Positions 1 through 64,000 of a stretch of DNA of 64,000 nucleotides are shown piece by piece (position 1 is the first letter of the stretch; the number at the start of each line of letters is the position of its first letter). The DNA comes from Muricauda sp. SCSIO 64092 (lineage in GTDB: Bacteria; Bacteroidota; Bacteroidia; Flavobacteriales; Flavobacteriaceae), in the NCBI RefSeq assembly GCF_023016285.1, contig NZ_CP095413.1, positions 930,001 through 994,000 of the forward strand. Direction: 5' to 3'. Under the pieces are notes generated by a model. That model searched no databases. It saw only the letters and a program-made list of their open reading frames with translations, and was not told the origin of the DNA. The position numbers were made by a program, and so were the translations under genes.

Positions 1-396
1 GCAGATTTCCACCAAGCTCCTTTCTTCCAAAGTAAAATTGCCAGCTACGAACTCAGTAACCAATTTTCGAACATCCTCCTTTTTAAAGGTGGACAAAAAA
101 CCCAATCGTCCCGTGTTGACCCCAACTATGGGAATACGCAAATGTCCTATATATGTGATGGCCCGTAACATTGTTCCGTCACCACCAAAGCTTACAAATA
201 AGTCAAAGGAGCTATCCAGCCCGTTCTCTTGGGTAAAACTGGGAAACGCCCCGATCTTTGTATGGGAATTTAAAAGGGCAAGAAATTCTTTTTCTATGGC
301 AATGAAAGCCCCTTCCTCTTTTAGGGCATCCAACAGACTATGGACATGCACAACATCATGTTCCTGTAACACTTGGCCATAGATAGCGACTTTCAT
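1..396 (-). CDS. nadK: NAD kinase, C-terminus beyond the window edge
   Basis: N-terminal 132 codons of NAD kinase, which phosphorylates NAD to NADP in the cytoplasm. The translated minus strand starts MKVAIYGQ and shows the family hallmarks: the nucleotide-binding GGDGT motif within SFGGDGTMLRA, followed by GVNTGRLGFL. The ATG at 396 lies 2 bases after the stop of the CBS-domain gene at 398, so the two are probably co-transcribed. The rest of the gene lies to the left of the window. Identity is secure from these motifs; only the truncation by the window edge limits the description. Confidence 0.93.
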   Translation of the reverse strand, partial: MKVAIYGQVLQEHDVVHVHSLLDALKEEGAFIAIEKEFLALLNSHTKIGAFPSFTQENGLDSSFDLFVSFGGDGTMLRAITYIGHLRIPIVGVNTGRLGFLSTFKKEDVRKLVTEFVAGNFTLEERSLVEIC

Positions 397-397
397 G

Positions 398-1057
398 TTA
401 GACATTTAGATATTTGTCCAAATAGGCAGAACGCTCTTTTAAATCTTCCAAAAACTGGTCATCATTGTTACCGAACAATATGTTATAACTGTAGCGTCTA
501 AAAGTTTGAATGACCTCGTTGAGGTTGCCACTGTTGATTTTAAGGGTCACCTGGACCAAATCGTTTTGGTTATCGGTTACAAAGGCCCCCAATAACTTGC
601 CGTTATTGCTCTCCACTATTTGGGAAATCTCACTCAGGGAATAATCCTTAATCCCCTTCGAAACCACTAAGATGCCACCGGGTTCGGTAAAGAAAGGTGT
701 TCCTATGAATTGGGAAACCACATCATTAAGGTCATAGTATCCCAGTACCCTATGGGAATTGGCATCCAGGACCGGAAGTATATTCGCCTCGTTCCGGGCA
801 AAGACCTCCAAAACATCCAACCAAAGGGTTTCCTTGGTTACATGGAAAGTCTCCAATTGATAACGAAATTCCTCAATTGTCCTTTCCGGCTCAAAACAGG
901 CCAGGTCATTTTCGGACAACAACCCCAAAAAACCATCTTTTTCCGCTACGGCAACATGTGAGAACGTGGTCTCCTCAAAAAAGGAGATGACCTTATTCAA
1001 GTTTTCGGTTACTTGAAAAACGGGTAAGGACGTTATGATGTGTTCTTGTATGTTCAT
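398..1057 (-). CDS. CBS domain protein (AcuB-like)
   Basis: 219-residue cytoplasmic protein with paired CBS domains in the first about 125 residues (segments around FSHVAVAEKDGFLGLLSEND and ANILPVLDANSHRVLGYYDL). CBS pairs bind adenine nucleotides and act as regulatory modules. The remaining about 95 residues resemble the ACT-like tail of AcuB-type proteins, which is an inference from layout. It sits immediately upstream of NAD kinase on the same strand, an arrangement that hints at a nucleotide-sensing role near NADP synthesis. It is transcribed divergently from pdxJ across an 88-base gap. Confidence 0.85.
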   Translation of the reverse strand: MNIQEHIITSLPVFQVTENLNKVISFFEETTFSHVAVAEKDGFLGLLSENDLACFEPERTIEEFRYQLETFHVTKETLWLDVLEVFARNEANILPVLDANSHRVLGYYDLNDVVSQFIGTPFFTEPGGILVVSKGIKDYSLSEISQIVESNNGKLLGAFVTDNQNDLVQVTLKINSGNLNEVIQTFRRYSYNILFGNNDDQFLEDLKERSAYLDKYLNV

Positions 1058-1115
1058 GATTAAAAATCAAGGCAAAACTACAAATTAATACCGCGCAAAA
1101 GGTGTGCCCATTTTG

Positions 1116-1123
1116 TATTTTTG
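1116..1123 (+). promoter_or_regulatory. Putative -7 box of the pdxJ promoter
   Basis: TATTTTTG matches the Bacteroidota -7 consensus TAnnTTTG and lies 22 bases before the pdxJ start codon. No good -33 TTG box is seen at the usual distance, so the assignment is moderate. Confidence 0.45.
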
Positions 1124-1145
1124 CTCGCTCCAACAGTTTTAGACC

Positions 1146-1859
1146 ATGACAAAACTCAGTGTAAACATCAACAAGCTGGCCACTTTACGAAATTCAAGGG
1201 GAGGTAACATGCCAAACGTAGTGCAGTCCGCACAGGATATTGAAGCCTTTGGGGCACAAGGAATCACCATTCATCCAAGACCGGATGAGCGCCACATCCG
1301 CTACCAGGATGCCCTGGATTTAAAATCGGTCGTAAAGACTGAATTCAATATAGAAGGCAACCCCATACCAAAATTTGTGGATTTGGTGCTAAAGGTAAAA
1401 CCCACCCAAGTGACCCTTGTTCCTGATGCCGAGGATGCCCTTACTTCCAATGCAGGTTGGGATACCTTAAGACACAAGGATTTTCTAAAGGACACCATAG
1501 GTACTTTTAGGGAAAATGGGATTCGCACCTCCATATTTGTGGATCCCGATCCCAAAATGGTGGAAGGGGCCGTTGCTACAGGGACCGATAGAATTGAATT
1601 GTACACCGAAAGTTTTGCAAAAACTTATGCCGAGGGAAACAAGGAAGGTATCATTCCTTTCATAAAAGCTGCCGAAGTAGCACAAAAGATGGGATTGGGA
1701 ATCAATGCAGGACATGACCTAAACCTGGATAATATTGCTTTTTTTAAGGAGAGTATTCCCGACCTACTTGAGGTTTCCATAGGGCATGCCCTCATCTGCG
1801 AGTCCATTTATCTTGGTTTGGAAAATGTGGTGAACATGTATTTACATCGCTTGCAATGA
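1146..1859 (+). CDS. pdxJ: Pyridoxine 5'-phosphate synthase PdxJ
   Basis: 237-residue TIM-barrel enzyme that condenses 1-deoxyxylulose 5-phosphate with 3-amino-2-oxopropyl phosphate to give pyridoxine 5'-phosphate, the last ring-forming step of the DXP-dependent vitamin B6 pathway. Family features seen are the N-terminal LSVNINKLATLRNSRGG segment, GITIHPRPDERHI, the FVDP loop, the GINAGHDLNLDN segment and VSIGHALI near the C-terminus. Length is normal for the family. The stop overlaps the start of the next gene by 4 bases (ATGA), indicating translational coupling with the alpha/beta hydrolase. Confidence 0.97.
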   Translation: MTKLSVNINKLATLRNSRGGNMPNVVQSAQDIEAFGAQGITIHPRPDERHIRYQDALDLKSVVKTEFNIEGNPIPKFVDLVLKVKPTQVTLVPDAEDALTSNAGWDTLRHKDFLKDTIGTFRENGIRTSIFVDPDPKMVEGAVATGTDRIELYTESFAKTYAEGNKEGIIPFIKAAEVAQKMGLGINAGHDLNLDNIAFFKESIPDLLEVSIGHALICESIYLGLENVVNMYLHRLQ

Positions 1860-2629
1860 ATAAAATCCTTCACTCCACCATTATAGGGGATGGCCATCCC
1901 CTATTTATACTCCATGGGTTTCTTGGAATGTCCGATAATTGGAAGACTTTGGGAAACAAATATGCCGAAAATGGCTTTCAAGTGCACCTGATCGACCAAA
2001 GAAATCATGGGCGAAGTTTTCATTCAGAAGAATTCAATTATGAAATTTTGGCGCAGGACCTTAAAACCTATATGGAATACCATAACACTGCCAAGGCCCA
2101 TGTTTTAGGTCATTCCATGGGCGGAAAAACGGCAATGCAGTTTGCTGTGGAATTTCCGCAAAAGTTGGAAAAACTGGTAGTGGCCGACATTGCCCCCAAG
2201 TATTATCCCCCGCACCACCAAGCTATTGTTGCTGCACTGAACACCTTAAACTTTGAAGAAATCAAAACCAGATCGGAAGCCGATAAGAAATTGTCAGAAT
2301 CGCTTACCGATTTTGGAATCCGTCAGTTTTTGTTAAAAAACCTGTATTGGGTGGAAAAAGGGCAATTGGGTTTTCGTTTCAATCTGCACGTACTCCAAAA
2401 CAAGTTGGAAGAAATTGGGGAGACCATTTCTGAAATGGATACTTTTGGGGAACCCACACTGTTTTTAAGGGGCAGCCGATCGGAATATATCCATCCCAAC
2501 GATGCTACCCTCATTAAGAAACACTTTCCAAAGGCCACAATAGCTACCATTGAACAGGCGGGTCATTGGCTACATGCAGAGAATCCAAAGGCTTTTTTCA
2601 TCAAATCCCTGGAATTCCTAAATCGATAA
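1856..2629 (+). CDS. Alpha/beta hydrolase (YbfF-like esterase)
   Basis: 257-residue cytoplasmic alpha/beta hydrolase. The oxyanion-hole region is LHGFLG, the nucleophile elbow is GHSMGG (about residues 85 to 90), and the catalytic histidine is in QAGHWLHAE near the C-terminus. The DQRNHGRS segment is typical of the YbfF group of esterases that act on short acyl-CoA and ester substrates in vitro. It is coupled to pdxJ by a 4-base overlap; a link to vitamin B6 metabolism is only suggested by position. Confidence 0.88.
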   Translation: MNKILHSTIIGDGHPLFILHGFLGMSDNWKTLGNKYAENGFQVHLIDQRNHGRSFHSEEFNYEILAQDLKTYMEYHNTAKAHVLGHSMGGKTAMQFAVEFPQKLEKLVVADIAPKYYPPHHQAIVAALNTLNFEEIKTRSEADKKLSESLTDFGIRQFLLKNLYWVEKGQLGFRFNLHVLQNKLEEIGETISEMDTFGEPTLFLRGSRSEYIHPNDATLIKKHFPKATIATIEQAGHWLHAENPKAFFIKSLEFLNR

Positions 2630-2760
2630 AATTCACCCCATTTTATTATGCATGCATAATTTTTTTGGGCCTTTCGTTGTATGGGTGACAAATTTCCGCT
2701 AGTTTTGAACATACTGATTTAACTATAACTTCAACTTAAACTAACGTAAATTATTAGAAC

Positions 2761-4332
2761 ATGAAAAAGTTCCTCGCCCTTTTGCCCTTGCTTGGATTAA
2801 TCTTTGTGGCATGTGACGATGACGACGATGGCACTGAAATGGAAACCATGGTCGAAGTCACCAATGGTTCAGCAGATTTTTCGAACTATGTGGCCTTGGG
2901 CAATTCCTTAACAGCCGGTTTTTCCGATGGCGCCCTTTTTAGATCGGGACAGGCAGCTTCCTTACCCAACATGCTGGCAACACAATTTGCATTGGCCGGA
3001 GGGGGTTCCTTTGAAATTCCCCTTATGGCAGATGATTTGGGAGGGGCCACTTTAGAAGGCATGCCTTTTTTAGACAACCGTTTTGTTTTGTCTTTCGCGT
3101 CCGGTTCACCCACACCCACTCGTCTTGAAGGCCAGGGCAGCACGGAAATTAGCAACGTCCTGTCAGGAAATTTCAACAATATGGGGGTTCCTGGGGCAAA
3201 AAGCTTCCATTTATTGGCACCGGGTTATGGCAATGTAGCCGGAGTGCCCCTGGGATTGGCCAACCCTTATTTTGCAAGGTTTGCTTCTGGTCCAACAGCT
3301 ACTGTCCTAGGCGATGCCGTTGCGCAGAATCCAACCTTTTTTACCCTTTGGATAGGAAATAATGATGTATTGGGGTATATTACCGCAGGCGGTGATGGCG
3401 AAGATCAAACCGGGAATGAGGATTTTACAACATATGGAAGTTCCGACATTTCCGATCCCAATGTGGTTGCCGGTTCCATTCAAGGAATTTTGGACGCCAT
3501 GGCTGCGATTGGTGCGCAAGGTGTGATTGCCAATCTTCCCGATGTGACCACTATTCCATTTTTGACAACGGTACCTTTTGCGCCACTAAGTCCGGCAAAC
3601 CCTGATTTTGCTCCACAAATACCGGCCCTGAACGCGCAATTTGCGGGACTGAACCAAGCCTTCGATTTTTTAGGTTTCCCAGACCGGAAATTGGAGTTCA
3701 GCACCACCGCCGCCAGTGCCGTGGTCATTAAGGATGAAGATTTGGTCGACTTGTCCGCGCAATTGACACAAGTACTTGTTGGAGGGGGCCTTGATGCCGG
3801 TACGGCCACCGTTCTCGGCTTGGTCTATGGGCAGGCAAGACAGGCAACAGCGGAAGATCTTTTGGTTTTGACCAGTCAGGGCGTAATTGCGGAACCCAAT
3901 GCGGATGCTTTTGCATTTCTTCAGAATTTGGGCGTTGATGCTGCCACTGCAGGGCAATTATCGGTAAATGGTATTACCTGGCCCTTGGAAGACCAGTGGG
4001 TTTTAACTCCGGAAGAACAAGCAACTGCCAATACGGCACTATCTGCCTATAACCAGTTAATTGAACAACTGGCCCAGGCGAACGATTTGGCCTTTGTTGA
4101 TGCAAACGCCCTTTTGGCCAGTATCAACGAAAATGGCTTCCCATTGGCCGATGGAAGTGTAGTGACTTCCGTTTTTGCCACGGGTGGTGGTTTCTCTTTG
4201 GACGGAATCCATCCATCACCAAGAGGTTATGCCATTTTGGCCAATGCCTTTATAGGGGCTATCAATGAAAAATACAGTTCCACATTACCCGAGGTAAATC
4301 CATTGGCATTTACCGGCCTTTACCTCAATTAG
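2761..4332 (+). CDS. SGNH/GDSL hydrolase lipoprotein
   Basis: 523-residue outer-membrane or periplasmic lipoprotein. The signal peptide ends in LIFVAC, giving lipidated Cys18 followed by a run of aspartates that resembles a Bacteroidota lipoprotein export signal. SGNH block I is ALGNSLTAG with Ser49 as nucleophile, block III is IGNND, and block V is DGIHPSPRGY with the catalytic Asp and His near residue 480. The family hydrolyses esters of lipids or sugars; the substrate here cannot be read from sequence. It is a single gene ending in a strong terminator. Confidence 0.88.
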   Translation: MKKFLALLPLLGLIFVACDDDDDGTEMETMVEVTNGSADFSNYVALGNSLTAGFSDGALFRSGQAASLPNMLATQFALAGGGSFEIPLMADDLGGATLEGMPFLDNRFVLSFASGSPTPTRLEGQGSTEISNVLSGNFNNMGVPGAKSFHLLAPGYGNVAGVPLGLANPYFARFASGPTATVLGDAVAQNPTFFTLWIGNNDVLGYITAGGDGEDQTGNEDFTTYGSSDISDPNVVAGSIQGILDAMAAIGAQGVIANLPDVTTIPFLTTVPFAPLSPANPDFAPQIPALNAQFAGLNQAFDFLGFPDRKLEFSTTAASAVVIKDEDLVDLSAQLTQVLVGGGLDAGTATVLGLVYGQARQATAEDLLVLTSQGVIAEPNADAFAFLQNLGVDAATAGQLSVNGITWPLEDQWVLTPEEQATANTALSAYNQLIEQLAQANDLAFVDANALLASINENGFPLADGSVVTSVFATGGGFSLDGIHPSPRGYAILANAFIGAINEKYSSTLPEVNPLAFTGLYLN

Positions 4333-4352
4333 AATTAAAAAATCACTATATT

Positions 4353-4380
4353 AAAAGCACCGCTTGCGCGGTGCTTTTTC
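4353..4380 (+). terminator. Rho-independent terminator after the SGNH hydrolase
   Basis: Perfect 11-base-pair stem (4353-4363 with 4368-4378), a TTGC loop and a U-tract. The symmetric A- and T-runs would allow use on either strand, but only the plus-strand gene ends here. Confidence 0.9.
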
Positions 4381-4396
4381 ATTTAAAAACCATGTC

Positions 4397-4747
4397 ATGA
4401 AATTTATCCTCCGACTACTTTTGAGTGCCTTGGCCGTGGTCATCCTAGCCAAACTTCTTCCCGGCGTCGCCGTAGACACTTACATCACCGCAATCCTGGT
4501 TGCCATTGTGCTGAGCTTGCTCAACTTTATGGTAAAACCGGTATTGATCATTTTGACCCTGCCCATTACCATTGTGACCCTTGGCATATTCCTTCTTTTT
4601 ATCAATGCCATAATTATATTGCTTGCAGATTATTTTATCCCAGGGTTTTCGGTAGCCAATATTTGGTGGGCCTTATTATTCAGCCTTTTGTTGTCCTTAC
4701 TGCACTCCATACTGTTTTCCCTTTTGAAAGAGGACAAGAAGAAGTAA
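4397..4747 (+). CDS. Small membrane protein, phage holin family IV-like (PF04020 type)
   Basis: 116-residue protein made almost entirely of four hydrophobic segments, starting MKFILRLLLSALAVVILAK and ending in a lysine-rich tail. The pattern VKPVLIILTLPITIVTLGIF is typical of the DUF360/holin-4 superfamily, a common bacterial inner-membrane protein that, despite the name, is usually not linked to phage. The ATG at 4397 is chosen because an upstream TTG start would lie inside the terminator hairpin. Its role is unknown. Confidence 0.8.
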   Translation: MKFILRLLLSALAVVILAKLLPGVAVDTYITAILVAIVLSLLNFMVKPVLIILTLPITIVTLGIFLLFINAIIILLADYFIPGFSVANIWWALLFSLLLSLLHSILFSLLKEDKKK

Positions 4748-4779
4748 GGTTTATAGCTGATACACAACTTATTAAAAAC

Positions 4780-4810
4780 TTGTTGAGCAAAACAAAATGT
4801 AGTACTTTTG
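4780..4810 (+). promoter_or_regulatory. Promoter of trigger factor gene
   Basis: A -33 TTG (4780-4782) is followed after 20 bases by TACTTTTG (4803-4810), a match to the Bacteroidota vegetative consensus TTG-N19-21-TAnnTTTG. Predicted transcription starts near 4816, 19 bases before the start codon. Confidence 0.65.
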
Positions 4811-4834
4811 CCAGCCATTCAAAAGTAGGTTGTA

Positions 4835-6157
4835 ATGAACATTTCAAAAGAGCAGATAGACAGTTTAAATGCAGTGGTCAAGGTTGCCATCACCAAGGAG
4901 GACTATGAGGAAAAGGTGAACGACATCCTTAAGAATTATAGAAAGCAGGCCAACATCCCCGGTTTTAGAAAAGGGCAGGTTCCCATGGGGTTGATCAAAA
5001 AACAGTACGGAAAAGCGGTATTGGTGGATGAAGTGAACAAATTGCTTCAAGACAACCTCAACAAGTATCTTACGGAAGAAAAATTGGACGTCCTTGGAAA
5101 TCCATTGCCAAGACCACAGGAAAATTTTGATTGGGACAAGGAAAACTTCGACTTTGAATTTGAACTGGGCCTAGCTCCTGAATTTGAAGTAAAGTTGAAC
5201 ACCAAAAAGCCCATTACCCATTACAAAATTGGAGCAGACAAAAAGATGGTGAATGAGCAAGTGGAGCGACTGCAGAAGCAATATGGGAAAATTGTCTCCA
5301 AACCCGAGGTTACCAAAACAGCAGAGGTAAACGGAACGTTCAAAAACGAAACCGAGGAAATAGAGCATAAAACCACAATTGAACTTACCAACGTAAAGGC
5401 CAAAAAGGCCATTGATACCTTAGTGGGCAAAAAGGTTGGGGAGACCGTTACCTTAAAGACCAAGGGACTCTTTAAAGAAGACTATCTGTTATCGTCAAGT
5501 TTGGGAATTCCCCAAGAAAAGTCCGAAAACCTAAATATCGATGTCACACTCACCATTGAAGAAATCAATGAACGTGAGCCTGCTGAACTGAACCAGGAAC
5601 TTTTCGATAAGCTTTTTGGGGAAGGCACGGTCAAAAGTGAGGCAGAAATGAAGGAAAAAATTAAGACGGACTCTGAAAAACAGTTCGAACAACAGTCCGA
5701 TCAAAAATTACTCAATGACATCACGGAAAAGCTTATTGAGGAAACCAAGTTCGATCTGCCTTCGGAATTTCTAAAAAAATGGATCCAAGTCAGTGGGGAA
5801 AAGGAACTGACGGAAACGGAAGCCTCAGAGGAATATGAGAAATCGGAAAAGGGATTACGGTACCAATTGATTGAAGGTAAGGTTATTAAGGAGAACGACC
5901 TTCAAGTCCAGTTTGACGAGTTGAAGGAGTTTGCCAAAGGATTTATTAAATCCCAGATGGCACAATATGGCCATATGGACCCCAAAGAAGAGGAATTGGA
6001 AAACATTGCCGCCCGTGTCATGGGTAACCAGGATGAGGTAAAGCGCCTTTCCGAACAATTGATGAGCCAGAAGTTATTGGCCCTTTACAAGGAGAAGGCC
6101 AACCTTAAAAACAAAGAAATCAGTTACGAAAACTTTGTAAAAGAGGTTTACGGCTAA
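4835..6157 (+). CDS. tig: Trigger factor
   Basis: 440-residue ribosome-associated chaperone that meets nascent chains at the exit tunnel. The N-terminal ribosome-binding domain shows IPGFRKGQVPMGLIKKQYG, equivalent to the GFRxGKxP signature. The middle region is diverged from a functional PPIase, as is common in Bacteroidota, and the C-terminus is the helical chaperone arm. It is followed by clpP and clpX, the classic tig-clpP-clpX order. A hairpin after its stop suggests part of the transcription ends before clpP. Confidence 0.95.
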   Translation: MNISKEQIDSLNAVVKVAITKEDYEEKVNDILKNYRKQANIPGFRKGQVPMGLIKKQYGKAVLVDEVNKLLQDNLNKYLTEEKLDVLGNPLPRPQENFDWDKENFDFEFELGLAPEFEVKLNTKKPITHYKIGADKKMVNEQVERLQKQYGKIVSKPEVTKTAEVNGTFKNETEEIEHKTTIELTNVKAKKAIDTLVGKKVGETVTLKTKGLFKEDYLLSSSLGIPQEKSENLNIDVTLTIEEINEREPAELNQELFDKLFGEGTVKSEAEMKEKIKTDSEKQFEQQSDQKLLNDITEKLIEETKFDLPSEFLKKWIQVSGEKELTETEASEEYEKSEKGLRYQLIEGKVIKENDLQVQFDELKEFAKGFIKSQMAQYGHMDPKEEELENIAARVMGNQDEVKRLSEQLMSQKLLALYKEKANLKNKEISYENFVKEVYG

Positions 6158-6179
6158 CGCACCAAATAATTGTATATTT

Positions 6180-6216
6180 ACGGTTCTGAAAATTTGAGTT
6201 TTCAGGACCGTTTTTT
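6180..6216 (+). terminator. Terminator between tig and clpP
   Basis: A 13-base-pair stem with a single G-U pair (6180-6192 with 6199-6211), a 6-base loop and six Ts. It should limit read-through from tig into clpP. Confidence 0.85.
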
Positions 6217-6239
6217 GTTTTAAACCCATTGAAAATCCT

Positions 6240-6920
6240 ATGGATTACGGAAAGGAATTTGAAAAATACGCTACCAAGCATCACGGGATAAGCAGCATGT
6301 ATTACGACCAAATTGTAAGTAGCATGCTTCCCGTAAACATGACCCCGAATATTATTGAGGAACGCCAAATGAACATCGCTGTTTTTGATGTCTTCTCCCG
6401 TTTAATGATGGATCGCATCATTTTTATGGGCACGGGAATCAATGATCAAGTTGCGAACATTGTCCAGGCACAGTTGCTGTTTTTGGAAAGCACCGATGCA
6501 TCCAAAGACATATCCATATATATCAACTCCCCTGGCGGTGGGGTTTATGCAGGATTGGGCATCTATGATACCATGCAGTTCATTAAGCCCGATGTTGCAA
6601 CGATCTGTACGGGAATAGCCGCCTCTATGGCGGCGGTATTGCTATGCGCTGGCGAAAAGGGAAAACGAAGTGGATTGCCACATTCCAGGGTTATGATCCA
6701 CCAACCCCTATCAGGTGCCCAAGGGCAGGCCAGTGATATTGAAATTGCGGCCAAGGAAGTATTGAAAATTAAGGATGAACTATATCATATCATCGCCAAT
6801 CATTCCGGACAAACCTTTGATAAGGTTTATGAGGACAGTGATCGGGATTATTGGATGAAAGCTCCGGAAGCCAAGGATTATGGCATGATTGACGAGATTT
6901 TAGTAAGGGAAAAAGGATAA
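6240..6920 (+). CDS. clpP: ATP-dependent Clp protease proteolytic subunit
   Basis: 226-residue serine peptidase subunit that forms the double-heptamer proteolytic chamber. The catalytic Ser lies in GIAASMAAVLL, the His in RVMIHQPLSG, and the Asp in the DRDYWM segment. INSPGGGVYAG is the conserved oxyanion loop. The N-terminus is about 30 residues longer than E. coli ClpP, consistent with a propeptide or late start choice. It is followed by clpX on the same strand, its ATPase partner. Confidence 0.97.
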   Translation: MDYGKEFEKYATKHHGISSMYYDQIVSSMLPVNMTPNIIEERQMNIAVFDVFSRLMMDRIIFMGTGINDQVANIVQAQLLFLESTDASKDISIYINSPGGGVYAGLGIYDTMQFIKPDVATICTGIAASMAAVLLCAGEKGKRSGLPHSRVMIHQPLSGAQGQASDIEIAAKEVLKIKDELYHIIANHSGQTFDKVYEDSDRDYWMKAPEAKDYGMIDEILVREKG

Positions 6921-7005
6921 ATCCGTACTTAACATTGGCTTAAGTACCTAATTGTAGAATTTCAGCTCGTTTTACACGTTATAGCTGTACCGTTAAGATA
7001 AGACA

Positions 7006-8241
7006 ATGGCGAAGGAAAATTTGGAATGTTCATTTTGTGGAAGGAAAAAACCGGAAACCAATCTTTTGATTGCGGGCTTGGACGCGCACATCTGTGATCG
7101 CTGCATTGAACAAGCGCACAGTATAGTGGCCGAAGAGTCCAAGCAATCCAAAACCAACGACCTGTCTTCGGAATTGGTCCTTAAAAAGCCATTGGAGATC
7201 AAGGATTTTCTGGACACCTTTATTATTGGACAGGAACGAACCAAAAAGGTGATGTCCGTTGCGGTTTACAACCATTACAAGCGTTTATTACAGCCCTCGA
7301 GTAAAGATGATGGGGTGGAAATTCAAAAAAGCAATATTGTTATGGTTGGTCAAACAGGTACGGGTAAGACCTTGATGGCAAAAACCATTGCCAAAATGCT
7401 CAATGTACCCCTGGCCATTGTTGATGCCACGGTTTTGACCGAAGCAGGTTATGTGGGAGAGGATGTGGAGAGTATTCTGACCCGATTATTGCAGGCAGCG
7501 GATTATAATTTGGAGAAAGCCGAAAGGGGTATCGTATTTATTGATGAAATTGATAAAATTGCCCGTAAAAGCGACAATCCCTCAATAACCCGTGATGTCT
7601 CTGGGGAAGGCGTACAACAGGGCCTACTAAAACTGTTGGAAGGGACGGTGGTCAATGTTCCCCCAAAAGGAGGTCGAAAACATCCGGACCAGAAGTTTAT
7701 TGAAGTAAATACCGAGAACATCCTATTTGTTGCCGGTGGTGCCTTTGATGGCATAGAACGAATCATCAACAAACGCTTGAACATGCAAGCGGTTGGCTAC
7801 AGTGCTTCCAAAGCGGAAGATAGACTGGATGCCGAAAACATTTTACAATACATTATTCCTAAGGATTTAAAGGAATTCGGTTTGATTCCTGAAATTATTG
7901 GGCGTCTTCCCGTGCTAACGCATATGAATCCATTGGACAGAAAAACGTTGCGTGCCATTCTTACGGAACCCAAGAATGCCATTATTAAGCAGTATGAAAA
8001 GTTATTTGGAATGGACGGGATAACTTTTGATATTACCGAACAGGCCTTGAACTATATAGTGGATAAGGCCGTGGAATACAAATTGGGTGCCAGGGGACTC
8101 CGATCATTATGCGAGGCCATTTTCACGGATGCCATGTTTACCCTACCCAGTTCAGAGGAAAAGGAGTTTAAGGTGACCAAGGCCTATGCAGAGGAAAAAC
8201 TTTCCATGGAAACCATTAAAAAGCTTAAAGCCGTCTCCTAG
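7006..8241 (+). CDS. clpX: Clp protease ATP-binding subunit ClpX
   Basis: 411-residue AAA+ unfoldase that recognises substrates and feeds them into ClpP. The N-terminal zinc-binding domain has the pairs CSFC and CDRC within the first 35 residues; Walker A is GQTGTGKT, Walker B is [10 protein letters not shown], and a sensor region and C-terminal small domain follow. Full length. An 85-base gap separates it from clpP, and it ends at a strong terminator. Confidence 0.98.
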
Positions 8242-8262
8242 GGAACCAGGATTCAAGTAAAC

Positions 8263-8289
8263 AAAAAAGGGGCGTTTGCCCCTTTTTTT
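8263..8289 (+). terminator. Terminator after clpX
   Basis: 11-base-pair stem (8263-8273 with 8278-8288), a GTTT loop and a run of seven Ts. The converging hydrolase gene ends at 8310, so the hairpin may serve both directions. Confidence 0.88.
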
Positions 8290-8309
8290 GTGTGATATAT
8301 TGGTATTGA

Positions 8310-8849
8310 CTAAACCGCTTTTTGAGTGATTTTTTGGAGCATCTTAACGCAAACCTCACCAATGATCTTCTCATCCGAATACAGTTCGTGACCAAAACTG
8401 GAAACAATTTTAAAATCCACATCCATGGTTTTGAACCACTTCATGCCGGGTTTAAATTTATCACACTCCCCATAAATCAAGTTGATCTCACAATCGGGAG
8501 CTTCATTTTCAAATCGAATCCGTGTTGGTGATATGGCAGTGAGGGATTTCATGGGCAATCCGTTAAGACCGGCCTTCCATGCAATTGTGCCCCCCATACT
8601 AAAAGCCAGTACATGGCATGGTTTGGTTTCTTTCTTCAACAAATGGGCAACGGCGGTATCAATACCCCCTTCCATAAATGCGCGATGTATGTTTTCCTGC
8701 GTCATAACGGGAATATCCAGGTTTGCCAATTGCTGTATATCATAAAATTCAATATTATAATACTGCTGCAGGTATCCAAAATAAGAAGTAATCCAGAGGC
8801 CTTTTTTAATGCCCCACATGTCTGATAAGACGAGTAATTTTTCTGCCAT
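8310..8849 (-). CDS. Alpha/beta hydrolase family protein
   Basis: 179-residue cytoplasmic protein of compact alpha/beta hydrolase type. AFSMGG is the nucleophile elbow (a variant of GxSxGG), GECDKF marks the acid region, and the SFGHELY segment carries the likely catalytic histidine. The ATG at 8849 (MAEKLLVLSD) is chosen over an upstream TTG that adds 11 unlikely residues. It lacks a cap domain, as in dienelactone-hydrolase-like small esterases. Substrate unknown. Confidence 0.75.
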   Translation of the reverse strand: MAEKLLVLSDMWGIKKGLWITSYFGYLQQYYNIEFYDIQQLANLDIPVMTQENIHRAFMEGGIDTAVAHLLKKETKPCHVLAFSMGGTIAWKAGLNGLPMKSLTAISPTRIRFENEAPDCEINLIYGECDKFKPGMKWFKTMDVDFKIVSSFGHELYSDEKIIGEVCVKMLQKITQKAV

Positions 8850-9005
8850 TGTAAATGATTGTTGTAAGTTTTGGTGACCCAAAGGTGACTACAAAACGAA
8901 GCAATTCCTAAAATATTGGTTCAGTTTCAATTTTTGTTCGATAAACTACGGGAAGTTACGAAAACGTTTTCGTAAATCATTTGAAGTCTGTACCAAATGA
9001 CGTGA

Positions 9006-10532
9006 TTAGTGTACGGATTGCCTGTTTAAATCCATAAGTTCTTCCAAATGTTCGCGGGAATTGGACAATCGCGGAATCTTATGTTGCCCACCTAATTTGT
9101 TCTTGGACTTTAACCAATCATAAAACAGATCTTCCCGTGCCATGTGTACACGTGGCATCTTTAAGGTAATGTTATTGTAGCGTTTGGCCTCATAATCGGA
9201 ATTAAGTGATTTTAAGGCATTGTCCATCAATTCAATAAAATAATTGAGGTTATCCGGAGCCCTGCGAAACTCAATGATCCATTCATGGGATCCCTTTTCG
9301 GTACCGTTCATAAAAATGGGGGCCGCCGTATAATCCTTAATTTCCGAACCTGTTTTTTTACAGACCTGTTCCAGCGCTTCTTCCGCATTTTCAATAATCA
9401 ACTCCTCACCAAAAGCATTGATGTGATGTTTGGTACGACCCGTTATCCGAATGCGATATGGGTCCAGGGAGGTAAATCGAACCGTATCCCCAATTTTATA
9501 GCGCCATAGCCCGGCATTGGTGCTAATGACCATGGCATAATTGATTCCCATTCGAACCTCCCAAATGGGAATGGCCCGCTGCTCCTCTTTGCCATAGGAA
9601 TCCATAGGTATGAACTCATAAAAAATACCATAATCCAACATCAGCAATAAGTCCTCGGAATTGTTCCGATCCTGTATACCAAAAAAACCCTCGGAAGCAT
9701 TATAGGTCTCGTAATAGTTGAATCGTTTTCTGGGCAACAGCTTTTTATATTGGTCCCGATAGGGAGCGAAACTCACCCCTCCATGAAAATAGACCTCCAA
9801 ATTCTCCCAAATCTCAAAAAGGTGGCTTTTTCCCGTTTTTTCCAGCACATTGTTCAACAATACCAACATCCACGAAGGCACCCCTGCCAAGCTCGTTACA
9901 TTTTCCTTGATACTCTCTTCTATAATGGCGTCCATTTTTAGTTCCCATTCGCTCATCAAGGACACCTTATTGCTCGGTGTGCTGCTATATTCCGCCCACA
10001 AGGGCATATTATCTATAAGAATGGCGGAAAGGTCCCCAAAAAAGCTCCCGTTGTCCTCGTATAGTTCCTTACTTCCCCCCAGCCGTAAACTTTTGCCATT
10101 GAACAGTTGCGAGTTTTCATTATTGTTCAGGTACAGACAGAGTAAATCCTTCCCCGATTTGTAGTGACAGTCTTCCAGCGCCTCCATACTTACCGGAATA
10201 AATTTGCTTTTCGCATTGGTAGTGCCACTGCTCTTTGCAAACCATTTAATATGGGTGGGCCAAAACACATTCTGCTCGCCCCTTCGGGTACGTTCGATCA
10301 TTGGCGCAATGCACTCATAACTAACAATGGGCACACGCTCCGTAAAATCCTCATAGGTGGTAATGGACTCAAAATGGTGCATTTTACCTACTTCCGTGTC
10401 CTTGGCATAGTCAAACAACTGGCGTAGGACCTCTTGCTGCACATCCACCGGGTATTTTATGAAAAGCTCAATTTGGTGGTACCGCTTTTTTAGCAACCAG
10501 GAAGCAATGGAATTGAATAACGGTATTGGCAT
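9006..10532 (-). CDS. GH3 auxin-responsive promoter family protein
   Basis: 508-residue member of the ANL-superfamily GH3 group. In plants these enzymes adenylate acids and join them to amino acids; the bacterial members are of unknown substrate. Visible family features are the SSGTTNAKSKFIPVS nucleotide-binding loop, the YNASEGFFGIQD segment and the TGRTKHHINAFGEELI C-terminal hinge. The start MPIPLFNSIASWLLKKR at 10532 is preferred because an upstream start would add 22 residues not typical of the family. It is divergent from the DUF2797 gene. Confidence 0.88.
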   Translation of the reverse strand: MPIPLFNSIASWLLKKRYHQIELFIKYPVDVQQEVLRQLFDYAKDTEVGKMHHFESITTYEDFTERVPIVSYECIAPMIERTRRGEQNVFWPTHIKWFAKSSGTTNAKSKFIPVSMEALEDCHYKSGKDLLCLYLNNNENSQLFNGKSLRLGGSKELYEDNGSFFGDLSAILIDNMPLWAEYSSTPSNKVSLMSEWELKMDAIIEESIKENVTSLAGVPSWMLVLLNNVLEKTGKSHLFEIWENLEVYFHGGVSFAPYRDQYKKLLPRKRFNYYETYNASEGFFGIQDRNNSEDLLLMLDYGIFYEFIPMDSYGKEEQRAIPIWEVRMGINYAMVISTNAGLWRYKIGDTVRFTSLDPYRIRITGRTKHHINAFGEELIIENAEEALEQVCKKTGSEIKDYTAAPIFMNGTEKGSHEWIIEFRRAPDNLNYFIELMDNALKSLNSDYEAKRYNNITLKMPRVHMAREDLFYDWLKSKNKLGGQHKIPRLSNSREHLEELMDLNRQSVH

Positions 10533-10609
10533 TTTGGGTATCTTTAACCGGCCGGTTTGGCCAGTAGCTAAAATAACCTTTATTTCAAATTTGTTCAAAC
10601 AACCTTACT

Positions 10610-11404
10610 ATGCTTTACGAAGGGGTCCTACGAAAAATGCGAACCGAAATGGGTTCGCCCATCCAGTATTACTTGATGCTGGAGGACGATGTCCTCAATC
10701 TTAACCAAGCCTTGAACAAAAAACTTAAAATTCAATTTATCAAGTACCAATGTCTTGGCACCGGTAAAAATGAACCCATTTACCGCCAAGGATTTTGTAA
10801 ATCATATTTTTTTGAATCTGCTGCAGCAGGTGATTGGATAATGCGACCCGAACTCAGCAAAGCACACCTCAACATAGAGGACCGCGATTTGGAATATGAA
10901 AAAAAAATGCAGCTACAGCCCCATATCGTGTATTTGGCCAATAGCAGTAATGTTAAGGTTGGGGTAACCCGAAAGACACAGGTCCCCACCCGATGGATCG
11001 ACCAGGGGGCCCATGAAGCCATAGAAATTGTGGAAGTACCCAACCGTTACCTGGCCGGAATTACCGAAGTGGCCCTCAAGGAACATGTGAGCGATAAGAC
11101 CAGTTGGCAAAAAATGTTAAAAAACGATCTTCAGGACTTGGATTTGGTGGAATGGCGCAATACACTCAAACCGTATATCCCAGAGGAGGTCGTACCTTAT
11201 TTTATTGAAGATCATACGGAGACCCATCTGGAATTTCCCGTTTTGCAATACCCCGAAAAGGTAAAAAGCCTGAATCTAGAGAAAACCCCAAGCTATGAAG
11301 GAGTGCTAAAGGGCATAAAAGGGCAATACCTCCTTTTTGAGGACCAAACCGTTTTTAATGTCCGCGGAAGTGAAGGCTATTATGTGGGGATTGATATCAC
11401 TTAA
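10610..11404 (+). CDS. DUF2797 domain-containing protein
   Basis: 264-residue protein matching the DUF2797 family as found in Flavobacteria. The segment VKVGVTRKTQVPTRWIDQGA is the family's best-conserved stretch and is GIY-YIG-like in pattern; GTGKNEPIYRQGFCKSYFF is also present. Biochemical function is unknown. It is transcribed divergently from the GH3-like gene across 77 bases. Confidence 0.8.
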   Translation: MLYEGVLRKMRTEMGSPIQYYLMLEDDVLNLNQALNKKLKIQFIKYQCLGTGKNEPIYRQGFCKSYFFESAAAGDWIMRPELSKAHLNIEDRDLEYEKKMQLQPHIVYLANSSNVKVGVTRKTQVPTRWIDQGAHEAIEIVEVPNRYLAGITEVALKEHVSDKTSWQKMLKNDLQDLDLVEWRNTLKPYIPEEVVPYFIEDHTETHLEFPVLQYPEKVKSLNLEKTPSYEGVLKGIKGQYLLFEDQTVFNVRGSEGYYVGIDIT

Positions 11405-11460
11405 GGATATCATGGCCATGTGGTCATACACAATTATTGCCTGCAGCCTGAATAAACAAA

Positions 11461-12276
11461 ATGAAAAAAACATACCTCCTTATTATATTGACATTGGCAA
11501 CCTCTTACTCCAGAGGTCAAAAGAAAATAGACTTTAAGGTTGGCTATTTACCAAACTTCAATTACACCTTAACCCAAGAACAGATTTCGGAAAACAATGT
11601 AACCTATATCGCCTCCGACGAGATAATTCAGAACCTAAAAAATAACGGAATCAAAAATCCGACCATCATTAAAGACACGAGCTTTTTAAAAAGCGTTTCC
11701 AAAACCGGTGAATTGAATGGTAACGAATTTCCAATTGCCATAGAACTGTTGGAGTCCAACAATCCAACGCTTGTAAGTGGAACCAAATTTTTTGGAACAT
11801 GGATTGATGGAAAAACTAAAATTGACTCCATTTCTTCACCGACAATGACCGAAGAAAAAAAGAGAATATTACTTCCTGCAATGGAATCGATGATGAACCA
11901 AATTGAATATCCAAATAAGAAAATAAAAGTTGGTGAAAGTTTCGAACAAAAAAATCCGATGTCACTGCCAATTGCAGAGATAACCATTGAGATGGAGATA
12001 AATTCAATTTACACCTTGAAAAAAGTGGAAAACGAAATTGGATATTTTGACCTTGATCAAGTTTATACCCTAAAATCTGCAACAAAAGATTATGAAATGG
12101 AAATGGACGGGACCGGTAAGGGACATATTGATTATGATATGGAAAAGCAGTTTTTCACAAAGTTCTATCTGGAAATGGAAATGAACTTAAAAACGGAATT
12201 GGAGATTTTCTCAATTGAACTACAGACAAAAAGCATCACTTCCCAAACAACTGAAATAAAAAAAGCGTCCCGATAA
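11461..12276 (+). CDS. Secreted protein of unknown function (DUF6263-like)
   Basis: 271-residue protein with a clear signal peptide (MKKTYLLIILTLATSYSRGQ, cleavage after Gln20 or just before). The mature part is rich in beta-prone and charged stretches and has no catalytic motif that I recognise. The overall layout, with a PNKKIKVGESFEQKNPMSLP segment, recalls the DUF6263 group of Bacteroidota periplasmic proteins. That match is tentative. Confidence 0.6.
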   Translation: MKKTYLLIILTLATSYSRGQKKIDFKVGYLPNFNYTLTQEQISENNVTYIASDEIIQNLKNNGIKNPTIIKDTSFLKSVSKTGELNGNEFPIAIELLESNNPTLVSGTKFFGTWIDGKTKIDSISSPTMTEEKKRILLPAMESMMNQIEYPNKKIKVGESFEQKNPMSLPIAEITIEMEINSIYTLKKVENEIGYFDLDQVYTLKSATKDYEMEMDGTGKGHIDYDMEKQFFTKFYLEMEMNLKTELEIFSIELQTKSITSQTTEIKKASR

Positions 12277-12443
12277 TTGGATTTAGGGCCCATTGTATTT
12301 CCACTTATTCCTCTTTACGTCCATTTATTACTATTCTATTTTTTCAGTGGAGGGATTTGCCCAATTTAGGTGACCAAATCCTTCACAAGACCATGGTAAG
12401 ACATTGGAATCAGAATGTCTTTATACCATGAATATCCACTTTA

Positions 12444-14189
12444 ATGAAAAAGCTACTTCCATTTTTTATACTAGGTGTCCCCATAATTATTTTGTACATG
12501 AATAGTGTCGGGTATGGATTTATTGCCATTGATGATGGAAATCAAGTTTTGGACAATGTAATCATCCATGAGTTGACCGGTGAAAATTTGAAATCAATTT
12601 TCACTACTGATACGATAAAGATGTATCAACCATTGACCTCTTTGTTCTTTGCCTTTATCATTGCACTTTTTGGATTTAAGACGGCGACCGCGTTCCATGT
12701 TTTTAGTATTTCGGTACACATTATCAATACTTTTCTGGTCTACATCCTTGGAAAACGCCTCTTTTCAAATAGAATAAACCCTTATCTCATTCCCTTGCTC
12801 TTTGCCTTGCACCCATTGGCCGTAGAAGCGGTCTCCTGGGTTTCGGCCACCAGTACGGTCCTGTTTAGCTGTTTCTTTTTAATGGCAACAATTCAATATG
12901 ACCGATACCTGGAGCTTAACAAAAGAAAATACTACGTCTATTCCATTTTGCTTTTTTTATTGGGATGCTTTTCCAAAGTACAAATTATACCCTTTGTAGG
13001 AATTTTGTTCTTATTGGATTATTTACGGGGTGAAAAACTGATTGATGCCAAAAGAATACTTTCAAAAATCCCTTTCGTTACCATTGCACTCATTTTTCTT
13101 TTTATTGGTTTAAGCTTTAGACAGGACCAATCCGGTTTTTCAGGCGATTATAACCCTATATACCTTGTGCCTTCACAACTTGCCTGGTATATCTATAAGT
13201 CTTTCGTTCCCATTAAATTGGGAATAGTATACGATTGGCCCGAACAAATCAAAAGTTCATGGTTTTTTGTTTCCATAGGAATAGTGATTGCTGTTGGCTA
13301 CCTTTCTTTTGCAATGCGAAAGAACAAATTGTTTGTATTTGGGATTTTGTTCTTTTTGTCCAATATCATTTTGCACACCACTTTCTTCACAAAATTTTTG
13401 AGCCCTTTCGCCGATCGATATGGTTACCTTTCCACACTGGGCATTTGGATTGCCCTATTTAGTCTGGTAGAACAAAAGCAAAAAAGAACGGTGTCAATTA
13501 TTGGGGTTCTTGTTTTGGGATTGTTTTTTGGAATGGCCAAAGTCCAAACCACTTACTGGAAGGATACCATAACATTATGGTCAAATAATTTAAAACATCA
13601 AAAGTCAACTTTTTCAAATGGAATGCGTGGCAATTTATATTATGAAAAGAAGATGTATGCAGAGGCAAAAAGGGATTTTGAAAAAGTGGACCAAAAACCT
13701 GATTACAGGTTTGAACCGGAAAAATATGGCTATCTATATGGCTCCTTGGGTATGATGACCACAGAAAGCGATCCGGAGAAATCAGCGGAGTATTTTAGCA
13801 AAGCGGCCAGTTTATATCCTACCCTGCCCAACATGGAAAACGCAGGAAAGGCTTACCAGAAGATCAAATCGTATGACACAGCCGAAGCGTATTATCTTCA
13901 CTGTTTAAAGACAAACAAGAATCCAAGGTTTTATATGAATTTAAGTTCGCTGTACTATGAAATGAAACGATTCGATAAGGGAATGTACATTCTGACCCAG
14001 GCGATAGACTCTGGGCTAGAAGAAGCGATTTTTTATAAAATGAGATGTGTTTTTAGAATTGAAGAAAGGCAATTTGAATTAGCGGCCGACGATTTCAAAA
14101 AAGCTAAAAAACTTCTTCAGCAAAGTAATCATACGGATCCGGACCCCATATTAACAACGTTGGAAGGCGTATTAAGGAACTATCTTTAA
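12444..14189 (+). CDS. Polytopic membrane protein with C-terminal TPRs (TMTC/O-mannosyltransferase-like)
   Basis: 581 residues. The first about 380 form a series of hydrophobic segments with a GT-C-like first loop (FIAIDDGNQVLDN, and YQPLTSLFFA further on) and the segment FALHPLAVEAVSWVSATSTV, which is the signature of the TMTC/DUF1736 group. Residues about 390 to 581 form tetratricopeptide repeats. Related eukaryotic TMTCs are O-mannosyltransferases; bacterial members are presumed to move lipid-linked sugars onto proteins, which is inference. No glycan genes flank it here. Confidence 0.78.
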   Translation: MKKLLPFFILGVPIIILYMNSVGYGFIAIDDGNQVLDNVIIHELTGENLKSIFTTDTIKMYQPLTSLFFAFIIALFGFKTATAFHVFSISVHIINTFLVYILGKRLFSNRINPYLIPLLFALHPLAVEAVSWVSATSTVLFSCFFLMATIQYDRYLELNKRKYYVYSILLFLLGCFSKVQIIPFVGILFLLDYLRGEKLIDAKRILSKIPFVTIALIFLFIGLSFRQDQSGFSGDYNPIYLVPSQLAWYIYKSFVPIKLGIVYDWPEQIKSSWFFVSIGIVIAVGYLSFAMRKNKLFVFGILFFLSNIILHTTFFTKFLSPFADRYGYLSTLGIWIALFSLVEQKQKRTVSIIGVLVLGLFFGMAKVQTTYWKDTITLWSNNLKHQKSTFSNGMRGNLYYEKKMYAEAKRDFEKVDQKPDYRFEPEKYGYLYGSLGMMTTESDPEKSAEYFSKAASLYPTLPNMENAGKAYQKIKSYDTAEAYYLHCLKTNKNPRFYMNLSSLYYEMKRFDKGMYILTQAIDSGLEEAIFYKMRCVFRIEERQFELAADDFKKAKKLLQQSNHTDPDPILTTLEGVLRNYL

Positions 14190-14307
14190 ACCGTACCAAT
14201 CACAGAAAATACAACTTACCCCAATTCTTGGTTGATGATAGAGGACATTTATGTCAACGAGAAGCTGGAAACACTGTGGAAAACAAGAATTTGATTCATT
14301 TTTGGTG

Positions 14308-14315
14308 TATATTTG
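14308..14315 (+). promoter_or_regulatory. -7 box of the parDE promoter
   Basis: TATATTTG matches TAnnTTTG exactly and lies 16 bases before the antitoxin start codon. Antitoxin-led autoregulation at this site is expected for ParD families but is inferred. Confidence 0.5.
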
Positions 14316-14331
14316 CATCAAATATCCATTT

Positions 14332-14571
14332 ATGCCCAGGCAAAGTATCTCTTTTACAAAACCCAATGACGAGTGGTTGAAATCCCAAGTGGACAATCAC
14401 GAATATTCCAGTAAAAGTGAGTTGGTCAATGATCTTGTCCGACAGGCAAGAAAGCAACAGGCCCAAATCGACTGGATCAAAGCTAAACTGGAAAAAGCTG
14501 AGAAAAGTGGATTCACAAACCATGGTAAAGACGAGATTTTAAAACAGTCCAAGGCCATGCGCAATGGCTAA
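14332..14571 (+). CDS. ParD-like type II antitoxin
   Basis: 79-residue ribbon-helix-helix (CopG/ParD) antitoxin. The N-terminus PRQSISFTKPNDEWLKSQV is the DNA-binding strand and helix, followed by SKSELVNDLVRQA and a charged C-terminal toxin-binding helix. The ATG at 14332 begins the recognisable RHH; the longer frame upstream is not conserved-looking. Its stop overlaps the ParE start by 8 bases, as usual for toxin-antitoxin pairs. Confidence 0.87.
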   Translation: MPRQSISFTKPNDEWLKSQVDNHEYSSKSELVNDLVRQARKQQAQIDWIKAKLEKAEKSGFTNHGKDEILKQSKAMRNG

Positions 14572-14851
14572 TTACCGATTAAGCAACGAAGCCAAAAATG
14601 ACCTGATTCGAATCCACCACTACGGAATTGAGAAATTTGGACTTTTACAAGCCGACAGCTATTTCGCAACTTTTTTTGAGTACTTCGAGATCATCGCGCA
14701 ACGACCGTTTTCTTTCGAGTCCATCGACCATATAAAAAAAGGGTACAGACGTTGTGTCTGTGGTTCAGACAGTATCTTTTTCAGGGTCAATGGGGACATG
14801 ATTGAGATTATGGCCATAATCGGAAGGCAGGACTTGAACGATATACTCTAG
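14564..14851 (+). CDS. ParE-like toxin
   Basis: 95-residue RelE/ParE-superfamily toxin. The N-terminal helix pair (YRLSNEAKNDLIRIHHYGIEKFG) and the C-terminal strands ending GSDSIFFRVNGDMIEIMAIIGRQD follow the ParE pattern, with the usual RQD near the end. ParE toxins inhibit DNA gyrase; other members differ, so the target is inferred. It overlaps and follows the ParD-like antitoxin. Confidence 0.87.
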   Translation: MANYRLSNEAKNDLIRIHHYGIEKFGLLQADSYFATFFEYFEIIAQRPFSFESIDHIKKGYRRCVCGSDSIFFRVNGDMIEIMAIIGRQDLNDIL

Positions 14852-15009
14852 GACATTTGTCAATTATTTACTCTCCTATTTCGTTTAACTTCATACGTAT
14901 ACGATCATCATCAGATGGATTGGTATACTTCAACAAGCCAAGGATTGTACAAGAAAAGAACAAATCATAGCCGATATCGATGCTTTCGACTATGCCTTAA
15001 ACGTACTTT

Positions 15010-17688
15010 TTATTGGGTCGTATCCTTTTTCTTTTTAAGCAATCCACCAAGGATACTTTTTGCCGCTCCCTTCACTTCATCCTTTTTGGTTGCTGTGGTA
15101 TCCGTTTGTTCCGCATTCTTTTTACCGCCCAATAACCCCCCAAGGGCCTCTGTCACCCCAGAATCCTGGGTTTGGGTACTGTCGGTTTTATCCTCTTTTA
15201 AAAGTCCCCCGATCAAATCCCTTGCCTTGTCCTTTCCCTGGTTCAGCAGTTTCTGTTTCTGGATTTCCACCAGTTCCATAGTAAGGCTTTTGACGCCAGA
15301 AGTCAAATCCGTGCTTACTTTGGGACTGGTATAGTTCCCTCCAATGGTGGCGGTCACCGGAATGGTCAAATCCTTAAGGCTGTCATCATTAATTTTTGCG
15401 ATCAAAGTGTTGACCTCATCCCCCAGGTATTTCGCTGGAATGTCCAGGGAAGCCGTGTAGGCCAGTTGTTGGTCAAACGTATGTCCTCCGGATACATTGA
15501 CCACAATATCCTGATAGGTAATGGCAAAGGGTTGTACACTTACTTTGCCGCCGTTGAATGACAAGGCCGTTTTGAGGTCGTTCAAATTCAATTGGCCCAA
15601 GTCCAAAAACGTAAACTGACCGTCCAGCGCCGTCAATAAGGGCGCGTTTTTGGTATCCACTTTGGCGGAAAGCAATTGTGCCAATAGATCTCCCGAGAGT
15701 GTCCCCAGATTGGGGGTCATATCCTCCTTTAAATTACCCGATAGTTTAATATCCGTATTCAAACGCCCCTCCAAAGCATTGGCCACTGGAGCCAGTGCTT
15801 TGAACATATCCAACAATTGAAACGACTCACTGATCTTAATGGCATCCAAGCCCATCGCCATATCAAAGGTGGGCGTCTCCGGTTTGGTGGATACCGAACC
15901 GTTCAGTTTTACCTTCCCATCAAAAATGGAGGAGGTAACATCTTCCAAATAGGCCGTTTCATCCTTGATTCGCAAGCGACCGGACATATTTTTTAGGGCC
16001 AGATTATCATAAAGCACGTTTTGCGCCTTGGCATCGATGGTACAATCCAGGAACGACGGGATTTGAACACGCTCCGAAACTTCTGGAGTGGTCCCTCCTT
16101 CCCCATCACTACCGGTTTCCTCTGTCATAAAATCATTTACGGCAAAGGTGTTGGATTGCAGGCTAAAGTTTCCCTCTATATTTTCCTTATTAAAAAGATA
16201 GCCAAGAAGATTGTCAATAGTACCATTGGCTTTAAAGTCCGTCTGCCCTGTTTTTCCCTCAAAGGCATCCAAGGAAACCGTATTGGGTGTAAAGCTCACC
16301 GAAGCATCCGAAATGGCAATGGGGTTTTTAAGTTCCTCGGAATTGTAGTGAAAACCCGTTAATCTTGCTGTGCCGCTGGTCTTTGTATTTTCATAGCGAT
16401 GGTTTTCCACAGAGGCCATGTCAAAGGCCGTGGTTACATCGGCCTGTACGATTCCCGTAAGATCGTAATCCGCCGGTAGCGGATATGCCTGTGAGATATT
16501 GGCCAGGTTAATGACACCATCTGCATGCAAATCCACTTTTGCATTCCCCAACAACTCTTTAATCTTCGCATTGAGGTTGAATTGATCTGCATCAATCTTA
16601 AAGGAAAGCCGATTGATATCCACATAGGTGTCCTCAACAATACCGGTTCGGTTATAAATTTGTGTATCGATGTATACGTTTTCCACTGCTTTTGGTAAAT
16701 CCGGATAGTTAAAGGAGGCATTTTGTGAATTGATACCGATGGTAAACGTGGGAATATGGACATCGTCCACAATGCCTTTAAACTGTCCGTTTACCTCAAA
16801 ATTCCCCGTGGTCTCTACATCTTCAATGTTTTTGGAATACGCTTCCGGGATGACCGCCAAGAAGTTTTTAAAATCCGATGAGGGTGTTTTAAACGTAACA
16901 TCCACTTCCTGATTGTCCTCATTGAGCTGCACAAAACCATCAAAGACCAAAGGCAGTTGATTCACCAGTGCCTTGTTCTCCAAAAAAGAATATTTGTTTT
17001 GGGTCAGATCAATACCAATAAGGGCATCCAGGGCTACTTTATTTTTATTGAGATATGCCGTACTATCCATTTCGAAGGAGACCAGGGCATCCGTCCTTGT
17101 CTTCAATTGTGAGCTTTCCAGCGACAGATCACCAGTCCCCGAATGGTTCATTTCCGAAATGACCAAATGCATTCCACTGGAGAAATCATCATAGACCACC
17201 TCGGCATTCGTAATACCGTACTCCTCCAGGTCCAGTGTAAAGTTGGTACTGGTTTCCTCCTCACTTGATGGTACGGTTTCATTTTCCAGGGCAATATCGT
17301 AGTTGGCGTTTTCGGCTTCGTCCACTTGAATGTGCAAAACAGCGCCATCTATCGTAAGCTTGCGTATTCCAATGGGGTCATCCGCACTTTTGAACAGTTC
17401 TTTTATGGACATATCCAAAGCAATGTCCCGTGCAGCAAATAGGGTATCCCCCTCAAAAGGGGCATTATTCACCAGGGAAATCCCTTTTAAATCCACATAG
17501 GCATACGGAAAGCTTTTGATCAAACTGAGATTGGCCTCTTCAAAATCCAAAGTGGCGTTGATATTTTGATTGACCTTATTCTTTATAATATCGGCAATTT
17601 TTCCTTCCAAAAAGAACGGAAGGGCAATAATGAGGCCCAGGAGGACCAAAATCAATATTCCCAAAACCCGGAGGATCTTTTTCTTCAT
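15010..17688 (-). CDS. AsmA-like family protein
   Basis: 892-residue envelope protein with one N-terminal membrane anchor (about residues 4 to 26) followed by a long repetitive beta-rich periplasmic region and an AsmA C-terminal-type segment (around NTDIKLSGNLKEDMTPNLGT). It ends in a low-complexity Lys/Asp/Thr-rich tail with several GGLLKEDK-like repeats. AsmA-like proteins are bridge-type proteins thought to move phospholipid between membranes. It lies upstream of no obvious partner; the next gene leftward is the ParE toxin on the other strand. Confidence 0.85.
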   Translation of the reverse strand: MKKKILRVLGILILVLLGLIIALPFFLEGKIADIIKNKVNQNINATLDFEEANLSLIKSFPYAYVDLKGISLVNNAPFEGDTLFAARDIALDMSIKELFKSADDPIGIRKLTIDGAVLHIQVDEAENANYDIALENETVPSSEEETSTNFTLDLEEYGITNAEVVYDDFSSGMHLVISEMNHSGTGDLSLESSQLKTRTDALVSFEMDSTAYLNKNKVALDALIGIDLTQNKYSFLENKALVNQLPLVFDGFVQLNEDNQEVDVTFKTPSSDFKNFLAVIPEAYSKNIEDVETTGNFEVNGQFKGIVDDVHIPTFTIGINSQNASFNYPDLPKAVENVYIDTQIYNRTGIVEDTYVDINRLSFKIDADQFNLNAKIKELLGNAKVDLHADGVINLANISQAYPLPADYDLTGIVQADVTTAFDMASVENHRYENTKTSGTARLTGFHYNSEELKNPIAISDASVSFTPNTVSLDAFEGKTGQTDFKANGTIDNLLGYLFNKENIEGNFSLQSNTFAVNDFMTEETGSDGEGGTTPEVSERVQIPSFLDCTIDAKAQNVLYDNLALKNMSGRLRIKDETAYLEDVTSSIFDGKVKLNGSVSTKPETPTFDMAMGLDAIKISESFQLLDMFKALAPVANALEGRLNTDIKLSGNLKEDMTPNLGTLSGDLLAQLLSAKVDTKNAPLLTALDGQFTFLDLGQLNLNDLKTALSFNGGKVSVQPFAITYQDIVVNVSGGHTFDQQLAYTASLDIPAKYLGDEVNTLIAKINDDSLKDLTIPVTATIGGNYTSPKVSTDLTSGVKSLTMELVEIQKQKLLNQGKDKARDLIGGLLKEDKTDSTQTQDSGVTEALGGLLGGKKNAEQTDTTATKKDEVKGAAKSILGGLLKKKKDTTQ

Positions 17689-17720
17689 GCTGCTATTTTT
17701 TTACAAGAAACGAAGGAAAA

Positions 17721-18431
17721 TCAATCCAATGATATTTCCTCTCCTAACTTTAGGTTAAATCTTTTTCTAAAAAGATATACGAAAAGATAGAGCAAAGGGG
17801 TGTCGAGCAGGGCGATTAAAACCTTAAAAAGAAATCCACTGACGACGAGACCATAAAACAGGGACCATGGCAACACCCCAAAAAGGCATAACAACCCTAC
17901 AACGGTAAAGGTGTCCACAAATTGGGAGGTAAATGTGGAGAAATTGTTCCGTAGCCATAGGTAGCGACCATTGGTACATCGCTTCCAGAAATGATAAATG
18001 GAAATATCGATATACTGTGCTGCCAAATAGGCCAACATAGAGGCCAAAACCCCCAGGGGCGATAGCCCAAAAACCTCAATAAAGGTGGCATCATTTACCG
18101 GAGAGCTTTCAATGGCCGGGACATAATTGGCCACAAAAATGATTCCCATGGAAAAAACCGAGGCAAAGATTCCTGCGGTAACCACTTGATTGGCCTTTTT
18201 TTGTCCATAGATTTCCGAAATCAAATCCGTAATCAAAAAAGTGATGGGATACGGCAGGATACCGACCGAAAGTTCAAAAAGGGGCGCTCCAAAAACCGTC
18301 ACGTCTCCAAAAGGTTTCCAAAAGAAAAACTTTTGAAAGATTAAGTTCGATACCACCAGTGAGGTAATGAACAGGGCGCCGAGGTAGAGGTAGATGTGGA
18401 AAGCCTCTTTTTTTCTCTTTGGAACCATCAA
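17721..18431 (-). CDS. Queuosine precursor transporter (YhhQ family)
   Basis: 236-residue inner-membrane protein with six predicted hydrophobic segments. The family signature LITDLISEIYGQKKANQVV is present after the second segment. YhhQ/QPTR proteins import preQ0/preQ1 for tRNA queuosine modification. It ends 32 bases before the AsmA-like start and begins 3 bases after the sppA stop, so sppA, this gene and the AsmA-like gene probably form one minus-strand operon. Confidence 0.88.
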   Translation of the reverse strand: MMVPKRKKEAFHIYLYLGALFITSLVVSNLIFQKFFFWKPFGDVTVFGAPLFELSVGILPYPITFLITDLISEIYGQKKANQVVTAGIFASVFSMGIIFVANYVPAIESSPVNDATFIEVFGLSPLGVLASMLAYLAAQYIDISIYHFWKRCTNGRYLWLRNNFSTFTSQFVDTFTVVGLLCLFGVLPWSLFYGLVVSGFLFKVLIALLDTPLLYLFVYLFRKRFNLKLGEEISLD

Positions 18432-18434
18432 GGA

Positions 18435-20195
18435 TTATTGGATATTCAAGTTGAACGGCATTCTTGCCTGAATCCCTTTTTGTTCCGTCATTCGTTTGAG
18501 TTGTTTTAGGGTCTGGAACGCTTCTTCCCCAATTTCTTCCCTGATCATGGATTCCCCAATTTTCAATTTAGCAGCGCTCAAATCTTCCATCAGCCGTTCA
18601 AAATCCGATTTAAATTTTGGGTACTTGCGAATACCGTAGGATTCCAGTCCCGCCGTTTCAGCTGCTGCGGCAATCGCGTCCCCCAAAGTGCCCAGTTCAT
18701 CCACCAAACCGAGTTCCACCGCATCCACACCGCTCCAAACCCGACCTTGTGCGACCTCATCCACAGCCTCCTTGGACATATTTCTACCGTCGGCCACACG
18801 CTGTACAAAAGTATCATAGGTCATTTCAATACTTTCCTCCAACTGTTTTCGGAACCGATCGGTCATCGGTTCAAAAAAGGAATAATCCACGGAATTGGCA
18901 TTGGTACCCACCTGTTCCGCGTTGATTCCGATGTCATTGCTCAACCCATGGATATTGGGAATGGTTCCGAATACCCCAATTGACCCCGTAATGGTAGTGG
19001 GTTCCGCAAAAATCCTATCCGCTCCAACCGCCAAATAGTACCCCCCAGAAGCCGCAATGTTCCCAAAGGACACGAAAACCGGTTTTTCTGCTTTGACCAG
19101 TTCCACTTCGCGCCAGATAATGTCGGAAACCAAACTACTTCCCCCAGGTGAGTCCACCCGTAGCACCACGGCCTTTATGTTGTCATTTTCCCGAACCTTT
19201 TTCAAGGCACGCATTAAAGTTCCCTGGCCAATGACATCCCGATTTCCCTCACCGTACAATATTTCTCCTTGAGCGTACACAATGGCAATCTTTTCCTTAC
19301 CGGAAGGGAGGTTTTTGTTTTTCGTTGCGGTCATATAGTCCGAAAGTGAAATAACATTGATGTCCTGTTCTTCCCCTAATCCCAAGACTTCCTTCCATTC
19401 CATTTGATATTCATCCTGGTAGCGGGTACCGTCCAAAAGCCCTGAATTTATGGCCATCTCAGGGGTTCTTGCCCCTAAAGTATCCGCCAGGGTATTCAAC
19501 TGTTCCAAGGACAATTCCCTGGATTCGCCAATATCCGTGAGCATGGCCGTCCAAATAGCATCTAAAAGTGCCTTGATTTGGGTCCTGTTTTCATCACTCA
19601 TCGTATCGGACAGAAAAGGTTCCACCGCACTTTTGTACTTCCCATGGCGAATGACCTCCATCTTTATTCCTGTTTTCTCTTGTAGGTCCTTATAATACAG
19701 TACTTCCGAGGATAGGCCTTTAAAATCCATCAATCCCTGCGGATTGATGAATACCTTATCGGCCACACTTGCCAAATAGTAGTCCTTTTGGGAGTAATAA
19801 TCGGATAGCGCATAAATTTTCTTTCCCGATTCCTTGAAATCCTCCAGAGCCTTGCGCAATTCCTGTGTTTGGGCCAGCCCGGCCATCAGGAAATTGTTTT
19901 TTATGCTGATGCCTTGAATACGGTTATCCGTTTTTGCCACTTTAACGGCATGCAAGATTTGGTCCAGCCCCTGGCCTTCTTCAAAAAATCCGGCAAAAGG
20001 ATCACTTCCGTCCGTGCCATAATAATCATATACGGGTTCGGTAATGGAAATCTTAAGCACAGAGTTTTCCTTGACGACCACACCATCGCCGGCATTCCCA
20101 ATTAACGTGAGAAAAATGAAAAACATGATAAAAAGAAGACCGATAGCAATAAGACAACCCAGAATGGCTGCCAAAAGATTGCGTAAGAATTTCAT
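18435..20195 (-). CDS. sppA: Signal peptide peptidase SppA (67K type)
   Basis: 586-residue membrane-anchored S49 peptidase with duplicated domains. A single hydrophobic anchor spans about residues 8 to 32. The N-terminal half carries the lysine of the Ser-Lys dyad (YKSAVEPFLS region), and the C-terminal half has RVDSPGGSSLVSD and the nucleophile segment FGNIAASGGYYLAVGADRI. It degrades cleaved signal peptides in the inner membrane. Divergent from the FolK fusion gene across 72 bases. Confidence 0.95.
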   Translation of the reverse strand: MKFLRNLLAAILGCLIAIGLLFIMFFIFLTLIGNAGDGVVVKENSVLKISITEPVYDYYGTDGSDPFAGFFEEGQGLDQILHAVKVAKTDNRIQGISIKNNFLMAGLAQTQELRKALEDFKESGKKIYALSDYYSQKDYYLASVADKVFINPQGLMDFKGLSSEVLYYKDLQEKTGIKMEVIRHGKYKSAVEPFLSDTMSDENRTQIKALLDAIWTAMLTDIGESRELSLEQLNTLADTLGARTPEMAINSGLLDGTRYQDEYQMEWKEVLGLGEEQDINVISLSDYMTATKNKNLPSGKEKIAIVYAQGEILYGEGNRDVIGQGTLMRALKKVRENDNIKAVVLRVDSPGGSSLVSDIIWREVELVKAEKPVFVSFGNIAASGGYYLAVGADRIFAEPTTITGSIGVFGTIPNIHGLSNDIGINAEQVGTNANSVDYSFFEPMTDRFRKQLEESIEMTYDTFVQRVADGRNMSKEAVDEVAQGRVWSGVDAVELGLVDELGTLGDAIAAAAETAGLESYGIRKYPKFKSDFERLMEDLSAAKLKIGESMIREEIGEEAFQTLKQLKRMTEQKGIQARMPFNLNIQ

Positions 20196-20267
20196 ATGGA
20201 AACTGATTTATTTCAGGCGGCAAAGATACGGAATCTACCTTTGTTTTACTTACTTTGCCATTGGCTT

Positions 20268-21413
20268 ATGGGGAGTTACAATAAGGTATATCTATCGCTG
20301 GGAAGTAATCAGGGAAATCGGCTTGCCCAACTCCAGCAGTGCATTTTTAGGTTGAATGAGCGCCTGGGGAAAACCCTGGCCGTGTCCAGCGTCTATGAAA
20401 ATGCCGCCGTTGGCTTTGTGGGCGATGATTTTTTGAACGCCTGTATCCTTTTGGAAACGGAAAGGAATCCTACGGAGGTCCTCACGGAAATCCTCGCCCT
20501 GGAAAAGGAAATGGGCAGGGAACGATCTGAAATCGGGCATTATTCCTCACGTACCCTGGATATTGATATCATTTATTTTAATGATGACGTCATATCCCAC
20601 GAAAACCTTACGGTTCCCCACCCCAAAATGGCGGAGCGGAACTTTGTCCTAAAACCCCTGGCCGATATTGCCCCGCAGGTCTACCACCCGGTTTTAAAAA
20701 AGGACACCAGGAACCTTTTGCAACAGTCCAAAGACGGCAATCCGCTAACGAAAACACCGTATAAGCTGTTCAAGGAACAGCGCACCCTGTTCTCCCAGTT
20801 GCAGTTCCTGGCCATTGAAGGAAACATCGGGGCGGGCAAATCCACTTTGGCCAAGAAAATTGCCCAGGATTTCAATGCCAAACTGGTTTTGGAACGATTC
20901 GCGGACAATCCGTTTTTACCCAAGTTCTATGAGGACCAGGGGCGATATGCCTTTCCGTTGGAAATGTCCTTTTTGGCCGATAGGTACCAACAGTTTATGG
21001 ACGACACTTCCCAATTCGATTTGTTCAAAACCTTTATGGTAGGGGATTACGATATTTTTAAATCCTTGATCTTTGCCCAGATCACCCTTCAGAAAGATGA
21101 GTTTGAACTGTATCGAAAGGTCTTTAATTTCATGTACAACGAGGTTCGAAAACCGGATGTTTATGTATATCTATACCAAAGTACCGAAAGACTGCTCCGC
21201 AACATCAAAACGCGAGGGCGGGATTATGAACAACAAATAGGACCGGAATACCTGGACAACATACATAGGGGGTATCTGGATTTTATCAAAAGTCATCCAG
21301 AACAGGAAACCCTGCTCATCGATCTACAGGAATTGGATTTTGTGAATAATCCAGAGGACTATAAAACAATCTTGGGCTTATTGGAAACGAAAATTTTGGA
21401 GGTTCTCTTTTAA
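20268..21413 (+). CDS. folK: FolK-deoxynucleoside kinase fusion protein
   Basis: 381-residue bifunctional protein. Residues 1 to about 155 are HPPK/FolK (VYLSLGSNQGNRLAQLQQ, then RTLDIDIIYF), which pyrophosphorylates hydroxymethyl-dihydropterin in folate synthesis. Residues about 175 to 381 are a deoxynucleoside kinase of the dGK/dAK type, with P-loop IEGNIGAGKSTLA and the ERFADNPFL substrate segment. The ATG at 20268 is used because the longer frame would start at the base next to the divergent sppA start. The fusion couples folate and nucleotide salvage and recurs in Flavobacteria. Confidence 0.92.
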   Translation: MGSYNKVYLSLGSNQGNRLAQLQQCIFRLNERLGKTLAVSSVYENAAVGFVGDDFLNACILLETERNPTEVLTEILALEKEMGRERSEIGHYSSRTLDIDIIYFNDDVISHENLTVPHPKMAERNFVLKPLADIAPQVYHPVLKKDTRNLLQQSKDGNPLTKTPYKLFKEQRTLFSQLQFLAIEGNIGAGKSTLAKKIAQDFNAKLVLERFADNPFLPKFYEDQGRYAFPLEMSFLADRYQQFMDDTSQFDLFKTFMVGDYDIFKSLIFAQITLQKDEFELYRKVFNFMYNEVRKPDVYVYLYQSTERLLRNIKTRGRDYEQQIGPEYLDNIHRGYLDFIKSHPEQETLLIDLQELDFVNNPEDYKTILGLLETKILEVLF

Positions 21414-21508
21414 GACAATTTTTGGATTTTATTTGGATATAACGAATGGTTTTATTTTATTAGCACCCTGCTAAGTCAGAAACTAACTAACTCAAACTAT
21501 ATGTTTCG

Positions 21509-21535
21509 CCCTGACGGGAAATCGTCAGGGTTTTC
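21509..21535. terminator. Terminator between the FolK fusion and the converging RNA methyltransferase gene
   Basis: 8-base-pair GC-rich stem (21509-21516 with 21523-21530) followed by Ts on the plus strand. The stop codon of the minus-strand methyltransferase lies inside the right arm. It probably terminates the plus-strand transcript about 95 bases after the FolK fusion gene. Confidence 0.7.
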
Positions 21536-22070
21536 TTTTTATACCATTGAGTTTGGTCCAAAAATCCCACACCACAATCCCTGCACTCACGGAAATATTC
21601 AAGGAATGCTTGGTCCCAAACTGCGGGATCTCTACCACCCCGTCACTTGCCGAGACCACCTCCTGGGATACCCCTTTCACCTCATTGCCAAAGACCAGGG
21701 CGTAGGTCGTATCCGGTTGTACTTTTACATGCTGCAATTGGATGGCCTTTTCAGCTTGCTCCACCGAAATTACCTGGAAACCCTGTTGCTGTAGCTTGCC
21801 AAGGGCCTCCATGGTCGTTTCTATATACTCCCAATCCACACTTTCCGTTGCGCCCAATGCCGTTTTGTGAATATCCTTGTTCGGGGGTTTGGCGGTTATC
21901 CCGCAGAGATAGATTTTCTGTATCAAAAAGGCATCGGCGGTACGAAAAACCGAGCCTATGTTATTTAAACTTCTAATATTGTCCAAGACCAAAATCAAGG
22001 GTGTTTTTTTGGTTTTTTTAAACCCTGGGATGTCCAAACGGTCTAATTCCGCATTCGCCAACTTTCGCAT
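21525..22070 (-). CDS. RNA methyltransferase, TrmH/SpoU family
   Basis: 181-residue SPOUT methyltransferase that adds a 2'-O-methyl group to tRNA or rRNA with SAM. Motif 1 is NIRSLNNIGSVFRTADAF, motif 2 is LVFGNEVKGV, and motif 3 is SLNISVSAGIVVWD, which together form the trefoil knot. The protein lacks the N-terminal L30-like domain of RlmB types. The modified nucleotide cannot be deduced. Confidence 0.9.
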   Translation of the reverse strand: MRKLANAELDRLDIPGFKKTKKTPLILVLDNIRSLNNIGSVFRTADAFLIQKIYLCGITAKPPNKDIHKTALGATESVDWEYIETTMEALGKLQQQGFQVISVEQAEKAIQLQHVKVQPDTTYALVFGNEVKGVSQEVVSASDGVVEIPQFGTKHSLNISVSAGIVVWDFWTKLNGIKRKP

Positions 22071-22160
22071 AAATTATCCACTTTTAAGTGAGAAATATCA
22101 ACAATTGAACGGTAAACACCTTCAACTTTATAATTTGGTAAAATTAAATCAAAAAGTACC

Positions 22161-24779
22161 GTGCCGACCTCCAAAAACAAGAAAGAAACACCATTGATGA
22201 AGCAGTACAATGCCATTAAGGCAAAGCATCCCGATGCGTTACTGCTTTTTCGCGTAGGTGACTTTTATGAAACCTTTGGGGAAGACGCCATCAAAGCCGC
22301 CCAGATATTGGGTATTGTCCTCACCCATAGGAATAACGGTGGGGACCAAACCGAACTTGCCGGTTTTCCACACCATTCCCTAAATACCTATTTACCCAAA
22401 TTGGTCAAAGCCGGGCAACGGGTGGCCATTTGTGACCAACTGGAAGACCCCAAACAGACCAAAAGCATCGTAAAACGGGGCGTAACCGAACTGGTCACCC
22501 CGGGAGTGGCTTTAAATGACGATATCCTTAATGCGAAAAGCAACAATTTTCTGGCCGCCGTCCATTTTGGTCGCAATAAATTGGGGATAGCCTTTCTGGA
22601 TATCTCCACGGGTGAATTTTTGACTTCCGAAGGCTCCGTGGAACAAATGGACAAATTGCTTCAGAATTTTTCGCCCAATGAAGTCCTTATTTCAAAAAAC
22701 CATAGAACGGAATTCACCTCGTATTATGGGAACCGATGGCATCCCTACTTTTTGGAAGATTGGATCTTTCAGGAAGATTATGCCCAGGAAAGCCTGACCA
22801 ACCTCTTCAAGACCAAATCACTCCAAGGTTTTGGGGTGAACCACCTGCAGGAGGGAATTATTGCCTCGGGGGCCATACTCCATTACCTTTCCGAAACACA
22901 GCATAGGCAATTACAGCATATCAATAGACTCCAACGCATAGCGGAAGAGGACTATATCTGGATGGACCGTTTTACCATTCGAAATCTTGAATTGTACCAT
23001 TCTACCAATGAAAATGCCATTACCCTGCTGGAGGTCATAGACAAAACCATTTCCCCCATGGGAGGGCGGTTGTTAAAACGTTGGTTGGCCCTGCCCTTAA
23101 AGAGCAAGGAGAAAATCGAATTTCGAAACCGCATTGTCTCCCATTTGAAATCCGAAGAAAACACTTTGGAAAAACTCCGTCATTGGATGAAGCAAATGGG
23201 CGATTTGGAACGACTTATTTCCAAAGTGGCCACGGGAAAAATAACCCCCAAGGAAATGGTACAACTCAAAAATTCCCTGGAGGTCATTGTTCCGGTAAAG
23301 CAACTTACGGCCCAGGGCGAAAGCGAAGCCTTGCGGGAGTTGGGCAATGGGCTCAGTGAATGCGAAGCCTTACGAGGCAAAATAAAGCAAATGCTCAACG
23401 AGGATGCCCCCATGAGCATAGGTAAGGGCCAAACCATTGCCGATGGCTATTCCGAAGAACTGGATGAATTGCGGCAATTGGCTTTTTCCAGTAAGGATTA
23501 TCTGGACAAAATGCTGGAACGGGAAACCGAGGCCACTGGGATTACCTCACTAAAAATAGCATCAAACAATGTATTTGGTTACTATATAGAGGTCCGAAAT
23601 ACCCATAAGGACAAAGTTCCCGAAAGTTGGATCCGTAAACAGACCCTCGTGAATGCAGAACGTTATATCACGGAGGAGTTAAAGGAATACGAAACCAAAA
23701 TTTTAGGGGCGGAGGAACGTATTTTAAGTCTGGAAGAACAGTTGTTTGAGCAACTTTTGGTATGGATGCAGGAGTATATCCCGGATGTACAGCGCAATGC
23801 AAAGATTATTGCACAACTCGATTGCCTTTGTGGTTTTGCCCAACTGGCCAGGGAGAATCATTACGTACAACCGGAAATAACGAATTCCACGGTCCTTGAG
23901 ATCAGGGAAGGCCGCCACCCCGTCATTGAAAAACAATTGCCCCTGGGTGAAATTTACATTACCAATGATGTGTTGCTGGATAGGGAAGAACAGCAGATCA
24001 TCATGATCACCGGTCCCAATATGAGTGGTAAGTCGGCCATTTTGCGGCAAACGGCCCTCATTGTCCTTTTGGCGCAAATGGGAAGTTTTGTCCCCGCCGT
24101 TTCGGCAAAAATAGGCGTGGTGGACAAAATCTTTACCCGGGTAGGGGCCAGTGACAATATCTCCATGGGAGAATCCACTTTTATGGTGGAGATGAATGAG
24201 ACTGCCTCCATTTTGAACAATCTCTCCGAACGCAGTTTGGTTCTATTGGATGAAATTGGACGTGGTACCAGCACCTATGACGGTATTTCCATTGCCTGGG
24301 CCATTTCAGAATACCTTCATGAGCATCCTTCCCGGGCCAAGATCCTGTTCGCGACGCATTATCATGAGCTCAATGATATGACCCAAAGTTTTGAGCGCAT
24401 CAAGAATTACAATGTTTCCATCAAGGAATTGAAGGATAATGTGCTCTTCCTCCGAAAACTGGTTCCCGGGGGCAGTGAGCATAGTTTTGGTATCCATGTC
24501 GCCAAGATGGCCGGAATGCCACAACAGGTCATCCAAAAAGCGAACAAAATCCTAAAAAAACTGGAGCAATCCCATTCCAATGAGGAAGTGGGCAACAAAT
24601 TGCAGGCCGTACAAGGCGAGATGCAATTGAGCTTTTTTAATTTGGATGACCCTTTGTTGGAGGAAATCAAGGAGGAAATCCTTCACCTGGACATTGATAC
24701 CCTTACCCCGGTTGAAGCCTTGATGAAACTGAATGAAATTAAACGTCTTTTAAGTAAAAAGAAGAAGGCGAGTTCGTAA
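22161..24779 (+). CDS. mutS: DNA mismatch repair protein MutS
   Basis: 872-residue mismatch-recognition ATPase. The mismatch-binding Phe lies in the N-terminal [16 protein letters not shown] segment. Walker A is TGPNMSGKS, and the ABC-like signature follows ([20 protein letters not shown]). The start is GTG at 22161; the family begins a few residues before [12 protein letters not shown], which fits this start better than any ATG. Transcribed divergently from the RNA methyltransferase. Confidence 0.97.
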
Positions 24780-24808
24780 AAAATTCTTTTAGATTTCAAG
24801 AATTGTAT

Positions 24809-24816
24809 TAAATTTG
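24809..24816 (+). promoter_or_regulatory. -7 box upstream of tRNA-Gly
   Basis: TAAATTTG matches TAnnTTTG and lies 38 bases before the tRNA-Gly gene, a usual spacing for a tRNA leader. The -33 box is not clear. Confidence 0.45.
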
Positions 24817-24853
24817 CATCCGCATCTTTTTGGAGGTGTCAGTTCATTAACAT

Positions 24854-24926
24854 GCGAAAATAGCTCAGTTGGTAGAGCATCACCTTGCCAAGGTGGAGGT
24901 CGCGGGTTCGAATCCCGTTTTTCGCT
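24854..24926 (+). tRNA. tRNA-Gly (GCC)
   Basis: 73-nucleotide cloverleaf. The acceptor arms GCGAAAA and TTTTCGC pair fully. The anticodon stem-loop CACCTTGCCAAGGTG carries GCC, and the T-arm loop is TTCGAAT. CCA is not encoded. Confidence 0.95.
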
Positions 24927-24935
24927 CAACTATCG

Positions 24936-24984
24936 ACTCCGCTCGGCTTCGGCTACGCTCAGCCGCCGCTAAGTGGAGTTTTTT
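24936..24984 (+). terminator. Hairpin with T-run between the two tRNA genes
   Basis: An outer stem, ACTCCGCT (24936-24943) with AGTGGAGT (972-979 of the same kb), encloses a GC-rich inner region and is followed by six Ts. It may end or attenuate transcription between tRNA-Gly and tRNA-Leu. Confidence 0.5.
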
Positions 24985-25001
24985 ATTTCAAGTCCAGGAA
25001 T

Positions 25002-25086
25002 GCTCGGGTGGTGGAATTGGTAGACACGTTGGACTTAAAATCCAATGGCCATTGTGGCCGTGCGGGTTCAAGTCCCGCTCCGAGTA
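25002..25086 (+). tRNA. tRNA-Leu (TAA)
   Basis: 85-nucleotide class II tRNA with a long variable arm. The anticodon stem TTGGA/TCCAA encloses CTTAAAA, anticodon TAA, which reads UUA. The T-arm has TTCAAGT. The prophage integrase begins 119 bases downstream, so its 3' end is the likely attachment site. Confidence 0.93.
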
Positions 25087-25091
25087 CAGCC

Positions 25092-25117
25092 AAAACCCCT
25101 GTTTCTGCAGGGGTTTT
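25092..25117 (+). terminator. Terminator after tRNA-Leu
   Basis: 10-base-pair stem (25092-25101 with 25108-25117) with a 6-base loop. It closes the tRNA transcript and lies at the probable left prophage boundary. Confidence 0.8.
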
Positions 25118-25205
25118 GACGCTTTTAATAGATTTGGCGTGTCAAAATCGCGTCACAGTGAATCATGTTTTTTGCAACTGTTAATCCAACAGCTGTAAAA
25201 AAAAA

Positions 25206-26375
25206 ATGACCACTTCTCAAAATCCAGTCACATCCAGAGTCTTTATTGATTTTATCCCTGCGGAACTTAGGGAGAACAAAACCTGGGAGGTTATTTATTA
25301 TTGTAGAAATCCGTTCACTGACGAGCTGGAAAGGAAAAGGCACCGGGTAAAACCGCTTAACAGTAAAACTGAAAGAAGAAAACTTGCCAGGCGGATGATT
25401 CTCGACATCAATAAAAAGCTCGAGAAAGGATGGAACCCTTGGATTACTGAAGGAAATTCAAAATCATTTACCCGGATCACAGAAGCCATAATTATATTTC
25501 TCAAAAAGTATGGTGAACAACTTAAAAAAGAAGACTTACGGCCGGACACCTACAGGACCTATAAATCATTTGCCAATATTCTGAGTATTTATCTGGCTGA
25601 AAATGATCACGTCGACACTTTCGTAGGAAGAATGGACGAGGCTTTTGTTGTGGACTATTTAGACTACATCTATTACGACCGTGACACAAGTTCAAGGACT
25701 CGGAACAATCATTTGAGTTTTATTGTCACCCTTTGTGAATTTCTAATCAAAAGAAAATACATGGCAATTAACCCGGCCATATCGATTCCCAAAATGCCAG
25801 AAACGGCAAAAAAGCGTATGTATATCCCTCCGGAGGCAAGAATGGCCATTTTTAGATTTTTTCAACGCTCTAACCCATCATTTCTAGTGCTATGCTTGAC
25901 CTGTTATTATTGCTTAATAAGAAGAACAGAACTGACCAAACTAAAGGTTGGCGATGTGTACCTCAGAAATGGAATAATTTACGTTGAAACCGGTATCTCA
26001 AAGAACCGTAGAAGCAAACCGGTGACCATACCAAAAAAGCTTCTACCCTATTTGAAAAGGCACCTAAAAGACGCCGCAGACCATCATTATCTTTTTGGGA
26101 AAGTCAATTTTTTGCCAGGTCCTGAAAAATTGAGACCAAATCGAATAACTGACCATTGGGGATATATGCGCAATGCCTTGAAACTAAAAAAAGAATACCA
26201 ATGGTACAGTTTAAAAGACTCTGGAATAACGGATTTACTTAAAGCTGGAGTGCCAACCATTGATGTGAAAAACCAAGCACGTCACCACAGCATTACTCAA
26301 ACCGAGGCTTATATTCCAAAGGAAATATTAGTAGCTGAGAAGACAATACAAAATTTAGACTTAGATTTCATATAG
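25206..26375 (+). CDS. Prophage tyrosine recombinase (integrase)
   Basis: 389-residue phage integrase. An N-terminal arm-binding/SAM-like region (about residues 85 to 185) precedes the catalytic domain. Arg239 lies in CLIRRTELTKL, Lys266 in the SKNRRSKP hairpin, His360 in ARHHSITQTEAYIP, and Tyr369 is the nucleophile. The usual HxxR box reads YSLK here (residues 334 to 337), so the second arginine is replaced by lysine, a variant seen in Bacteroidota phage integrases by my recollection. It is adjacent to tRNA-Leu and converges on the last tail gene with an 8-base overlap. Confidence 0.9.
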   Translation: MTTSQNPVTSRVFIDFIPAELRENKTWEVIYYCRNPFTDELERKRHRVKPLNSKTERRKLARRMILDINKKLEKGWNPWITEGNSKSFTRITEAIIIFLKKYGEQLKKEDLRPDTYRTYKSFANILSIYLAENDHVDTFVGRMDEAFVVDYLDYIYYDRDTSSRTRNNHLSFIVTLCEFLIKRKYMAINPAISIPKMPETAKKRMYIPPEARMAIFRFFQRSNPSFLVLCLTCYYCLIRRTELTKLKVGDVYLRNGIIYVETGISKNRRSKPVTIPKKLLPYLKRHLKDAADHHYLFGKVNFLPGPEKLRPNRITDHWGYMRNALKLKKEYQWYSLKDSGITDLLKAGVPTIDVKNQARHHSITQTEAYIPKEILVAEKTIQNLDLDFI

Positions 26376-28152
26376 ACTCTGCCTCGAGTTCCACCTGCCA
26401 ATATTCATTATAGCTCCTTTTTTTGGAAATCTTTACCGGCAGCAGTAGTTTATTGTATTTGTAATACTTGGAACGAAGGCCCAGCTCTTCAATGCTATGG
26501 GCCTCAAATGAATCGGTATAAGTGAAGTTGTTGGTCCTTATGGCCATCCAGTCACTCCAGAACTCCCGGTAAACATCGTCCGGTCTTGCAAAAAAGCCCA
26601 GATAATTGTCCAAACAGTTGTTGGCCGATCCCAGAAGTCCATCGTAAATACAGAAAAGCATTCCCCTTGGATCTTGATACTTTGCGGTTATCACATCATA
26701 GTTCTGTTCAACCACGGCCATTTGAAGGTTGCTTTTTATAGTGATAATATCCTCGCTTTCTTTTTCTACGTCTGAATATATTTGACCTGTATTGTCGATG
26801 ATGGCCTCTGAACCGTCTGCGTAAAGCAATTTGAATACCCTGCTGGTGTTTTTCTTTCTTCCAGGATACTGCACTTCCAAATGACTATGGTCGTACTCTG
26901 GAAAATCCTTGACTACGTCCTCTACAAAATTGATTTCCACGTAATCCTCTCCTACAACAATATCCAGATTTAACCAGTTTTTAATTGTATTCACAAATTC
27001 CCCGAATGTCATATCCGGAACATAGTCGGCCAAGCTGTAGCTCCCTATGAGTCGATTTAGCCTTCCCTCCTTAAACGCGTATTGAAACGCATTGAAATCT
27101 GCAATACTGTTGGTATTGTAAGGCAATTTCATTTCCACATGTAACGGATGGAACAGCTCTGCGCTGGTTATGTTGATATTGAGCGTTTCCGAAATATTGA
27201 CCCTACTTCCTTGTGATTGAAATGCAAAAAGTTCGGTTTCGGTTTCATCTAAGGAATTTTTTATAAATACCCTCAAGCTAAAATAAGACGCAACTATTGG
27301 GTCCAGGTTAAGATTAATTTTTAGGTTATAATTTCCTTGGTTCTGTGGGGTTAGAATATTCTCATAGACTCCAAGCGCAACACCATTGATCGACTCATTC
27401 CTATCCGGAACATAAAATTCAAAATCCAAAAATTGAGACCCCTGATATTTTTCAATGAAATTCTCAGGAACATATAACAATCTTTTGAGTCGTTCATCTG
27501 TGATAACTTTTCCCCTAACAGCCTTCCCTTCCACTTTATAACCAAAAGTGAGCAATTCCAATAGGTATGGGCAGGGTGATAGAACGTTTTTGTTTAGAAA
27601 CGTAACATCCGGTTGCACTCCTTCAGTGGTGTTCTGGACAAAATCACTCCCGCTATAGTTATTTACAAACCGCTCAAAGTTCTCATAGTCTGAATTATCC
27701 CTCAATTCAGGACGATAGACTTTTGGAAAATTATGCGTTACGGCAGGCCATCGCGCATCCAAATATCGATTGGCGACCTCTTGAGAATTATTTTCAATGT
27801 ACAATGGCCATGGTAGGTTTTTGAGTTCCGTATCATATACCGCCAAAACTTCATCACCATAATAAATCTGGGCATCTATATAGTTCTCCCTGGCATCACC
27901 TAGCCTCAAGGTGGCCTCATAATAGTCATTATCTATGATTAGGTTGCCCAATATCTTTTCATCAAAATCAACTACATCATTGATATCCGGTAGGCCCAGC
28001 TCCTTTGCCAATTCGTCATAGAGCTGCATTGAAAATGGAAAGGACCAGCTTTTTACTAGGTTGTTTGTGAAGAAATTACTTTCCTCATTTAAAGAAAGTT
28101 GGTATGGAGTCAAATCAATCTGATATCCGTAGCTGGTTTGAAAAGCTATCAT
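26368..28152 (-). CDS. Phage tail protein, hub/baseplate-like
   Basis: 594-residue protein at the end of the tail module, downstream of the BACON tail protein with a 4-base overlap. It has no recognised catalytic motif. Its size, its place after the tape measure, and short beta-rich segments such as FGEFVNTIKNWLNLDIVVGEDYVEINF resemble tail hub proteins that bridge the tail tube and fibres. The function is inferred from gene order. Confidence 0.55.
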   Translation of the reverse strand: MIAFQTSYGYQIDLTPYQLSLNEESNFFTNNLVKSWSFPFSMQLYDELAKELGLPDINDVVDFDEKILGNLIIDNDYYEATLRLGDARENYIDAQIYYGDEVLAVYDTELKNLPWPLYIENNSQEVANRYLDARWPAVTHNFPKVYRPELRDNSDYENFERFVNNYSGSDFVQNTTEGVQPDVTFLNKNVLSPCPYLLELLTFGYKVEGKAVRGKVITDERLKRLLYVPENFIEKYQGSQFLDFEFYVPDRNESINGVALGVYENILTPQNQGNYNLKINLNLDPIVASYFSLRVFIKNSLDETETELFAFQSQGSRVNISETLNINITSAELFHPLHVEMKLPYNTNSIADFNAFQYAFKEGRLNRLIGSYSLADYVPDMTFGEFVNTIKNWLNLDIVVGEDYVEINFVEDVVKDFPEYDHSHLEVQYPGRKKNTSRVFKLLYADGSEAIIDNTGQIYSDVEKESEDIITIKSNLQMAVVEQNYDVITAKYQDPRGMLFCIYDGLLGSANNCLDNYLGFFARPDDVYREFWSDWMAIRTNNFTYTDSFEAHSIEELGLRSKYYKYNKLLLPVKISKKRSYNEYWQVELEAESI

Positions 28153-30101
28153 TTTTCGGCGGTTTCAAATGTTAGCGAATAAGAATTATAAAACCTCCTG
28201 GTTTCGGCGATTGATAGTTTTTGGAAGGTTCTAATAACTTCCACGAGCTCACCGTCTATTTCAATCCAAACTCTTTTCGCATCAAGTATTTTTGACAGCC
28301 AAACCGCCTCTTCCTTGGTGTAGACAAAACCGGTGCTTAAACGATAGGATTTTGGATGATAGGTCTCGACCACCTCCTTTCGTAGAACACCTTTTCTCAA
28401 ATAGGTGGTAGTTGATTGATCGCCTTCAGGAATTTCCTCTAAAAATCCATAACAGTTAAAATATTCCGGTAGGTTCCACTCATTCAGGAATACGAGCAGG
28501 GTATTATTGGCCTGTCTTGGCCTTAAGTTAATGGTGTGGACGAAACCACCGCATGACAGTCTTAGTTGTTGTGATATGTCAGGTGAATAATGGGAGAGGT
28601 CTACAAAACAACTGAAGAGATCTCCATCAAGTCCCGAAACTGAAATGCTTTCATTTATTGCACCTAACATGGTCAACGTTGAGGGAACGGTGGATGCCCT
28701 AAAAGAAAACCCAACCTTGGAATTTACCTGGGCATATGAAATAGTGGGCATGTAGTTCAAGGCAAACGCGTTCGAGGGCTTTTTACCAGAAATGACCTTG
28801 ATTTGGTTAAAAGTCTCCTTAATGCTCTGTTGGGTTGAATTTTTTTGCTTTTCAAAAACCGTAATGGCCATCTTTAATGGTGATAATGGAGAAAAGACAG
28901 TTGCCAAACTGTTGGGAGGCAATACATTTTGAATTTGCAAAAGCCGAACCGCCTCTGCTCCTATGTGGGATTTGGCCACTCCTTGAAAGAAGGGCGCCCT
29001 CTTTTGATAGCTTCTGTTCTCAATGCCGTTGTTGGTCGAAAATCTTAGTAACATTTCTACATCGGTCTGGTTGGTAGTGAGTATAATGTTTTCATAATCT
29101 TCTGAAAAAATGAAGTCCCCATCAGAAATACCGGTTACATTGCTATCAATAATAAATAGCGTCACCCGGCCCACGACAACAGAATAATTGCTTGTTATTA
29201 TTACGTTTCCTTCATAGGTGCCAGGAGTTAGATTTTCCGTGTTTTCTACCCTATAAATCACCCCGATACTGTCACCTGCAGACAAATTCGTATTTATAGG
29301 TGTTATCCATGGAGCATCAGAGGCTATGGTTACATCTTGACTTGTAGACACCTCAAAAACAGAGCTGGCAATTACGCCCGAAACCCCCTCGTCTGTTTGA
29401 TGTTGCCGTGTAGATGGTGAAATGGTCAAATAATCGTTTGTGTCATCGACATTCTTGACTATCAAAGACACATCAATAACCTCTGAAGACTGGCCGTCAT
29501 CTATCTCTACCCTTCCGGTATAAGTGCCTACCGCCAAGCCTGTTACATTCACTCCGACCTGCAGGGTATCGTTATTGACCCCTTGGGACTTATCCAGGGT
29601 AATCCAGGATTGGTTCTTGGTCACTGTCCACGCTTTGTCCGAAGTAATGCTGACTATTTTAGGAAGTGGTTGTGAAGAACCGATAACATATGGCCAACTT
29701 AAATTGGTCGGGCTGGCCTCAATAATGACATTTTCAAATATCTCGAGAAGTACAATACAGTTTTCTCTAATGCTCGAGTTTGAACTGGAACCATTGATAT
29801 AATAGAATACACTAAAGCCGTCCACATAACGCCCTGGTGCCAGTTGGTCCGCCAAACTTTTGTTGATGGAAATTTCATAGGTTCTTCCCTCAGCGCCCGG
29901 AGAATTATCAATATCAGTTGTCACAACGTTGAGAACGTTGGATTTTTGACTTATCCCCGCAAATGGTATCGTGACCGTGGGGGCCATTATCCTGGTGACC
30001 GTGCCCCGCCTAAAATTTGTCAATGTTTGTACTACAGAAAAAGGAGCGTCAGCACCTCCTTGTAAATAACTTACTTGGGATATGTTTGGGCTAAACGGCA
30101 T
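28149..30101 (-). CDS. BACON-domain phage tail protein
   Basis: 650-residue tail protein with two BACON (Bacteroidetes-associated carbohydrate-binding, often N-terminal) Ig-like domains. Repeat 1 has WTVTKNQSWITLDKSQG and GTYTGRVEI (about residues 155 to 215), and repeat 2 has SDAPWITP and GTYEGNVII (about 260 to 320). It overlaps the preceding tape-measure gene by 11 bases and the following gene by 4. BACON domains occur on tail proteins of gut Bacteroidota phages, where binding to host glycan or mucin is proposed. Here it probably sits at the tail tip; the ligand is unknown. Confidence 0.82.
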   Translation of the reverse strand: MPFSPNISQVSYLQGGADAPFSVVQTLTNFRRGTVTRIMAPTVTIPFAGISQKSNVLNVVTTDIDNSPGAEGRTYEISINKSLADQLAPGRYVDGFSVFYYINGSSSNSSIRENCIVLLEIFENVIIEASPTNLSWPYVIGSSQPLPKIVSITSDKAWTVTKNQSWITLDKSQGVNNDTLQVGVNVTGLAVGTYTGRVEIDDGQSSEVIDVSLIVKNVDDTNDYLTISPSTRQHQTDEGVSGVIASSVFEVSTSQDVTIASDAPWITPINTNLSAGDSIGVIYRVENTENLTPGTYEGNVIITSNYSVVVGRVTLFIIDSNVTGISDGDFIFSEDYENIILTTNQTDVEMLLRFSTNNGIENRSYQKRAPFFQGVAKSHIGAEAVRLLQIQNVLPPNSLATVFSPLSPLKMAITVFEKQKNSTQQSIKETFNQIKVISGKKPSNAFALNYMPTISYAQVNSKVGFSFRASTVPSTLTMLGAINESISVSGLDGDLFSCFVDLSHYSPDISQQLRLSCGGFVHTINLRPRQANNTLLVFLNEWNLPEYFNCYGFLEEIPEGDQSTTTYLRKGVLRKEVVETYHPKSYRLSTGFVYTKEEAVWLSKILDAKRVWIEIDGELVEVIRTFQKLSIAETRRFYNSYSLTFETAEK

Positions 30102-33100
30102 TTTGGTCTACTTTGGCATTGTTCCTGATTTTTCTAAGTCTTTCCTCCATTTGCTGCTGATTTCTGGCTGCATCAAACCCCCAATGGATATGGCCAATCA
30201 CGCCTTTGGAAATAGTCTCGTTCAATTGTGCTATGGTAGTATTTACCTTTTGCAACAAATCTTCGTTCTGATGTCCTCCAGCTGGATACATTCCAGATTC
30301 AAAGCCCGGCGTGGGCTTTCCGGCCAAATGCAGAATATAATCCGTTATGGCAGGGTCCATTTGTTTGAAAGTTTTGGGATCGATGATCATCTCCGGCATT
30401 TCCCCGGCAAGAAAAGTGGTAGGGGACCCAACGATCTGTGTGGTTGGGGCTCCGCCAAACCTAGCATTGAATTTTTTTCCGTCATGCCTTTTTACGGGAT
30501 AAAGACCGTCTTCAAAACCAGCCATTCCTGCAACTGTTTCAGCTGCTATTGTTGCAATATTGATTTTGGATGCTGCGTTGTTGGCTGCCAGTGTGGCTTT
30601 AGCTGCGGTAGTGTTGGTTAATATCCATGGTTGACCAGAGGTTAATGGAAATGCCGCCAGTGCTTTGGCATTGGCTATGGCCAAATTGGACATGACCATT
30701 GCGTTAGCTTTTGCAGTTTCAGCGATAATACCCTTTATGGCAAGTGCCTTTTGGATTGCAAAAATTGCCTTTCCGAGAGCAGATGACTCTCCAAAAACCC
30801 TTTTGAGGATGTTCAATCCCGCTTGTTGGGCATTTGCTTTGGCCTGAGCAAGTTTGGTCTCGGCTTCAATTTGAGATTCTTGAAATTTTTTCGAGGCATC
30901 ATCTAGTTTTTTCCTTAGCTCTTTGTCCTTTTCTAGTTGAATGTCAGCATATTTATCCCTTACATCTTGAATCTGCGCCTGTTTTTCGGCCTCGAGTCGG
31001 CTCAACAACTCCGAATCTCCTGCAGCCTGTTCCTCCAGTTTTTTAAACTTTTGCTCAATCTTTAGGATTTCTTCCTCTTCGGCCCTTTGCGATTCTTCGA
31101 CCTTCTTAAGTTCTTCCTGTAGCTTGCGTTCTGCTTCAAAATCGTCGAGAAGCTGGCCTAGGCGTTTTTTACTATTGAGTATTTTTTTGTCCTCGGCCGT
31201 TAGTTCATCATCTCCTTTTCCACCGCCTCCTGTTTTTACTCGTACCCATTGGCCATTTTTAAAGATATATTGGATTCCGTTTATTGTTTTTCTATCCCCT
31301 TCTTTCGGTTGCGACCCACCATTCTGCTCAAGTTCTATTTGAGCTGCCGCTGCCTTTCTTCTTTTTTCAAGTTCCTTGCCGACAAATTCAGAAGCTTTCT
31401 CACGAATTTTTGAGATTTTTTTAAGCGCCTCGGATCCTGTGCTTGTAAGATTCTCTATTTCATGTTCCCACAACTCTTTTGAGTCTTTGAACTCTTCACG
31501 GGCAGCTTCAAAATTTCCGGTCATTACTTTTTTAATGATGGAACCCAATCCCATAAAAGAGCGTCCGAGATTGCCTAAACTATTTTTGATTTCTGAAAAT
31601 GACTCACGAACAACACTTGGGAAGTTGGCTATGGTAGCAATATTTGATGCCGTGAATTTTAAAAACCATTCATTGAACTTAGAAAACTGGTCCGTAATAA
31701 ACTTGATTCCCTGAAAAAAACCAGTCTTAACCTTTATCCAAAAGAGCTCAACCTCATTGGCCATGGCCACGTAATTTTCAGAACGCAGCGCTTCATCCTG
31801 GGCCTTTGCCAACTCCTGGTTGGCCTCTGCCACTTCTTTGATCATCTCCTCCAATGGGCTCAATGCTTCCTCGGTTTCGCCCAGGGCGGTGTTGAAGGCA
31901 TCGAGAACCACAATTGCCCCTCCAGCATCTTCACCGGCACCACGGAACAAATCCGCCGTCAATTGTGCATTTTGCTGAACATTTAGACCGGTTTTTTCGG
32001 CCTCTTTAGCAATTTCAATTAGCGCCTCTTTGGTTGTGATTTCCCCATTTTTGACCTGATTTAGAATGCGCTTTGTAAACGCCGCTCCAAAGGCATTTTC
32101 GAGCGCTTCAACCGTTGATTTTGTCTGTTCACGGAGTGAAAGGTCTACTTCTTTGATGGCGTCGGGAAGCTTGTCCTGATAGATACCGAGGTCATAGCCG
32201 GCCTCCACCGTTTTTCTGAACTCGGAAACCGAAAAGCCTGCAGAGGCGAAAAAAGTGGGATATTCCCGAAGGCTGTCAAAAAACTCCGTGTTGTTGCGTT
32301 GGCCATTGATCAATCCCTGTTCAATTTCTTCAAGCGCCTCGGTAAAGGAAATGTTGAACTGTTTGGCCAGTACCTTGGCCGTTTTCAATGTTTCGACAAA
32401 ATCAACATTGAAGGTGTCGGAAATTGCCCGGGCCTGCAACCTAGCGGCGTTGGCCTGTTCGCCCTGAAGCCTGGTTATCTCTTGTGTTAGAATGATCGCT
32501 TGCCTGGCCTGGTTGTTGTAATTGAACCATTCTTTGGCGGCCAAGCCTATGCCCGCCAATACCGCAATAAAGGCGCCAATCGGTGTAGCGATAAATGCCA
32601 GGCTTGCTTTGCCCGCGTTTTTTAAAAGTTCTACGATGGATAGCAAGGCCGCTTTTGCGGCTTGGGCATCACCGGAATTCAAGGCAAAGAAAAATTGGCC
32701 CACAGCTGCACTCATTCCGCCCCAAAGCTCCATATTGTCATCGAGTGATTCATTGACGGGTTTCATTTCTTCCCTGAGTTCGGACATTCGCCCCTTAACC
32801 GCTTTGAGCTCCTTGTTATATTGCTGCCATTCTTCGGTATTTGGATCAAGGTTTGACAAAATTCCGTTAAGTTTCCTCGCTTCACGTCCCAGCTGGCGCA
32901 TAGAAAGATTGTTAAGGCCAATTTCTTTGGTAAGCTCCTTCATTCGTGCCTCATTGCCCTGGATGGTTTTGTTGTTTCTGTCAATCTCATCCCTAAGCTT
33001 TTTAATTGCCTCACGGTTATCCTTTCGAGACTTCTCAAGCTTTTTGGCTTGTTTTTCCAAATCTTCATTTCGATCTATTAGCTTTTTTGTGGCACGCTCC

Positions 33101-33183
33101 AATTGGCCAAACTCCTTTTGGGCCTTATCCCCATTGATAATTACCTCAAACTTTAATGTTTCATCAACTATCTTCTTGGGCAT
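30091..33183 (-). CDS. Phage tail tape measure protein
   Basis: 1030-residue protein that sets tail length and is ejected ahead of the DNA. It has a long charged coiled coil in the first about 130 residues, a hydrophobic helix pair near residues 195 to 215 (LAFIATPIGAFIAVLAGIG), further coiled coils around residues 640 to 740 and Ala-rich hydrophobic helices after that. The length would correspond to a medium-length tail, with no sheath gene seen nearby, so a siphovirus-like particle is likely. Confidence 0.87.
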   Translation of the reverse strand: MPKKIVDETLKFEVIINGDKAQKEFGQLERATKKLIDRNEDLEKQAKKLEKSRKDNREAIKKLRDEIDRNNKTIQGNEARMKELTKEIGLNNLSMRQLGREARKLNGILSNLDPNTEEWQQYNKELKAVKGRMSELREEMKPVNESLDDNMELWGGMSAAVGQFFFALNSGDAQAAKAALLSIVELLKNAGKASLAFIATPIGAFIAVLAGIGLAAKEWFNYNNQARQAIILTQEITRLQGEQANAARLQARAISDTFNVDFVETLKTAKVLAKQFNISFTEALEEIEQGLINGQRNNTEFFDSLREYPTFFASAGFSVSEFRKTVEAGYDLGIYQDKLPDAIKEVDLSLREQTKSTVEALENAFGAAFTKRILNQVKNGEITTKEALIEIAKEAEKTGLNVQQNAQLTADLFRGAGEDAGGAIVVLDAFNTALGETEEALSPLEEMIKEVAEANQELAKAQDEALRSENYVAMANEVELFWIKVKTGFFQGIKFITDQFSKFNEWFLKFTASNIATIANFPSVVRESFSEIKNSLGNLGRSFMGLGSIIKKVMTGNFEAAREEFKDSKELWEHEIENLTSTGSEALKKISKIREKASEFVGKELEKRRKAAAAQIELEQNGGSQPKEGDRKTINGIQYIFKNGQWVRVKTGGGGKGDDELTAEDKKILNSKKRLGQLLDDFEAERKLQEELKKVEESQRAEEEEILKIEQKFKKLEEQAAGDSELLSRLEAEKQAQIQDVRDKYADIQLEKDKELRKKLDDASKKFQESQIEAETKLAQAKANAQQAGLNILKRVFGESSALGKAIFAIQKALAIKGIIAETAKANAMVMSNLAIANAKALAAFPLTSGQPWILTNTTAAKATLAANNAASKINIATIAAETVAGMAGFEDGLYPVKRHDGKKFNARFGGAPTTQIVGSPTTFLAGEMPEMIIDPKTFKQMDPAITDYILHLAGKPTPGFESGMYPAGGHQNEDLLQKVNTTIAQLNETISKGVIGHIHWGFDAARNQQQMEERLRKIRNNAKVDQNAV

Positions 33184-33563
33184 TACATCTGAATTTTATA
33201 GTCGTTCGCAATAAGGTTCTTAACGTCTTGAGTAAGTCCAAAGGCCAATCTGCCTACAATGGCATTGAAACCGGAATAGATAATCTTATTATGTATGTGG
33301 ACGGCCTTTTGACGTTGGCCACGTATGGTCTTCATGTCAATAAACCGCTGTCGGATTGGATGTACTCCCGTTAGTTTGGAGTTGGAAACAGAAATACGTC
33401 TTCTTGAGATTTCGGGGATTGTCTTACGGACCCCATATCTTGAGATTACCCGGTCCTGTTGTCGCAACATTTCCTCTCCCTGGTAGCGGAGTACCCGGTC
33501 AATATATTTCTGTTCGATGAATTTCTTAGCTGTCCGCTCCTTGAGCACATCAGTGGCTGCCAT
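33183..33563 (-). CDS. Phage structural protein of unknown function, first gene of the tail operon
   Basis: 126-residue basic protein with no family I recognise. It starts directly at a copy of the shared late-promoter motif and ends at the tape-measure start (1-base overlap), so it leads the tail operon. By position it may be a tape-measure chaperone or tail assembly protein. Confidence 0.6.
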   Translation of the reverse strand: MAATDVLKERTAKKFIEQKYIDRVLRYQGEEMLRQQDRVISRYGVRKTIPEISRRRISVSNSKLTGVHPIRQRFIDMKTIRGQRQKAVHIHNKIIYSGFNAIVGRLAFGLTQDVKNLIANDYKIQM

Positions 33564-33567
33564 GGCA

Positions 33568-33603
33568 CAAGTTTAGTACAGCAAAGCGCCCGTTAAATGG
33601 ACA
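33568..33603 (-). promoter_or_regulatory. Late-promoter-like motif, copy 1 (tail operon)
   Basis: Minus strand reads TGTCCATTTAA, 14 bases, then TACTAAACTTG. Only four bases separate the motif from the ATG at 33563. Four related copies occur in the prophage, each before a structural operon. Confidence 0.7.
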
Positions 33604-33605
33604 AA

Positions 33606-33627
33606 AAAAGACCCCGAAGGGTCTTTT
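33606..33627 (-). terminator. Terminator after the 85-residue phage gene
   Basis: 9-base-pair stem (33606-33614 with 33619-33627) with a CGAA loop and T-run on the minus strand. It lies just upstream of the tail-operon promoter motif and insulates the two units. Confidence 0.8.
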
Positions 33628-33629
33628 GC

Positions 33630-33887
33630 TCATGAGGCCAATTGCCAACAGCCGTCTCGATCGTTAATAATCATATCCAGCTTTGCGAGGCAATCATGCA
33701 AATGCAGAAAGGTAAGGGTCTGCGCTTCCCTAATCTCTTGGTCGTTCATAAGATGATGGGGCAGCGCCATTAAATAGAGGTTGCGCACATCGCCCAGCAT
33801 CATTTCCATACAGGCCATTTGGTTCATTTCCAGAATGGCATTAATGATCTGCGTTCTTTTTTCTTGGGATAATTTTTCTTGTTTCAT
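33630..33887 (-). CDS. Small phage protein, paralogue of the 87-residue protein at 43 kb
   Basis: 85-residue helical protein of unknown function. It shares the motifs ILEMNQMA, MLGDV, NLY.MAL and TLTFLHLHDCLAK with the gene at 43074, so the prophage carries two divergent copies. The reading frame stays open for about 45 codons upstream of this ATG and ends AFKF just before it, so the protein could begin at a non-ATG codon. Confidence 0.65.
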   Translation of the reverse strand: MKQEKLSQEKRTQIINAILEMNQMACMEMMLGDVRNLYLMALPHHLMNDQEIREAQTLTFLHLHDCLAKLDMIINDRDGCWQLAS

Positions 33888-34042
33888 TTCGAAAAATTTA
33901 AATGCACCGCCACCTGTAGGGCTGAAACAACAGTCTAGGACTGGAATTTGCGGCCTTTCGGTTGCGCTACCCGTGGGCGGCGGCTTATCGTTAAAAAGAT
34001 AGTTTCGGATTTCTCCTAACCTGTTGTTTCACGGTAAAGATA

Positions 34043-34582
34043 CTAATTCTGGAACAACTCAGGTTGTTTGATGAGCTCTTTATCCATACCATTCAGTTGA
34101 GTGGAGAGCTGTTTTCTTTTGGTCTGGAGGTTTTGGAGTTTTTTGAAGTTGTCGCTTTGTTCTTTCATTTCAAGTTTAAGGTTTGCAATCTCAGTATCAA
34201 CTGTAATGCGTTCCATCAACAACTCTTTTCTGTTGGTGATGGTGCCGTGGAAGTGATTGTAAAGTAATTCGTAGCATGTCTTTTTATATTCAATCAAATC
34301 CTTGCTTTCTGACCTCAAAGAAAAAATCCATCCATAGATATATTTCTCTGGAATGCAGGTTACGTTTCGTAGCTGTGATTTGCCATTTTTACAAACCTGC
34401 ATAGGCTGTACAGCCAATTCAGGTGCCAAAATCGGGTCGTTTTTTACGTTTTTAAATGACCTGGTATATTCAATGTTTAACGCCTCACAAATTGGTTTAA
34501 GAGCAATCCAATAGGTGCCGTCAACACTGATAAAAACAATTTTGTTTCCGTTGAATTCAAGAAATTTTTGGTGAGTTTTCAT
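34043..34582 (-). CDS. Phage antirepressor N-terminal domain protein (P22 AR-N type)
   Basis: 179-residue protein with the P22_AR_N pattern: WIALKPICEALNIEY near the N-terminus, DPILAPELAV, and EKYIYGWIFSL plus the YKKTCYELLYNHFHG end. The C-terminus is a coiled coil with many Lys and Gln instead of the usual second antirepressor domain. The ATG at 34582 (MKTHQKFLEF) fits the family. It is expressed from its own vegetative-type promoter and may relieve prophage repression; its target is not known. Confidence 0.78.
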   Translation of the reverse strand: MKTHQKFLEFNGNKIVFISVDGTYWIALKPICEALNIEYTRSFKNVKNDPILAPELAVQPMQVCKNGKSQLRNVTCIPEKYIYGWIFSLRSESKDLIEYKKTCYELLYNHFHGTITNRKELLMERITVDTEIANLKLEMKEQSDNFKKLQNLQTKRKQLSTQLNGMDKELIKQPELFQN

Positions 34583-34606
34583 ATTTTCGCATTGTATTGA
34601 ACATGT

Positions 34607-34614
34607 CAAATATA
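34607..34614 (-). promoter_or_regulatory. Vegetative-type -7 box for the antirepressor-like gene
   Basis: TATATTTG on the minus strand fits the host consensus TAnnTTTG, 24 bases before the ATG at 34582. In contrast, the structural operons use the phage-specific motif. An inverted repeat TCTCA-N4-TGAGA (34646-34659) lies just upstream. Confidence 0.5.
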
Positions 34615-34662
34615 AGTGATATTGGCGATATTTATTGATCCAAAATCTCATATTTGAGAAAT

Positions 34663-34693
34663 AAAAGCCCGGTTTTCATATTCCTGGGCTTTT
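34663..34693 (-). terminator. Terminator after the connector operon
   Basis: AAAAGCCC (34663-34670) pairs with GGGCTTTT (34686-34693), giving an 8-base-pair stem with a 15-base loop. It ends the portal/connector transcription unit before the antirepressor-like gene. Confidence 0.6.
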
Positions 34694-34860
34694 TATTGCT
34701 TGTGCCTAATATTCTGAATCCGATAATCAATGGCCTTTCTGGTTTCGATATAGCGCTTGCCCGAATAGCGCTTTTTTAAGGCCAAAAGAGTAGGGATATC
34801 ATCAGTCTCAATGATGTTCAGGTACACTTCGGTCGATATTTTAGCAATATCAATGTACAT
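34693..34860 (-). CDS. Small phage protein, connector region
   Basis: 55-residue basic protein (MYIDIAKISTEVYLN...) with no known domain. The start at 34860 overlaps the previous stop as TGATG. A longer form starting at 34896 would overlap the previous gene by 37 bases. It sits at the end of the portal-connector operon, next to a terminator. Confidence 0.5.
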   Translation of the reverse strand: MYIDIAKISTEVYLNIIETDDIPTLLALKKRYSGKRYIETRKAIDYRIQNIRHKQ

Positions 34861-35318
34861 CAGAGCTGAGTCTCCGTAGTGAATTCCAATTCCCATCCGT
34901 TGGTCCCATGATAATTCACCACTGGATCCAATCGGATACTGTTTAAATCTATGTGCTTAAAAAGGCAATTGACCCCTGAATTTCGATGTAGGGCAACAAT
35001 TTTTTGGGCCAGCGCTCTAATTTCAACCTGGGTCTTTTTAAAAATCTCAATCTTCATTTCTTGTTTTCCTCGGACATCCGTGTTCTTGACCACCATAAAA
35101 TAGAGGTTGTTTCCGATCTCGCGGCTATCTTCGTCCTCCATTCTGCTATCGTAGGTGGGTAGTACCAGGACAAGGCTCATCAAATTACCATGGTTGCCAA
35201 CATCCTTTACCTCTTTTGCATATTCAGTCTCTTCACCAAGGACAAAAAGTTTTTCCAGGTCTTGCCTTTCACTAACGTGTGCGTCTGCGAATGTTATTAG
35301 GTCTTCCAGTAACAGCAT
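34860..35318 (-). CDS. Phage protein of unknown function, tail-completion-like position
   Basis: 152-residue acidic protein between the connector genes and the tail genes, a place often held by tail completion or neck proteins. No motif supports a firm call. It overlaps the end of the preceding gene by 47 bases. Confidence 0.5.
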   Translation of the reverse strand: MLLLEDLITFADAHVSERQDLEKLFVLGEETEYAKEVKDVGNHGNLMSLVLVLPTYDSRMEDEDSREIGNNLYFMVVKNTDVRGKQEMKIEIFKKTQVEIRALAQKIVALHRNSGVNCLFKHIDLNSIRLDPVVNYHGTNGWELEFTTETQL

Positions 35319-36216
35319 TCTTTTGTTTTTTTTGAAGTTCTTCGATTTTGTGCTTTTGACTTACGAGAAAGGCAAACACGTCTATGGTGTTTTGTTGCGC
35401 TACCTGTTCTGTTGTACCAAATACCTTGCTCTCGGCAATGGAATATAGCGTTTCCACCATGCCCAGGCCACTCCCCTTTCCCTGGGATTTCGTAGGCCGA
35501 AAAAGTGAAGCAATATTGATTTGGTTCCCACCCCCAATGTCCAAAGCCTCCGCGTTGATCAGAAAATTAATACAGCTGGCCACAAAAAGGTATATGGCGT
35601 GCTTTACTTCCGGAGAAAGTCCATTGAGTTTCTTGGCGTAAAAATCAGTTAGTTCCGGATTGAACTTTTTCCGGATATCACTCTTATAGTTGGGCAATAG
35701 CTTTCTCAATCCATAAGCGATTTTTTTTGGCCGGTAAATAGTGGCGATCATCCTGTCCAGGACATGTTCGTCGCCGGTGGAAGAGTAGTCGTTGAATAGG
35801 GAATGTAACTGCAAAAACTCCCCATACACCGTATTGAAAAGCGCATCACTGGGACCATGAAAAACATGCCCGTTAACTGAAATCTTTGGAAGCAGCTGCC
35901 GGTAAAAATCCATTTTTATTACCTGTATGGTCTCATTTCCTTTTTTCTCAGCCTCAAAGTATTTGTTGGCCAATTTGGAAATTTTGAGCACATTTTCGAC
36001 TACCGGCATATGGTGGTCCGACTTTTTTTTGACGGTTCGTTTCAGGTTCAAAAATTCATATACCAGTCGGGTCTTGAATTGGGCAAATGAAATAATCTTC
36101 GCATTCATCAGTATGGCCAACCTGGAAAACGAAAGAAATTGATTTGCATTAAATTCCAGTCCAGATTCTGGAAACTCGAGCTCCAATTTGCTACCAATAA
36201 ATTCAATCTTATGCAT
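35272..36216 (-). CDS. Phage protein of unknown function, connector operon
   Basis: 314-residue mainly alpha-helical protein with a Lys/Arg-rich C-terminus (GRPNNIRRRTR). No family recognised. It overlaps the preceding 105-residue gene by 8 bases and lies within the co-directional portal-connector operon, which suggests a structural or assembly role. Confidence 0.5.
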   Translation of the reverse strand: MHKIEFIGSKLELEFPESGLEFNANQFLSFSRLAILMNAKIISFAQFKTRLVYEFLNLKRTVKKKSDHHMPVVENVLKISKLANKYFEAEKKGNETIQVIKMDFYRQLLPKISVNGHVFHGPSDALFNTVYGEFLQLHSLFNDYSSTGDEHVLDRMIATIYRPKKIAYGLRKLLPNYKSDIRKKFNPELTDFYAKKLNGLSPEVKHAIYLFVASCINFLINAEALDIGGGNQINIASLFRPTKSQGKGSGLGMVETLYSIAESKVFGTTEQVAQQNTIDVFAFLVSQKHKIEELQKKQKNAVTGRPNNIRRRTR

Positions 36217-36526
36217 TCTTAAATTTTCCGGATCGACTGATTTTTATGCCCTTGTCGCTGAGTTCTTCAGCGTGTTCCTTTTTGACCCCTTCAATTATTT
36301 GGTGGTCCGATTTTTTTGATTTGGTCACAGAGCCTTTTTTTCCAAAACCAAGGATCTTTTTTTGGTCAGCCAACTTTTTAGCAGAGTGCACAACCTTTAG
36401 TTTGGTTTTACGCCTATCCCTTGCCCGTTCTTTTAGGCCATTGAATCCACTTTTAAGAATCCATGCAGTTTTTCCAGCAGGCGTCAATCGGTATAAGAAC
36501 CAATATATGGCATTTATAAATTTCAT
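36209..36526 (-). CDS. Small basic phage protein
   Basis: 105 residues, very Lys-rich (KTKLKVVHSAKKLADQKK), with an aromatic N-terminal segment (INAIYWFLYRLTPAGKTAW). Possibly nucleic-acid or membrane binding. It shares one base with the gene before it. Confidence 0.5.
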   Translation of the reverse strand: MKFINAIYWFLYRLTPAGKTAWILKSGFNGLKERARDRRKTKLKVVHSAKKLADQKKILGFGKKGSVTKSKKSDHQIIEGVKKEHAEELSDKGIKISRSGKFKNA

Positions 36527-37470
36527 TATAGGTCAACAAATTTAGAGCCTTCATTCAGGCCGTTGGTCAAAGGAATATCCTCGTAGGTTTGGCTTTGTTT
36601 GGTGAATTCATATTCCAATTTGATCAGATAATCCGAACCCTCCTTGTTCATGAACTGCATTACTTCAGCACGGGCCTCGGATTTCATCCGGGTATTTTCA
36701 GTATGGACCATTCCCTCCGGAAACATTTCTACAGGGAATGCCTTGAGTGCCTTACCCAATGATTTATATGCAACCGCCTTTTTTACCAATAAAATCAGTG
36801 TCTTTTCCTCTTCAGTTGGGTTTGATTTTGATCTGAGATCTAAGAACTTTTCCTGACCTAAAATTGGCATGACTTCGTCATATTCAATATCACCCATAAA
36901 CGGGACCAGACGATAATAAAGCTGTCCAGATTTGTTGATCACAAATACTGCGTCAAATTGGTTGGTGTTCTTTAAGTAAAGTGATTTTGCCATGGTGTAC
37001 TGTTCACTTTCGGTCCATTCACTCCATCCAGCAGCGTCCAGCTGTAAAAGCAACTGGTCAAGCGCCTTGTAGGCTCGTTTCTTAATGTTGGAATTGCTTT
37101 TGTTGATTTGCCATTCATAAGGTTTTTCCTGGTCTTCTTCTGAGCGCATGGTTCGACCATCGTTGCCATGAATCAAATCATTATCCGGTGCATAGGCCAA
37201 ATAGGCCATACTCAGTACGTAGAGCTGGGCAAACTTCAAGATAGTTTGGTTAGTGGCCAATTCAACTCCAGTCTGCGAGGGATTGTCCCCTTGGTTATAG
37301 AAGGCAACAATCCTATCGTATACGCTTTGACCAATAACTTCAATAAGGTCTGGAGTCCACAAATAGATATCCGGTTCCAAATTCTTGTAAGTGAAATCTG
37401 CACTCAAAAAACCAAGGGTTGCTTTGATTTCATCCTGTCCGTTATTTCCGTGATTGAAAAGCAGGTCCAT
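36526..37470 (-). CDS. DUF6712-like phage head-tail connector protein
   Basis: 314-residue protein directly after portal, with a 1-base overlap (TAATG). The position and the layout match the DUF6712 proteins of Bacteroidota phages, which are presumed head-completion/connector subunits. The match is from memory and gene order, not a shown search result. Confidence 0.55.
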   Translation of the reverse strand: MDLLFNHGNNGQDEIKATLGFLSADFTYKNLEPDIYLWTPDLIEVIGQSVYDRIVAFYNQGDNPSQTGVELATNQTILKFAQLYVLSMAYLAYAPDNDLIHGNDGRTMRSEEDQEKPYEWQINKSNSNIKKRAYKALDQLLLQLDAAGWSEWTESEQYTMAKSLYLKNTNQFDAVFVINKSGQLYYRLVPFMGDIEYDEVMPILGQEKFLDLRSKSNPTEEEKTLILLVKKAVAYKSLGKALKAFPVEMFPEGMVHTENTRMKSEARAEVMQFMNKEGSDYLIKLEYEFTKQSQTYEDIPLTNGLNEGSKFVDL

Positions 37471-38840
37471 TATTGTTGCGTTATTGATGGGGTTCTACTT
37501 GATTCCGTGATGTCCTGAAGTCTAAGGGGGTCCAAATGATAAAGTCCTACTTTTATTTTGGAGTTGAATTTGTGTTTTATGCACTCGTTCAAGGGTTTGC
37601 AAATGATGAGTTCTGGTATTGGCGTTGACGTTCTTTGATGATTTTGGAGTGCATAATATTGTTCACTTCCGGAATCGCTTTTTCCATCGGCACCAACATT
37701 ACCCAGGGCTGCGTGCAATCCAAGACCGGCGACTGTTGCAAAATCAGCTTTATCGGAAATGGCTATCTGAGCATCGACGTATTCCTTGATTTTTTGCTCA
37801 ATCGGCAATATTTTCCATCCTTGTTCAACCGCATTGGCCCCAACCAATTGAACCACATATTCATTGTGCCAAAATTTGCCCACGTTTTCAACTCCGGACA
37901 AAAGCGTGGAAAGTTTGCCCAAAATCTGTTCCCTGAGTTCCAGGAGCATTTTTTCCTGATATTGGACTGGAGGTTGGGCCGCCTGACAATTCTCCTTGAT
38001 TTGTTTTCTTTTTTGGTCCCAATATGCTGCTGGAGACTGAATGTGCCACTTGATGTTTAGGGAATTCTTGGTGAGCGCCTTGAATACTTTAGGAATACTG
38101 GTGGAATTGTCAATCCAATCCAATGAGCCGTAAATTTCCGGCATTGCATAATCCTTGAGCCCAAAGGATTTAAGTTTTGAAAAGTGCATGGAAATACGAT
38201 GCCTTGTCGGATTCTTTCTATCGAAAAGGGGGTAAACCTTTACTTCATTATTTTGGTAGTCCTCCCAATTCGTGACCAAAACATGGGTGGGAATTCCCTT
38301 GGAATCGTTTTTTCGGTACGCCAATCTACAATCAAAAGCCTCTTCATGTTTTAAGTCGGCTATGCCGCCTAGACCAATACGGCCTCCCAAGTTCCTAAAA
38401 ACCTTGTTGAAGACCATGTTGTTATAGTAGTAGTCATTAGCGTTGTTAAGCAGTAGTTCTTCGTAATCTATTTCCTCTAGCCAATCTTTGATCCTTGGGT
38501 TTTCAATTGGTTCCCTAAAGAAATTCCTTCCGTCAACTTTTTCTTGATATAGAAACGGCCCTTGCTCAAACAAAAGCTCGACCTTGCGATTCTGAATCCT
38601 AGGAGCCAGTGAATTGGGAAGTACGGATTCTTGGATTCTCTTCTGAATGTCGTTGTCATTTCCAAATGGGATTACTTTAAAATCACCGACATCAATCGCA
38701 TTTTCTCTCCAATCCGTAAAAGACTCTTTGGACACCTCTTCAGTGGTTGCCTCCCTTTCGGCACCAGTAATCTCATAGTAGAACAGATTGTCCTGGTGAA
38801 GTCCTAAATAGTCTTTATGGCTTAGCCGATGAACGCTCAT
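37470..38840 (-). CDS. Phage portal protein
   Basis: 456-residue protein in the portal position, after the terminase and a 90-residue gene. It contains the portal-like pattern of a beta-hairpin wing (IPTHVLVTNWEDYQNNEVKVYPLFD), a long stem helix (QEKMLLELREQILGKLSTLL) and a C-terminal variable crown. The portal forms the dodecameric channel at one capsid vertex and is the site of terminase docking. The call is based on gene order, size and segment types. Confidence 0.65.
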   Translation of the reverse strand: MSVHRLSHKDYLGLHQDNLFYYEITGAEREATTEEVSKESFTDWRENAIDVGDFKVIPFGNDNDIQKRIQESVLPNSLAPRIQNRKVELLFEQGPFLYQEKVDGRNFFREPIENPRIKDWLEEIDYEELLLNNANDYYYNNMVFNKVFRNLGGRIGLGGIADLKHEEAFDCRLAYRKNDSKGIPTHVLVTNWEDYQNNEVKVYPLFDRKNPTRHRISMHFSKLKSFGLKDYAMPEIYGSLDWIDNSTSIPKVFKALTKNSLNIKWHIQSPAAYWDQKRKQIKENCQAAQPPVQYQEKMLLELREQILGKLSTLLSGVENVGKFWHNEYVVQLVGANAVEQGWKILPIEQKIKEYVDAQIAISDKADFATVAGLGLHAALGNVGADGKSDSGSEQYYALQNHQRTSTPIPELIICKPLNECIKHKFNSKIKVGLYHLDPLRLQDITESSRTPSITQQ

Positions 38841-39109
38841 AGGATAATCTTTTTATCATTTACCGAGATTAATAGTGGTATGTAGGCGCTCCTGGGTTTA
38901 TCCTGGTCCAAATCCAGCAGCTGTATCTTATATGCTGAAGTTCGATCATTTGCCCCAATGGATTGTTTTCGAAGTAGGGCGCGATTTACCAGCCTCATTG
39001 AACCATCCTTCTTCCTGAATACCACTTTGAACGGGGTATTGTTTGCCGTCCATGCTCTCATTTGACTAATTGGCTGGGCATAATCGGAGTAGTGATCACC
39101 TTGGTTCAT
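38837..39109 (-). CDS. Small phage protein upstream of portal
   Basis: 90-residue basic protein with no recognised domain. It overlaps portal by 4 bases. Its ATG at 39109 lies directly behind copy 2 of the late-promoter motif, so this gene leads the portal operon. Confidence 0.6.
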   Translation of the reverse strand: MNQGDHYSDYAQPISQMRAWTANNTPFKVVFRKKDGSMRLVNRALLRKQSIGANDRTSAYKIQLLDLDQDKPRSAYIPLLISVNDKKIIL

Positions 39110-39113
39110 GTAA

Positions 39114-39149
39114 CAATATTAGGTTCCAATCACAGTGATTAAAAGGACA
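39114..39149 (-). promoter_or_regulatory. Late-promoter-like motif, copy 2 (portal operon)
   Basis: Minus strand TGTCCTTTTAA, 14 bases, then ACCTAATATTG. One base differs from the usual first block, and the second block fits less well, but the spacing is identical and the ATG follows after four bases. Confidence 0.55.
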
Positions 39150-39208
39150 ATCATATCTCTAAAATCAAAAAACCATGCAGATGCACGTTTTCGAGAGAGC
39201 GTGGCGAA

Positions 39209-39229
39209 ATTTTTTGAGACTCAAAAAAT
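39209..39229 (-). terminator. Inverted repeat after the terminase large subunit gene
   Basis: Perfect 10-base arms around one base (39209-39218 and 39220-39229), AT-rich, with T-rich flanks on the minus strand. It lies about 110 bases after the terminase stop and may terminate that transcript before copy 2 of the promoter motif. The one-base loop makes it doubtful as a classical hairpin. Confidence 0.4.
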
Positions 39230-39336
39230 TTTGATTTTTAATTCATAGGGGTTAATTGCTTAAAAGGCAAGGAGTTCGCTAGTCTTAAGTTTAAAAAAGG
39301 GTGCAAAAAATGAAGTTATCTTTACTCACCAATCAA

Positions 39337-41061
39337 TTAATAACTGCTTGGGTCTGAAAACTGAGCCGTGTGGCCTTTGGTTTTTTCAAGGAATTTATCT
39401 CTGCAGATGAAGTATTTAAACGCATCGGAAAAATTTGTTGACTTTCTTGGAAGCTCTTTATGTGGTAACCTTTCGCTCGATTTATCCTTGTGAATGGTTT
39501 TGTTGCCATTGTTATCAATCCTTACAATTTTTTTAGCGCGTTCAAGCGAGCTTTTCAGGTTGGGGCAGTTGTGTTTATCAATCAATAATCCAGGTAATTC
39601 ACTATTTGTTCCGGACATCATTTCCAAAGCCAGTTCATACTCGCGCTGTTGGGTAATATTTCCTTGGTTTTCGGTCATAATTGTGACAATCCAATCGGTC
39701 CTTTTTCCATCCTCATCGTATTCAATCGCCTTCTTGAATTTACTCGCATGGTCCTCACCAACCAGTTTATACTTATTTGCTGCCCGATCAGCCCACAACA
39801 ATAGCTGTTTGCACTTGTGATACTTGTAGTAATCCCGAAATTGCTTGCCCAAATCACCAAGAAATTGAGGGGGTAAGGTGTAAAATTCTTTTAATGTCCT
39901 AACAACATCCCCCTGGTCCTGACCAGTGAGAAGACTACACATGTTGCCGGTATCAAGACTGGCCTCTATAGGGGCGTCGGTATTGATATATTTCAAATCA
40001 AGGCTTGACTCCACATAATCATCCGTTGTTTTGTACAGGTCCCGGTTGGCATAGATGTAACCGTCCGAATAAAAAATGTCCTTGGAAAGTTTTGGATAGA
40101 ACATGGCGCCCACCTCCAGTTTTGGCTCAATCGAAAGAATGCCGATCATGAAATCCTTAAAGTCGCTCGTCTCGAGCTCCTTTTTGAAATACATTTCAGT
40201 CAAGATATCGGCATTGACGAAAGAGCTGGCCACATAAAAGAAGGTAGTGCCCATCCGGAACAATCGAAGACGCTCTTCCCATTGTTTCCAGTTCTTTTCA
40301 ATACGTTTCAGTTTTCGCTTAGCTGTAGTATCTGCAGGGTGTTCCTTGCAAAAATGCATCCTCCGGACATACTCGGCCCTGATTTTGTTGGTTTCCATTG
40401 CCAGGTGAAAAAGCCATTTAATTTTCTCCTGATCCATGTTGTCCAACATCTGCAGTATCCAATCATCATGCCCCTGGTTAACGTCCGGCATATCGGTAAC
40501 AAAGGTGAGGCCACCATAAAACGGCGATTTCCCAAAGCGCACAAACTCCCCTCGGACCGCCCGGTTAATGTTTTGGACTTTCTTTTGCTTCAAATATTTG
40601 GCCTCATCACCAATATGGTGCTGAAAAGAATCACCCGCCCCTATGGATGGACGATCCTGGGATATGATTTTAAAGTGGGTTCCCGTAAAAGTGGTAATCG
40701 TATGCTTCCAATTAAATACGGGCTTGTAGGGCAGCTTAAAATGCTTTGGCCGGTGCACATCCACCACATAGTGAACCCCCTCGACCCATCCCTTTCGCTT
40801 CCATCCATTGACAATGCTAGGGACAATGTTCTTAGTGGCATTCATGAACGTATCTGCAGAGATGGCCACGAAAGCGCCCGGCATATCATAGGCGATATCC
40901 ATGGCCCTTTCTGCAAGGATATCCTCGGTCTTGGATGACCCACGGCCAAGAATCAGATAAAGAAAGGTGGTCTGCAAAAGGTTGACCAGCTGACTGAGCC
41001 AATTACTGTACCTAAGCTCTACATCTTCAGCCTTCCGGTTTATTTTTTTTGAAAGCCTCAT
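39337..41061 (-). CDS. Phage terminase large subunit
   Basis: 574-residue DNA-packaging motor. The N-terminal ATPase has a Walker A-like LGRGSSKT (about residues 38 to 45) and a Walker B-like HHIGDEAKYL; the C-terminal nuclease region shows ASLDTGNM, LLWADRAANKYK and NFSDAFKYFI. ATG 41061 (MRLSKK) is chosen because the upstream ATG at 41094 would overlap the small-subunit gene by 68 bases. It ends before a gap that carries late-promoter copy 2. It lies after the capsid genes, which is an unusual order. Confidence 0.85.
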   Translation of the reverse strand: MRLSKKINRKAEDVELRYSNWLSQLVNLLQTTFLYLILGRGSSKTEDILAERAMDIAYDMPGAFVAISADTFMNATKNIVPSIVNGWKRKGWVEGVHYVVDVHRPKHFKLPYKPVFNWKHTITTFTGTHFKIISQDRPSIGAGDSFQHHIGDEAKYLKQKKVQNINRAVRGEFVRFGKSPFYGGLTFVTDMPDVNQGHDDWILQMLDNMDQEKIKWLFHLAMETNKIRAEYVRRMHFCKEHPADTTAKRKLKRIEKNWKQWEERLRLFRMGTTFFYVASSFVNADILTEMYFKKELETSDFKDFMIGILSIEPKLEVGAMFYPKLSKDIFYSDGYIYANRDLYKTTDDYVESSLDLKYINTDAPIEASLDTGNMCSLLTGQDQGDVVRTLKEFYTLPPQFLGDLGKQFRDYYKYHKCKQLLLWADRAANKYKLVGEDHASKFKKAIEYDEDGKRTDWIVTIMTENQGNITQQREYELALEMMSGTNSELPGLLIDKHNCPNLKSSLERAKKIVRIDNNGNKTIHKDKSSERLPHKELPRKSTNFSDAFKYFICRDKFLEKTKGHTAQFSDPSSY

Positions 41062-41641
41062 GATTGAATAGTTCTTTGGGTTCGATTCCAGCATCTTGCT
41101 TCAGTTTTACTTTCTGAAGCTCTTCAATGTTCACCTTATCAATGTATTCGGCCAACAGTTTTCTGTTTGCTGGTGGTGGTAGGTCCTCAAACTGAAGCGT
41201 ATCACTATCAAAAATCTTGATGCGCTTGGTAAATGCTTCTTGAGGAATAACTTCTTCTTCTTTCTGGTCAAGCCTTTTTACCTTAGCCGCCCGTTCCAAT
41301 ACCTTGGATGCCAAATCATAGTCCTCGTTCTTTTGAGCCCCGGTGATAATGGCATCAGCAAGCTTTAGCTGTTTTTCAAAAAGCATATTGCGCCAGGCAT
41401 CTTTTTTAACTTGATCGTCAAGATAGAACCAGGTACATGCATCTTCCCATCTACTACGGGCGGTTTTTGCATTTAGCCCGGGATAGGAAGCCATTAATTT
41501 TTGAATGATTTTATTCGGTGTCTGGCAAGCGTTCCACAACTGGTTGACCATCGTTAGCTGCTCCAAATAGGTCACCATTTCTTCCGGAAGGGTTTCAGTT
41601 CTGCCTTTATCTACCCAATCCTCCAAAATGGCATAGTGCAT
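41027..41641 (-). CDS. Phage terminase small subunit-like protein
   Basis: 204-residue protein with an N-terminal DNA-recognition-like helical region (NKIIQKLMASYPGLNAKTARSRWEDA) and a long coil. It overlaps the large subunit and is preceded by a short HTH gene. Its fold and place fit terminase small subunits, which recognise the packaging site. Identity is inferred from these features. Confidence 0.7.
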   Translation of the reverse strand: MHYAILEDWVDKGRTETLPEEMVTYLEQLTMVNQLWNACQTPNKIIQKLMASYPGLNAKTARSRWEDACTWFYLDDQVKKDAWRNMLFEKQLKLADAIITGAQKNEDYDLASKVLERAAKVKRLDQKEEEVIPQEAFTKRIKIFDSDTLQFEDLPPPANRKLLAEYIDKVNIEELQKVKLKQDAGIEPKELFNHEAFKKNKPEG

Positions 41642-41674
41642 ACCTTCCAGTTCGCTTTCTATGGACTTTTTTTT

Positions 41675-42001
41675 TTAGCCAAGGTTGAAGATTTCGGATT
41701 TTATATTTTCAAAAGTTCGCCGAGCCGCCAACTTATCGTGCATCTGAATGGCAAAACTGTTTCCTGAGTTGATTTTGGTAATTAGTTCCCGTTGTTTGGT
41801 CTCTTCAATATTGAGGCGCCCAAGCTCATAACGTTGCCGAATTGTGCTATCCCGGTTCCGCCAGAGCTGCATAAAGGCCCATTTATCAAAGTCCAATATT
41901 CTGCAGATATCGCTTGGAGCAAAGTTCTGGCCTGCCAGTTCCTCAATACGCTCCAGGTCACTTTCTTGGAGCTCTCCTAAAAAGACCTGGAGTTTTTTCA
42001 T
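41675..42001 (-). CDS. Small HTH phage protein upstream of terminase
   Basis: 108-residue protein with a predicted helix-turn-helix (FAPSDICRILDFDKWAFMQLWRN). It starts directly after the 305-residue gene. It may assist packaging-site recognition or be a second terminase small subunit candidate. Confidence 0.6.
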   Translation of the reverse strand: MKKLQVFLGELQESDLERIEELAGQNFAPSDICRILDFDKWAFMQLWRNRDSTIRQRYELGRLNIEETKQRELITKINSGNSFAIQMHDKLAARRTFENIKSEIFNLG

Positions 42002-42919
42002 CTACGATCGTTTTGCAAGCTCAGCCTGGGCATGGGCCAAATACTGCTCTTGTTTATCAACTAGCTCCGTATTGCCCTTTTTCTTATTACGGCCGATATT
42101 GTTCTCGAGGTTTTTGATTTCCTTGGCCAAATCCGGGGTTTCGAGCCTGGTAATGCGCTCTTTTTCCTCCAGTATTTCAAACAATGGATGTTCACCCAAT
42201 ACCTGACCGGTAGTATTGTAATGCTCCAGCTCGGCCCAGGCCTGTTTGTTTTCAATGTAGTCTTTCAGCACCACATCTACCAAGGCTTTCGCCTCGTCGT
42301 CCTGGAGTAAATCGTGAAGCTTGGGCTGGTTATCCTTAAAGTCTTCGTAGGAGGTAATAAGCTCATTGACGAGTAGCTTCAGGCTGTCCGGACAGTCTTT
42401 TTCCCGCAGAAATGGAAACTGATCACGCAGTTTAATGCTCGCCTTTACTTCTCCTGGAATTTCGGCAAGCTGCTTGGCCACCAATGCCCTTCGCGCTTCC
42501 TCCAAATCTGGCCAGATTTCGTTTTTCTTTCTTCGGGATGTCTTTATCCCCAAAGCCTTGGCCAGTGCCTTTCCAGTATTCCATTTCGTATTTTCTGTAT
42601 CAAATGCCAAAAGTGCATCATCCAAAGTGGTACCATCGTCTTTGCTGCCGGTGTCATCGGTATCGATATCAACTTCTATGGCATTGATTTGAACAACGGG
42701 GTTCTGGGTATAAATCTTTAATAAACGCTGCTCTAAACCAACGGCCTTGGCGAGCTCATAGCATAGGCGCTCAATATTGATGGCACTATCCGTCCATCGC
42801 GCCATTTGGCGCTGGAGTGCCAAATTCTTGGTGGGCAATTGATTGTATAGGTTTCTTCCGCCCAAAAGGGTGCGGTCGTGTTTTAGGTAGTGAATGACTT
42901 CTGCTTTTGGGTCTTTCAT
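42002..42919 (-). CDS. Phage protein of unknown function, first gene of the terminase operon
   Basis: 305-residue, mostly helical and charged protein. No recognised domain. It starts about 20 bases behind late-promoter motif copy 3 and abuts the HTH gene with a 0-base gap. It may be a packaging or head assembly factor. Confidence 0.55.
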   Translation of the reverse strand: MKDPKAEVIHYLKHDRTLLGGRNLYNQLPTKNLALQRQMARWTDSAINIERLCYELAKAVGLEQRLLKIYTQNPVVQINAIEVDIDTDDTGSKDDGTTLDDALLAFDTENTKWNTGKALAKALGIKTSRRKKNEIWPDLEEARRALVAKQLAEIPGEVKASIKLRDQFPFLREKDCPDSLKLLVNELITSYEDFKDNQPKLHDLLQDDEAKALVDVVLKDYIENKQAWAELEHYNTTGQVLGEHPLFEILEEKERITRLETPDLAKEIKNLENNIGRNKKKGNTELVDKQEQYLAHAQAELAKRS

Positions 42920-42940
42920 TGCGGTATTCGTTACGATTCA

Positions 42941-42979
42941 CAACGAAAGTACCGTGCATATGCACTGCTTAAATGGACA
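42941..42979 (-). promoter_or_regulatory. Late-promoter-like motif, copy 3 (terminase operon)
   Basis: Minus strand TGTCCATTTAA, 17 bases (three more than in other copies), then TACTTTCGTTG. The spacer holds a perfect palindrome GTGCATATGCAC. The start codon is 21 bases downstream, unlike copies 1, 2 and 5. Confidence 0.5.
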
Positions 42980-43022
42980 CTGGCGTGTACCGCCTTTTTT
43001 GAGTCGTCTCACGGAATAAAAA

Positions 43023-43040
43023 ACCCCGCACTAGCGGGGC
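43023..43040 (-). terminator. Terminator after the 87-residue phage gene
   Basis: GC-rich 6-base-pair stem CCCCGC/GCGGGG (43024-43029 with 43034-43039) followed by a T-run on the minus strand. It ends the capsid-region transcript before the terminase promoter motif. Confidence 0.75.
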
Positions 43041-43073
43041 TCTTAAAACTTCAAACTTTTAACTGATAACTTA

Positions 43074-43337
43074 CTATACTGCCAACAGCCAACAACTCTC
43101 CCGGTCGTTAAGGATCATATCAATCTTAGCAAGACAATCATGCAAATGCAAAAAGGTGAGGGTCTTTCCTTCCCGGGTGTCAGGATCGTTCATTTGGTAA
43201 TGCTCCAAGGCCATAAAATAGAGGTTGGTCACGTCACCGAGCATAAATTCAACGTCGGCCATTTGGTTCATTTCCAAAATGGCGGAAATGATTTGTTGTT
43301 TCTTTTTTGGGTCGATTTTAGATGATTCTTTTGACAT
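43074..43337 (-). CDS. Small phage protein, paralogue of the 85-residue protein at 33.6 kb
   Basis: 87-residue protein sharing ILEMNQMA, MLGDV, NLYFMAL and TLTFLHLHDCLAK with the gene at 33630. The function is unknown. An open segment ending LPAFKF and a stop precedes it, with no ATG, as noted for its paralogue. The pair suggests an internal duplication within the prophage. Confidence 0.65.
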   Translation of the reverse strand: MSKESSKIDPKKKQQIISAILEMNQMADVEFMLGDVTNLYFMALEHYQMNDPDTREGKTLTFLHLHDCLAKIDMILNDRESCWLLAV

Positions 43338-43486
43338 AATTTAGAATTTAAAGGCGGGGAGCTGTCGGGTAGAACCATCATAGATGAAGCTGACCCCCGG
43401 GCCTTGCGGCTTGCGGACTCCCCATTCCTTAAAAGCTTTCTTGATAATAACACTGATGGTTCTTTTTGACAGTGCTAAGATAAGAA

Positions 43487-43783
43487 TTATTTTTCTCCCT
43501 CTTTCATCGCCTTAACTTGGGCGGCCATTTCCTCTTCCCGTTCCTGTTTTTCAATTTTTTCTATCTGGCGGTAAATCTTCATGTTGTGCTCAGAAACCCG
43601 GGTGGGTATCATAAAGATTTCCACAATGGCCCAAATTCCAAAACCGTACAATGTAAGCCAAAAAAGAAATTGGGTTCCCCATTTCCCCAAATAGGCAAAA
43701 TGGCTCCCAAACAGAAAGATAAATAGTAAATAAGCAGTTCCTGTAGATTTAGTTTGACTTCTTAGATATGCTTTTCTGCTCAT
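43487..43783 (-). CDS. TM2-like small membrane protein
   Basis: 98 residues with two hydrophobic helices (YLLFIFLFGSHFAYLG and GTQFLFWLTLYGFGIWAIVEIFMIP) and a charged C-terminus, the TM2-domain pattern. Role in a prophage unknown; lysogeny-related membrane function or host-derived cargo are possible. Confidence 0.7.
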   Translation of the reverse strand: MSRKAYLRSQTKSTGTAYLLFIFLFGSHFAYLGKWGTQFLFWLTLYGFGIWAIVEIFMIPTRVSEHNMKIYRQIEKIEKQEREEEMAAQVKAMKEGEK

Positions 43784-43880
43784 GGTTGTGTATATTTTTG
43801 GTTATGCCCTAAAGTAAGAAAATACCACCAATCAAACAATCGTAGTTTCCTATCAACAAAAACCACAACTAAATATACTT

Positions 43881-44156
43881 TTATCCACACCATTTGGAGG
43901 GAATAAGTTGCCATCGATGGAAATATATACCCATATGACCACGATTATCAACGATTTTAACTTCTGAATGGACGCTAATAAGCGTCCGTTCAAGTTCTGA
44001 AATCAAAGTTTTTGTAGACTGGTTTGCTAAAAAATCTTTGGTTCTTTTCCCAAAAATCTTTGCCATCTCTGTGGCATTGACCATGACATTTTTGTCTGAT
44101 GGATTAAAAAGGAAGTGAATTTGGGTTTCTTGATATAGGAATTCGAAAGTTTTCAT
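43881..44156 (-). CDS. KilA-N domain protein, short form
   Basis: 91-residue protein with the KilA-N DNA-binding pattern (NPSDKNVMVNATEMAKIFGKR, then FLANQSTKTLISELERTL). Typical proteins continue for 40 to 150 residues beyond the end of this frame, so this looks truncated or a minimal form. It lies between two structural units on the same strand. Confidence 0.6.
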   Translation of the reverse strand: MKTFEFLYQETQIHFLFNPSDKNVMVNATEMAKIFGKRTKDFLANQSTKTLISELERTLISVHSEVKIVDNRGHMGIYFHRWQLIPSKWCG

Positions 44157-44180
44157 ATTTCCGGGCTTTTCTATTCCGAA

Positions 44181-44208
44181 AAAACCCCGACCATTAGGCC
44201 AGGGTTTT
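44181..44208 (-). terminator. Imperfect hairpin after the decoration gene
   Basis: AAAACCC (44181-44187) pairs with GGGTTTT (44202-44208), with a partly paired inner region. It follows the minus-strand decoration gene (end 44236) by about 28 bases. Confidence 0.6.
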
Positions 44209-44235
44209 ACTAACTAACTCAAAAACTAAACCAAA

Positions 44236-45057
44236 CTACGCTGATCTACTTCGTTCTACAAAAACGTGGTCGCCACTTCCAGCGTCAATTGCTTCAAAGG
44301 TAATGGTGGCGCCAGAAAGGGCTTGCCAGTCCACACCGCCGGCCAGAACAAAATTGGCATTGGCATTTTGGATGGTGGCCGGGTTGGTTCCACCGCTACC
44401 CAATAGGGTGTAACGGTTTCCTGTAGTGGCATTAACCAGATCGGTGATGACCGTAGCGACTGAATTGTCCGTCAATTGGTATTCTCCCTCCCCTGCAGTA
44501 ACGTCCACCGTTGTGGAATCCGCGGCAACATTGTTCACGGTGGCAAGGGTAAAGGTACCGGTATAGCGTCCGGGCATGTTCCTGGTCTTGGCAAACTGTT
44601 GGAACTTCACCATTAAAACGGTAGCGTCATTGTCATTTTGTCCCTCTGGTAATAGGCTCAAGGGCGCACAAGGAGTTCCAAAAATCCTATAGAATGGCGT
44701 ATCACCGCCACAGGCGCCCACACGGACCCCAACAGCAATACTTTTGTTCAAGAAATTTTGAAAGAGCTCTTCGGCATCCAAGGTCCAACCGGGAAAGGAA
44801 AATTCCGGTAGTGAGTTGAGCGACACATTGTCCTCGTCACCCTCAGAAGCCAATGGTAACGATGTTTTACTGGAGGTCATGGCCATTTTGGTCACATACT
44901 TTCCAGGCTTCATAGTGATATTACCAACCATCATCACCCCATTGTCGTTGCGTGCCGGCCAGTTGGCCACATCCGCAAGGTTAATGATGATCACTTCGGA
45001 CTGTTTGTCTTCAGAACCGCCATTTCCCTTGGATACTAAACTTGGTTGTGTATACAT
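44236..45057 (-). CDS. Phage head decoration-like protein sharing the capsid C-terminal module
   Basis: 273-residue protein directly downstream of the major capsid gene. Its last about 75 residues (TVITDLVNATTGNRYTLLGS, ANFVLAGG, then GDHVFVERSRS) are homologous to the two C-terminal modules of the capsid protein. The N-terminal two thirds are unlike anything I know. It probably decorates the capsid or is a minor capsid or tail-tube-like protein. Confidence 0.6.
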   Translation of the reverse strand: MYTQPSLVSKGNGGSEDKQSEVIIINLADVANWPARNDNGVMMVGNITMKPGKYVTKMAMTSSKTSLPLASEGDEDNVSLNSLPEFSFPGWTLDAEELFQNFLNKSIAVGVRVGACGGDTPFYRIFGTPCAPLSLLPEGQNDNDATVLMVKFQQFAKTRNMPGRYTGTFTLATVNNVAADSTTVDVTAGEGEYQLTDNSVATVITDLVNATTGNRYTLLGSGGTNPATIQNANANFVLAGGVDWQALSGATITFEAIDAGSGDHVFVERSRSA

Positions 45058-45141
45058 TTTTTTAGATTAAATGGTTAAACAAAATCCCCGGCCCCGTCCA
45101 TTGCAGTTCCCCCGAACAATATCAGGGACCAGGGAATGAAC

Positions 45142-47325
45142 TTATCCACGGGAAACTTCAATAAACTTGCTTCCGTTGTACTTCACTTTCAAGAAAGCAC
45201 CAACACTCGCAGTGAATGCAGCACTCAGTAAGAAGTTGCCTCCATTGGCCACAGTGGTGGCGTTGGTACCACTTCCCCCTTCCAAGGTATATTCTTCACC
45301 CGCAATGGCGTTAGTAATATTGGTAAAGGCCGTTGGTCCGGTATTGGCCGCGGTCACAAAATGGGTGCCGTTGGCAGCATCGGCTGTGGTCGCGTCAGCC
45401 GCAAGAGCCACCTTGGTAGGTTCCGCCACGCTACCGGCCTCGGTTCTGGAGAACTCAATAACCCGGTTTCCGGAAAGTCCTATCAAAACAATCTCATCTC
45501 CATTGCCAAGCACAAAATCACCTCCATCCAATAAGATGTTGGTATTGTTCTTTAAAGTACTTGGTGTGGCATCACTATTACCCCTAATGTGGTAAACAGT
45601 CCCCTCCACCACATCATCCAATTGGGTGATATCGGTAGCTGCTGTGTTATTGGCCCCAATGATTAGGGCGTGGTGATCAGCAACCGATGGAGTGGTGTCG
45701 TTAGCAATGACCGGAGTGTAGGTATCATCCAATAACTGAACACTATTACAGAAGAACATTTGGTCTTCATAGCCAACAGGTAAGGATGGGTCTACGTTGG
45801 CGCCAAAGACCTTAAAATAGACACCGTTCTTATAATCCGTAAAAGCACTGATTTCCCTTTTTACCATTTCAATAGTGGCTTGTGCTTCCTCACCATCCCG
45901 ATCAACCATAATTCCACAGTTTCCACCTACCTGGATATCAACGTAACCTGTTCCCTCCCATTGCTTAATAGGAACAAATTCAACATTTGAGAAACCTTCA
46001 ACTGTTGTGGTGTTTTTTTCATAATCTTGTATGACTCCTTTTTCGGACTCCCTTCCTTCATAATACCATCTATGAACATCGGAGCCTAATTGTAGTTTTA
46101 GATTCGGCAGATTCCTAAATCCGATAGGAAGCCCTTCCACCCATTCTTTAAGCGTTCTATAGGTATTGATAGGAGTAAGTTCTGGCAAATTATGGGGTTG
46201 AAAAGCCACCCCACGGTAATCGCTAACCAGCTTTAAATAACCATCCATGGCATTCATAAAGTCACCTGCAACATCTTCGGGAAGCAATTCCGTATCGAAG
46301 TATACGCCTTTATGGATGTTGAGTTTGTCCTCTTCCCTTGCCTTTTTCATCAACTCCGTCAATAAATATCCGGCGAAACTCATTTTGTAGGGCGTCGAAC
46401 CTTCGTTAAAGAACATGTTCAACCAACTCTTTTCAATGCTTTTGAGTTCTGATGGCTCCCAGGTGATGTCAATTTGTTTGTCAAAGATTTTGTTTTTGAT
46501 AGGCACAAAACGTTGCTTGTTTTTGGGCAACCAACGCTTTTTGAAACCCTGGGTAATCTGACCGGTTATAATTGCTGAAAAGATAAATTCGTCCTGAACG
46601 TTATTAACCCTTCCCCAGTGTGCAGGAATATCATAACCGTCCATTATTAAACTCACAATCTCAGAACTGTTCCTCCTGGAATATGCTCCTAGGTCTTCAT
46701 TAAGTTTATCAATATTGACCTTATTCCATACAGTATTTCCGGAAATAGCACGGCCTTTATTAATGCTGTCAATAACTCTCTTGTTCCATGGGCGGTCCAG
46801 AGCATCATAACTATGGCCACTGGCAAATAAATGGGTTTTGGAATGCTTCACTTTGGCTTGGTTTTTAGTGCCTGGAGGGATTGTCTCCGGAGAATCCGTC
46901 TCGGACTGGTTTTGCATCGCTTCAATAAGGCCGTCCTTTTCTTTATTGCTTGCCAGCAAGTTGTTAGCGGCCTTGATCAGTTTATTCATCATCCCGGTAT
47001 CAGAAGCCTCTTCTCCTTTTGGCACCTCTTGGGCTTCAGGAGCCTCCTCTCCGTCCTCTGTAGGCGGATCATCAATGCCGGCTTCAGCCATAGCTTCCTC
47101 ATACTCTTGCATAAAGCCATCAAACGCGGCCTGTAGGTTCTCATCCTTCACCATGAATTTGTTGAAGGCTTTTTCAAATTTTTCGGCAAACCCCTCGGTT
47201 CCCGTTTCTTTGTCGAGCTTACTTTTGTCTTCCTCAGAAAGCTCCAGTTTTTCATTCCCTTCAAGGTTAACGCCTGGCAATAGACCAACGATGAATGGAA
47301 GAATTTTCAATAACCACTTTTTCAT
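45142..47325 (-). CDS. Major capsid protein with fused N-terminal scaffold and C-terminal beta modules
   Basis: 727 residues, long for a capsid protein. A hydrophobic N-terminus (about residues 4 to 22) and an acidic low-complexity region (to about 145) look like a cleavable scaffold. The middle (about 165 to 570) resembles an HK97-type capsid core, and the end holds two repeats of about 65 residues (TDITQLDDVVEGTVYHIRGN and TNITNAIAGEEYTLEGGS), with a third copy in the next gene. It follows the S49 protease gene. The capsid call is by position and size. Confidence 0.65.
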   Translation of the reverse strand: MKKWLLKILPFIVGLLPGVNLEGNEKLELSEEDKSKLDKETGTEGFAEKFEKAFNKFMVKDENLQAAFDGFMQEYEEAMAEAGIDDPPTEDGEEAPEAQEVPKGEEASDTGMMNKLIKAANNLLASNKEKDGLIEAMQNQSETDSPETIPPGTKNQAKVKHSKTHLFASGHSYDALDRPWNKRVIDSINKGRAISGNTVWNKVNIDKLNEDLGAYSRRNSSEIVSLIMDGYDIPAHWGRVNNVQDEFIFSAIITGQITQGFKKRWLPKNKQRFVPIKNKIFDKQIDITWEPSELKSIEKSWLNMFFNEGSTPYKMSFAGYLLTELMKKAREEDKLNIHKGVYFDTELLPEDVAGDFMNAMDGYLKLVSDYRGVAFQPHNLPELTPINTYRTLKEWVEGLPIGFRNLPNLKLQLGSDVHRWYYEGRESEKGVIQDYEKNTTTVEGFSNVEFVPIKQWEGTGYVDIQVGGNCGIMVDRDGEEAQATIEMVKREISAFTDYKNGVYFKVFGANVDPSLPVGYEDQMFFCNSVQLLDDTYTPVIANDTTPSVADHHALIIGANNTAATDITQLDDVVEGTVYHIRGNSDATPSTLKNNTNILLDGGDFVLGNGDEIVLIGLSGNRVIEFSRTEAGSVAEPTKVALAADATTADAANGTHFVTAANTGPTAFTNITNAIAGEEYTLEGGSGTNATTVANGGNFLLSAAFTASVGAFLKVKYNGSKFIEVSRG

Positions 47326-47351
47326 TTTTTGGGTTTTTGATTAAACATAGA

Positions 47352-48236
47352 TTAACTAAACGTGTATAAAGAGCTTGCCGAAGCAAGGAACTTTACTCTA
47401 TCAATGCCCTCCTGTAGGCTGCCTATACCATCTATCATCCCATAATCCAAAGCTTCCTCGGCATAGAACATCTTTCCCGAGAGTATACCCGGAATATCCT
47501 TTTCCAAATTGGGGCGGGCTGCCATCACATCATCTTGGAACTTCTTGGCTGCTGGATCTAGCATTTCACGCTTGATCAAATCATATTTTCCTTCAAGGGC
47601 CAATAGGAAATCCTTGTTCTTGTCCTTGCTTAGGTTGGACATTATGGTGTGCTCCTTGATACCCATTTCTTTGAGCATTCCCTTATAGTCGTAGAATTGG
47701 ACCATAACCCCGATGCTTCCAAACTCTGCAGAGATATTGTTCTCGGCCATCATATAGTCTGTATGGCAATTTTTGTAATAATTGGCCGATGCACATAGGT
47801 CCAATACGGACACAACCGGCTTTGTTTTTCTTTTGAGAAAATCCAACCAGGGGGCAATAGCCGTCATAAACCCACCGCCGCTATGGTCTTGCCAAACTTG
47901 CCCAATGATATTGGGATGGTCCTCAAAATATTGGGCCATTTCCACCAGCTCGTCTGTGCCCCAATAAAACCACCCACCATATTTGTACATAGGTCCAACA
48001 GAACGGACAATGCCCACGCTATCAGGTGGGATTTCTTCATCCTGGTAAATATTCACCTGGTTGCCGTCTGGGTCAATGACTTCCCGGACCAGAGCACCCT
48101 GGGCCTCTTTGTGGTTCTCTTTGGTAGGAATTTCGGACAAGAGCTTTAATGCCGATATAATGTAAGGCTCCATAAGATGGGGCTCTACCATCCAAATGCC
48201 CTTAAAAATTTCAGTTGCAGCTTTATCGTTTACCAT
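47352..48236 (-). CDS. S49 family peptidase, probable prohead protease
   Basis: 294-residue SppA/ClpP-fold peptidase. The nucleophile region is VLDLCASANYY, comparable to GxxASGGYY of SppA, with EFGSIGVMVQFYDYKGMLKEMG downstream and YDLIKREMLDP carrying a candidate lysine. In phages this fold cleaves scaffold and capsid N-termini. The start is set to ATG 48236: the longer frame from TTG 48272 runs through late-promoter copy 4. It precedes the major capsid gene. Confidence 0.8.
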   Translation of the reverse strand: MVNDKAATEIFKGIWMVEPHLMEPYIISALKLLSEIPTKENHKEAQGALVREVIDPDGNQVNIYQDEEIPPDSVGIVRSVGPMYKYGGWFYWGTDELVEMAQYFEDHPNIIGQVWQDHSGGGFMTAIAPWLDFLKRKTKPVVSVLDLCASANYYKNCHTDYMMAENNISAEFGSIGVMVQFYDYKGMLKEMGIKEHTIMSNLSKDKNKDFLLALEGKYDLIKREMLDPAAKKFQDDVMAARPNLEKDIPGILSGKMFYAEEALDYGMIDGIGSLQEGIDRVKFLASASSLYTFS

Positions 48237-48253
48237 AGTGGTCAGATTACCAA

Positions 48254-48289
48254 CAAGTATAGTATGTGCCAATCCTGATTAAATGGACA
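48254..48289 (-). promoter_or_regulatory. Late-promoter-like motif, copy 4 (capsid operon)
   Basis: Minus strand TGTCCATTTAA, 14 bases, then TACTATACTTG. The motif overlaps a longer TTG-start reading frame, which supports the downstream ATG at 48236 as the real start of the protease gene. Confidence 0.7.
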
Positions 48290-48374
48290 AACCTTGGCAG
48301 TGGTCCTAAAACATAAATCCAAAAACTTAACGGCTGGTATAAGCCTAGATATTGAGGGCTTTCAGCGGTTTTTT

Positions 48375-48944
48375 TTAAAAGGACAGCACTTCGCCAAGAT
48401 TTTGAAGTGCCTTTTCATTAAAATCAGGGTTTTTTGGTAACCCGCGTTGACATTTTTTAATGAGTGTGGAAACGTTTTTCTTGTTGGGATAGATTTGGAA
48501 TTTCATGCAGAATTCAAAAATGGCCTTTTTCCGGATGCCCTTTTTCTTAATGGCCGGTTGCCATCCGTTTTCCTTATGGGCATATTCGGCACCCTCAACA
48601 AACGTTAGCAGGTCATCGTCAAACTCACTCTTCAAAAAATCCATGATTTTTTGCTTTTTTTCTTGGTTGACTTTTAAGAAATGACGTTTGCCCCTTAAGA
48701 TTTTGGAGTCGTGGTCCCCGCTATGGTTACTCACTAGAATATACAGGCTGGAATCAACTACAGGTGTCGGAACCTGGGAAACCTCCAAAGACTCCAGCAC
48801 CAACTTCCCGAAGAACGTCTTTCGGTCCACCACCAGGCGTTTGTTGCCGCGGCTATCGATGATTTGTTTGTTGAGTTTAGTGGCCAGGTAGTGCGCCAGA
48901 TAATCCGGAAGATCAAAGGGTATCTTTTGAAAGCGCTGTGACAT
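48375..48944 (-). CDS. Phage protein of unknown function (possible regulator)
   Basis: 189-residue basic protein with no recognised domain; segments LVVDRKTFFGKLVLESL and FEFCMKFQIYPNKKNVSTLIKK are its clearest features. A 22-base palindrome-like site sits directly upstream, so it may be autoregulated or act as a regulator of the adjacent late genes. It lies alone between HicAB and the capsid operon. Both possibilities are inferred. Confidence 0.55.
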   Translation of the reverse strand: MSQRFQKIPFDLPDYLAHYLATKLNKQIIDSRGNKRLVVDRKTFFGKLVLESLEVSQVPTPVVDSSLYILVSNHSGDHDSKILRGKRHFLKVNQEKKQKIMDFLKSEFDDDLLTFVEGAEYAHKENGWQPAIKKKGIRKKAIFEFCMKFQIYPNKKNVSTLIKKCQRGLPKNPDFNEKALQNLGEVLSF

Positions 48945-48953
48945 CGGGGAAAT

Positions 48954-48975
48954 ATATTCATAAAATTATGAATAT
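48954..48975. promoter_or_regulatory. Inverted repeat operator candidate
   Basis: ATATTCATAA and its exact complement TTATGAATAT flank two bases, 10 bases upstream of the 189-residue gene. This is a typical size for a dimeric repressor site. Confidence 0.5.
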
Positions 48976-49104
48976 TTCTGTAATCTATTGGCCTGCCTTT
49001 TTCTCCAGTTCCATTAGGTACCTGTCGTTTTCTCCGGTCCTCATAATAGGTGTTTGATGGGGAAAGTAAGTGAGGCGCTAAAAAGGAAAAAGCACAAAAA
49101 CACT

Positions 49105-49144
49105 TATAACATTTTTGTTATATAACAAAAATGTTATATATTTG
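49105..49144 (+). promoter_or_regulatory. HicAB operator-promoter
   Basis: A perfect 34-base palindrome (49105-49138) contains two AACA(T/A)nnnTGTT-like half-palindromes. It covers the promoter: TTTG (49114-49117), 19 bases, then TATATTTG (49137-49144). The layout fits HicB autorepression. The hicA start at 49148 follows the -7 box by only three bases. Confidence 0.7.
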
Positions 49145-49147
49145 TGT

Positions 49148-49330
49148 ATGAAATCAAGGAACCTAATTAAAATCATTGAGAATGATGGTTGGGAGTTGGT
49201 TAGAACCAAAGGAAGTCACCATCATTTTAAGCATCCCTCGAAAAAAGGGCTGGTCACAATTCCGCACCCAAAGAAAGACATACCCCTAAAAACGGTGCGG
49301 TCGATTTTGAAACAAGCTGGGTTGGATTGA
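49148..49330 (+). CDS. hicA: HicA-type mRNA interferase toxin
   Basis: 60-residue double-stranded-RNA-binding-fold toxin. It shows GWELVRTKGSHHHFKHP with the catalytic His in GSHHHF, then TIPHPKKDIPLKTVRSILKQAG. HicA cleaves mRNA. ATG 49148 (MKSRNLIKIIE) is the family start; an upstream start would lie inside the operator. HicB follows after 47 bases. It is on the strand opposite to the phage structural genes, so it is a separate module, perhaps for prophage maintenance. Confidence 0.9.
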   Translation: MKSRNLIKIIENDGWELVRTKGSHHHFKHPSKKGLVTIPHPKKDIPLKTVRSILKQAGLD

Positions 49331-49377
49331 CCATCCGACCCTGTTCTTTGGTTTTATGAATGTAATTAATCAAAACA

Positions 49378-49803
49378 ATGCAACAAATTACGGGAGAAGT
49401 TTTTGTAAAAGTCTTTGTTGAACGGACTGATGACGGTACCTTCTGGGGTACCACCCAAAACCTACCGGGAGTGGTAACGGCGTTTGGGCAAACAATTGAT
49501 GAGCTAAAAAGCAACCTTAAGGTTGCCGTAGATGATTATTTAGAAGTGGGTATTGAGTTGGCGGAGCCTTGGGTGGATGAAGTCAAGGCAGTAAAGGGTT
49601 TTGAATTTAAGATGGACATTTCTTGGTTCTTTGACCTGGTGCCCTACCTTAAAATAGGTTCAATTGCCGGAAGGGCCAAGATCAACCCCTCACTGATGAG
49701 ACAATATGCCACTGGAAAAGCAAATGCCTCTGAAAGTAGATTAAAGCAGATTGAAAAAGCTATTAATGAATTGGGAACTGAACTTAGTTCAGTCTCATTT
49801 TAA
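49378..49803 (+). CDS. hicB: HicB-type antitoxin
   Basis: 141-residue antitoxin. The N-terminal partly degraded RNase-H fold reads VFVERTDDGTFWGTTQNLPG and the C-terminal helix-turn-helix (SIAGRAKINPSLMRQYATGK) is the DNA-binding part. It neutralises HicA and represses the operon through the upstream palindrome. A terminator follows. Confidence 0.9.
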   Translation: MQQITGEVFVKVFVERTDDGTFWGTTQNLPGVVTAFGQTIDELKSNLKVAVDDYLEVGIELAEPWVDEVKAVKGFEFKMDISWFFDLVPYLKIGSIAGRAKINPSLMRQYATGKANASESRLKQIEKAINELGTELSSVSF

Positions 49804-49846
49804 TCTAATGTATATGCCTACAAGGTGGGAAAACGCCACTTATGAC

Positions 49847-49871
49847 AACCCCTCTTTTGGAGGGGTTTTTT
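49847..49871 (+). terminator. Terminator after hicAB
   Basis: 8-base-pair stem AACCCCTC/GAGGGGTT (49847-49854 with 49860-49867) with T-run. Confidence 0.85.
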
Positions 49872-49935
49872 AATCCAATATATGGATAATTCCATATATT
49901 TGGAATATTTCCCAATTATTTAAGAATACGCCCAC

Positions 49936-50049
49936 ATGTCCAAGTTGGTATTCCGTAATCACAACACAAAGGCCATCAAGTTGGCCAAATCAAAAATTGA
50001 TCCAATTTTCAGATATAACGGCAAGGATTGGTTTGCCTCTAGAAGATGA
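49936..50049 (+). CDS. Small ORF, 37 residues
   Basis: Encodes MSKLVFRNHNTKAIKLAKSK and a short tail ending DWFASRR. It is basic and has no known family. It lies between the hicAB terminator and the converging lysis genes and could be a genuine small phage protein or chance. Low confidence. Confidence 0.3.
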   Translation: MSKLVFRNHNTKAIKLAKSKIDPIFRYNGKDWFASRR

Positions 50050-50235
50050 CTAGATTAAATCTTTGTTCAAATAAAAAACAATGAATAGAAAAACGAAAAT
50101 TGTTTTTAAAAGAGATAGATAGAAGTTATCGCCGGAATTGACCATTAACGAAACAATCCATTTGGTTAGATAGATTGACACCAATATTGAACCTGCTATT
50201 CTAAACGCAAGAACTAATATTTTTTTTATTTTCAT
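50050..50235 (-). CDS. Small phage membrane protein
   Basis: 61 residues with two hydrophobic helices (ILVLAFRIAGSILVSIYLTK and LLKTIFVFLFIVFYL). It is last in the lysis block and overlaps the preceding gene by 4 bases. A second holin or lysis regulator is possible. Confidence 0.5.
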   Translation of the reverse strand: MKIKKILVLAFRIAGSILVSIYLTKWIVSLMVNSGDNFYLSLLKTIFVFLFIVFYLNKDLI

Positions 50236-50543
50236 TGTAACTCCAATCGTTTTTTCTCCTTCCTGAACTGCCTTATACTTGTGGTGTCAATGAACACTTG
50301 CAATAGGCTATCGCAATAAGACTGTTTTGTTGTCGGGGCAAATACAAGGCTCCCCTTGTTCTTTTTCAGTTCCACTTTGTTATTGGTGGTCACGGCCGTT
50401 GTTGGTTTGTTAACCGCATTGTTGATGGTATCATTTTTCAAGACCGAATTTCGGGAAGCATTGGTCAATAGATAGCCCGTTCCTACACCCAGGACAAATA
50501 TGCCCACCAATATCCCTGTTCTACGAATACTTATTTTTCCCAT
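50232..50543 (-). CDS. Single-pass membrane protein, spanin-like position
   Basis: 103 residues with an N-terminal transmembrane helix (ILVGIFVLGVGTGYLLTN), an Asn/Lys-rich linker and a coiled charged C-terminus. It follows the endolysin by 2 bases. Position and layout fit an inner-membrane spanin or the Rz position; identity is inferred. Confidence 0.5.
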   Translation of the reverse strand: MGKISIRRTGILVGIFVLGVGTGYLLTNASRNSVLKNDTINNAVNKPTTAVTTNNKVELKKNKGSLVFAPTTKQSYCDSLLQVFIDTTSIRQFRKEKKRLELQ

Positions 50544-50545
50544 AA

Positions 50546-50968
50546 TTAAGGTTTAATAATCAATGGTCTTAAAGACGTGTTCATCTTAGCAACATGTACC
50601 CAACCAGGTGTGAAATCGACATCCTCCAAAGTGTTCAAAGTTTTCAGTTCACCTTTCTTTATCATATCCTCCACCATGGCCCAAAGCCTTATGTACTCGC
50701 CACTCCTCGGGACCAAATCAAAAGTACCGCCCATTTTATGGGTGGAGTACCAAGAGCCGTCTGGGTCATTGGGTGGCCGTAGCCCCCTGCTGTCATGATT
50801 TCCGTGATTTATATAGATTACATCGCCCCAACGCTCCCTGATCCTATCTATGTCCTTTAAAGACCCGGAATCGAGACGAAGCCAGCAATTGAGTTCGCCC
50901 AAGGCTTTTAAAATCCATGGGTGCACCAATTCTCGAATAGTGAAGTATTTTGGCTTGTATGCTATCAC
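50546..50968 (-). CDS. Peptidase M15-like endolysin
   Basis: 140-residue zinc peptidase of the D-Ala-D-Ala carboxypeptidase/M15 fold. STHKMGGTFDL carries His77 and Asp84, and GWVHV carries His125, the expected three ligands. It probably cleaves peptidoglycan peptides for host lysis. It lacks a signal peptide, so release would need the adjacent holin candidates. It overlaps the 64-residue membrane gene by 4 bases. Confidence 0.8.
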   Translation of the reverse strand: MIAYKPKYFTIRELVHPWILKALGELNCWLRLDSGSLKDIDRIRERWGDVIYINHGNHDSRGLRPPNDPDGSWYSTHKMGGTFDLVPRSGEYIRLWAMVEDMIKKGELKTLNTLEDVDFTPGWVHVAKMNTSLRPLIIKP

Positions 50969-51159
50969 TTTTTGGTCCTTTTTCTTTTTAACCTATCCAC
51001 CCATCCATTGATATCCTCCCTGAAATAGCGGTAAAATATCCTGCTCAAAAAATACGCGGCAATGGCAACAAGGAACTTCAGACCAATTTCCGGCCATGGA
51101 ATGGGCAAGGTACTGGCTATCGTTATCAGTGCAAATACAAGTTCTCCCCTCCAGCTCAT
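50965..51159 (-). CDS. Holin-like small membrane protein
   Basis: 64 residues with two hydrophobic helices (LVFALITIASTLPIPW and LKFLVAIAAYFLSRIFYRYF) and a strongly basic C-terminus (RLKRKRTKK). It sits next to the endolysin, the usual holin location. The family is not recognised. Confidence 0.6.
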   Translation of the reverse strand: MSWRGELVFALITIASTLPIPWPEIGLKFLVAIAAYFLSRIFYRYFREDINGWVDRLKRKRTKK

Positions 51160-51503
51160 TTTTCTATGTTTTTTTTATCCAACTTCTTTTTCACCGCTCC
51201 ATTTGCAGCTAGCGCCAAGGCCCATCCCAAGGAGAAAAAGGACGCCGGTTCGTTACTAATGTCAAGACCTATCAAGGTCTTTATTGCGGTCGCTATGTTC
51301 GGCTCGATGGTAACGACCATCAATAGCAAAAGGACCATGGAAATTGACCAAAGCCAAAACGCCTTGTTATCACCTATGAACTTTTTCCATTGAAATTGTG
51401 AAAGGTGTTCCTTGACCTTCCAAACTGCATAAATGATTATCCCCAAAAGGCCCAAAACCACTTTTATCAATATTCCAAGAGCATCTAATTCCATAACTAT
51501 CAA
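51156..51503 (-). CDS. Phage membrane protein, lysis block
   Basis: 115 residues with three hydrophobic segments (ALGILIKVVLGLLGIIIYAV, FWLWSISMVLLLLMVV and LGWALALAANGAV) separated by charged loops. Perhaps a holin partner or antiholin. It overlaps its neighbours by 4 bases on both sides. Confidence 0.55.
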   Translation of the reverse strand: MIVMELDALGILIKVVLGLLGIIIYAVWKVKEHLSQFQWKKFIGDNKAFWLWSISMVLLLLMVVTIEPNIATAIKTLIGLDISNEPASFFSLGWALALAANGAVKKKLDKKNIEK

Positions 51504-52987
51504 TCCAAAATCCTTATAAATCCGTTCTTCAAGACCCTTTTTACTACTTCGACCGGGGGTTCGTCAGGTGGGTACACCTGGTTTACCACGTCCATTGAGT
51601 ACATTTCAAAATCGTCGTAATGCGGTGACAATGAAAACAGACCTACATTGCTCACATTCCGGTCAAGTTCGTGAGCTATTTCCCAATCATCAGGAATACC
51701 ATCACCATCGGTATCCGTCCTAATCGTTCCCGTAGCGATTGCGGGATAAACAATGTCCGCAATCTCAAAAGGGTGCGAAGTAACCCCTGCAACATAATCA
51801 TCCAAAACGTCCTGTTCCGGGGCAAGTAGTCCGGGGATTGAGGCTCCTATGTGTGGACTTAATTCGTTGAATAATTGCGCAGCCGGGGTGGGCGTAAAAC
51901 CTTCGCTCACCAAAGTTGTGTTGAAAGGAGTAGCCGAATAGCGGTCATCCTTTGCCGCTACACCTGCACTGGAGCTTGTGCCGTCCCTTGCCAGGTTGTC
52001 CCAGGGGTCGAAGCCGTCTAAAGGAGGTCTTGTTGGGCCGATGTTGCCATCATCAATGTAGGTCTGGCTCCCCACCTCATCTACCATTATGGGATAATTG
52101 GTATTCGATGCACTCGAAGTCTCCCAGGCATTATGGATGAAATTTGTTTCCACTTGCCCGCCATTGTCGCCATAGGCAGAAAGGGGGTTGCCCAGTTGGG
52201 CCGGACGTACATAATCGTAGAAAAGGTTGTTGACGTACTCAAACCTTCTTTCTATTCCTGATGTGCAGCTATAACAATGTGTCCTTGGGTTACGTTGGTT
52301 GTTCCCGGAAAAAAAGTTCTTGACAACACTTATCTCGTTGATGTTCCCTGCAATCAATGCGCCCCTGGAATCGTTTCCTCCTATCCCCCTGGCAACCAGC
52401 CCGTATGAAAAGGATACATGGTCCGTTGTTATTTCAGGAAAACCATTCGAGATACTGAAATTCTCGTCCCGACCGTAGAGGACCGAGCAATGATCAAAGT
52501 AAAGGTAGGTTCCGGCTATCTGAAGGTTGTCACCACTGACCCCGTTGGATGGCGGATTGGAGGAACTTCCTCCCTGAAAGGTCTTTAAAAATCGAATTAT
52601 GGCGTTTCCGGCCTGAAACTGGAACAATCCCGTTGTAGTTGATCCATCCGATATAAATACCAAACCGCCACCTCCTATCGGCCCTATGTGGCCATGATAA
52701 CTGTAGTTTGGATTGTTTACGATAATATCGCTCTGTAAGGGTATGTACCCATCTATCTCCTTCATGATATGACGTGTCCTACTATCTTCAAAGGCTGCCC
52801 TTGCGGAACCTGGACCGGAATTGTTCAAATTTGTGATTTTCAGAACCACACCACCACTTCCCCCGGTCGCATACCTCCCCGCACCTATGGCAGGGTACTT
52901 TCCGGTAAAAGCAGGGATTGAATCCGCAATCGTCCTTTGGGAGTTGGCTACGATTGAAAAAAGCAATATGACAATTAGTATTCTCAT
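51500..52987 (-). CDS. Secreted pectate lyase-like parallel beta-helix protein
   Basis: 495-residue protein with a signal peptide (MRILIVILLFSIVANSQ). Residues about 30 to 330 look like a parallel beta-helix polysaccharide lyase (VVLKITNLNNSGPGSARAAF, YFDHCSVLYGRDENFSI), the pattern of PL1-type pectate lyases. Around residue 425 a calcium-binding repeat DTDGDGIPDDWE follows, and the end (KRVLKNGFIRIL) is short. It could be a tail-tip depolymerase or a secreted lysogenic-conversion enzyme. It follows the tail-fibre gene with a 1-base overlap. Confidence 0.72.
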   Translation of the reverse strand: MRILIVILLFSIVANSQRTIADSIPAFTGKYPAIGAGRYATGGSGGVVLKITNLNNSGPGSARAAFEDSRTRHIMKEIDGYIPLQSDIIVNNPNYSYHGHIGPIGGGGLVFISDGSTTTGLFQFQAGNAIIRFLKTFQGGSSSNPPSNGVSGDNLQIAGTYLYFDHCSVLYGRDENFSISNGFPEITTDHVSFSYGLVARGIGGNDSRGALIAGNINEISVVKNFFSGNNQRNPRTHCYSCTSGIERRFEYVNNLFYDYVRPAQLGNPLSAYGDNGGQVETNFIHNAWETSSASNTNYPIMVDEVGSQTYIDDGNIGPTRPPLDGFDPWDNLARDGTSSSAGVAAKDDRYSATPFNTTLVSEGFTPTPAAQLFNELSPHIGASIPGLLAPEQDVLDDYVAGVTSHPFEIADIVYPAIATGTIRTDTDGDGIPDDWEIAHELDRNVSNVGLFSLSPHYDDFEMYSMDVVNQVYPPDEPPVEVVKRVLKNGFIRILD

Positions 52988-55056
52988 CAGTTGGCCACGA
53001 TCAAAAAGTTATCAATGTCGGCATATGCACTAATGGGATTGCCGGTCATATCCGCTACGTAAATCTCAAAAACCTGTGTGGTCGCATTGGCTGTAAACGT
53101 AGTTGTGACCAACCCGTATGATCCGCTGGGGATGTTCCTTGTGCTGCCCGAAACACCTTCTACCACACTGACCATGGTATCCGTGGTATCATTGATTGCC
53201 TTGCCATAAAACGTCCAGGTATAGCTATTTCCAATGGTAAACCCGCTGACCGAGATTTCTGCCCGATTATAGGCATTGTTTTCGTTGTTCGTTACCCGAA
53301 GGTGAAATGAGCCATTTTGTGGATCGGTGCTAATTGACGTAACCGTGACCTGGCCGCCGTTGTCCACCCAATTCGCTACGCTGTTGGTTTCGTTGTTTGG
53401 ATTGGCCGCATCAAGATTCGTGTATAGGTTGGTAGCGATTGTATAGGCAACCGGATCGTGCAACCTGGGCGTCCAGTTGTTGGAGCCATCACATACATAG
53501 GTTACACTACTGCCCTCATTGGTATTTGTTTCGTGGGGATTGGTTATGGTCACCCCGGCACCCGCGGCAAAGGTTATCTTGTTTCCGCTTGATAGGTTCA
53601 TAAAGGAAATGGTCGCGCCGTTTTCATTTTGGGCGGTGGTGAAGGTATAGGTGATATCCGTTCCACTTGAATTGACCAATTGCCTATACCTGTCGCTTAA
53701 TGCCCCGTCCCTTGAGGTGGTCAATGCAAGCAATGAAACAGGAGTGGTCGCGCTCGTCAGATCGGCAGCCTGTTTCTCAAGCTCCGCCTGAACCGTTGAT
53801 TCAGTGACACCGTTCTGAACGGTTGTACCGACCTCGCTTGCGTTTTGGTCCCCTGCGGCCCCGTCCTCAACGTTCAAAATTGTCCTTGCATCAGCAGGGA
53901 ATAAAACTTCTGTGTTCCCAGTGCCTATCCCAGCTCTACGTCCCCAGAAAGTACCTTGCGCTATTTGTTGCAGCTTTGTAACACCAACTGTATTGTTGGT
54001 GAGCTTGCTTCCGTCTATGTTTATACCTATTTTGTCATCCTCGACTGCTCCGTTTTGAATCATGGCGGTTGTGATGCTGTTTGGGCCGGGAGTGCCACCT
54101 GTTGAATATAAGTCAACCTCATTAAATACAACATCCTGCACGCCAAGTGCATTTGGAGTGGCAAAATTAGTTTGAAAAAACTTGTTTGCATTAGCACTCC
54201 CGAAAAGCACGTAAACCAAAGTCCTTGACACTTCTTGTGTTGTGTTAGCATCAGTAGCACGTGTCCAAGCCCCGGTAGAAGCTATATAAATACCATTTTC
54301 TCCAGCACTTGTTTGGTCCTTGACCAAAACCCTGACGCCACTACTTACATTTACACCATCGATCGCTTGCGTACCAGATAGCGTAATATTGGCCGTGGTA
54401 GCAACGCTAACGTTTTCTTTTAAAAAAAGTTCGGGAGAAGACGCCCCACTGATATCATCGGCATACGCAATGTCCCTGTATTGGATGCCGTCATGGACCG
54501 ACAATCTGTTTGTGGCATCATTGAAATATGCCATTCCATTTCCCGAAACCCCGGGAGTAGTCGTTGATTGGGTAAACCTTACGATTCCCAACAATTGCGT
54601 AGCCGCTATTTCGCTTGCATTCGAAATTCCGTTCGTTCCCATATCAAGATTTCCTGTCATCGCCCTTGACCCGTCCAAGGGCAATAATGCATTCAAATCT
54701 GCTGGAAGGGCAAAGGGCCAGATAGGATCGGCAACGTCCACGCTGAAGGTGTTCCCCGTCAGATCGAGGCCGCTCCCCGCGGTGTAGGTGGTGCCGTCAT
54801 TCGTGCTATCCAAATCCAGATTTGGGTATTCCTCCAGGAGCAAATCCCCCATAGTTTTCCAAACATCATCTGCACGCGCAAACTCAAAACGATCGTTGGT
54901 TATGTTCCAACCCCAGAAGACCTTTCCAACAGGCACATCCAAAGCATCCCGTATGGATGTGGTAAAATTGCCCTGGAATTCCATGTAATCGATTTCCAGT
55001 TGTGCCTTGGAAGTCCAACAATTAAACAATACTAGGAGAAACAGTAACTTTTTCAT
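52987..55056 (-). CDS. Tail-fibre-like protein with N-terminal signal peptide
   Basis: 689 residues. The N-terminus MKKLLFLLVLFNCWTSKAQ is a clear signal peptide, odd for a virion protein. Fibre-type repeats include DGSRAMTGNLDMGTNGISNA and TAMIQNGAVEDDKIGIN, and the last about 150 residues form a beta-sandwich like a carbohydrate-binding module (WTFYGKAINDTTDTMVSVVEG). It lies between an 80-residue membrane protein and the lyase. Its role in host binding is inferred from the fibre repeats. Confidence 0.7.
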   Translation of the reverse strand: MKKLLFLLVLFNCWTSKAQLEIDYMEFQGNFTTSIRDALDVPVGKVFWGWNITNDRFEFARADDVWKTMGDLLLEEYPNLDLDSTNDGTTYTAGSGLDLTGNTFSVDVADPIWPFALPADLNALLPLDGSRAMTGNLDMGTNGISNASEIAATQLLGIVRFTQSTTTPGVSGNGMAYFNDATNRLSVHDGIQYRDIAYADDISGASSPELFLKENVSVATTANITLSGTQAIDGVNVSSGVRVLVKDQTSAGENGIYIASTGAWTRATDANTTQEVSRTLVYVLFGSANANKFFQTNFATPNALGVQDVVFNEVDLYSTGGTPGPNSITTAMIQNGAVEDDKIGINIDGSKLTNNTVGVTKLQQIAQGTFWGRRAGIGTGNTEVLFPADARTILNVEDGAAGDQNASEVGTTVQNGVTESTVQAELEKQAADLTSATTPVSLLALTTSRDGALSDRYRQLVNSSGTDITYTFTTAQNENGATISFMNLSSGNKITFAAGAGVTITNPHETNTNEGSSVTYVCDGSNNWTPRLHDPVAYTIATNLYTNLDAANPNNETNSVANWVDNGGQVTVTSISTDPQNGSFHLRVTNNENNAYNRAEISVSGFTIGNSYTWTFYGKAINDTTDTMVSVVEGVSGSTRNIPSGSYGLVTTTFTANATTQVFEIYVADMTGNPISAYADIDNFLIVAN

Positions 55057-55295
55057 GATTCCAACATAGGTTTTGCAGTTCGTATCAAGGCTCTTCCTTC
55101 ATCGTCTCGAATAGTAAAGCCTTCTTTATATTTTTCAGGTAAAAAATGCTGGCCCCGCTCAGGAAAAAAATGTTTTTTTGGATCGGGCAATTGCATTGCG
55201 GTTTTGATTACTTTTCTATAGGCCCAAAGTGCAATGGCCAAGTTGATCAAGGTCAACAGTACGGCAATAATGTAGAATAGGGTCAGCTCACTCAT
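55053..55295 (-). CDS. Small phage membrane protein
   Basis: 80 residues with one N-terminal helix (LFYIIAVLLTLINLAIALWA) and a basic cytoplasmic tail. It overlaps the preceding and following genes by 4 bases each. Function unknown. Confidence 0.5.
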   Translation of the reverse strand: MSELTLFYIIAVLLTLINLAIALWAYRKVIKTAMQLPDPKKHFFPERGQHFLPEKYKEGFTIRDDEGRALIRTAKPMLES

Positions 55296-55981
55296 AGGGA
55301 TGGTCCATTAATTGTATATTGATCGAGTTTGGTACGGTCGGCGAAATCGGCCGGTAACGTTAGATCGGCATTCTTCACATAATAGAAGTACATTTTAAAG
55401 CTTACAGAATTGCGGTAACGAATCATATCGCCCACCTGAAAATTGTTGGCAGAATTTCCATAACCTTTTTCGGTATAGTATCGGTTGCCATTATTAAGAA
55501 TGTACTTGGTTACCACATCCAATGATGGTCCTGCAGTCTCAAATTGAGAACCGGTCCAATAGAAAAAATCACCACTGTCCAAAGCGATATATAATTTTTG
55601 GGCTATTCCAGGATTTGGTAAAGCCGCCTGGTTGGCCACCCAAATAATGGACCCATCCGGAACGGAAAGCTCCCATTGAGCGGTACCGCTGTTATAGGTT
55701 GCAATTTGCGGGGTTCCACCAAGGCCATCGTCAATAATCGCGTAGGAACCATTGGCCCCATCAGGATATGCCGCCTGCAACAAGGTCAAAGAAACAAAGG
55801 ATCCTATGGAATTACTTCCTTGGTTGATGCCCAATGCTGCAAGGACGGTCTCAAGTTCATCCGCATTATTGTTTAAGGCATTTTTAATTTCATTGGCATC
55901 CCCAAACTGAAACTTCCTAATATTGTCAGCATCAGTGGGATTGTTGGTTTTATTGGGATAGGTGATTTTTAATACTGCCAT
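55292..55981 (-). CDS. Phage tail or fibre-associated protein
   Basis: 229-residue protein with a helical N-terminus (about residues 30 to 55) and a beta-rich remainder typical of fibre adaptors (QAAYPDGANGSYAIIDDG, SGDFFYWTGSQFE). It shares one base with the upstream gene. It may attach the fibre at 52987 to the tail. Confidence 0.55.
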   Translation of the reverse strand: MAVLKITYPNKTNNPTDADNIRKFQFGDANEIKNALNNNADELETVLAALGINQGSNSIGSFVSLTLLQAAYPDGANGSYAIIDDGLGGTPQIATYNSGTAQWELSVPDGSIIWVANQAALPNPGIAQKLYIALDSGDFFYWTGSQFETAGPSLDVVTKYILNNGNRYYTEKGYGNSANNFQVGDMIRYRNSVSFKMYFYYVKNADLTLPADFADRTKLDQYTINGPSL

Positions 55982-56445
55982 TATGCGAGGTTAAAATCAA
56001 AATCAAAGTCAAAAATTTCTTCCAAGGGTGGGGATTGCCCTGGTATAACAGTGGTCACATAACTGAATGAATAGGGAGAGGTGGATGAAAAGACCACCTG
56101 GTGACCGGAATCCATGCCAAAATCCGTTGTACATTCCATAGGAAATTGTGAAGTGGCCACTTCATAAATTTCACCGCCCTCGAGCTCCAAATAGACTTGG
56201 TAGGTGCCACGCAACAATTCATTAAAATTTTCAAAATCCAATGTGCTCAGTCCCGGATAACTTAACCGTAAGGTTTTGGTATAGAGATTACCATGCCGGG
56301 TGTTCTCTCCACGCGATGTAAAGCCTATTTTACTTGGGGTATGGTAAATGGTCTGTAGTGAAGGTAGGTCCGCAGCTAGATCAGTAGATCGAATCATCAC
56401 CTTATAGATGTTGATAATCAACTCGGAATTCTTTTCAAGTACCAT
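55981..56445 (-). CDS. Phage structural protein of unknown function, first gene of the fibre-lysis operon
   Basis: 154-residue beta-rich protein with an acidic Phe/Asp tail (EEIFDFDFDFNL). The ATG at 56445 lies four bases behind late-promoter copy 5. Its place suggests a tail or baseplate component. Confidence 0.55.
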   Translation of the reverse strand: MVLEKNSELIINIYKVMIRSTDLAADLPSLQTIYHTPSKIGFTSRGENTRHGNLYTKTLRLSYPGLSTLDFENFNELLRGTYQVYLELEGGEIYEVATSQFPMECTTDFGMDSGHQVVFSSTSPYSFSYVTTVIPGQSPPLEEIFDFDFDFNLA

Positions 56446-56449
56446 GGCA

Positions 56450-56485
56450 CAAGTTTAGTACCGGCACATGGCTTTTAAATGGACA
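56450..56485 (-). promoter_or_regulatory. Late-promoter-like motif, copy 5 (fibre-lysis operon)
   Basis: Minus strand TGTCCATTTAA, 14 bases, then TACTAAACTTG, identical in both blocks to copy 1. TGCC separates it from the ATG at 56445, as in copy 1. Confidence 0.7.
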
Positions 56486-56583
56486 GGCACATTATGCCTT
56501 TTGGTATGACTAGTAAAGCGGTGGGGTTCGCATAAACCTAATTGATCAAAAACAAATGAAAGTGATACTTTTAGAAAACCTGC

Positions 56584-56776
56584 AAAAAAATCGTGCGTTT
56601 GAACAAAGCGCGGTAATCTACTAAAAATGAGTGCGTTGGAGCGCACACCCCAATCGTGCAAAATCGTGCAATCGCCACAAAAGCACAAACGCACGATTGC
56701 GCACTTTTCAAGTGTGCGGTATACTACATTGATTTTCAATACCTTATAAGCCCTTGCACAAACGCACGATTTTTTT
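56584..56776. repeat. ATCGTGC repeat cluster, candidate origin or control region
   Basis: Five copies of AATCGTGC occur: plus strand at 56589, 56652 and 56662, inverted at 56691 and 56764. A 16-base direct repeat GCACAAACGCACGATT is at 56683-56698 and 56756-56771. Perfect 18-base inverted arms lie at 56584-56601 and 56759-56776. The 56486-57004 stretch contains no supported gene (a 28-codon plus-strand frame at 56833 is the only candidate). The layout resembles phage replication origin iterons or repressor sites. Confidence 0.6.
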
Positions 56777-56925
56777 ACTCTTTTTTTATAAGTCTTGTTT
56801 TAAAACGAAAGATATCTCTATATGTGTTTTGCATGAAAGCACTATTTGAAGACACCAATAAAATAAAGGGGTTCAAGGGGAAAACGTCAAAAATTGACCA
56901 AGAAGAAAAGGACCGCTAAAAAGGT

Positions 56926-56951
56926 CAAAAGTTGCCATCGGGCAACTTTTG
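56926..56951 (-). terminator. Hairpin 2 downstream of the DGR operon
   Basis: Perfect 11-base-pair stem (56926-56936 with 56941-56951) with a 4-base loop, followed on the minus strand by ACCTTTTT. It may back up the preceding hairpin. Confidence 0.6.
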
Positions 56952-56960
56952 GGCATAAAT

Positions 56961-56981
56961 AAACCGGCACAAGGCCGGTTT
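56961..56981 (-). terminator. Hairpin 1 downstream of the DGR operon
   Basis: 8-base-pair stem AAACCGGC/GCCGGTTT with a 5-base loop, 23 bases after the stop of the 98-residue gene. The minus strand continues TTTATTTAT, giving a probable terminator for the reverse-transcriptase operon. Confidence 0.65.
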
Positions 56982-57004
56982 GCTACTTATGGCGAAATCC
57001 TATG

Positions 57005-57301
57005 TCATGTAAACTCATAGTACTCATTTTCCTTGATGATTGTAGCATTAAAGGGAAAACTATCCTTGGGCACTTTTTCAATCTGCTGTATCAAAATAGT
57101 CCCACTGGTAAAAAGCACATGCTTGTTGCCTTTTAGCTGAAACTCCAACCAAAGGCAGTTTTCGCTTTTTTCATACAGGCTGGGTCTAACAGTGTAATTT
57201 GTTACGGTTATCTCACGGTTCAGCACGCGGCTGATATTGATTTTGTCCCCTACCAGGGAAGTGATTTCCGGCTTAATATTAAAGTCTTTAAACTGATTCA
57301 T
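57005..57301 (-). CDS. Small protein downstream of the DGR reverse transcriptase (possible accessory factor)
   Basis: 98-residue basic/beta-mixed protein (INISRVLNREITVTNYTVRP, then LWLEFQLKGNKHVLFTSG). No family recognised; not like Avd. It overlaps the reverse-transcriptase gene by 14 bases, the last gene before the operon terminators. Tight coupling suggests co-expression and perhaps a role in cDNA synthesis or homing, but this is unproven. Confidence 0.5.
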   Translation of the reverse strand: MNQFKDFNIKPEITSLVGDKINISRVLNREITVTNYTVRPSLYEKSENCLWLEFQLKGNKHVLFTSGTILIQQIEKVPKDSFPFNATIIKENEYYEFT

Positions 57302-58247
57302 CTAAAAGGGTTTTTATGAGGTTTTTGGAGTTACAGTGTTTGGCCCAGCCCAAATAGCTGGCCGTTGATGCCGGGTTTGGATTTTGCTTCAATGACCTGG
57401 CAAAACTTTTTTTGATGGATTTCCGCAACAGGGTGTGCGTATGGAAGAACTTGTAGCCCACAAAATCAATGCCCCTGGCCTCCACTGGGAATACTTGGTA
57501 ATTTCCTTTTACGGACAGCCCTAACCGCGTATCCAAATAGGTTTTGATTTCATTAAGAAGTGCGTGCAAATAGGGTTTGTCACTGCTAAGAATCACCAAA
57601 TCATCCGCATATCTGAAATAATGTTGCACGCACTTTTCTTCCTTTAGCCAATGGTCAAAGTAAGTAAGGTAGAAATTGGCCAAGTATTGGCTCAGGTAAT
57701 TGCCTATCGGGAGGCCGGGGGCGCTGTCAATGATTTCGTCCAACAGCCAGAGCAGGTCATTGTCTTTTAGTTTCTTTCTGAGTAGGTTTTTTAAAATGGC
57801 ATGGTCAATACTGGTGTAGAATTTGGTAACATCCAGTTTAAGGCAAAATTGGGTGCCATCTTTTTCCTTTAGTGCTTTTTTGATTGCCCGGACACAGGAA
57901 TGGATGCCCCTTCCCTTGATGCAGCTATAGGTATCTGCAGTGAAAGTGGCCACAAAAATGGGCTCCAGAACGTTCATAATGGCATGGTGGGTAATACGAT
58001 CGGGATAATAAGGCAATCGATATACGGTCCGCTCCTTGGGCTCGAATACTTGAAAAATGTCGTAAGGTGAAGTTTGATAGGTTTTGGTCTTCAGCAAGTG
58101 ATGAAGTTTTAGGATATTGGCCTCCCGGTTTCGGTTGTGCAATTGTACGCCGTATTGTTTGGATTTACCCTTTTGTGCCTTTTCATCGGCAAATCTGAGG
58201 TTATCCGCTGAAATGATTTTTTGATATAGGTTTCCTTTCCGTTTCAT
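57288..58247 (-). CDS. DGR-type reverse transcriptase
   Basis: 319-residue group-II-like reverse transcriptase. Motif A is KLDVTKFYTSID (Asp139); the DGR-diagnostic motif B reads LPIGNYLSQYLANFY with SQ at 186-187 where group II intron and retron enzymes have SP; motif C is YFRYADDLVIL (YADD at 213-216). No maturase or endonuclease domain is present. It copies the template repeat RNA with errors at adenines. The template repeat lies just upstream, the two target genes upstream of that. Length is usual for this group (about 300 to 400 residues). Confidence 0.93.
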   Translation of the reverse strand: MKRKGNLYQKIISADNLRFADEKAQKGKSKQYGVQLHNRNREANILKLHHLLKTKTYQTSPYDIFQVFEPKERTVYRLPYYPDRITHHAIMNVLEPIFVATFTADTYSCIKGRGIHSCVRAIKKALKEKDGTQFCLKLDVTKFYTSIDHAILKNLLRKKLKDNDLLWLLDEIIDSAPGLPIGNYLSQYLANFYLTYFDHWLKEEKCVQHYFRYADDLVILSSDKPYLHALLNEIKTYLDTRLGLSVKGNYQVFPVEARGIDFVGYKFFHTHTLLRKSIKKSFARSLKQNPNPASTASYLGWAKHCNSKNLIKTLLDESV

Positions 58248-58343
58248 GCCTTTGCTTTAAAAGGTCGTTTTCCGTTTGTACCAACGCCCTTTTTGGTAAT
58301 GTTATCTTTTGCCATGTTGGCAGGGTCCGCAATGCCCAATATC

Positions 58344-58427
58344 TTTTGCATAGGTGGGAGCTGACGTTCGAGTTCGAGTTCCAGTTATCGTAGTCGTTGT
58401 ACGCAAACCTGGAGCCTGACGAGCCGC
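58344..58427 (-). ncRNA. DGR template repeat (TR)
   Basis: 84-base stretch on the minus strand between the second target gene and the reverse transcriptase. It is homologous to both variable repeats; its reading of the core is YNDYDNWNSNSN, that is, mostly AAC, TAC and GAC/GAT codons, the typical adenine-rich template design. The core (58367-58401) holds 14 adenines. Read as protein it would lie in a frame of 84 codons (58201-58455), but that frame is more likely a by-product of homology than a gene. Confidence 0.9.
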
Positions 58428-58454
58428 AACTTTGGCATTGCGCCACCGATTTCA

Positions 58455-58829
58455 TCAGTATTGAATTAAAAAATAGTCCTTGTAAAGCTCTTCAAATTGT
58501 TTTCCGGCGTACTTCGCAATTTCGCTCGATTTAAAGCAAAGGCGGGAGCCGACGCCCGAGCGCGAGCGCCAGCTAACGGAGTCGCAGGGCGCAAACCCGG
58601 AGCCCGACGAGCCGCCCATGCTGAACCAGGGACAATACTTGTCCCATTCCCTGTTTCCCCAATCCGGTTTCCAATCCCCATTTAAGGCTTGTGCAATAAT
58701 GACCAGTTTGGCATGGGCAACCATTGCCTTTTGATGTTCCTCCTGGAACATGGAGAAATCCGGGATTACTTTTTCGGGGTCCAGCCCCAATACTTTACAA
58801 GCGTCTTCAAACGTTTTAATCTGTTCCAT
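58455..58829 (-). CDS. DGR target protein 2
   Basis: 124-residue soluble protein with C-terminal variable repeat. A helical N-terminal region leads to a C-type-lectin-like end: KPDWGNREWDKYCPWFSMGG, then the variable stretch PCDSVSWRSRSG (residues 81 to 92) and the constant VGSRLCFKSSEIAKYAGKQF. Related to target protein 1 throughout. Short, with no signal peptide or membrane segment. The stop is separated from the template repeat by about 30 bases. Its ligand is unknown. Confidence 0.85.
   Translation of the reverse strand: MEQIKTFEDACKVLGLDPEKVIPDFSMFQEEHQKAMVAHAKLVIIAQALNGDWKPDWGNREWDKYCPWFSMGGSSGSGFAPCDSVSWRSRSGVGSRLCFKSSEIAKYAGKQFEELYKDYFLIQY
58532..58615 (-). repeat. DGR variable repeat 2 (VR2)
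   Basis: Aligned without gaps to the template repeat at an offset of 188 bases. In the core it differs at 12 template adenines and at one other base (T to C). Flanking differences at both ends are shared exactly with VR1. Confidence 0.9.
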
Positions 58830-58841
58830 ATTGAATTACAT

Positions 58842-59315
58842 TTAAATGATAAAAAAATCTTTGTAGATGTCGGTAAATTGTTCCCCTGCATAGCGGGCCA
58901 ATTCCCTACTTTTAAAGCAAAGGCGGGAGCCGACGTACGAGTACGAGTGCCAGATACCGTAGCCGAGGTACGCAAACCCGGAGCCCGACGAGCCGCCCAT
59001 GTTGAACCAGGGCTGGTATTTGTACTGATTGCTGTTTCCCCAGTCAGGTGTCCATCCCTCATTAAGGGCCTTGACAATCAATTTTAGTTTTCGGTAGGCT
59101 ACCTCATCTTTTGAGAGTGCTGCACATTCTACTTCAAATTCCTGTTTGTCCAACTGGTGATACTCCAGGACATCATCGAAGCTTTTTATGCGCTCCTTAA
59201 TGTCCTTGACAAAGGTGTTCTTACCAAAAAGGTCCTCCAGAAGTTTCTTTCCGGCGGCTTTGGCATTTTCGTGGGCAGTCAAGGCCGCCTCCTTTTTAAT
59301 CTGTAATGATTCCAT
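58842..59315 (-). CDS. DGR target protein 1
   Basis: 157-residue soluble protein. An N-terminal coiled region (residues 1 to 40) is absent from target 2; the rest aligns with it. The C-terminal lectin-like end reads TPDWGNSNQYKYQPWFNMGG, variable stretch YLGYGIWHSYSY (residues 116 to 127), then VGSRLCFKSRELARYAGEQF. Similar small target proteins occur beside DGRs in Bacteroidota phages by my recollection. It is separated by 12 bases from target 2, so both are co-transcribed. Confidence 0.85.
   Translation of the reverse strand: MESLQIKKEAALTAHENAKAAGKKLLEDLFGKNTFVKDIKERIKSFDDVLEYHQLDKQEFEVECAALSKDEVAYRKLKLIVKALNEGWTPDWGNSNQYKYQPWFNMGGSSGSGFAYLGYGIWHSYSYVGSRLCFKSRELARYAGEQFTDIYKDFFII
58913..58996 (-). 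repeat. DGR variable repeat 1 (VR1)
   Basis: Aligned without gaps to the template repeat at an offset of 569 bases. All eight core differences are at template adenines. The 3' end encodes the constant VGSRLCFK, the likely IMH zone where homing starts. Confidence 0.9.
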
Positions 59316-59330
59316 AGTTATGATTTTAAA

Positions 59331-59552
59331 TTAATTGTACTGTTTATCAAGAATAAAGTCCATGAGCTCGTTATAGCATTTCTGCAGCCAGGGTTCCAGT
59401 ATTGCTGGATGAATTGGAACGGTACCCACCCGGGTTCCAGAGGGATAGAGGGTGCAGCGCTCGTCCGTGACATTGATCAAGTACCGGCCGTTATCCTGTT
59501 CTTTCGGAACCAGGCGAAACCCATGATGGTTGCAAAAGTCTTTGGGTGTCAT
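59331..59552 (-). CDS. Small phage protein of unknown function
   Basis: 73 residues (MTPKDFCNHHGFRLVPKEQDN...) with no recognised domain. It overlaps the preceding gene by 4 bases and lies 15 bases before target protein 1, so it is part of the methylation-DGR operon. Confidence 0.5.
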   Translation of the reverse strand: MTPKDFCNHHGFRLVPKEQDNGRYLINVTDERCTLYPSGTRVGTVPIHPAILEPWLQKCYNELMDFILDKQYN

Positions 59553-59767
59553 TTTGTGGGGCCCATTATGTTTTTTGAAGGCGGTGGTGCCGGGGGATTT
59601 TTCATCTTAGGAACACCTGCGGCTTTGGTGTTCTCAATTTCATCGAGCATGGCGTCCACCTCTTTTTCCAACTTCTTGGCACGAAAGAGAACACCTTTTT
59701 TACGGGTTTCGAAATATAGCTTTTGCGCCTCGCGCATCTCAGCTACTTTTTTGATGAATTCATTCAT
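59549..59767 (-). CDS. Small coiled-coil phage protein
   Basis: 72 residues, helical and charged N-terminal two thirds, then a proline-rich tail (NPPAPPPSKN). It follows the adenine methylase by 1 base. Function unknown. Confidence 0.5.
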   Translation of the reverse strand: MNEFIKKVAEMREAQKLYFETRKKGVLFRAKKLEKEVDAMLDEIENTKAAGVPKMKNPPAPPPSKNIMGPTK

Positions 59768-59768
59768 A

Positions 59769-60563
59769 TCAATAATTCCATGTTAATACTTCGGTTTTTC
59801 TTTTTGTTCCGCCAGATACGCCAAGACGCTGGTCAATTCCCATTTGACTCCAATTATATTCCGCCTTTATTAGATCCAGTTCAGCGTTGTGGTAACTGCT
59901 CAATAAAAACTTGCCTTTTACTTCAGCTAAAGCATATAGAAGTTCATTAAAGTTTTCTTGCGAATAACCCTTGTAGTGGCCTTGCCGAGCACCCACATAA
60001 GGCGGGTCTAAATAGAAAAAAGTGTCGCCACCGTCCCGATCTGCAATCATTTGTACTGCGTCTCTGTCCATGATGCAAACACGGTTCAATCTTCCGCGGT
60101 ATTGAGGAAATTCTTTTTTTCGATTGTCAACCGATACAGCTGGGTGCCAATTGTCGTGTTTATTCTTTACCCATTGAAAGCTGCCGGCAGCCTCTGCAGC
60201 AAAACTTTGGTTACAGGATACCCAAAATGCCCATGCTCGCTCTACTTTGCTGAATTTTGAAGGATTATGATAGACAAGTTTTGCATAGTTAAAGGAATGC
60301 TCGCAATGAAGTGACCCTTGTATTCTTTCGTCCAACTCTGAAAAATTGCTTTGAACGGTTTGATAGAAGTTAACAACATTCCCATTAATATCATTCAATA
60401 CTTCTATTTTACTGGGCTCTTTTGCCCAAAACAATGATGCTCCTCCGCAGAAGGGCTCAACGTAAATTCTGTGTTTCGGAATCATTGGTAAAAGGTGTTT
60501 CAGCATCCTTGTCTTTCCTCCATAATATTTAACTGGTGTTCTCAATACGCTAGTTCTTGACAT
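59769..60563 (-). CDS. DNA adenine methyltransferase, D12 class
   Basis: 264-residue N6-adenine methyltransferase. Motif X region is PVKYYGGKTRML, motif I is EPFCGGASLFW (about residues 36 to 46), and the catalytic motif IV is DPPY (186-189). The specificity (Dam-like GATC or other) cannot be read. No restriction nuclease is next to it, so it is probably an orphan anti-restriction or regulatory enzyme. It overlaps the cytosine methyltransferase by 22 bases. Confidence 0.92.
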   Translation of the reverse strand: MSRTSVLRTPVKYYGGKTRMLKHLLPMIPKHRIYVEPFCGGASLFWAKEPSKIEVLNDINGNVVNFYQTVQSNFSELDERIQGSLHCEHSFNYAKLVYHNPSKFSKVERAWAFWVSCNQSFAAEAAGSFQWVKNKHDNWHPAVSVDNRKKEFPQYRGRLNRVCIMDRDAVQMIADRDGGDTFFYLDPPYVGARQGHYKGYSQENFNELLYALAEVKGKFLLSSYHNAELDLIKAEYNWSQMGIDQRLGVSGGTKRKTEVLTWNY

Positions 60564-61648
60564 TGTTCATCAATCGCTTTAAAAATCTTATAGGCCACTT
60601 GGGGCACTATGGCGTTTCCGAACCCTTTGATGGATTCACTTCTCCATTTTGAAAAGGTAATACCGTCCAGTTCACGGGAAAGCCCATCATCTCCGCCACA
60701 AATAGGGGATTGAGTTGGGAAGTTTTCCCACTTACTGCAAATTGATCCGCTAAGTTGTCGGCCTTTTTCTTGAGCCTTCCCCGTTTCTCCAATGCTTCCA
60801 ATGAACTCGCTCCCTTGTAATTCACTGAATTTGGAGTCGGCAACATTGGCAGCATATGGTTCAATTGTGTCTGTACCTTGGTACCGTCCGGTTTTTTCCA
60901 ATACGTTCCCATCCACTTCCAATCCTTCTTTGGTTTTCGTCCATCCACGTTTGCCTGTGGTGTCGGGAGCAACCCCTGAACCTGGGTCGCTAAATTGGGC
61001 ATGGTGGTCCCATTGGGATATTTTTCCATCCGTTTTTTGAACTTGTCCAGATCCATCACCTCTTCTGAAGTGGTTGGCGTAAGCAACAATCCAAATCCGG
61101 TCCCGTCTATGGGGAGCGCCGACACCCGCAGCCGGAATAACAAACGGCTGAACTTGATATCCTTCTTTTTCAAGGTCTTCACAAATACGGTTGACGAGCA
61201 TTTCGCTTTGTCGTACATATACCGCTTCATAGTGGTCGTAATTCTCAAAGCGTACAAGGGAACGGCTGTCCACTCGAGCAAACACCTCTCGTTCTTCCAT
61301 TGAGAGGAGGCCAGTAACGTTTTCACCAACCACGGCAAAGGGCTTTGACTCCCGTATTGCTCGTAACATCTCTGGCCAGAGATAACGGCCGTCATCTGTT
61401 CCATATCGTTTTCCTGCATTTGAGAAAGGTTGGCATGGGAATCCGCCTGAGAGTACTCCAGTCCGTCCTCTGTGAACAGTGAAATCTGTTTTTGTAATGT
61501 CATAATATGGTTTTGAGTTTTTCCAGTAGTATTGAATGATCTTTTGACAAAAAGCATCAATTTCGCAATGAGCAGGCTGGTGCCAACCAAGCCAATCGGC
61601 AGCTAATCCAAATCCATTAATCCCCGCAAAAATTGGAAAATGGTTCAT
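60542..61648 (-). CDS. DNA (cytosine-5) methyltransferase
   Basis: 368-residue C5 methyltransferase. Motif I FAGINGFG, motif IV GGFPCQPFS with catalytic Cys72, motif VI ENV (109-111), motif VIII RDRIWIVAYA and motif X GFGNAIVPQVA are all present and in order. It overlaps the primase stop as ATGA. With the adjacent adenine methylase it probably protects phage DNA from host restriction. Confidence 0.94.
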   Translation of the reverse strand: MNHFPIFAGINGFGLAADWLGWHQPAHCEIDAFCQKIIQYYWKNSKPYYDITKTDFTVHRGRTGVLSGGFPCQPFSNAGKRYGTDDGRYLWPEMLRAIRESKPFAVVGENVTGLLSMEEREVFARVDSRSLVRFENYDHYEAVYVRQSEMLVNRICEDLEKEGYQVQPFVIPAAGVGAPHRRDRIWIVAYANHFRRGDGSGQVQKTDGKISQWDHHAQFSDPGSGVAPDTTGKRGWTKTKEGLEVDGNVLEKTGRYQGTDTIEPYAANVADSKFSELQGSEFIGSIGETGKAQEKGRQLSGSICSKWENFPTQSPICGGDDGLSRELDGITFSKWRSESIKGFGNAIVPQVAYKIFKAIDEQCQELAY

Positions 61649-64000
61649 AATGGAAATTTGTTTTGTTCGGTACTTTTGGCATGTTCTTCTTGCAGTTCCG
61701 CATACTGCTCTTCCGGAAGGTATACTTCAAAATACTCCTTGCCCCCGGTCTTTATGTCACCGCCATGGTTCCTGGGGTTGAACTCATACCCTCGGTATTC
61801 GCAGTACATCTTGATCTTGTGCTTGAATTTTTGGATGGTACAATACCGCCGTTGCCCGGGGAACTTGGTCAGGAAACCATCACCATGCTGTACATGGTCC
61901 GTATCGCCCCGCGCGGCCTGGTACATCACATCTTTTTTAACACTACTATTGCAATTCAACGGATTGCTAAAGTATTCGTCTGCCCAATCCAGGAACGACT
62001 CGCTGATTTGTTGGCGCAATTTTCGCCGGTGTAGTTTTTCATTGGGTGCTTCAATAAGGCCGTACTTAAAATAGAAGTGCAGGGCCATGGCCGCAAAATT
62101 GTAGAACAGGTTCCATTGCTTTTCGTCCCATTCATCAAAGAACATCACCTGAAAATCGTCTGTAGGCTTATAGTTGCTGTTGTACCAATCGCTAAAGCCC
62201 AGGACAAACTGCCGATCTTCAAAGCTACTTCCCTCTCCATTGATGGCGTGGTTGGTGGCGATGTAGAATTTAATGACATACTCAGGGGGTAGCGTGGTCT
62301 TTCCCACTCCCTTTTTCTCGACCGTAAACTTGCCTGTGATGTAAGGGAATAAAAATTCAAAATCAAAATTGGTCCGGACATCGTCAAAGAATACTGTTGA
62401 TGTACGCTGGTCCACTTCCTCAAAAAGGTATTTATCGTCCAGAAGATCTCGTTTTTTTCCAGGAATGGTGATCGTAGGGGCCATATGCTCCAGTGCAATG
62501 CCAAAGAGCGACTTTCCCGAACGTCCATTACTTTGGCCCACTTCGCTCATGGTCCCGTCCATACCTATAATTGCCTTCATAGTGGCAGGGTTCCGATACC
62601 GGTGCAGCATATAGCCAAAGGCAGTGATTTTGCTCATAAGATGCCGGGTGGTTTCGAACTTGTCCGAAAACGAAACATCCTCAAAGCTTTTGGTCTTGCC
62701 AAAGTAAGTGCTGGTATTTAGGAGGAACCTTAGAAAATGACAATTTTGCCCGGCTTCGGAAAAATCCAAGAGGTATTCACCAATATGGTGCTGGAGGTCT
62801 GCATGTTCCTTAACGTCTTCTGGGCCTACCTGGTGGACTTCGCTGATCAACAGCTCTGTTTTGATGGGCGTAAAGTCCTTGATATTGTCCTTCCAGACCT
62901 GGCCATTTAGGTTTTTGATTTCCTGCAGCTCAATATCTTCATCGGTGACCTTAAAATAACAATCGTTGAAATAAAGGTATTGTGTATTCTTACTGGGTTG
63001 GTGCAAGGTAAGCGCCGTATTCTTTAAGTTGCCCATACTCTCTGGGCCCAAATACATCCGTCCACCCTTGTAAAGCATGTTCTCCACTTCCTCTTTGTTG
63101 AGTTGCTCGGCGAACTCCACCACAAAATCCTTGATTTGAAAGGGTTCTACCTCCCAGACCAGGTTGTCCTTCGTTTGAATCCAGATAAAGCTATTGCCTG
63201 GCTGGGGAAGGCGATAGAAGCCCCTATTCTGTAGGAAGGTGTAGCAACGTTTATAGTTAAAGGTCACATCAGTGCCCTTGTATTTTCCATCCTTGTCATA
63301 CCGCACATTTTCGGTCCAGAACATTTCGTCCGGAAGAACCGGTTGGGCGAGTACCACCTCTCCATTTTCATCAAAGCGCCACTCAACCTTTCCATAGCGG
63401 AATTTCGGCAGGGCTTTTAGTACTTCGGCATATTGTTCTATAAAAGCATCTTTGTTCTGCAGGTTCCAAAACTCTTTAATTTTATGCTCGCCCATCGTTG
63501 TGATACGATGGAACTCGAGGTATTTGGCATCCCCATCTGGACGGGTCAAGGCTTCTTCGCATAGAACTTTGAGCTCGTCCTCCTTGTTCCGGAGCGTATT
63601 TACCATAAGATCATCGATGCCTTTATCGTTTTCAATATTCTCTTTGACATATCCGAAATAAATGTTCAGGTGGATATCGTTATTGGTAAAAGCATAGAAG
63701 TGATCCCGGAAATTGATCACGGCACGATAAAAGCTTTTGGGCCTTTGATCCGCGGTATGGGTGCTATCAATCTTTGAGCTGAGCCGGTCCCAATCACTGT
63801 CCAGAACGAACACCACATTTTCCACCTGACAGCTCTTTATAATGGCCTCAAATTCCATGGGCAAGCGTTTGTTGTAGGCAATGTTGTGGATGCCCATAAT
63901 GCCCACCGATATCAGACCATGCTTGGTGGCCTTGTCGGCTTTCTTTTCGCCCTCCTGGACGTAGAGGGTTTTAATCTTTGAGTTCTTTTTGAACTTTTCC
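61645..64000 (-). CDS. TOPRIM primase-helicase, N-terminus beyond the window edge
   Basis: 784 codons visible and open to the window edge. The start of the visible part is a TOPRIM domain (IKTLYVQEGEKKADKATKHG, then VVFVLDSDWD) and the last third is an SF3/D5-like helicase with Walker A GQSNGRSGKS and the STVFFDDVRTNF Walker B region. Such proteins prime and unwind DNA at phage origins. A GTG at 63906 looks like a start but the frame continues with TOPRIM residues, so the true start is to the right of the window. Confidence 0.85.
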   Translation of the reverse strand, partial: EKFKKNSKIKTLYVQEGEKKADKATKHGLISVGIMGIHNIAYNKRLPMEFEAIIKSCQVENVVFVLDSDWDRLSSKIDSTHTADQRPKSFYRAVINFRDHFYAFTNNDIHLNIYFGYVKENIENDKGIDDLMVNTLRNKEDELKVLCEEALTRPDGDAKYLEFHRITTMGEHKIKEFWNLQNKDAFIEQYAEVLKALPKFRYGKVEWRFDENGEVVLAQPVLPDEMFWTENVRYDKDGKYKGTDVTFNYKRCYTFLQNRGFYRLPQPGNSFIWIQTKDNLVWEVEPFQIKDFVVEFAEQLNKEEVENMLYKGGRMYLGPESMGNLKNTALTLHQPSKNTQYLYFNDCYFKVTDEDIELQEIKNLNGQVWKDNIKDFTPIKTELLISEVHQVGPEDVKEHADLQHHIGEYLLDFSEAGQNCHFLRFLLNTSTYFGKTKSFEDVSFSDKFETTRHLMSKITAFGYMLHRYRNPATMKAIIGMDGTMSEVGQSNGRSGKSLFGIALEHMAPTITIPGKKRDLLDDKYLFEEVDQRTSTVFFDDVRTNFDFEFLFPYITGKFTVEKKGVGKTTLPPEYVIKFYIATNHAINGEGSSFEDRQFVLGFSDWYNSNYKPTDDFQVMFFDEWDEKQWNLFYNFAAMALHFYFKYGLIEAPNEKLHRRKLRQQISESFLDWADEYFSNPLNCNSSVKKDVMYQAARGDTDHVQHGDGFLTKFPGQRRYCTIQKFKHKIKMYCEYRGYEFNPRNHGGDIKTGGKEYFEVYLPEEQYAELQEEHAKSTEQNKFPL

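What the first reader, a model, noticed from the sequence alone, without database searches (positions are those of the whole stretch)
57005..59315. Complete diversity-generating retroelement inside the prophage
A DGR-type reverse transcriptase (motif B with SQ, motif C YADD), an adenine-rich template repeat and two homologous variable repeats lie in one co-directional unit ending at two hairpins. The parts are seen directly. DGRs mutate at template adenines, as established for the Bordetella phage BPP-1 system. The two target genes lie in tandem, are short (157 and 124 residues), and carry no signal peptide, which is unlike the tail-fibre targets best studied.
Basis: partly seen in the sequence, partly recalled or inferred. 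Interest (0 to 1): 0.92.

Follow-up and report, generated by a model that had tools for sequence, protein, structure and literature searches.

The report
Self-mutating phage cassette with homing guide
A virus dormant in a bacterium carries a machine that rewrites two of its own small genes at random, and its RNA appears to carry a short address tag that matches the genes to be rewritten but not the template they are rewritten from.

Summary
The DGR is real: RT (57288-58247), template repeat (58344-58427) and two variable repeats (58913-58996, 58532-58615), all on the minus strand. VR/TR differences fall on template adenines (16/16 and 20/21). It belongs to a Bacteroidota (pro)phage family with tandem short targets (87 of 117 loci) and a conserved 98-aa OB-like protein; no Avd was recognised.

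The main new point is in the TR-RT spacer. A segment beside the RT start (58248-58263) is a perfect 16-nt complement of the VR1 end and 14-nt of VR2, but fits TR poorly; its 14-mer occurs three times in the genome, at exactly these places. In 193 loci free of near-duplicates the spacer has a 7-nt or longer match to the VR end in 141 and to the TR end in 34; the segments are unrelated between several clades. In BPP-1 it ends at spacer nt 56, the recalled priming adenine. A covarying RNA, modelled without the segment, places it about 16 nt downstream in 42 of 50 sources.

Best reading: a primer/guide matched to the target, sparing the template. Function is untested; the key biochemical papers were not held.

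The parts
58842..59315 (-). Target gene 1 (157 aa), VR near its 3' end
   Evidence: ORF; phrog_11581 unknown function; no Pfam family at gathering score
58913..58996 (-). Variable repeat VR1
   Evidence: 16 of 16 differences from TR at TR adenines
58909..58924 (-). 3' end of VR1 (IMH-like), perfect complement of the spacer segment
   Evidence: 16/16 inverted repeat I5; 14-mer occurs 3 times in the genome
58455..58829 (-). Target gene 2 (124 aa)
   Evidence: ORF; phrog_11581
58532..58615 (-). Variable repeat VR2
   Evidence: 20 of 21 differences from TR at TR adenines
58530..58543 (-). 3' end of VR2 (IMH-like), 14-nt perfect complement of the spacer segment
   Evidence: I10
58344..58427 (-). 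Template repeat TR, 84 nt, 23 adenines
58431..58442 (-). 5' arm of the TR-closing stem
   Evidence: I18, 12 nt 92% complementary; own pairing beats swapped flanks in the clade, 6.96 vs at most 5.78
58328..58339 (-). 3' arm of the TR-closing stem
58263..58350 (-). Conserved structured spacer RNA (model R2 hit); helix 1 58322-58320/58312-58310, helix 2 58289-58284/58268-58263
   Evidence: covariation; R2 hit in own genome E 1e-15 (the window is in its training set)
58248..58263 (-). Proposed primer/guide segment, complementary to the VR ends and poorly to the TR end, directly upstream of the RT start codon
57288..58247 (-). DGR-type reverse transcriptase (319 aa)
   Evidence: phrog_1423 1e-118; RVT_1; BPP-1 brt 35.5% identity
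57005..57301 (-). 98-aa accessory protein, OB-like predicted fold, overlapping the RT 3' end
56961..56981 (-). Hairpin after the unit (8-bp stem)
   Evidence: read from sequence
56926..56951 (-). Terminator-like hairpin

Best explanation
This is a DGR of a Bacteroidota prophage that diversifies two tandem short proteins. SHOWN by sequence: adenine-specific TR/VR differences; a conserved, covarying spacer RNA between TR and RT; and, ending about 15 nt after its second helix, a segment perfectly complementary to the VR 3' ends but mismatched to the TR 3' end. INFERRED: this segment is the primer of cDNA synthesis, in the place of the internal adenine that primes in BPP-1. It pairs imperfectly with the TR end to start reverse transcription. 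The RNA-primed cDNA then carries at its 5' end a tag that pairs perfectly with the VR end and not with the TR end. The tag would direct the mutagenised cDNA to the targets, leave the VR end unchanged round after round, and spare the template. INFERRED, weaker: the OB-like 98-aa protein handles the single-stranded cDNA.
For: Window: 16-nt (VR1) and 14-nt (VR2) perfect complement; the 14-mer occurs only at these three places in 5.69 Mb. Clade: of 119 distinct loci the spacer complements VR better than TR in 96, equally in 14, worse in 9; own pairs mean 8.18 against at most 7.71 in 2000 swaps and 7.82 in swaps within RT-identity groups. Several groups: over 229 loci the mean longest pairing run is 5.1-5.7 along the target and rises to 6.86-7.26 at the VR end; the TR end gives 5.13; the same after removal of 36 near-duplicates (7.27, 193 loci). 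Runs of 7 or more: VR 172, TR 45 of 229, shuffled spacers 15%; VR 141, TR 34 of 193. In four of six groups a spacer pairs best with its own group's VRs. BPP-1: spacer nt 48-56 form nine Watson-Crick pairs with the VR IMH (ten with a G-U) and no run of 6 with the last 60 nt of TR, ending at nt 56. Scaffold: 97.4% of 549 cells paired against 76.7% shuffled and at most 46.1% slid. A model without the segment (R2) hits the spacer in 57 of 67 sources; in 42 of the 50 with a run of 7 or more the segment ends 10-22 nt 3' of helix 2, 4.6 expected, or 38 of 45 without five sources that overlap the training set or each other. At two TR adenines under the segment the VR letter is nearly fixed (56 of 58 T, 45 of 49 T), while entropies 12-50 nt upstream are 1.2-2.0 bits. 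Duplex energies in this clade: VR -12.6, TR -5.9, shuffled TR end -3.8 kcal/mol.
Against: No experiment. The nine named phages show no excess (VR 5, TR 5 of 9) and no own-group preference, and spacers of the mixed group pair slightly better with Bacteroidota VRs (6.70) than with their own group's (6.45). 57 of 229 loci lack a run of 7 at the VR end; 8 of 50 segments are out of register with the RNA model. R2 hits none of eight BPP-1-clade sources, nor L245 (phage Versailles itself) and L262, so the scaffold is not shown for the one system with biochemistry. In BPP-1 two other 9-nt runs join the spacer to the region just downstream of VR, and runs as long arise in 3.5% of shuffles (L165). Pairing of the segment with TR is only slightly better than with shuffled TR ends in the BPP-1 (-8.9, -8.0) and Versailles (-7.7, -7.1) groups, weak support for priming there. 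In 64 of 159 VR instances of this clade the last segment nucleotide faces a TR adenine, often an unpaired primer end, and VR letters under the segment are not fixed at all TR adenines (entropies 0.25-1.50). VR letters are also fixed at several TR adenines 7-9 nt 5' of the segment and at the 5' end of TR, perhaps by protein selection. Loci are related; the permutations are not phylogeny-corrected. The priming site in this clade is inferred.
Confidence: 0.65

Rival explanations
1. Ordinary DGR reading: the spacer segment primes on TR as in BPP-1, and its better match to VR is an evolutionary by-product. Each homing event copies the primer into the VR end, so VR comes to match the primer without any guiding role.
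For: Copying from an RNA primer would by itself make VR match the spacer; it needs no selection for target recognition and fits equally well.
Against: The recurrent TR/VR mismatch, which would let TR be spared, is then unexplained. In BPP-1 the 21-bp part of IMH with five mismatches to TR determines the direction of transfer (passages of PMC3240598).
Confidence: 0.23
2. RNA regulation: the VR end of the target mRNA pairs with the RT translation start region and represses RT synthesis; the segment has nothing to do with cDNA.
For: In this clade the segment mostly lies within about 16 nt of the RT start codon and abuts it in the window.
Against: In the Versailles-like group the copies lie 94-136 nt upstream of the RT start (36 in one), and in BPP-1 about 88 nt, so it is not tied to the start codon. 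The peak at the VR end and the fixed distance to helix 2 are not predicted.
Confidence: 0.06
3. Protein-coding artefact: VR ends are constrained to encode RLCF, and the spacer motif is a translation-start motif that happens to be complementary.
For: In this clade the core GCCTTTGCTTT/AAAGCAAAGGC is common to many loci.
Against: Other groups have unrelated pairs (AACATCAA, AACGGCACA, GACATAAG, GTGGTCA) matching their own VRs, four groups prefer their own VRs, and own pairs beat swapped pairs inside the clade.
Confidence: 0.03

Closest known systems
Bordetella phage BPP-1 DGR
   Same: RT of the same family (35.5% identity), TR upstream of RT, adenine-specific VR/TR differences, VR near the 3' end of the target, IMH-like 3' difference between VR and TR, and a spacer segment complementary to the VR IMH.
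   Different: One 381-aa tail-protein target (mtd) against two short unknown proteins; Avd against an OB-like protein downstream of RT; hairpin 3' of VR with z below -2 in 90% of 21 tested BPP-1-clade loci against 11% of 81 in this clade; spacer RNA not matched by R2.
Bacteroides phage Versailles-like DGRs and crAss-like phage DGRs
   Same: Related RT. The spacer RNA model built from this clade hits 12 of 13 tested Versailles-group viral contigs (best L277, E 4.5e-9; the weakest 0.39) and crAss L242/L243 (about 1e-7), though not the Versailles record L245.
   Different: Single longer targets (median 451 aa in the Versailles group); different segment (AACGGCACA) placed 94-136 nt before the RT start, 36 in one; in the two crAss phages no VR-matched segment in register was found.
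Viral DGR survey clades (Roux et al. 2021, PMC8144416, passages read)
   Same: Phage-borne, Bacteroidota among the hosts, 3'-terminal VR.
   Different: That survey annotates viral targets of its clades 1, 4 and 6 mostly as tail proteins and finds C-type lectin folds at annotated VRs; here the targets are short, the model matched no solved fold, and sampled neighbours in relatives are often DNA methyltransferase, replication or terminase genes. Which survey clade this RT belongs to was not determined.

Membership tests
Diversity-generating retroelement (DGR) | DGR-type reverse transcriptase | tested here: met
   phrog_1423 1e-118, BPP-1 brt E 1e-39, YADD and SQ stretch; no tree built
Diversity-generating retroelement (DGR) | TR and VR differing at TR adenines | tested here: met
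   16 of 16 and 20 of 21 differences
Diversity-generating retroelement (DGR) | VR near the 3' end of a target ORF | tested here: met
   VR1 and VR2 end 71 and 77 nt before the ends of their ORFs
Diversity-generating retroelement (DGR) | Activity: variation confined to adenine positions among near-identical elements | tested here: met
   relatives only: 132 of 140 differences in 12 overlapping pairs of this clade; for the window itself no second copy was available among ten other same-genus genomes
BPP-1-type DGR | Avd accessory protein | tested here: inconclusive
   no Pfam Avd match among the 10 window ORFs scanned; a divergent Avd elsewhere is not excluded
BPP-1-type DGR | hairpin/cruciform just 3' of VR | tested here: not met
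   clade level: 11% of 81 loci with z below -2 against 90% of 21 BPP-1-clade loci; the window was not scored on its own
BPP-1-type DGR | C-type lectin fold of the variable domain | tested here: inconclusive
   model of target 1 has pLDDT about 50 over the VR; no PDB match
OB-fold single-strand binding proteins | OB fold of the 98-aa protein | tested here: inconclusive

The most novel reading that the evidence does not exclude
Many DGRs outside the BPP-1 group share a structured spacer RNA that acts like a guide RNA: a fixed scaffold followed at a set distance by an 8-16-nt segment, free in sequence, that spells the address of the target genes and not of the template. The segment serves both as cDNA primer and as homing tag, which answers how a DGR tells target from template. 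The address of such an element would be readable from its RNA.
Probability: 0.5. Interest if true: 0.86.

Novelty: new variant of a known kind. Interest (0 to 1): 0.72.

Why it matters
How DGR cDNA is integrated into its target is called unresolved in a 2026 paper (PMC12875486, section 4 and first part of section 12 read). A sequence rule that points to the primer and the address in many elements makes the question directly testable. It also gives a way to look for DGR spacer RNAs without the protein: one of three new hits of the model in 295 further same-phylum genomes proved to be a DGR. The conserved OB-like protein and the short targets outside the tail genes point to a large, little-studied DGR branch: the target family has 2879 matching protein clusters, and none of the 120 listed carries a Pfam domain.

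Tried and rejected
Second VRs elsewhere in the genome: none found. Rfam: no match in the cassette at gathering score. RNA folding of the single window sequence 58240-58450: not more stable than shuffles (z -0.33); the structure became visible only with the alignment. Target fold: no solved relative. A BPP-1-style hairpin after VR: not a feature of this clade. Scan with the crAss LMMB RT: no confirmed relative. TR-closing stem: supported in the Bacteroidota, Versailles and mixed groups, not above the permuted maximum in the BPP-1, Clostridia and named-phage groups. The first RNA model (R1) contained the segment itself, so its agreement with the VR rule (30 of 39) is partly circular and is not used.

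Two of three new R2 hits (L340, L341) show no RT or TR/VR in their 3 kb and look like false positives. In L339 the segment falls at the predicted place (+13) but VR and TR are identical there, so it does not discriminate.

Rows dropped: L050, L224, L226, L228, L231 and L290 (partial RT) were not analysed. 229 loci remained of 311 analysed entries after requiring TR/VR and removing identical spacers; a recount found 36 near-duplicates among them, 193 without. In one search the second, off-spacer hits of L070 and L071 were left out; L284 and L062 overlap the training set and L288/L330, L300/L304 and L257/L258 are near-duplicates. For the neighbour survey I passed 90 of 146 downstream and 89 of 134 upstream ORFs, and saw the 25 commonest of 114 and 130 families.

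Priority could not be settled: Naorem 2017, Handa 2018, Handa 2021 and Handa 2025 are not held. In the held library, searches and what I saw of nine papers (passages, plus two sections of PMC12875486) showed no statement of spacer-VR complementarity; not all nine were searched for it. I think it quite possible that the BPP-1 case is noted in one of the papers not held.
Full report
OBSERVATION. On the minus strand of 56.9-59.3 kb lie, in order: target 1 (157 aa), target 2 (124 aa), TR, RT and a 98-aa ORF, followed by two hairpins. TR is 58344-58427; the VRs are 58913-58996 and 58532-58615. Against TR, VR1 has 16 differences, all at TR adenines, and VR2 has 21, 20 at TR adenines. A pattern of the first 65 nt of TR with N at adenines, up to three mismatches, finds only these three copies in the whole 5.69-Mb genome. 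The RT belongs to phrog_1423 and resembles BPP-1 brt. The finding is confirmed.

FAMILY. RT scans gave 79 genome loci and the best 80 of 380 viral loci. TR ends about 100 nt before RT in many, with VRs at similar offsets. Of 117 loci of this group, 87 have two or more short targets. A profile of the targets matches 2879 protein clusters; none of the 120 listed carries a Pfam domain. A model of target 1 has a confident helical N-terminal part and a VR loop of low confidence, and matches no solved structure. Among sampled neighbours in relatives the named PHROGs among the 25 commonest are DNA methyltransferases, helicases, Mu Gam, ParB, replication initiation, terminase and the like; no tail family is among the 25 shown of 114 (downstream) or of 130 (upstream). 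In the window, two DNA methyltransferase genes lie upstream of the targets and a tail-fibre-like gene lies downstream, beyond the hairpins.

ACTIVITY. Pairs of near-identical phages with the same TR differ in VR at TR adenines: 226 of 245 differences over 23 pairs, 132 of 140 over the 12 pairs of this clade; the pairs overlap and are not independent.

THE SPACER SEGMENT. An inverted repeat links 58248-58263, directly upstream of the RT start, to the 3' end of VR1 (16 of 16) and VR2 (14). TR lacks it: its end carries two adenines at pairing positions and, if a gap is allowed, lacks three nt. The 14-mer occurs three times in the genome, at just these places. In 119 distinct loci of the clade, spacer-VR pairing exceeds spacer-TR pairing in 96, equals it in 14 and is less in 9; own pairs (mean 8.18) exceed all 2000 swaps (maximum 7.71) and all swaps within RT-identity groups (maximum 7.82). 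Mean mismatches over the best 9-mer are 0.50 to VR and 3.43 to TR, in 159 VR instances from 94 of 119 loci; part of this contrast follows from choosing the best VR match, so the swaps and the profile below carry the weight.

OTHER GROUPS. In 229 loci the longest pairing run of the spacer with 20-nt windows along the target is 5.1-5.7 and rises to 6.86-7.26 at the VR end; the TR end gives 5.13. Without 36 near-duplicates (193 loci) the peak is 7.27. Runs of 7 or more: VR 172, TR 45 of 229; VR 141, TR 34 of 193. By group in the 193, VR against TR: Bacteroidota 72 and 13 of 99; BPP-1 28 and 3 of 36; Versailles 14 and 7 of 14; Clostridia 6 and 3 of 7; mixed 16 and 3 of 28; named phages 5 and 5 of 9, that is no excess. 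Spacers pair best with their own group's VRs in the BPP-1, Bacteroidota, Clostridia and Versailles groups, not in the named phages, and the mixed group pairs slightly better with Bacteroidota VRs. The segments are unrelated between groups: AAAGCAAAGGC, GTGGTCA, AACGGCACA, AACATCAA, GACATAAG. In BPP-1, spacer nt 48-56 are nine Watson-Crick pairs with the VR IMH and end at nt 56; two other 9-nt runs join the spacer to the stretch downstream of VR. That nt 56 is the priming adenine is recalled; the held paper says only that an internal spacer adenine primes (PMC12875486, section 4).

THE RNA. Fifty-five spacers of the clade align with a conserved structure of ten pairs, nine with changes on both sides. 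97.4% of 549 cells pair, against 76.7% in shuffles and at most 46.1% in slid controls; 113 cells changed on both sides against 28. A stem closing TR (58431-58442 with 58328-58339) is supported in the clade: own 6.96, permuted maximum 5.78. A covariance model without the segment columns (R2) hits the spacer in 57 of 67 sources, including crAss, Clostridia and Versailles-like elements, but none of eight BPP-1-clade sources, nor L245 and L262. The VR-complementary segment ends 10-22 nt after helix 2 in 42 of 50 sources with a run of 7 or more, 4.6 expected; leaving out two sources that overlap the training set and three near-duplicates it is 38 of 45. In 296 same-phylum genomes R2 found the window and three others. 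One (L339) is a DGR with RT, the OB-like protein and a TR/VR pair with 24 adenine-only differences; its segment lies at +13, although TR and VR agree there. Two look like false positives.

MUTATION BOUNDARY. VR letters at TR adenines from 12 to about 50 nt upstream of the segment have entropies of 1.2-2.0 bits. Inside the segment they range from 0.25 to 1.50, with two positions nearly fixed (56 of 58 T, 45 of 49 T). Positions 7-9 nt upstream are also nearly fixed (61 of 61 G at one), and so are those at the 5' end of TR. The boundary therefore fits the reading but does not prove it.

MECHANISM. Best reading: the segment primes on TR by an imperfect duplex (-5.9 kcal/mol against -3.8 for shuffled TR ends in this clade; the margin is small in the BPP-1 and Versailles groups) and then pairs perfectly with the VR end (-12.6). 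Target and template would differ in this pairing, so the address lies in the RNA. The 2026 BPP-1 study (PMC12875486, section 4 and the first part of section 12 read) describes covalent cDNA-RNA hybrids, higher efficiency when the strand complementary to the cDNA is the lagging-strand template, and an Okazaki-like proposal from earlier work, which fits an RNA-tipped cDNA annealing to single-stranded target. The strongest rival is that VR simply copies the primer. Priming, homing and the role of the OB-like protein are not shown here.

NOVELTY. As a DGR this is a member of a known kind. The spacer RNA family, the target-matched segment and the OB-like accessory make it a variant. Whether spacer-IMH pairing is already noted for BPP-1 could not be checked.

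Noticed in passing
57005-57301 and relatives L246:4986-5279, L248:5029-5325: A 98-aa OB-like protein family follows the DGR RT in Bacteroidota phages and in two archaeal viruses (vir525, ANMV-1); no consistent Pfam match.
   Followed up: partly
L340:1501-1586, L341:1501-1586: Weak R2 hits without RT or TR/VR nearby, probably false positives of the RNA model.
   Followed up: yes
L019, L031, L140: VR-like copies about 3.7-3.9 kb upstream (L019, L031) or 6.4 kb downstream (L140) of the TR, so targets can lie away from the cassette.
   Followed up: no
L025-L029, L033-L038, L040, L042, L044: Several Bacteroidales relatives have a longer TR (about 115 nt), a longer spacer and a shorter shared segment (AAGCAAA).
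   Followed up: partly
58328-58442: TR sits inside a long-range stem; own pairing exceeds swapped pairing in the Bacteroidota, Versailles and mixed groups, not in the BPP-1, Clostridia and named-phage groups.
   Followed up: partly
51500-52987 and 52987-55056: Pectate-lyase-like and tail-fibre-like phage genes downstream of the cassette; no VR was found in them.
   Followed up: no
56589-56771: Repeated GCACAAACGCACGATT motif (two direct copies and one inverted 13-nt copy) in the gap after the cassette hairpins; unexplained.
   Followed up: no
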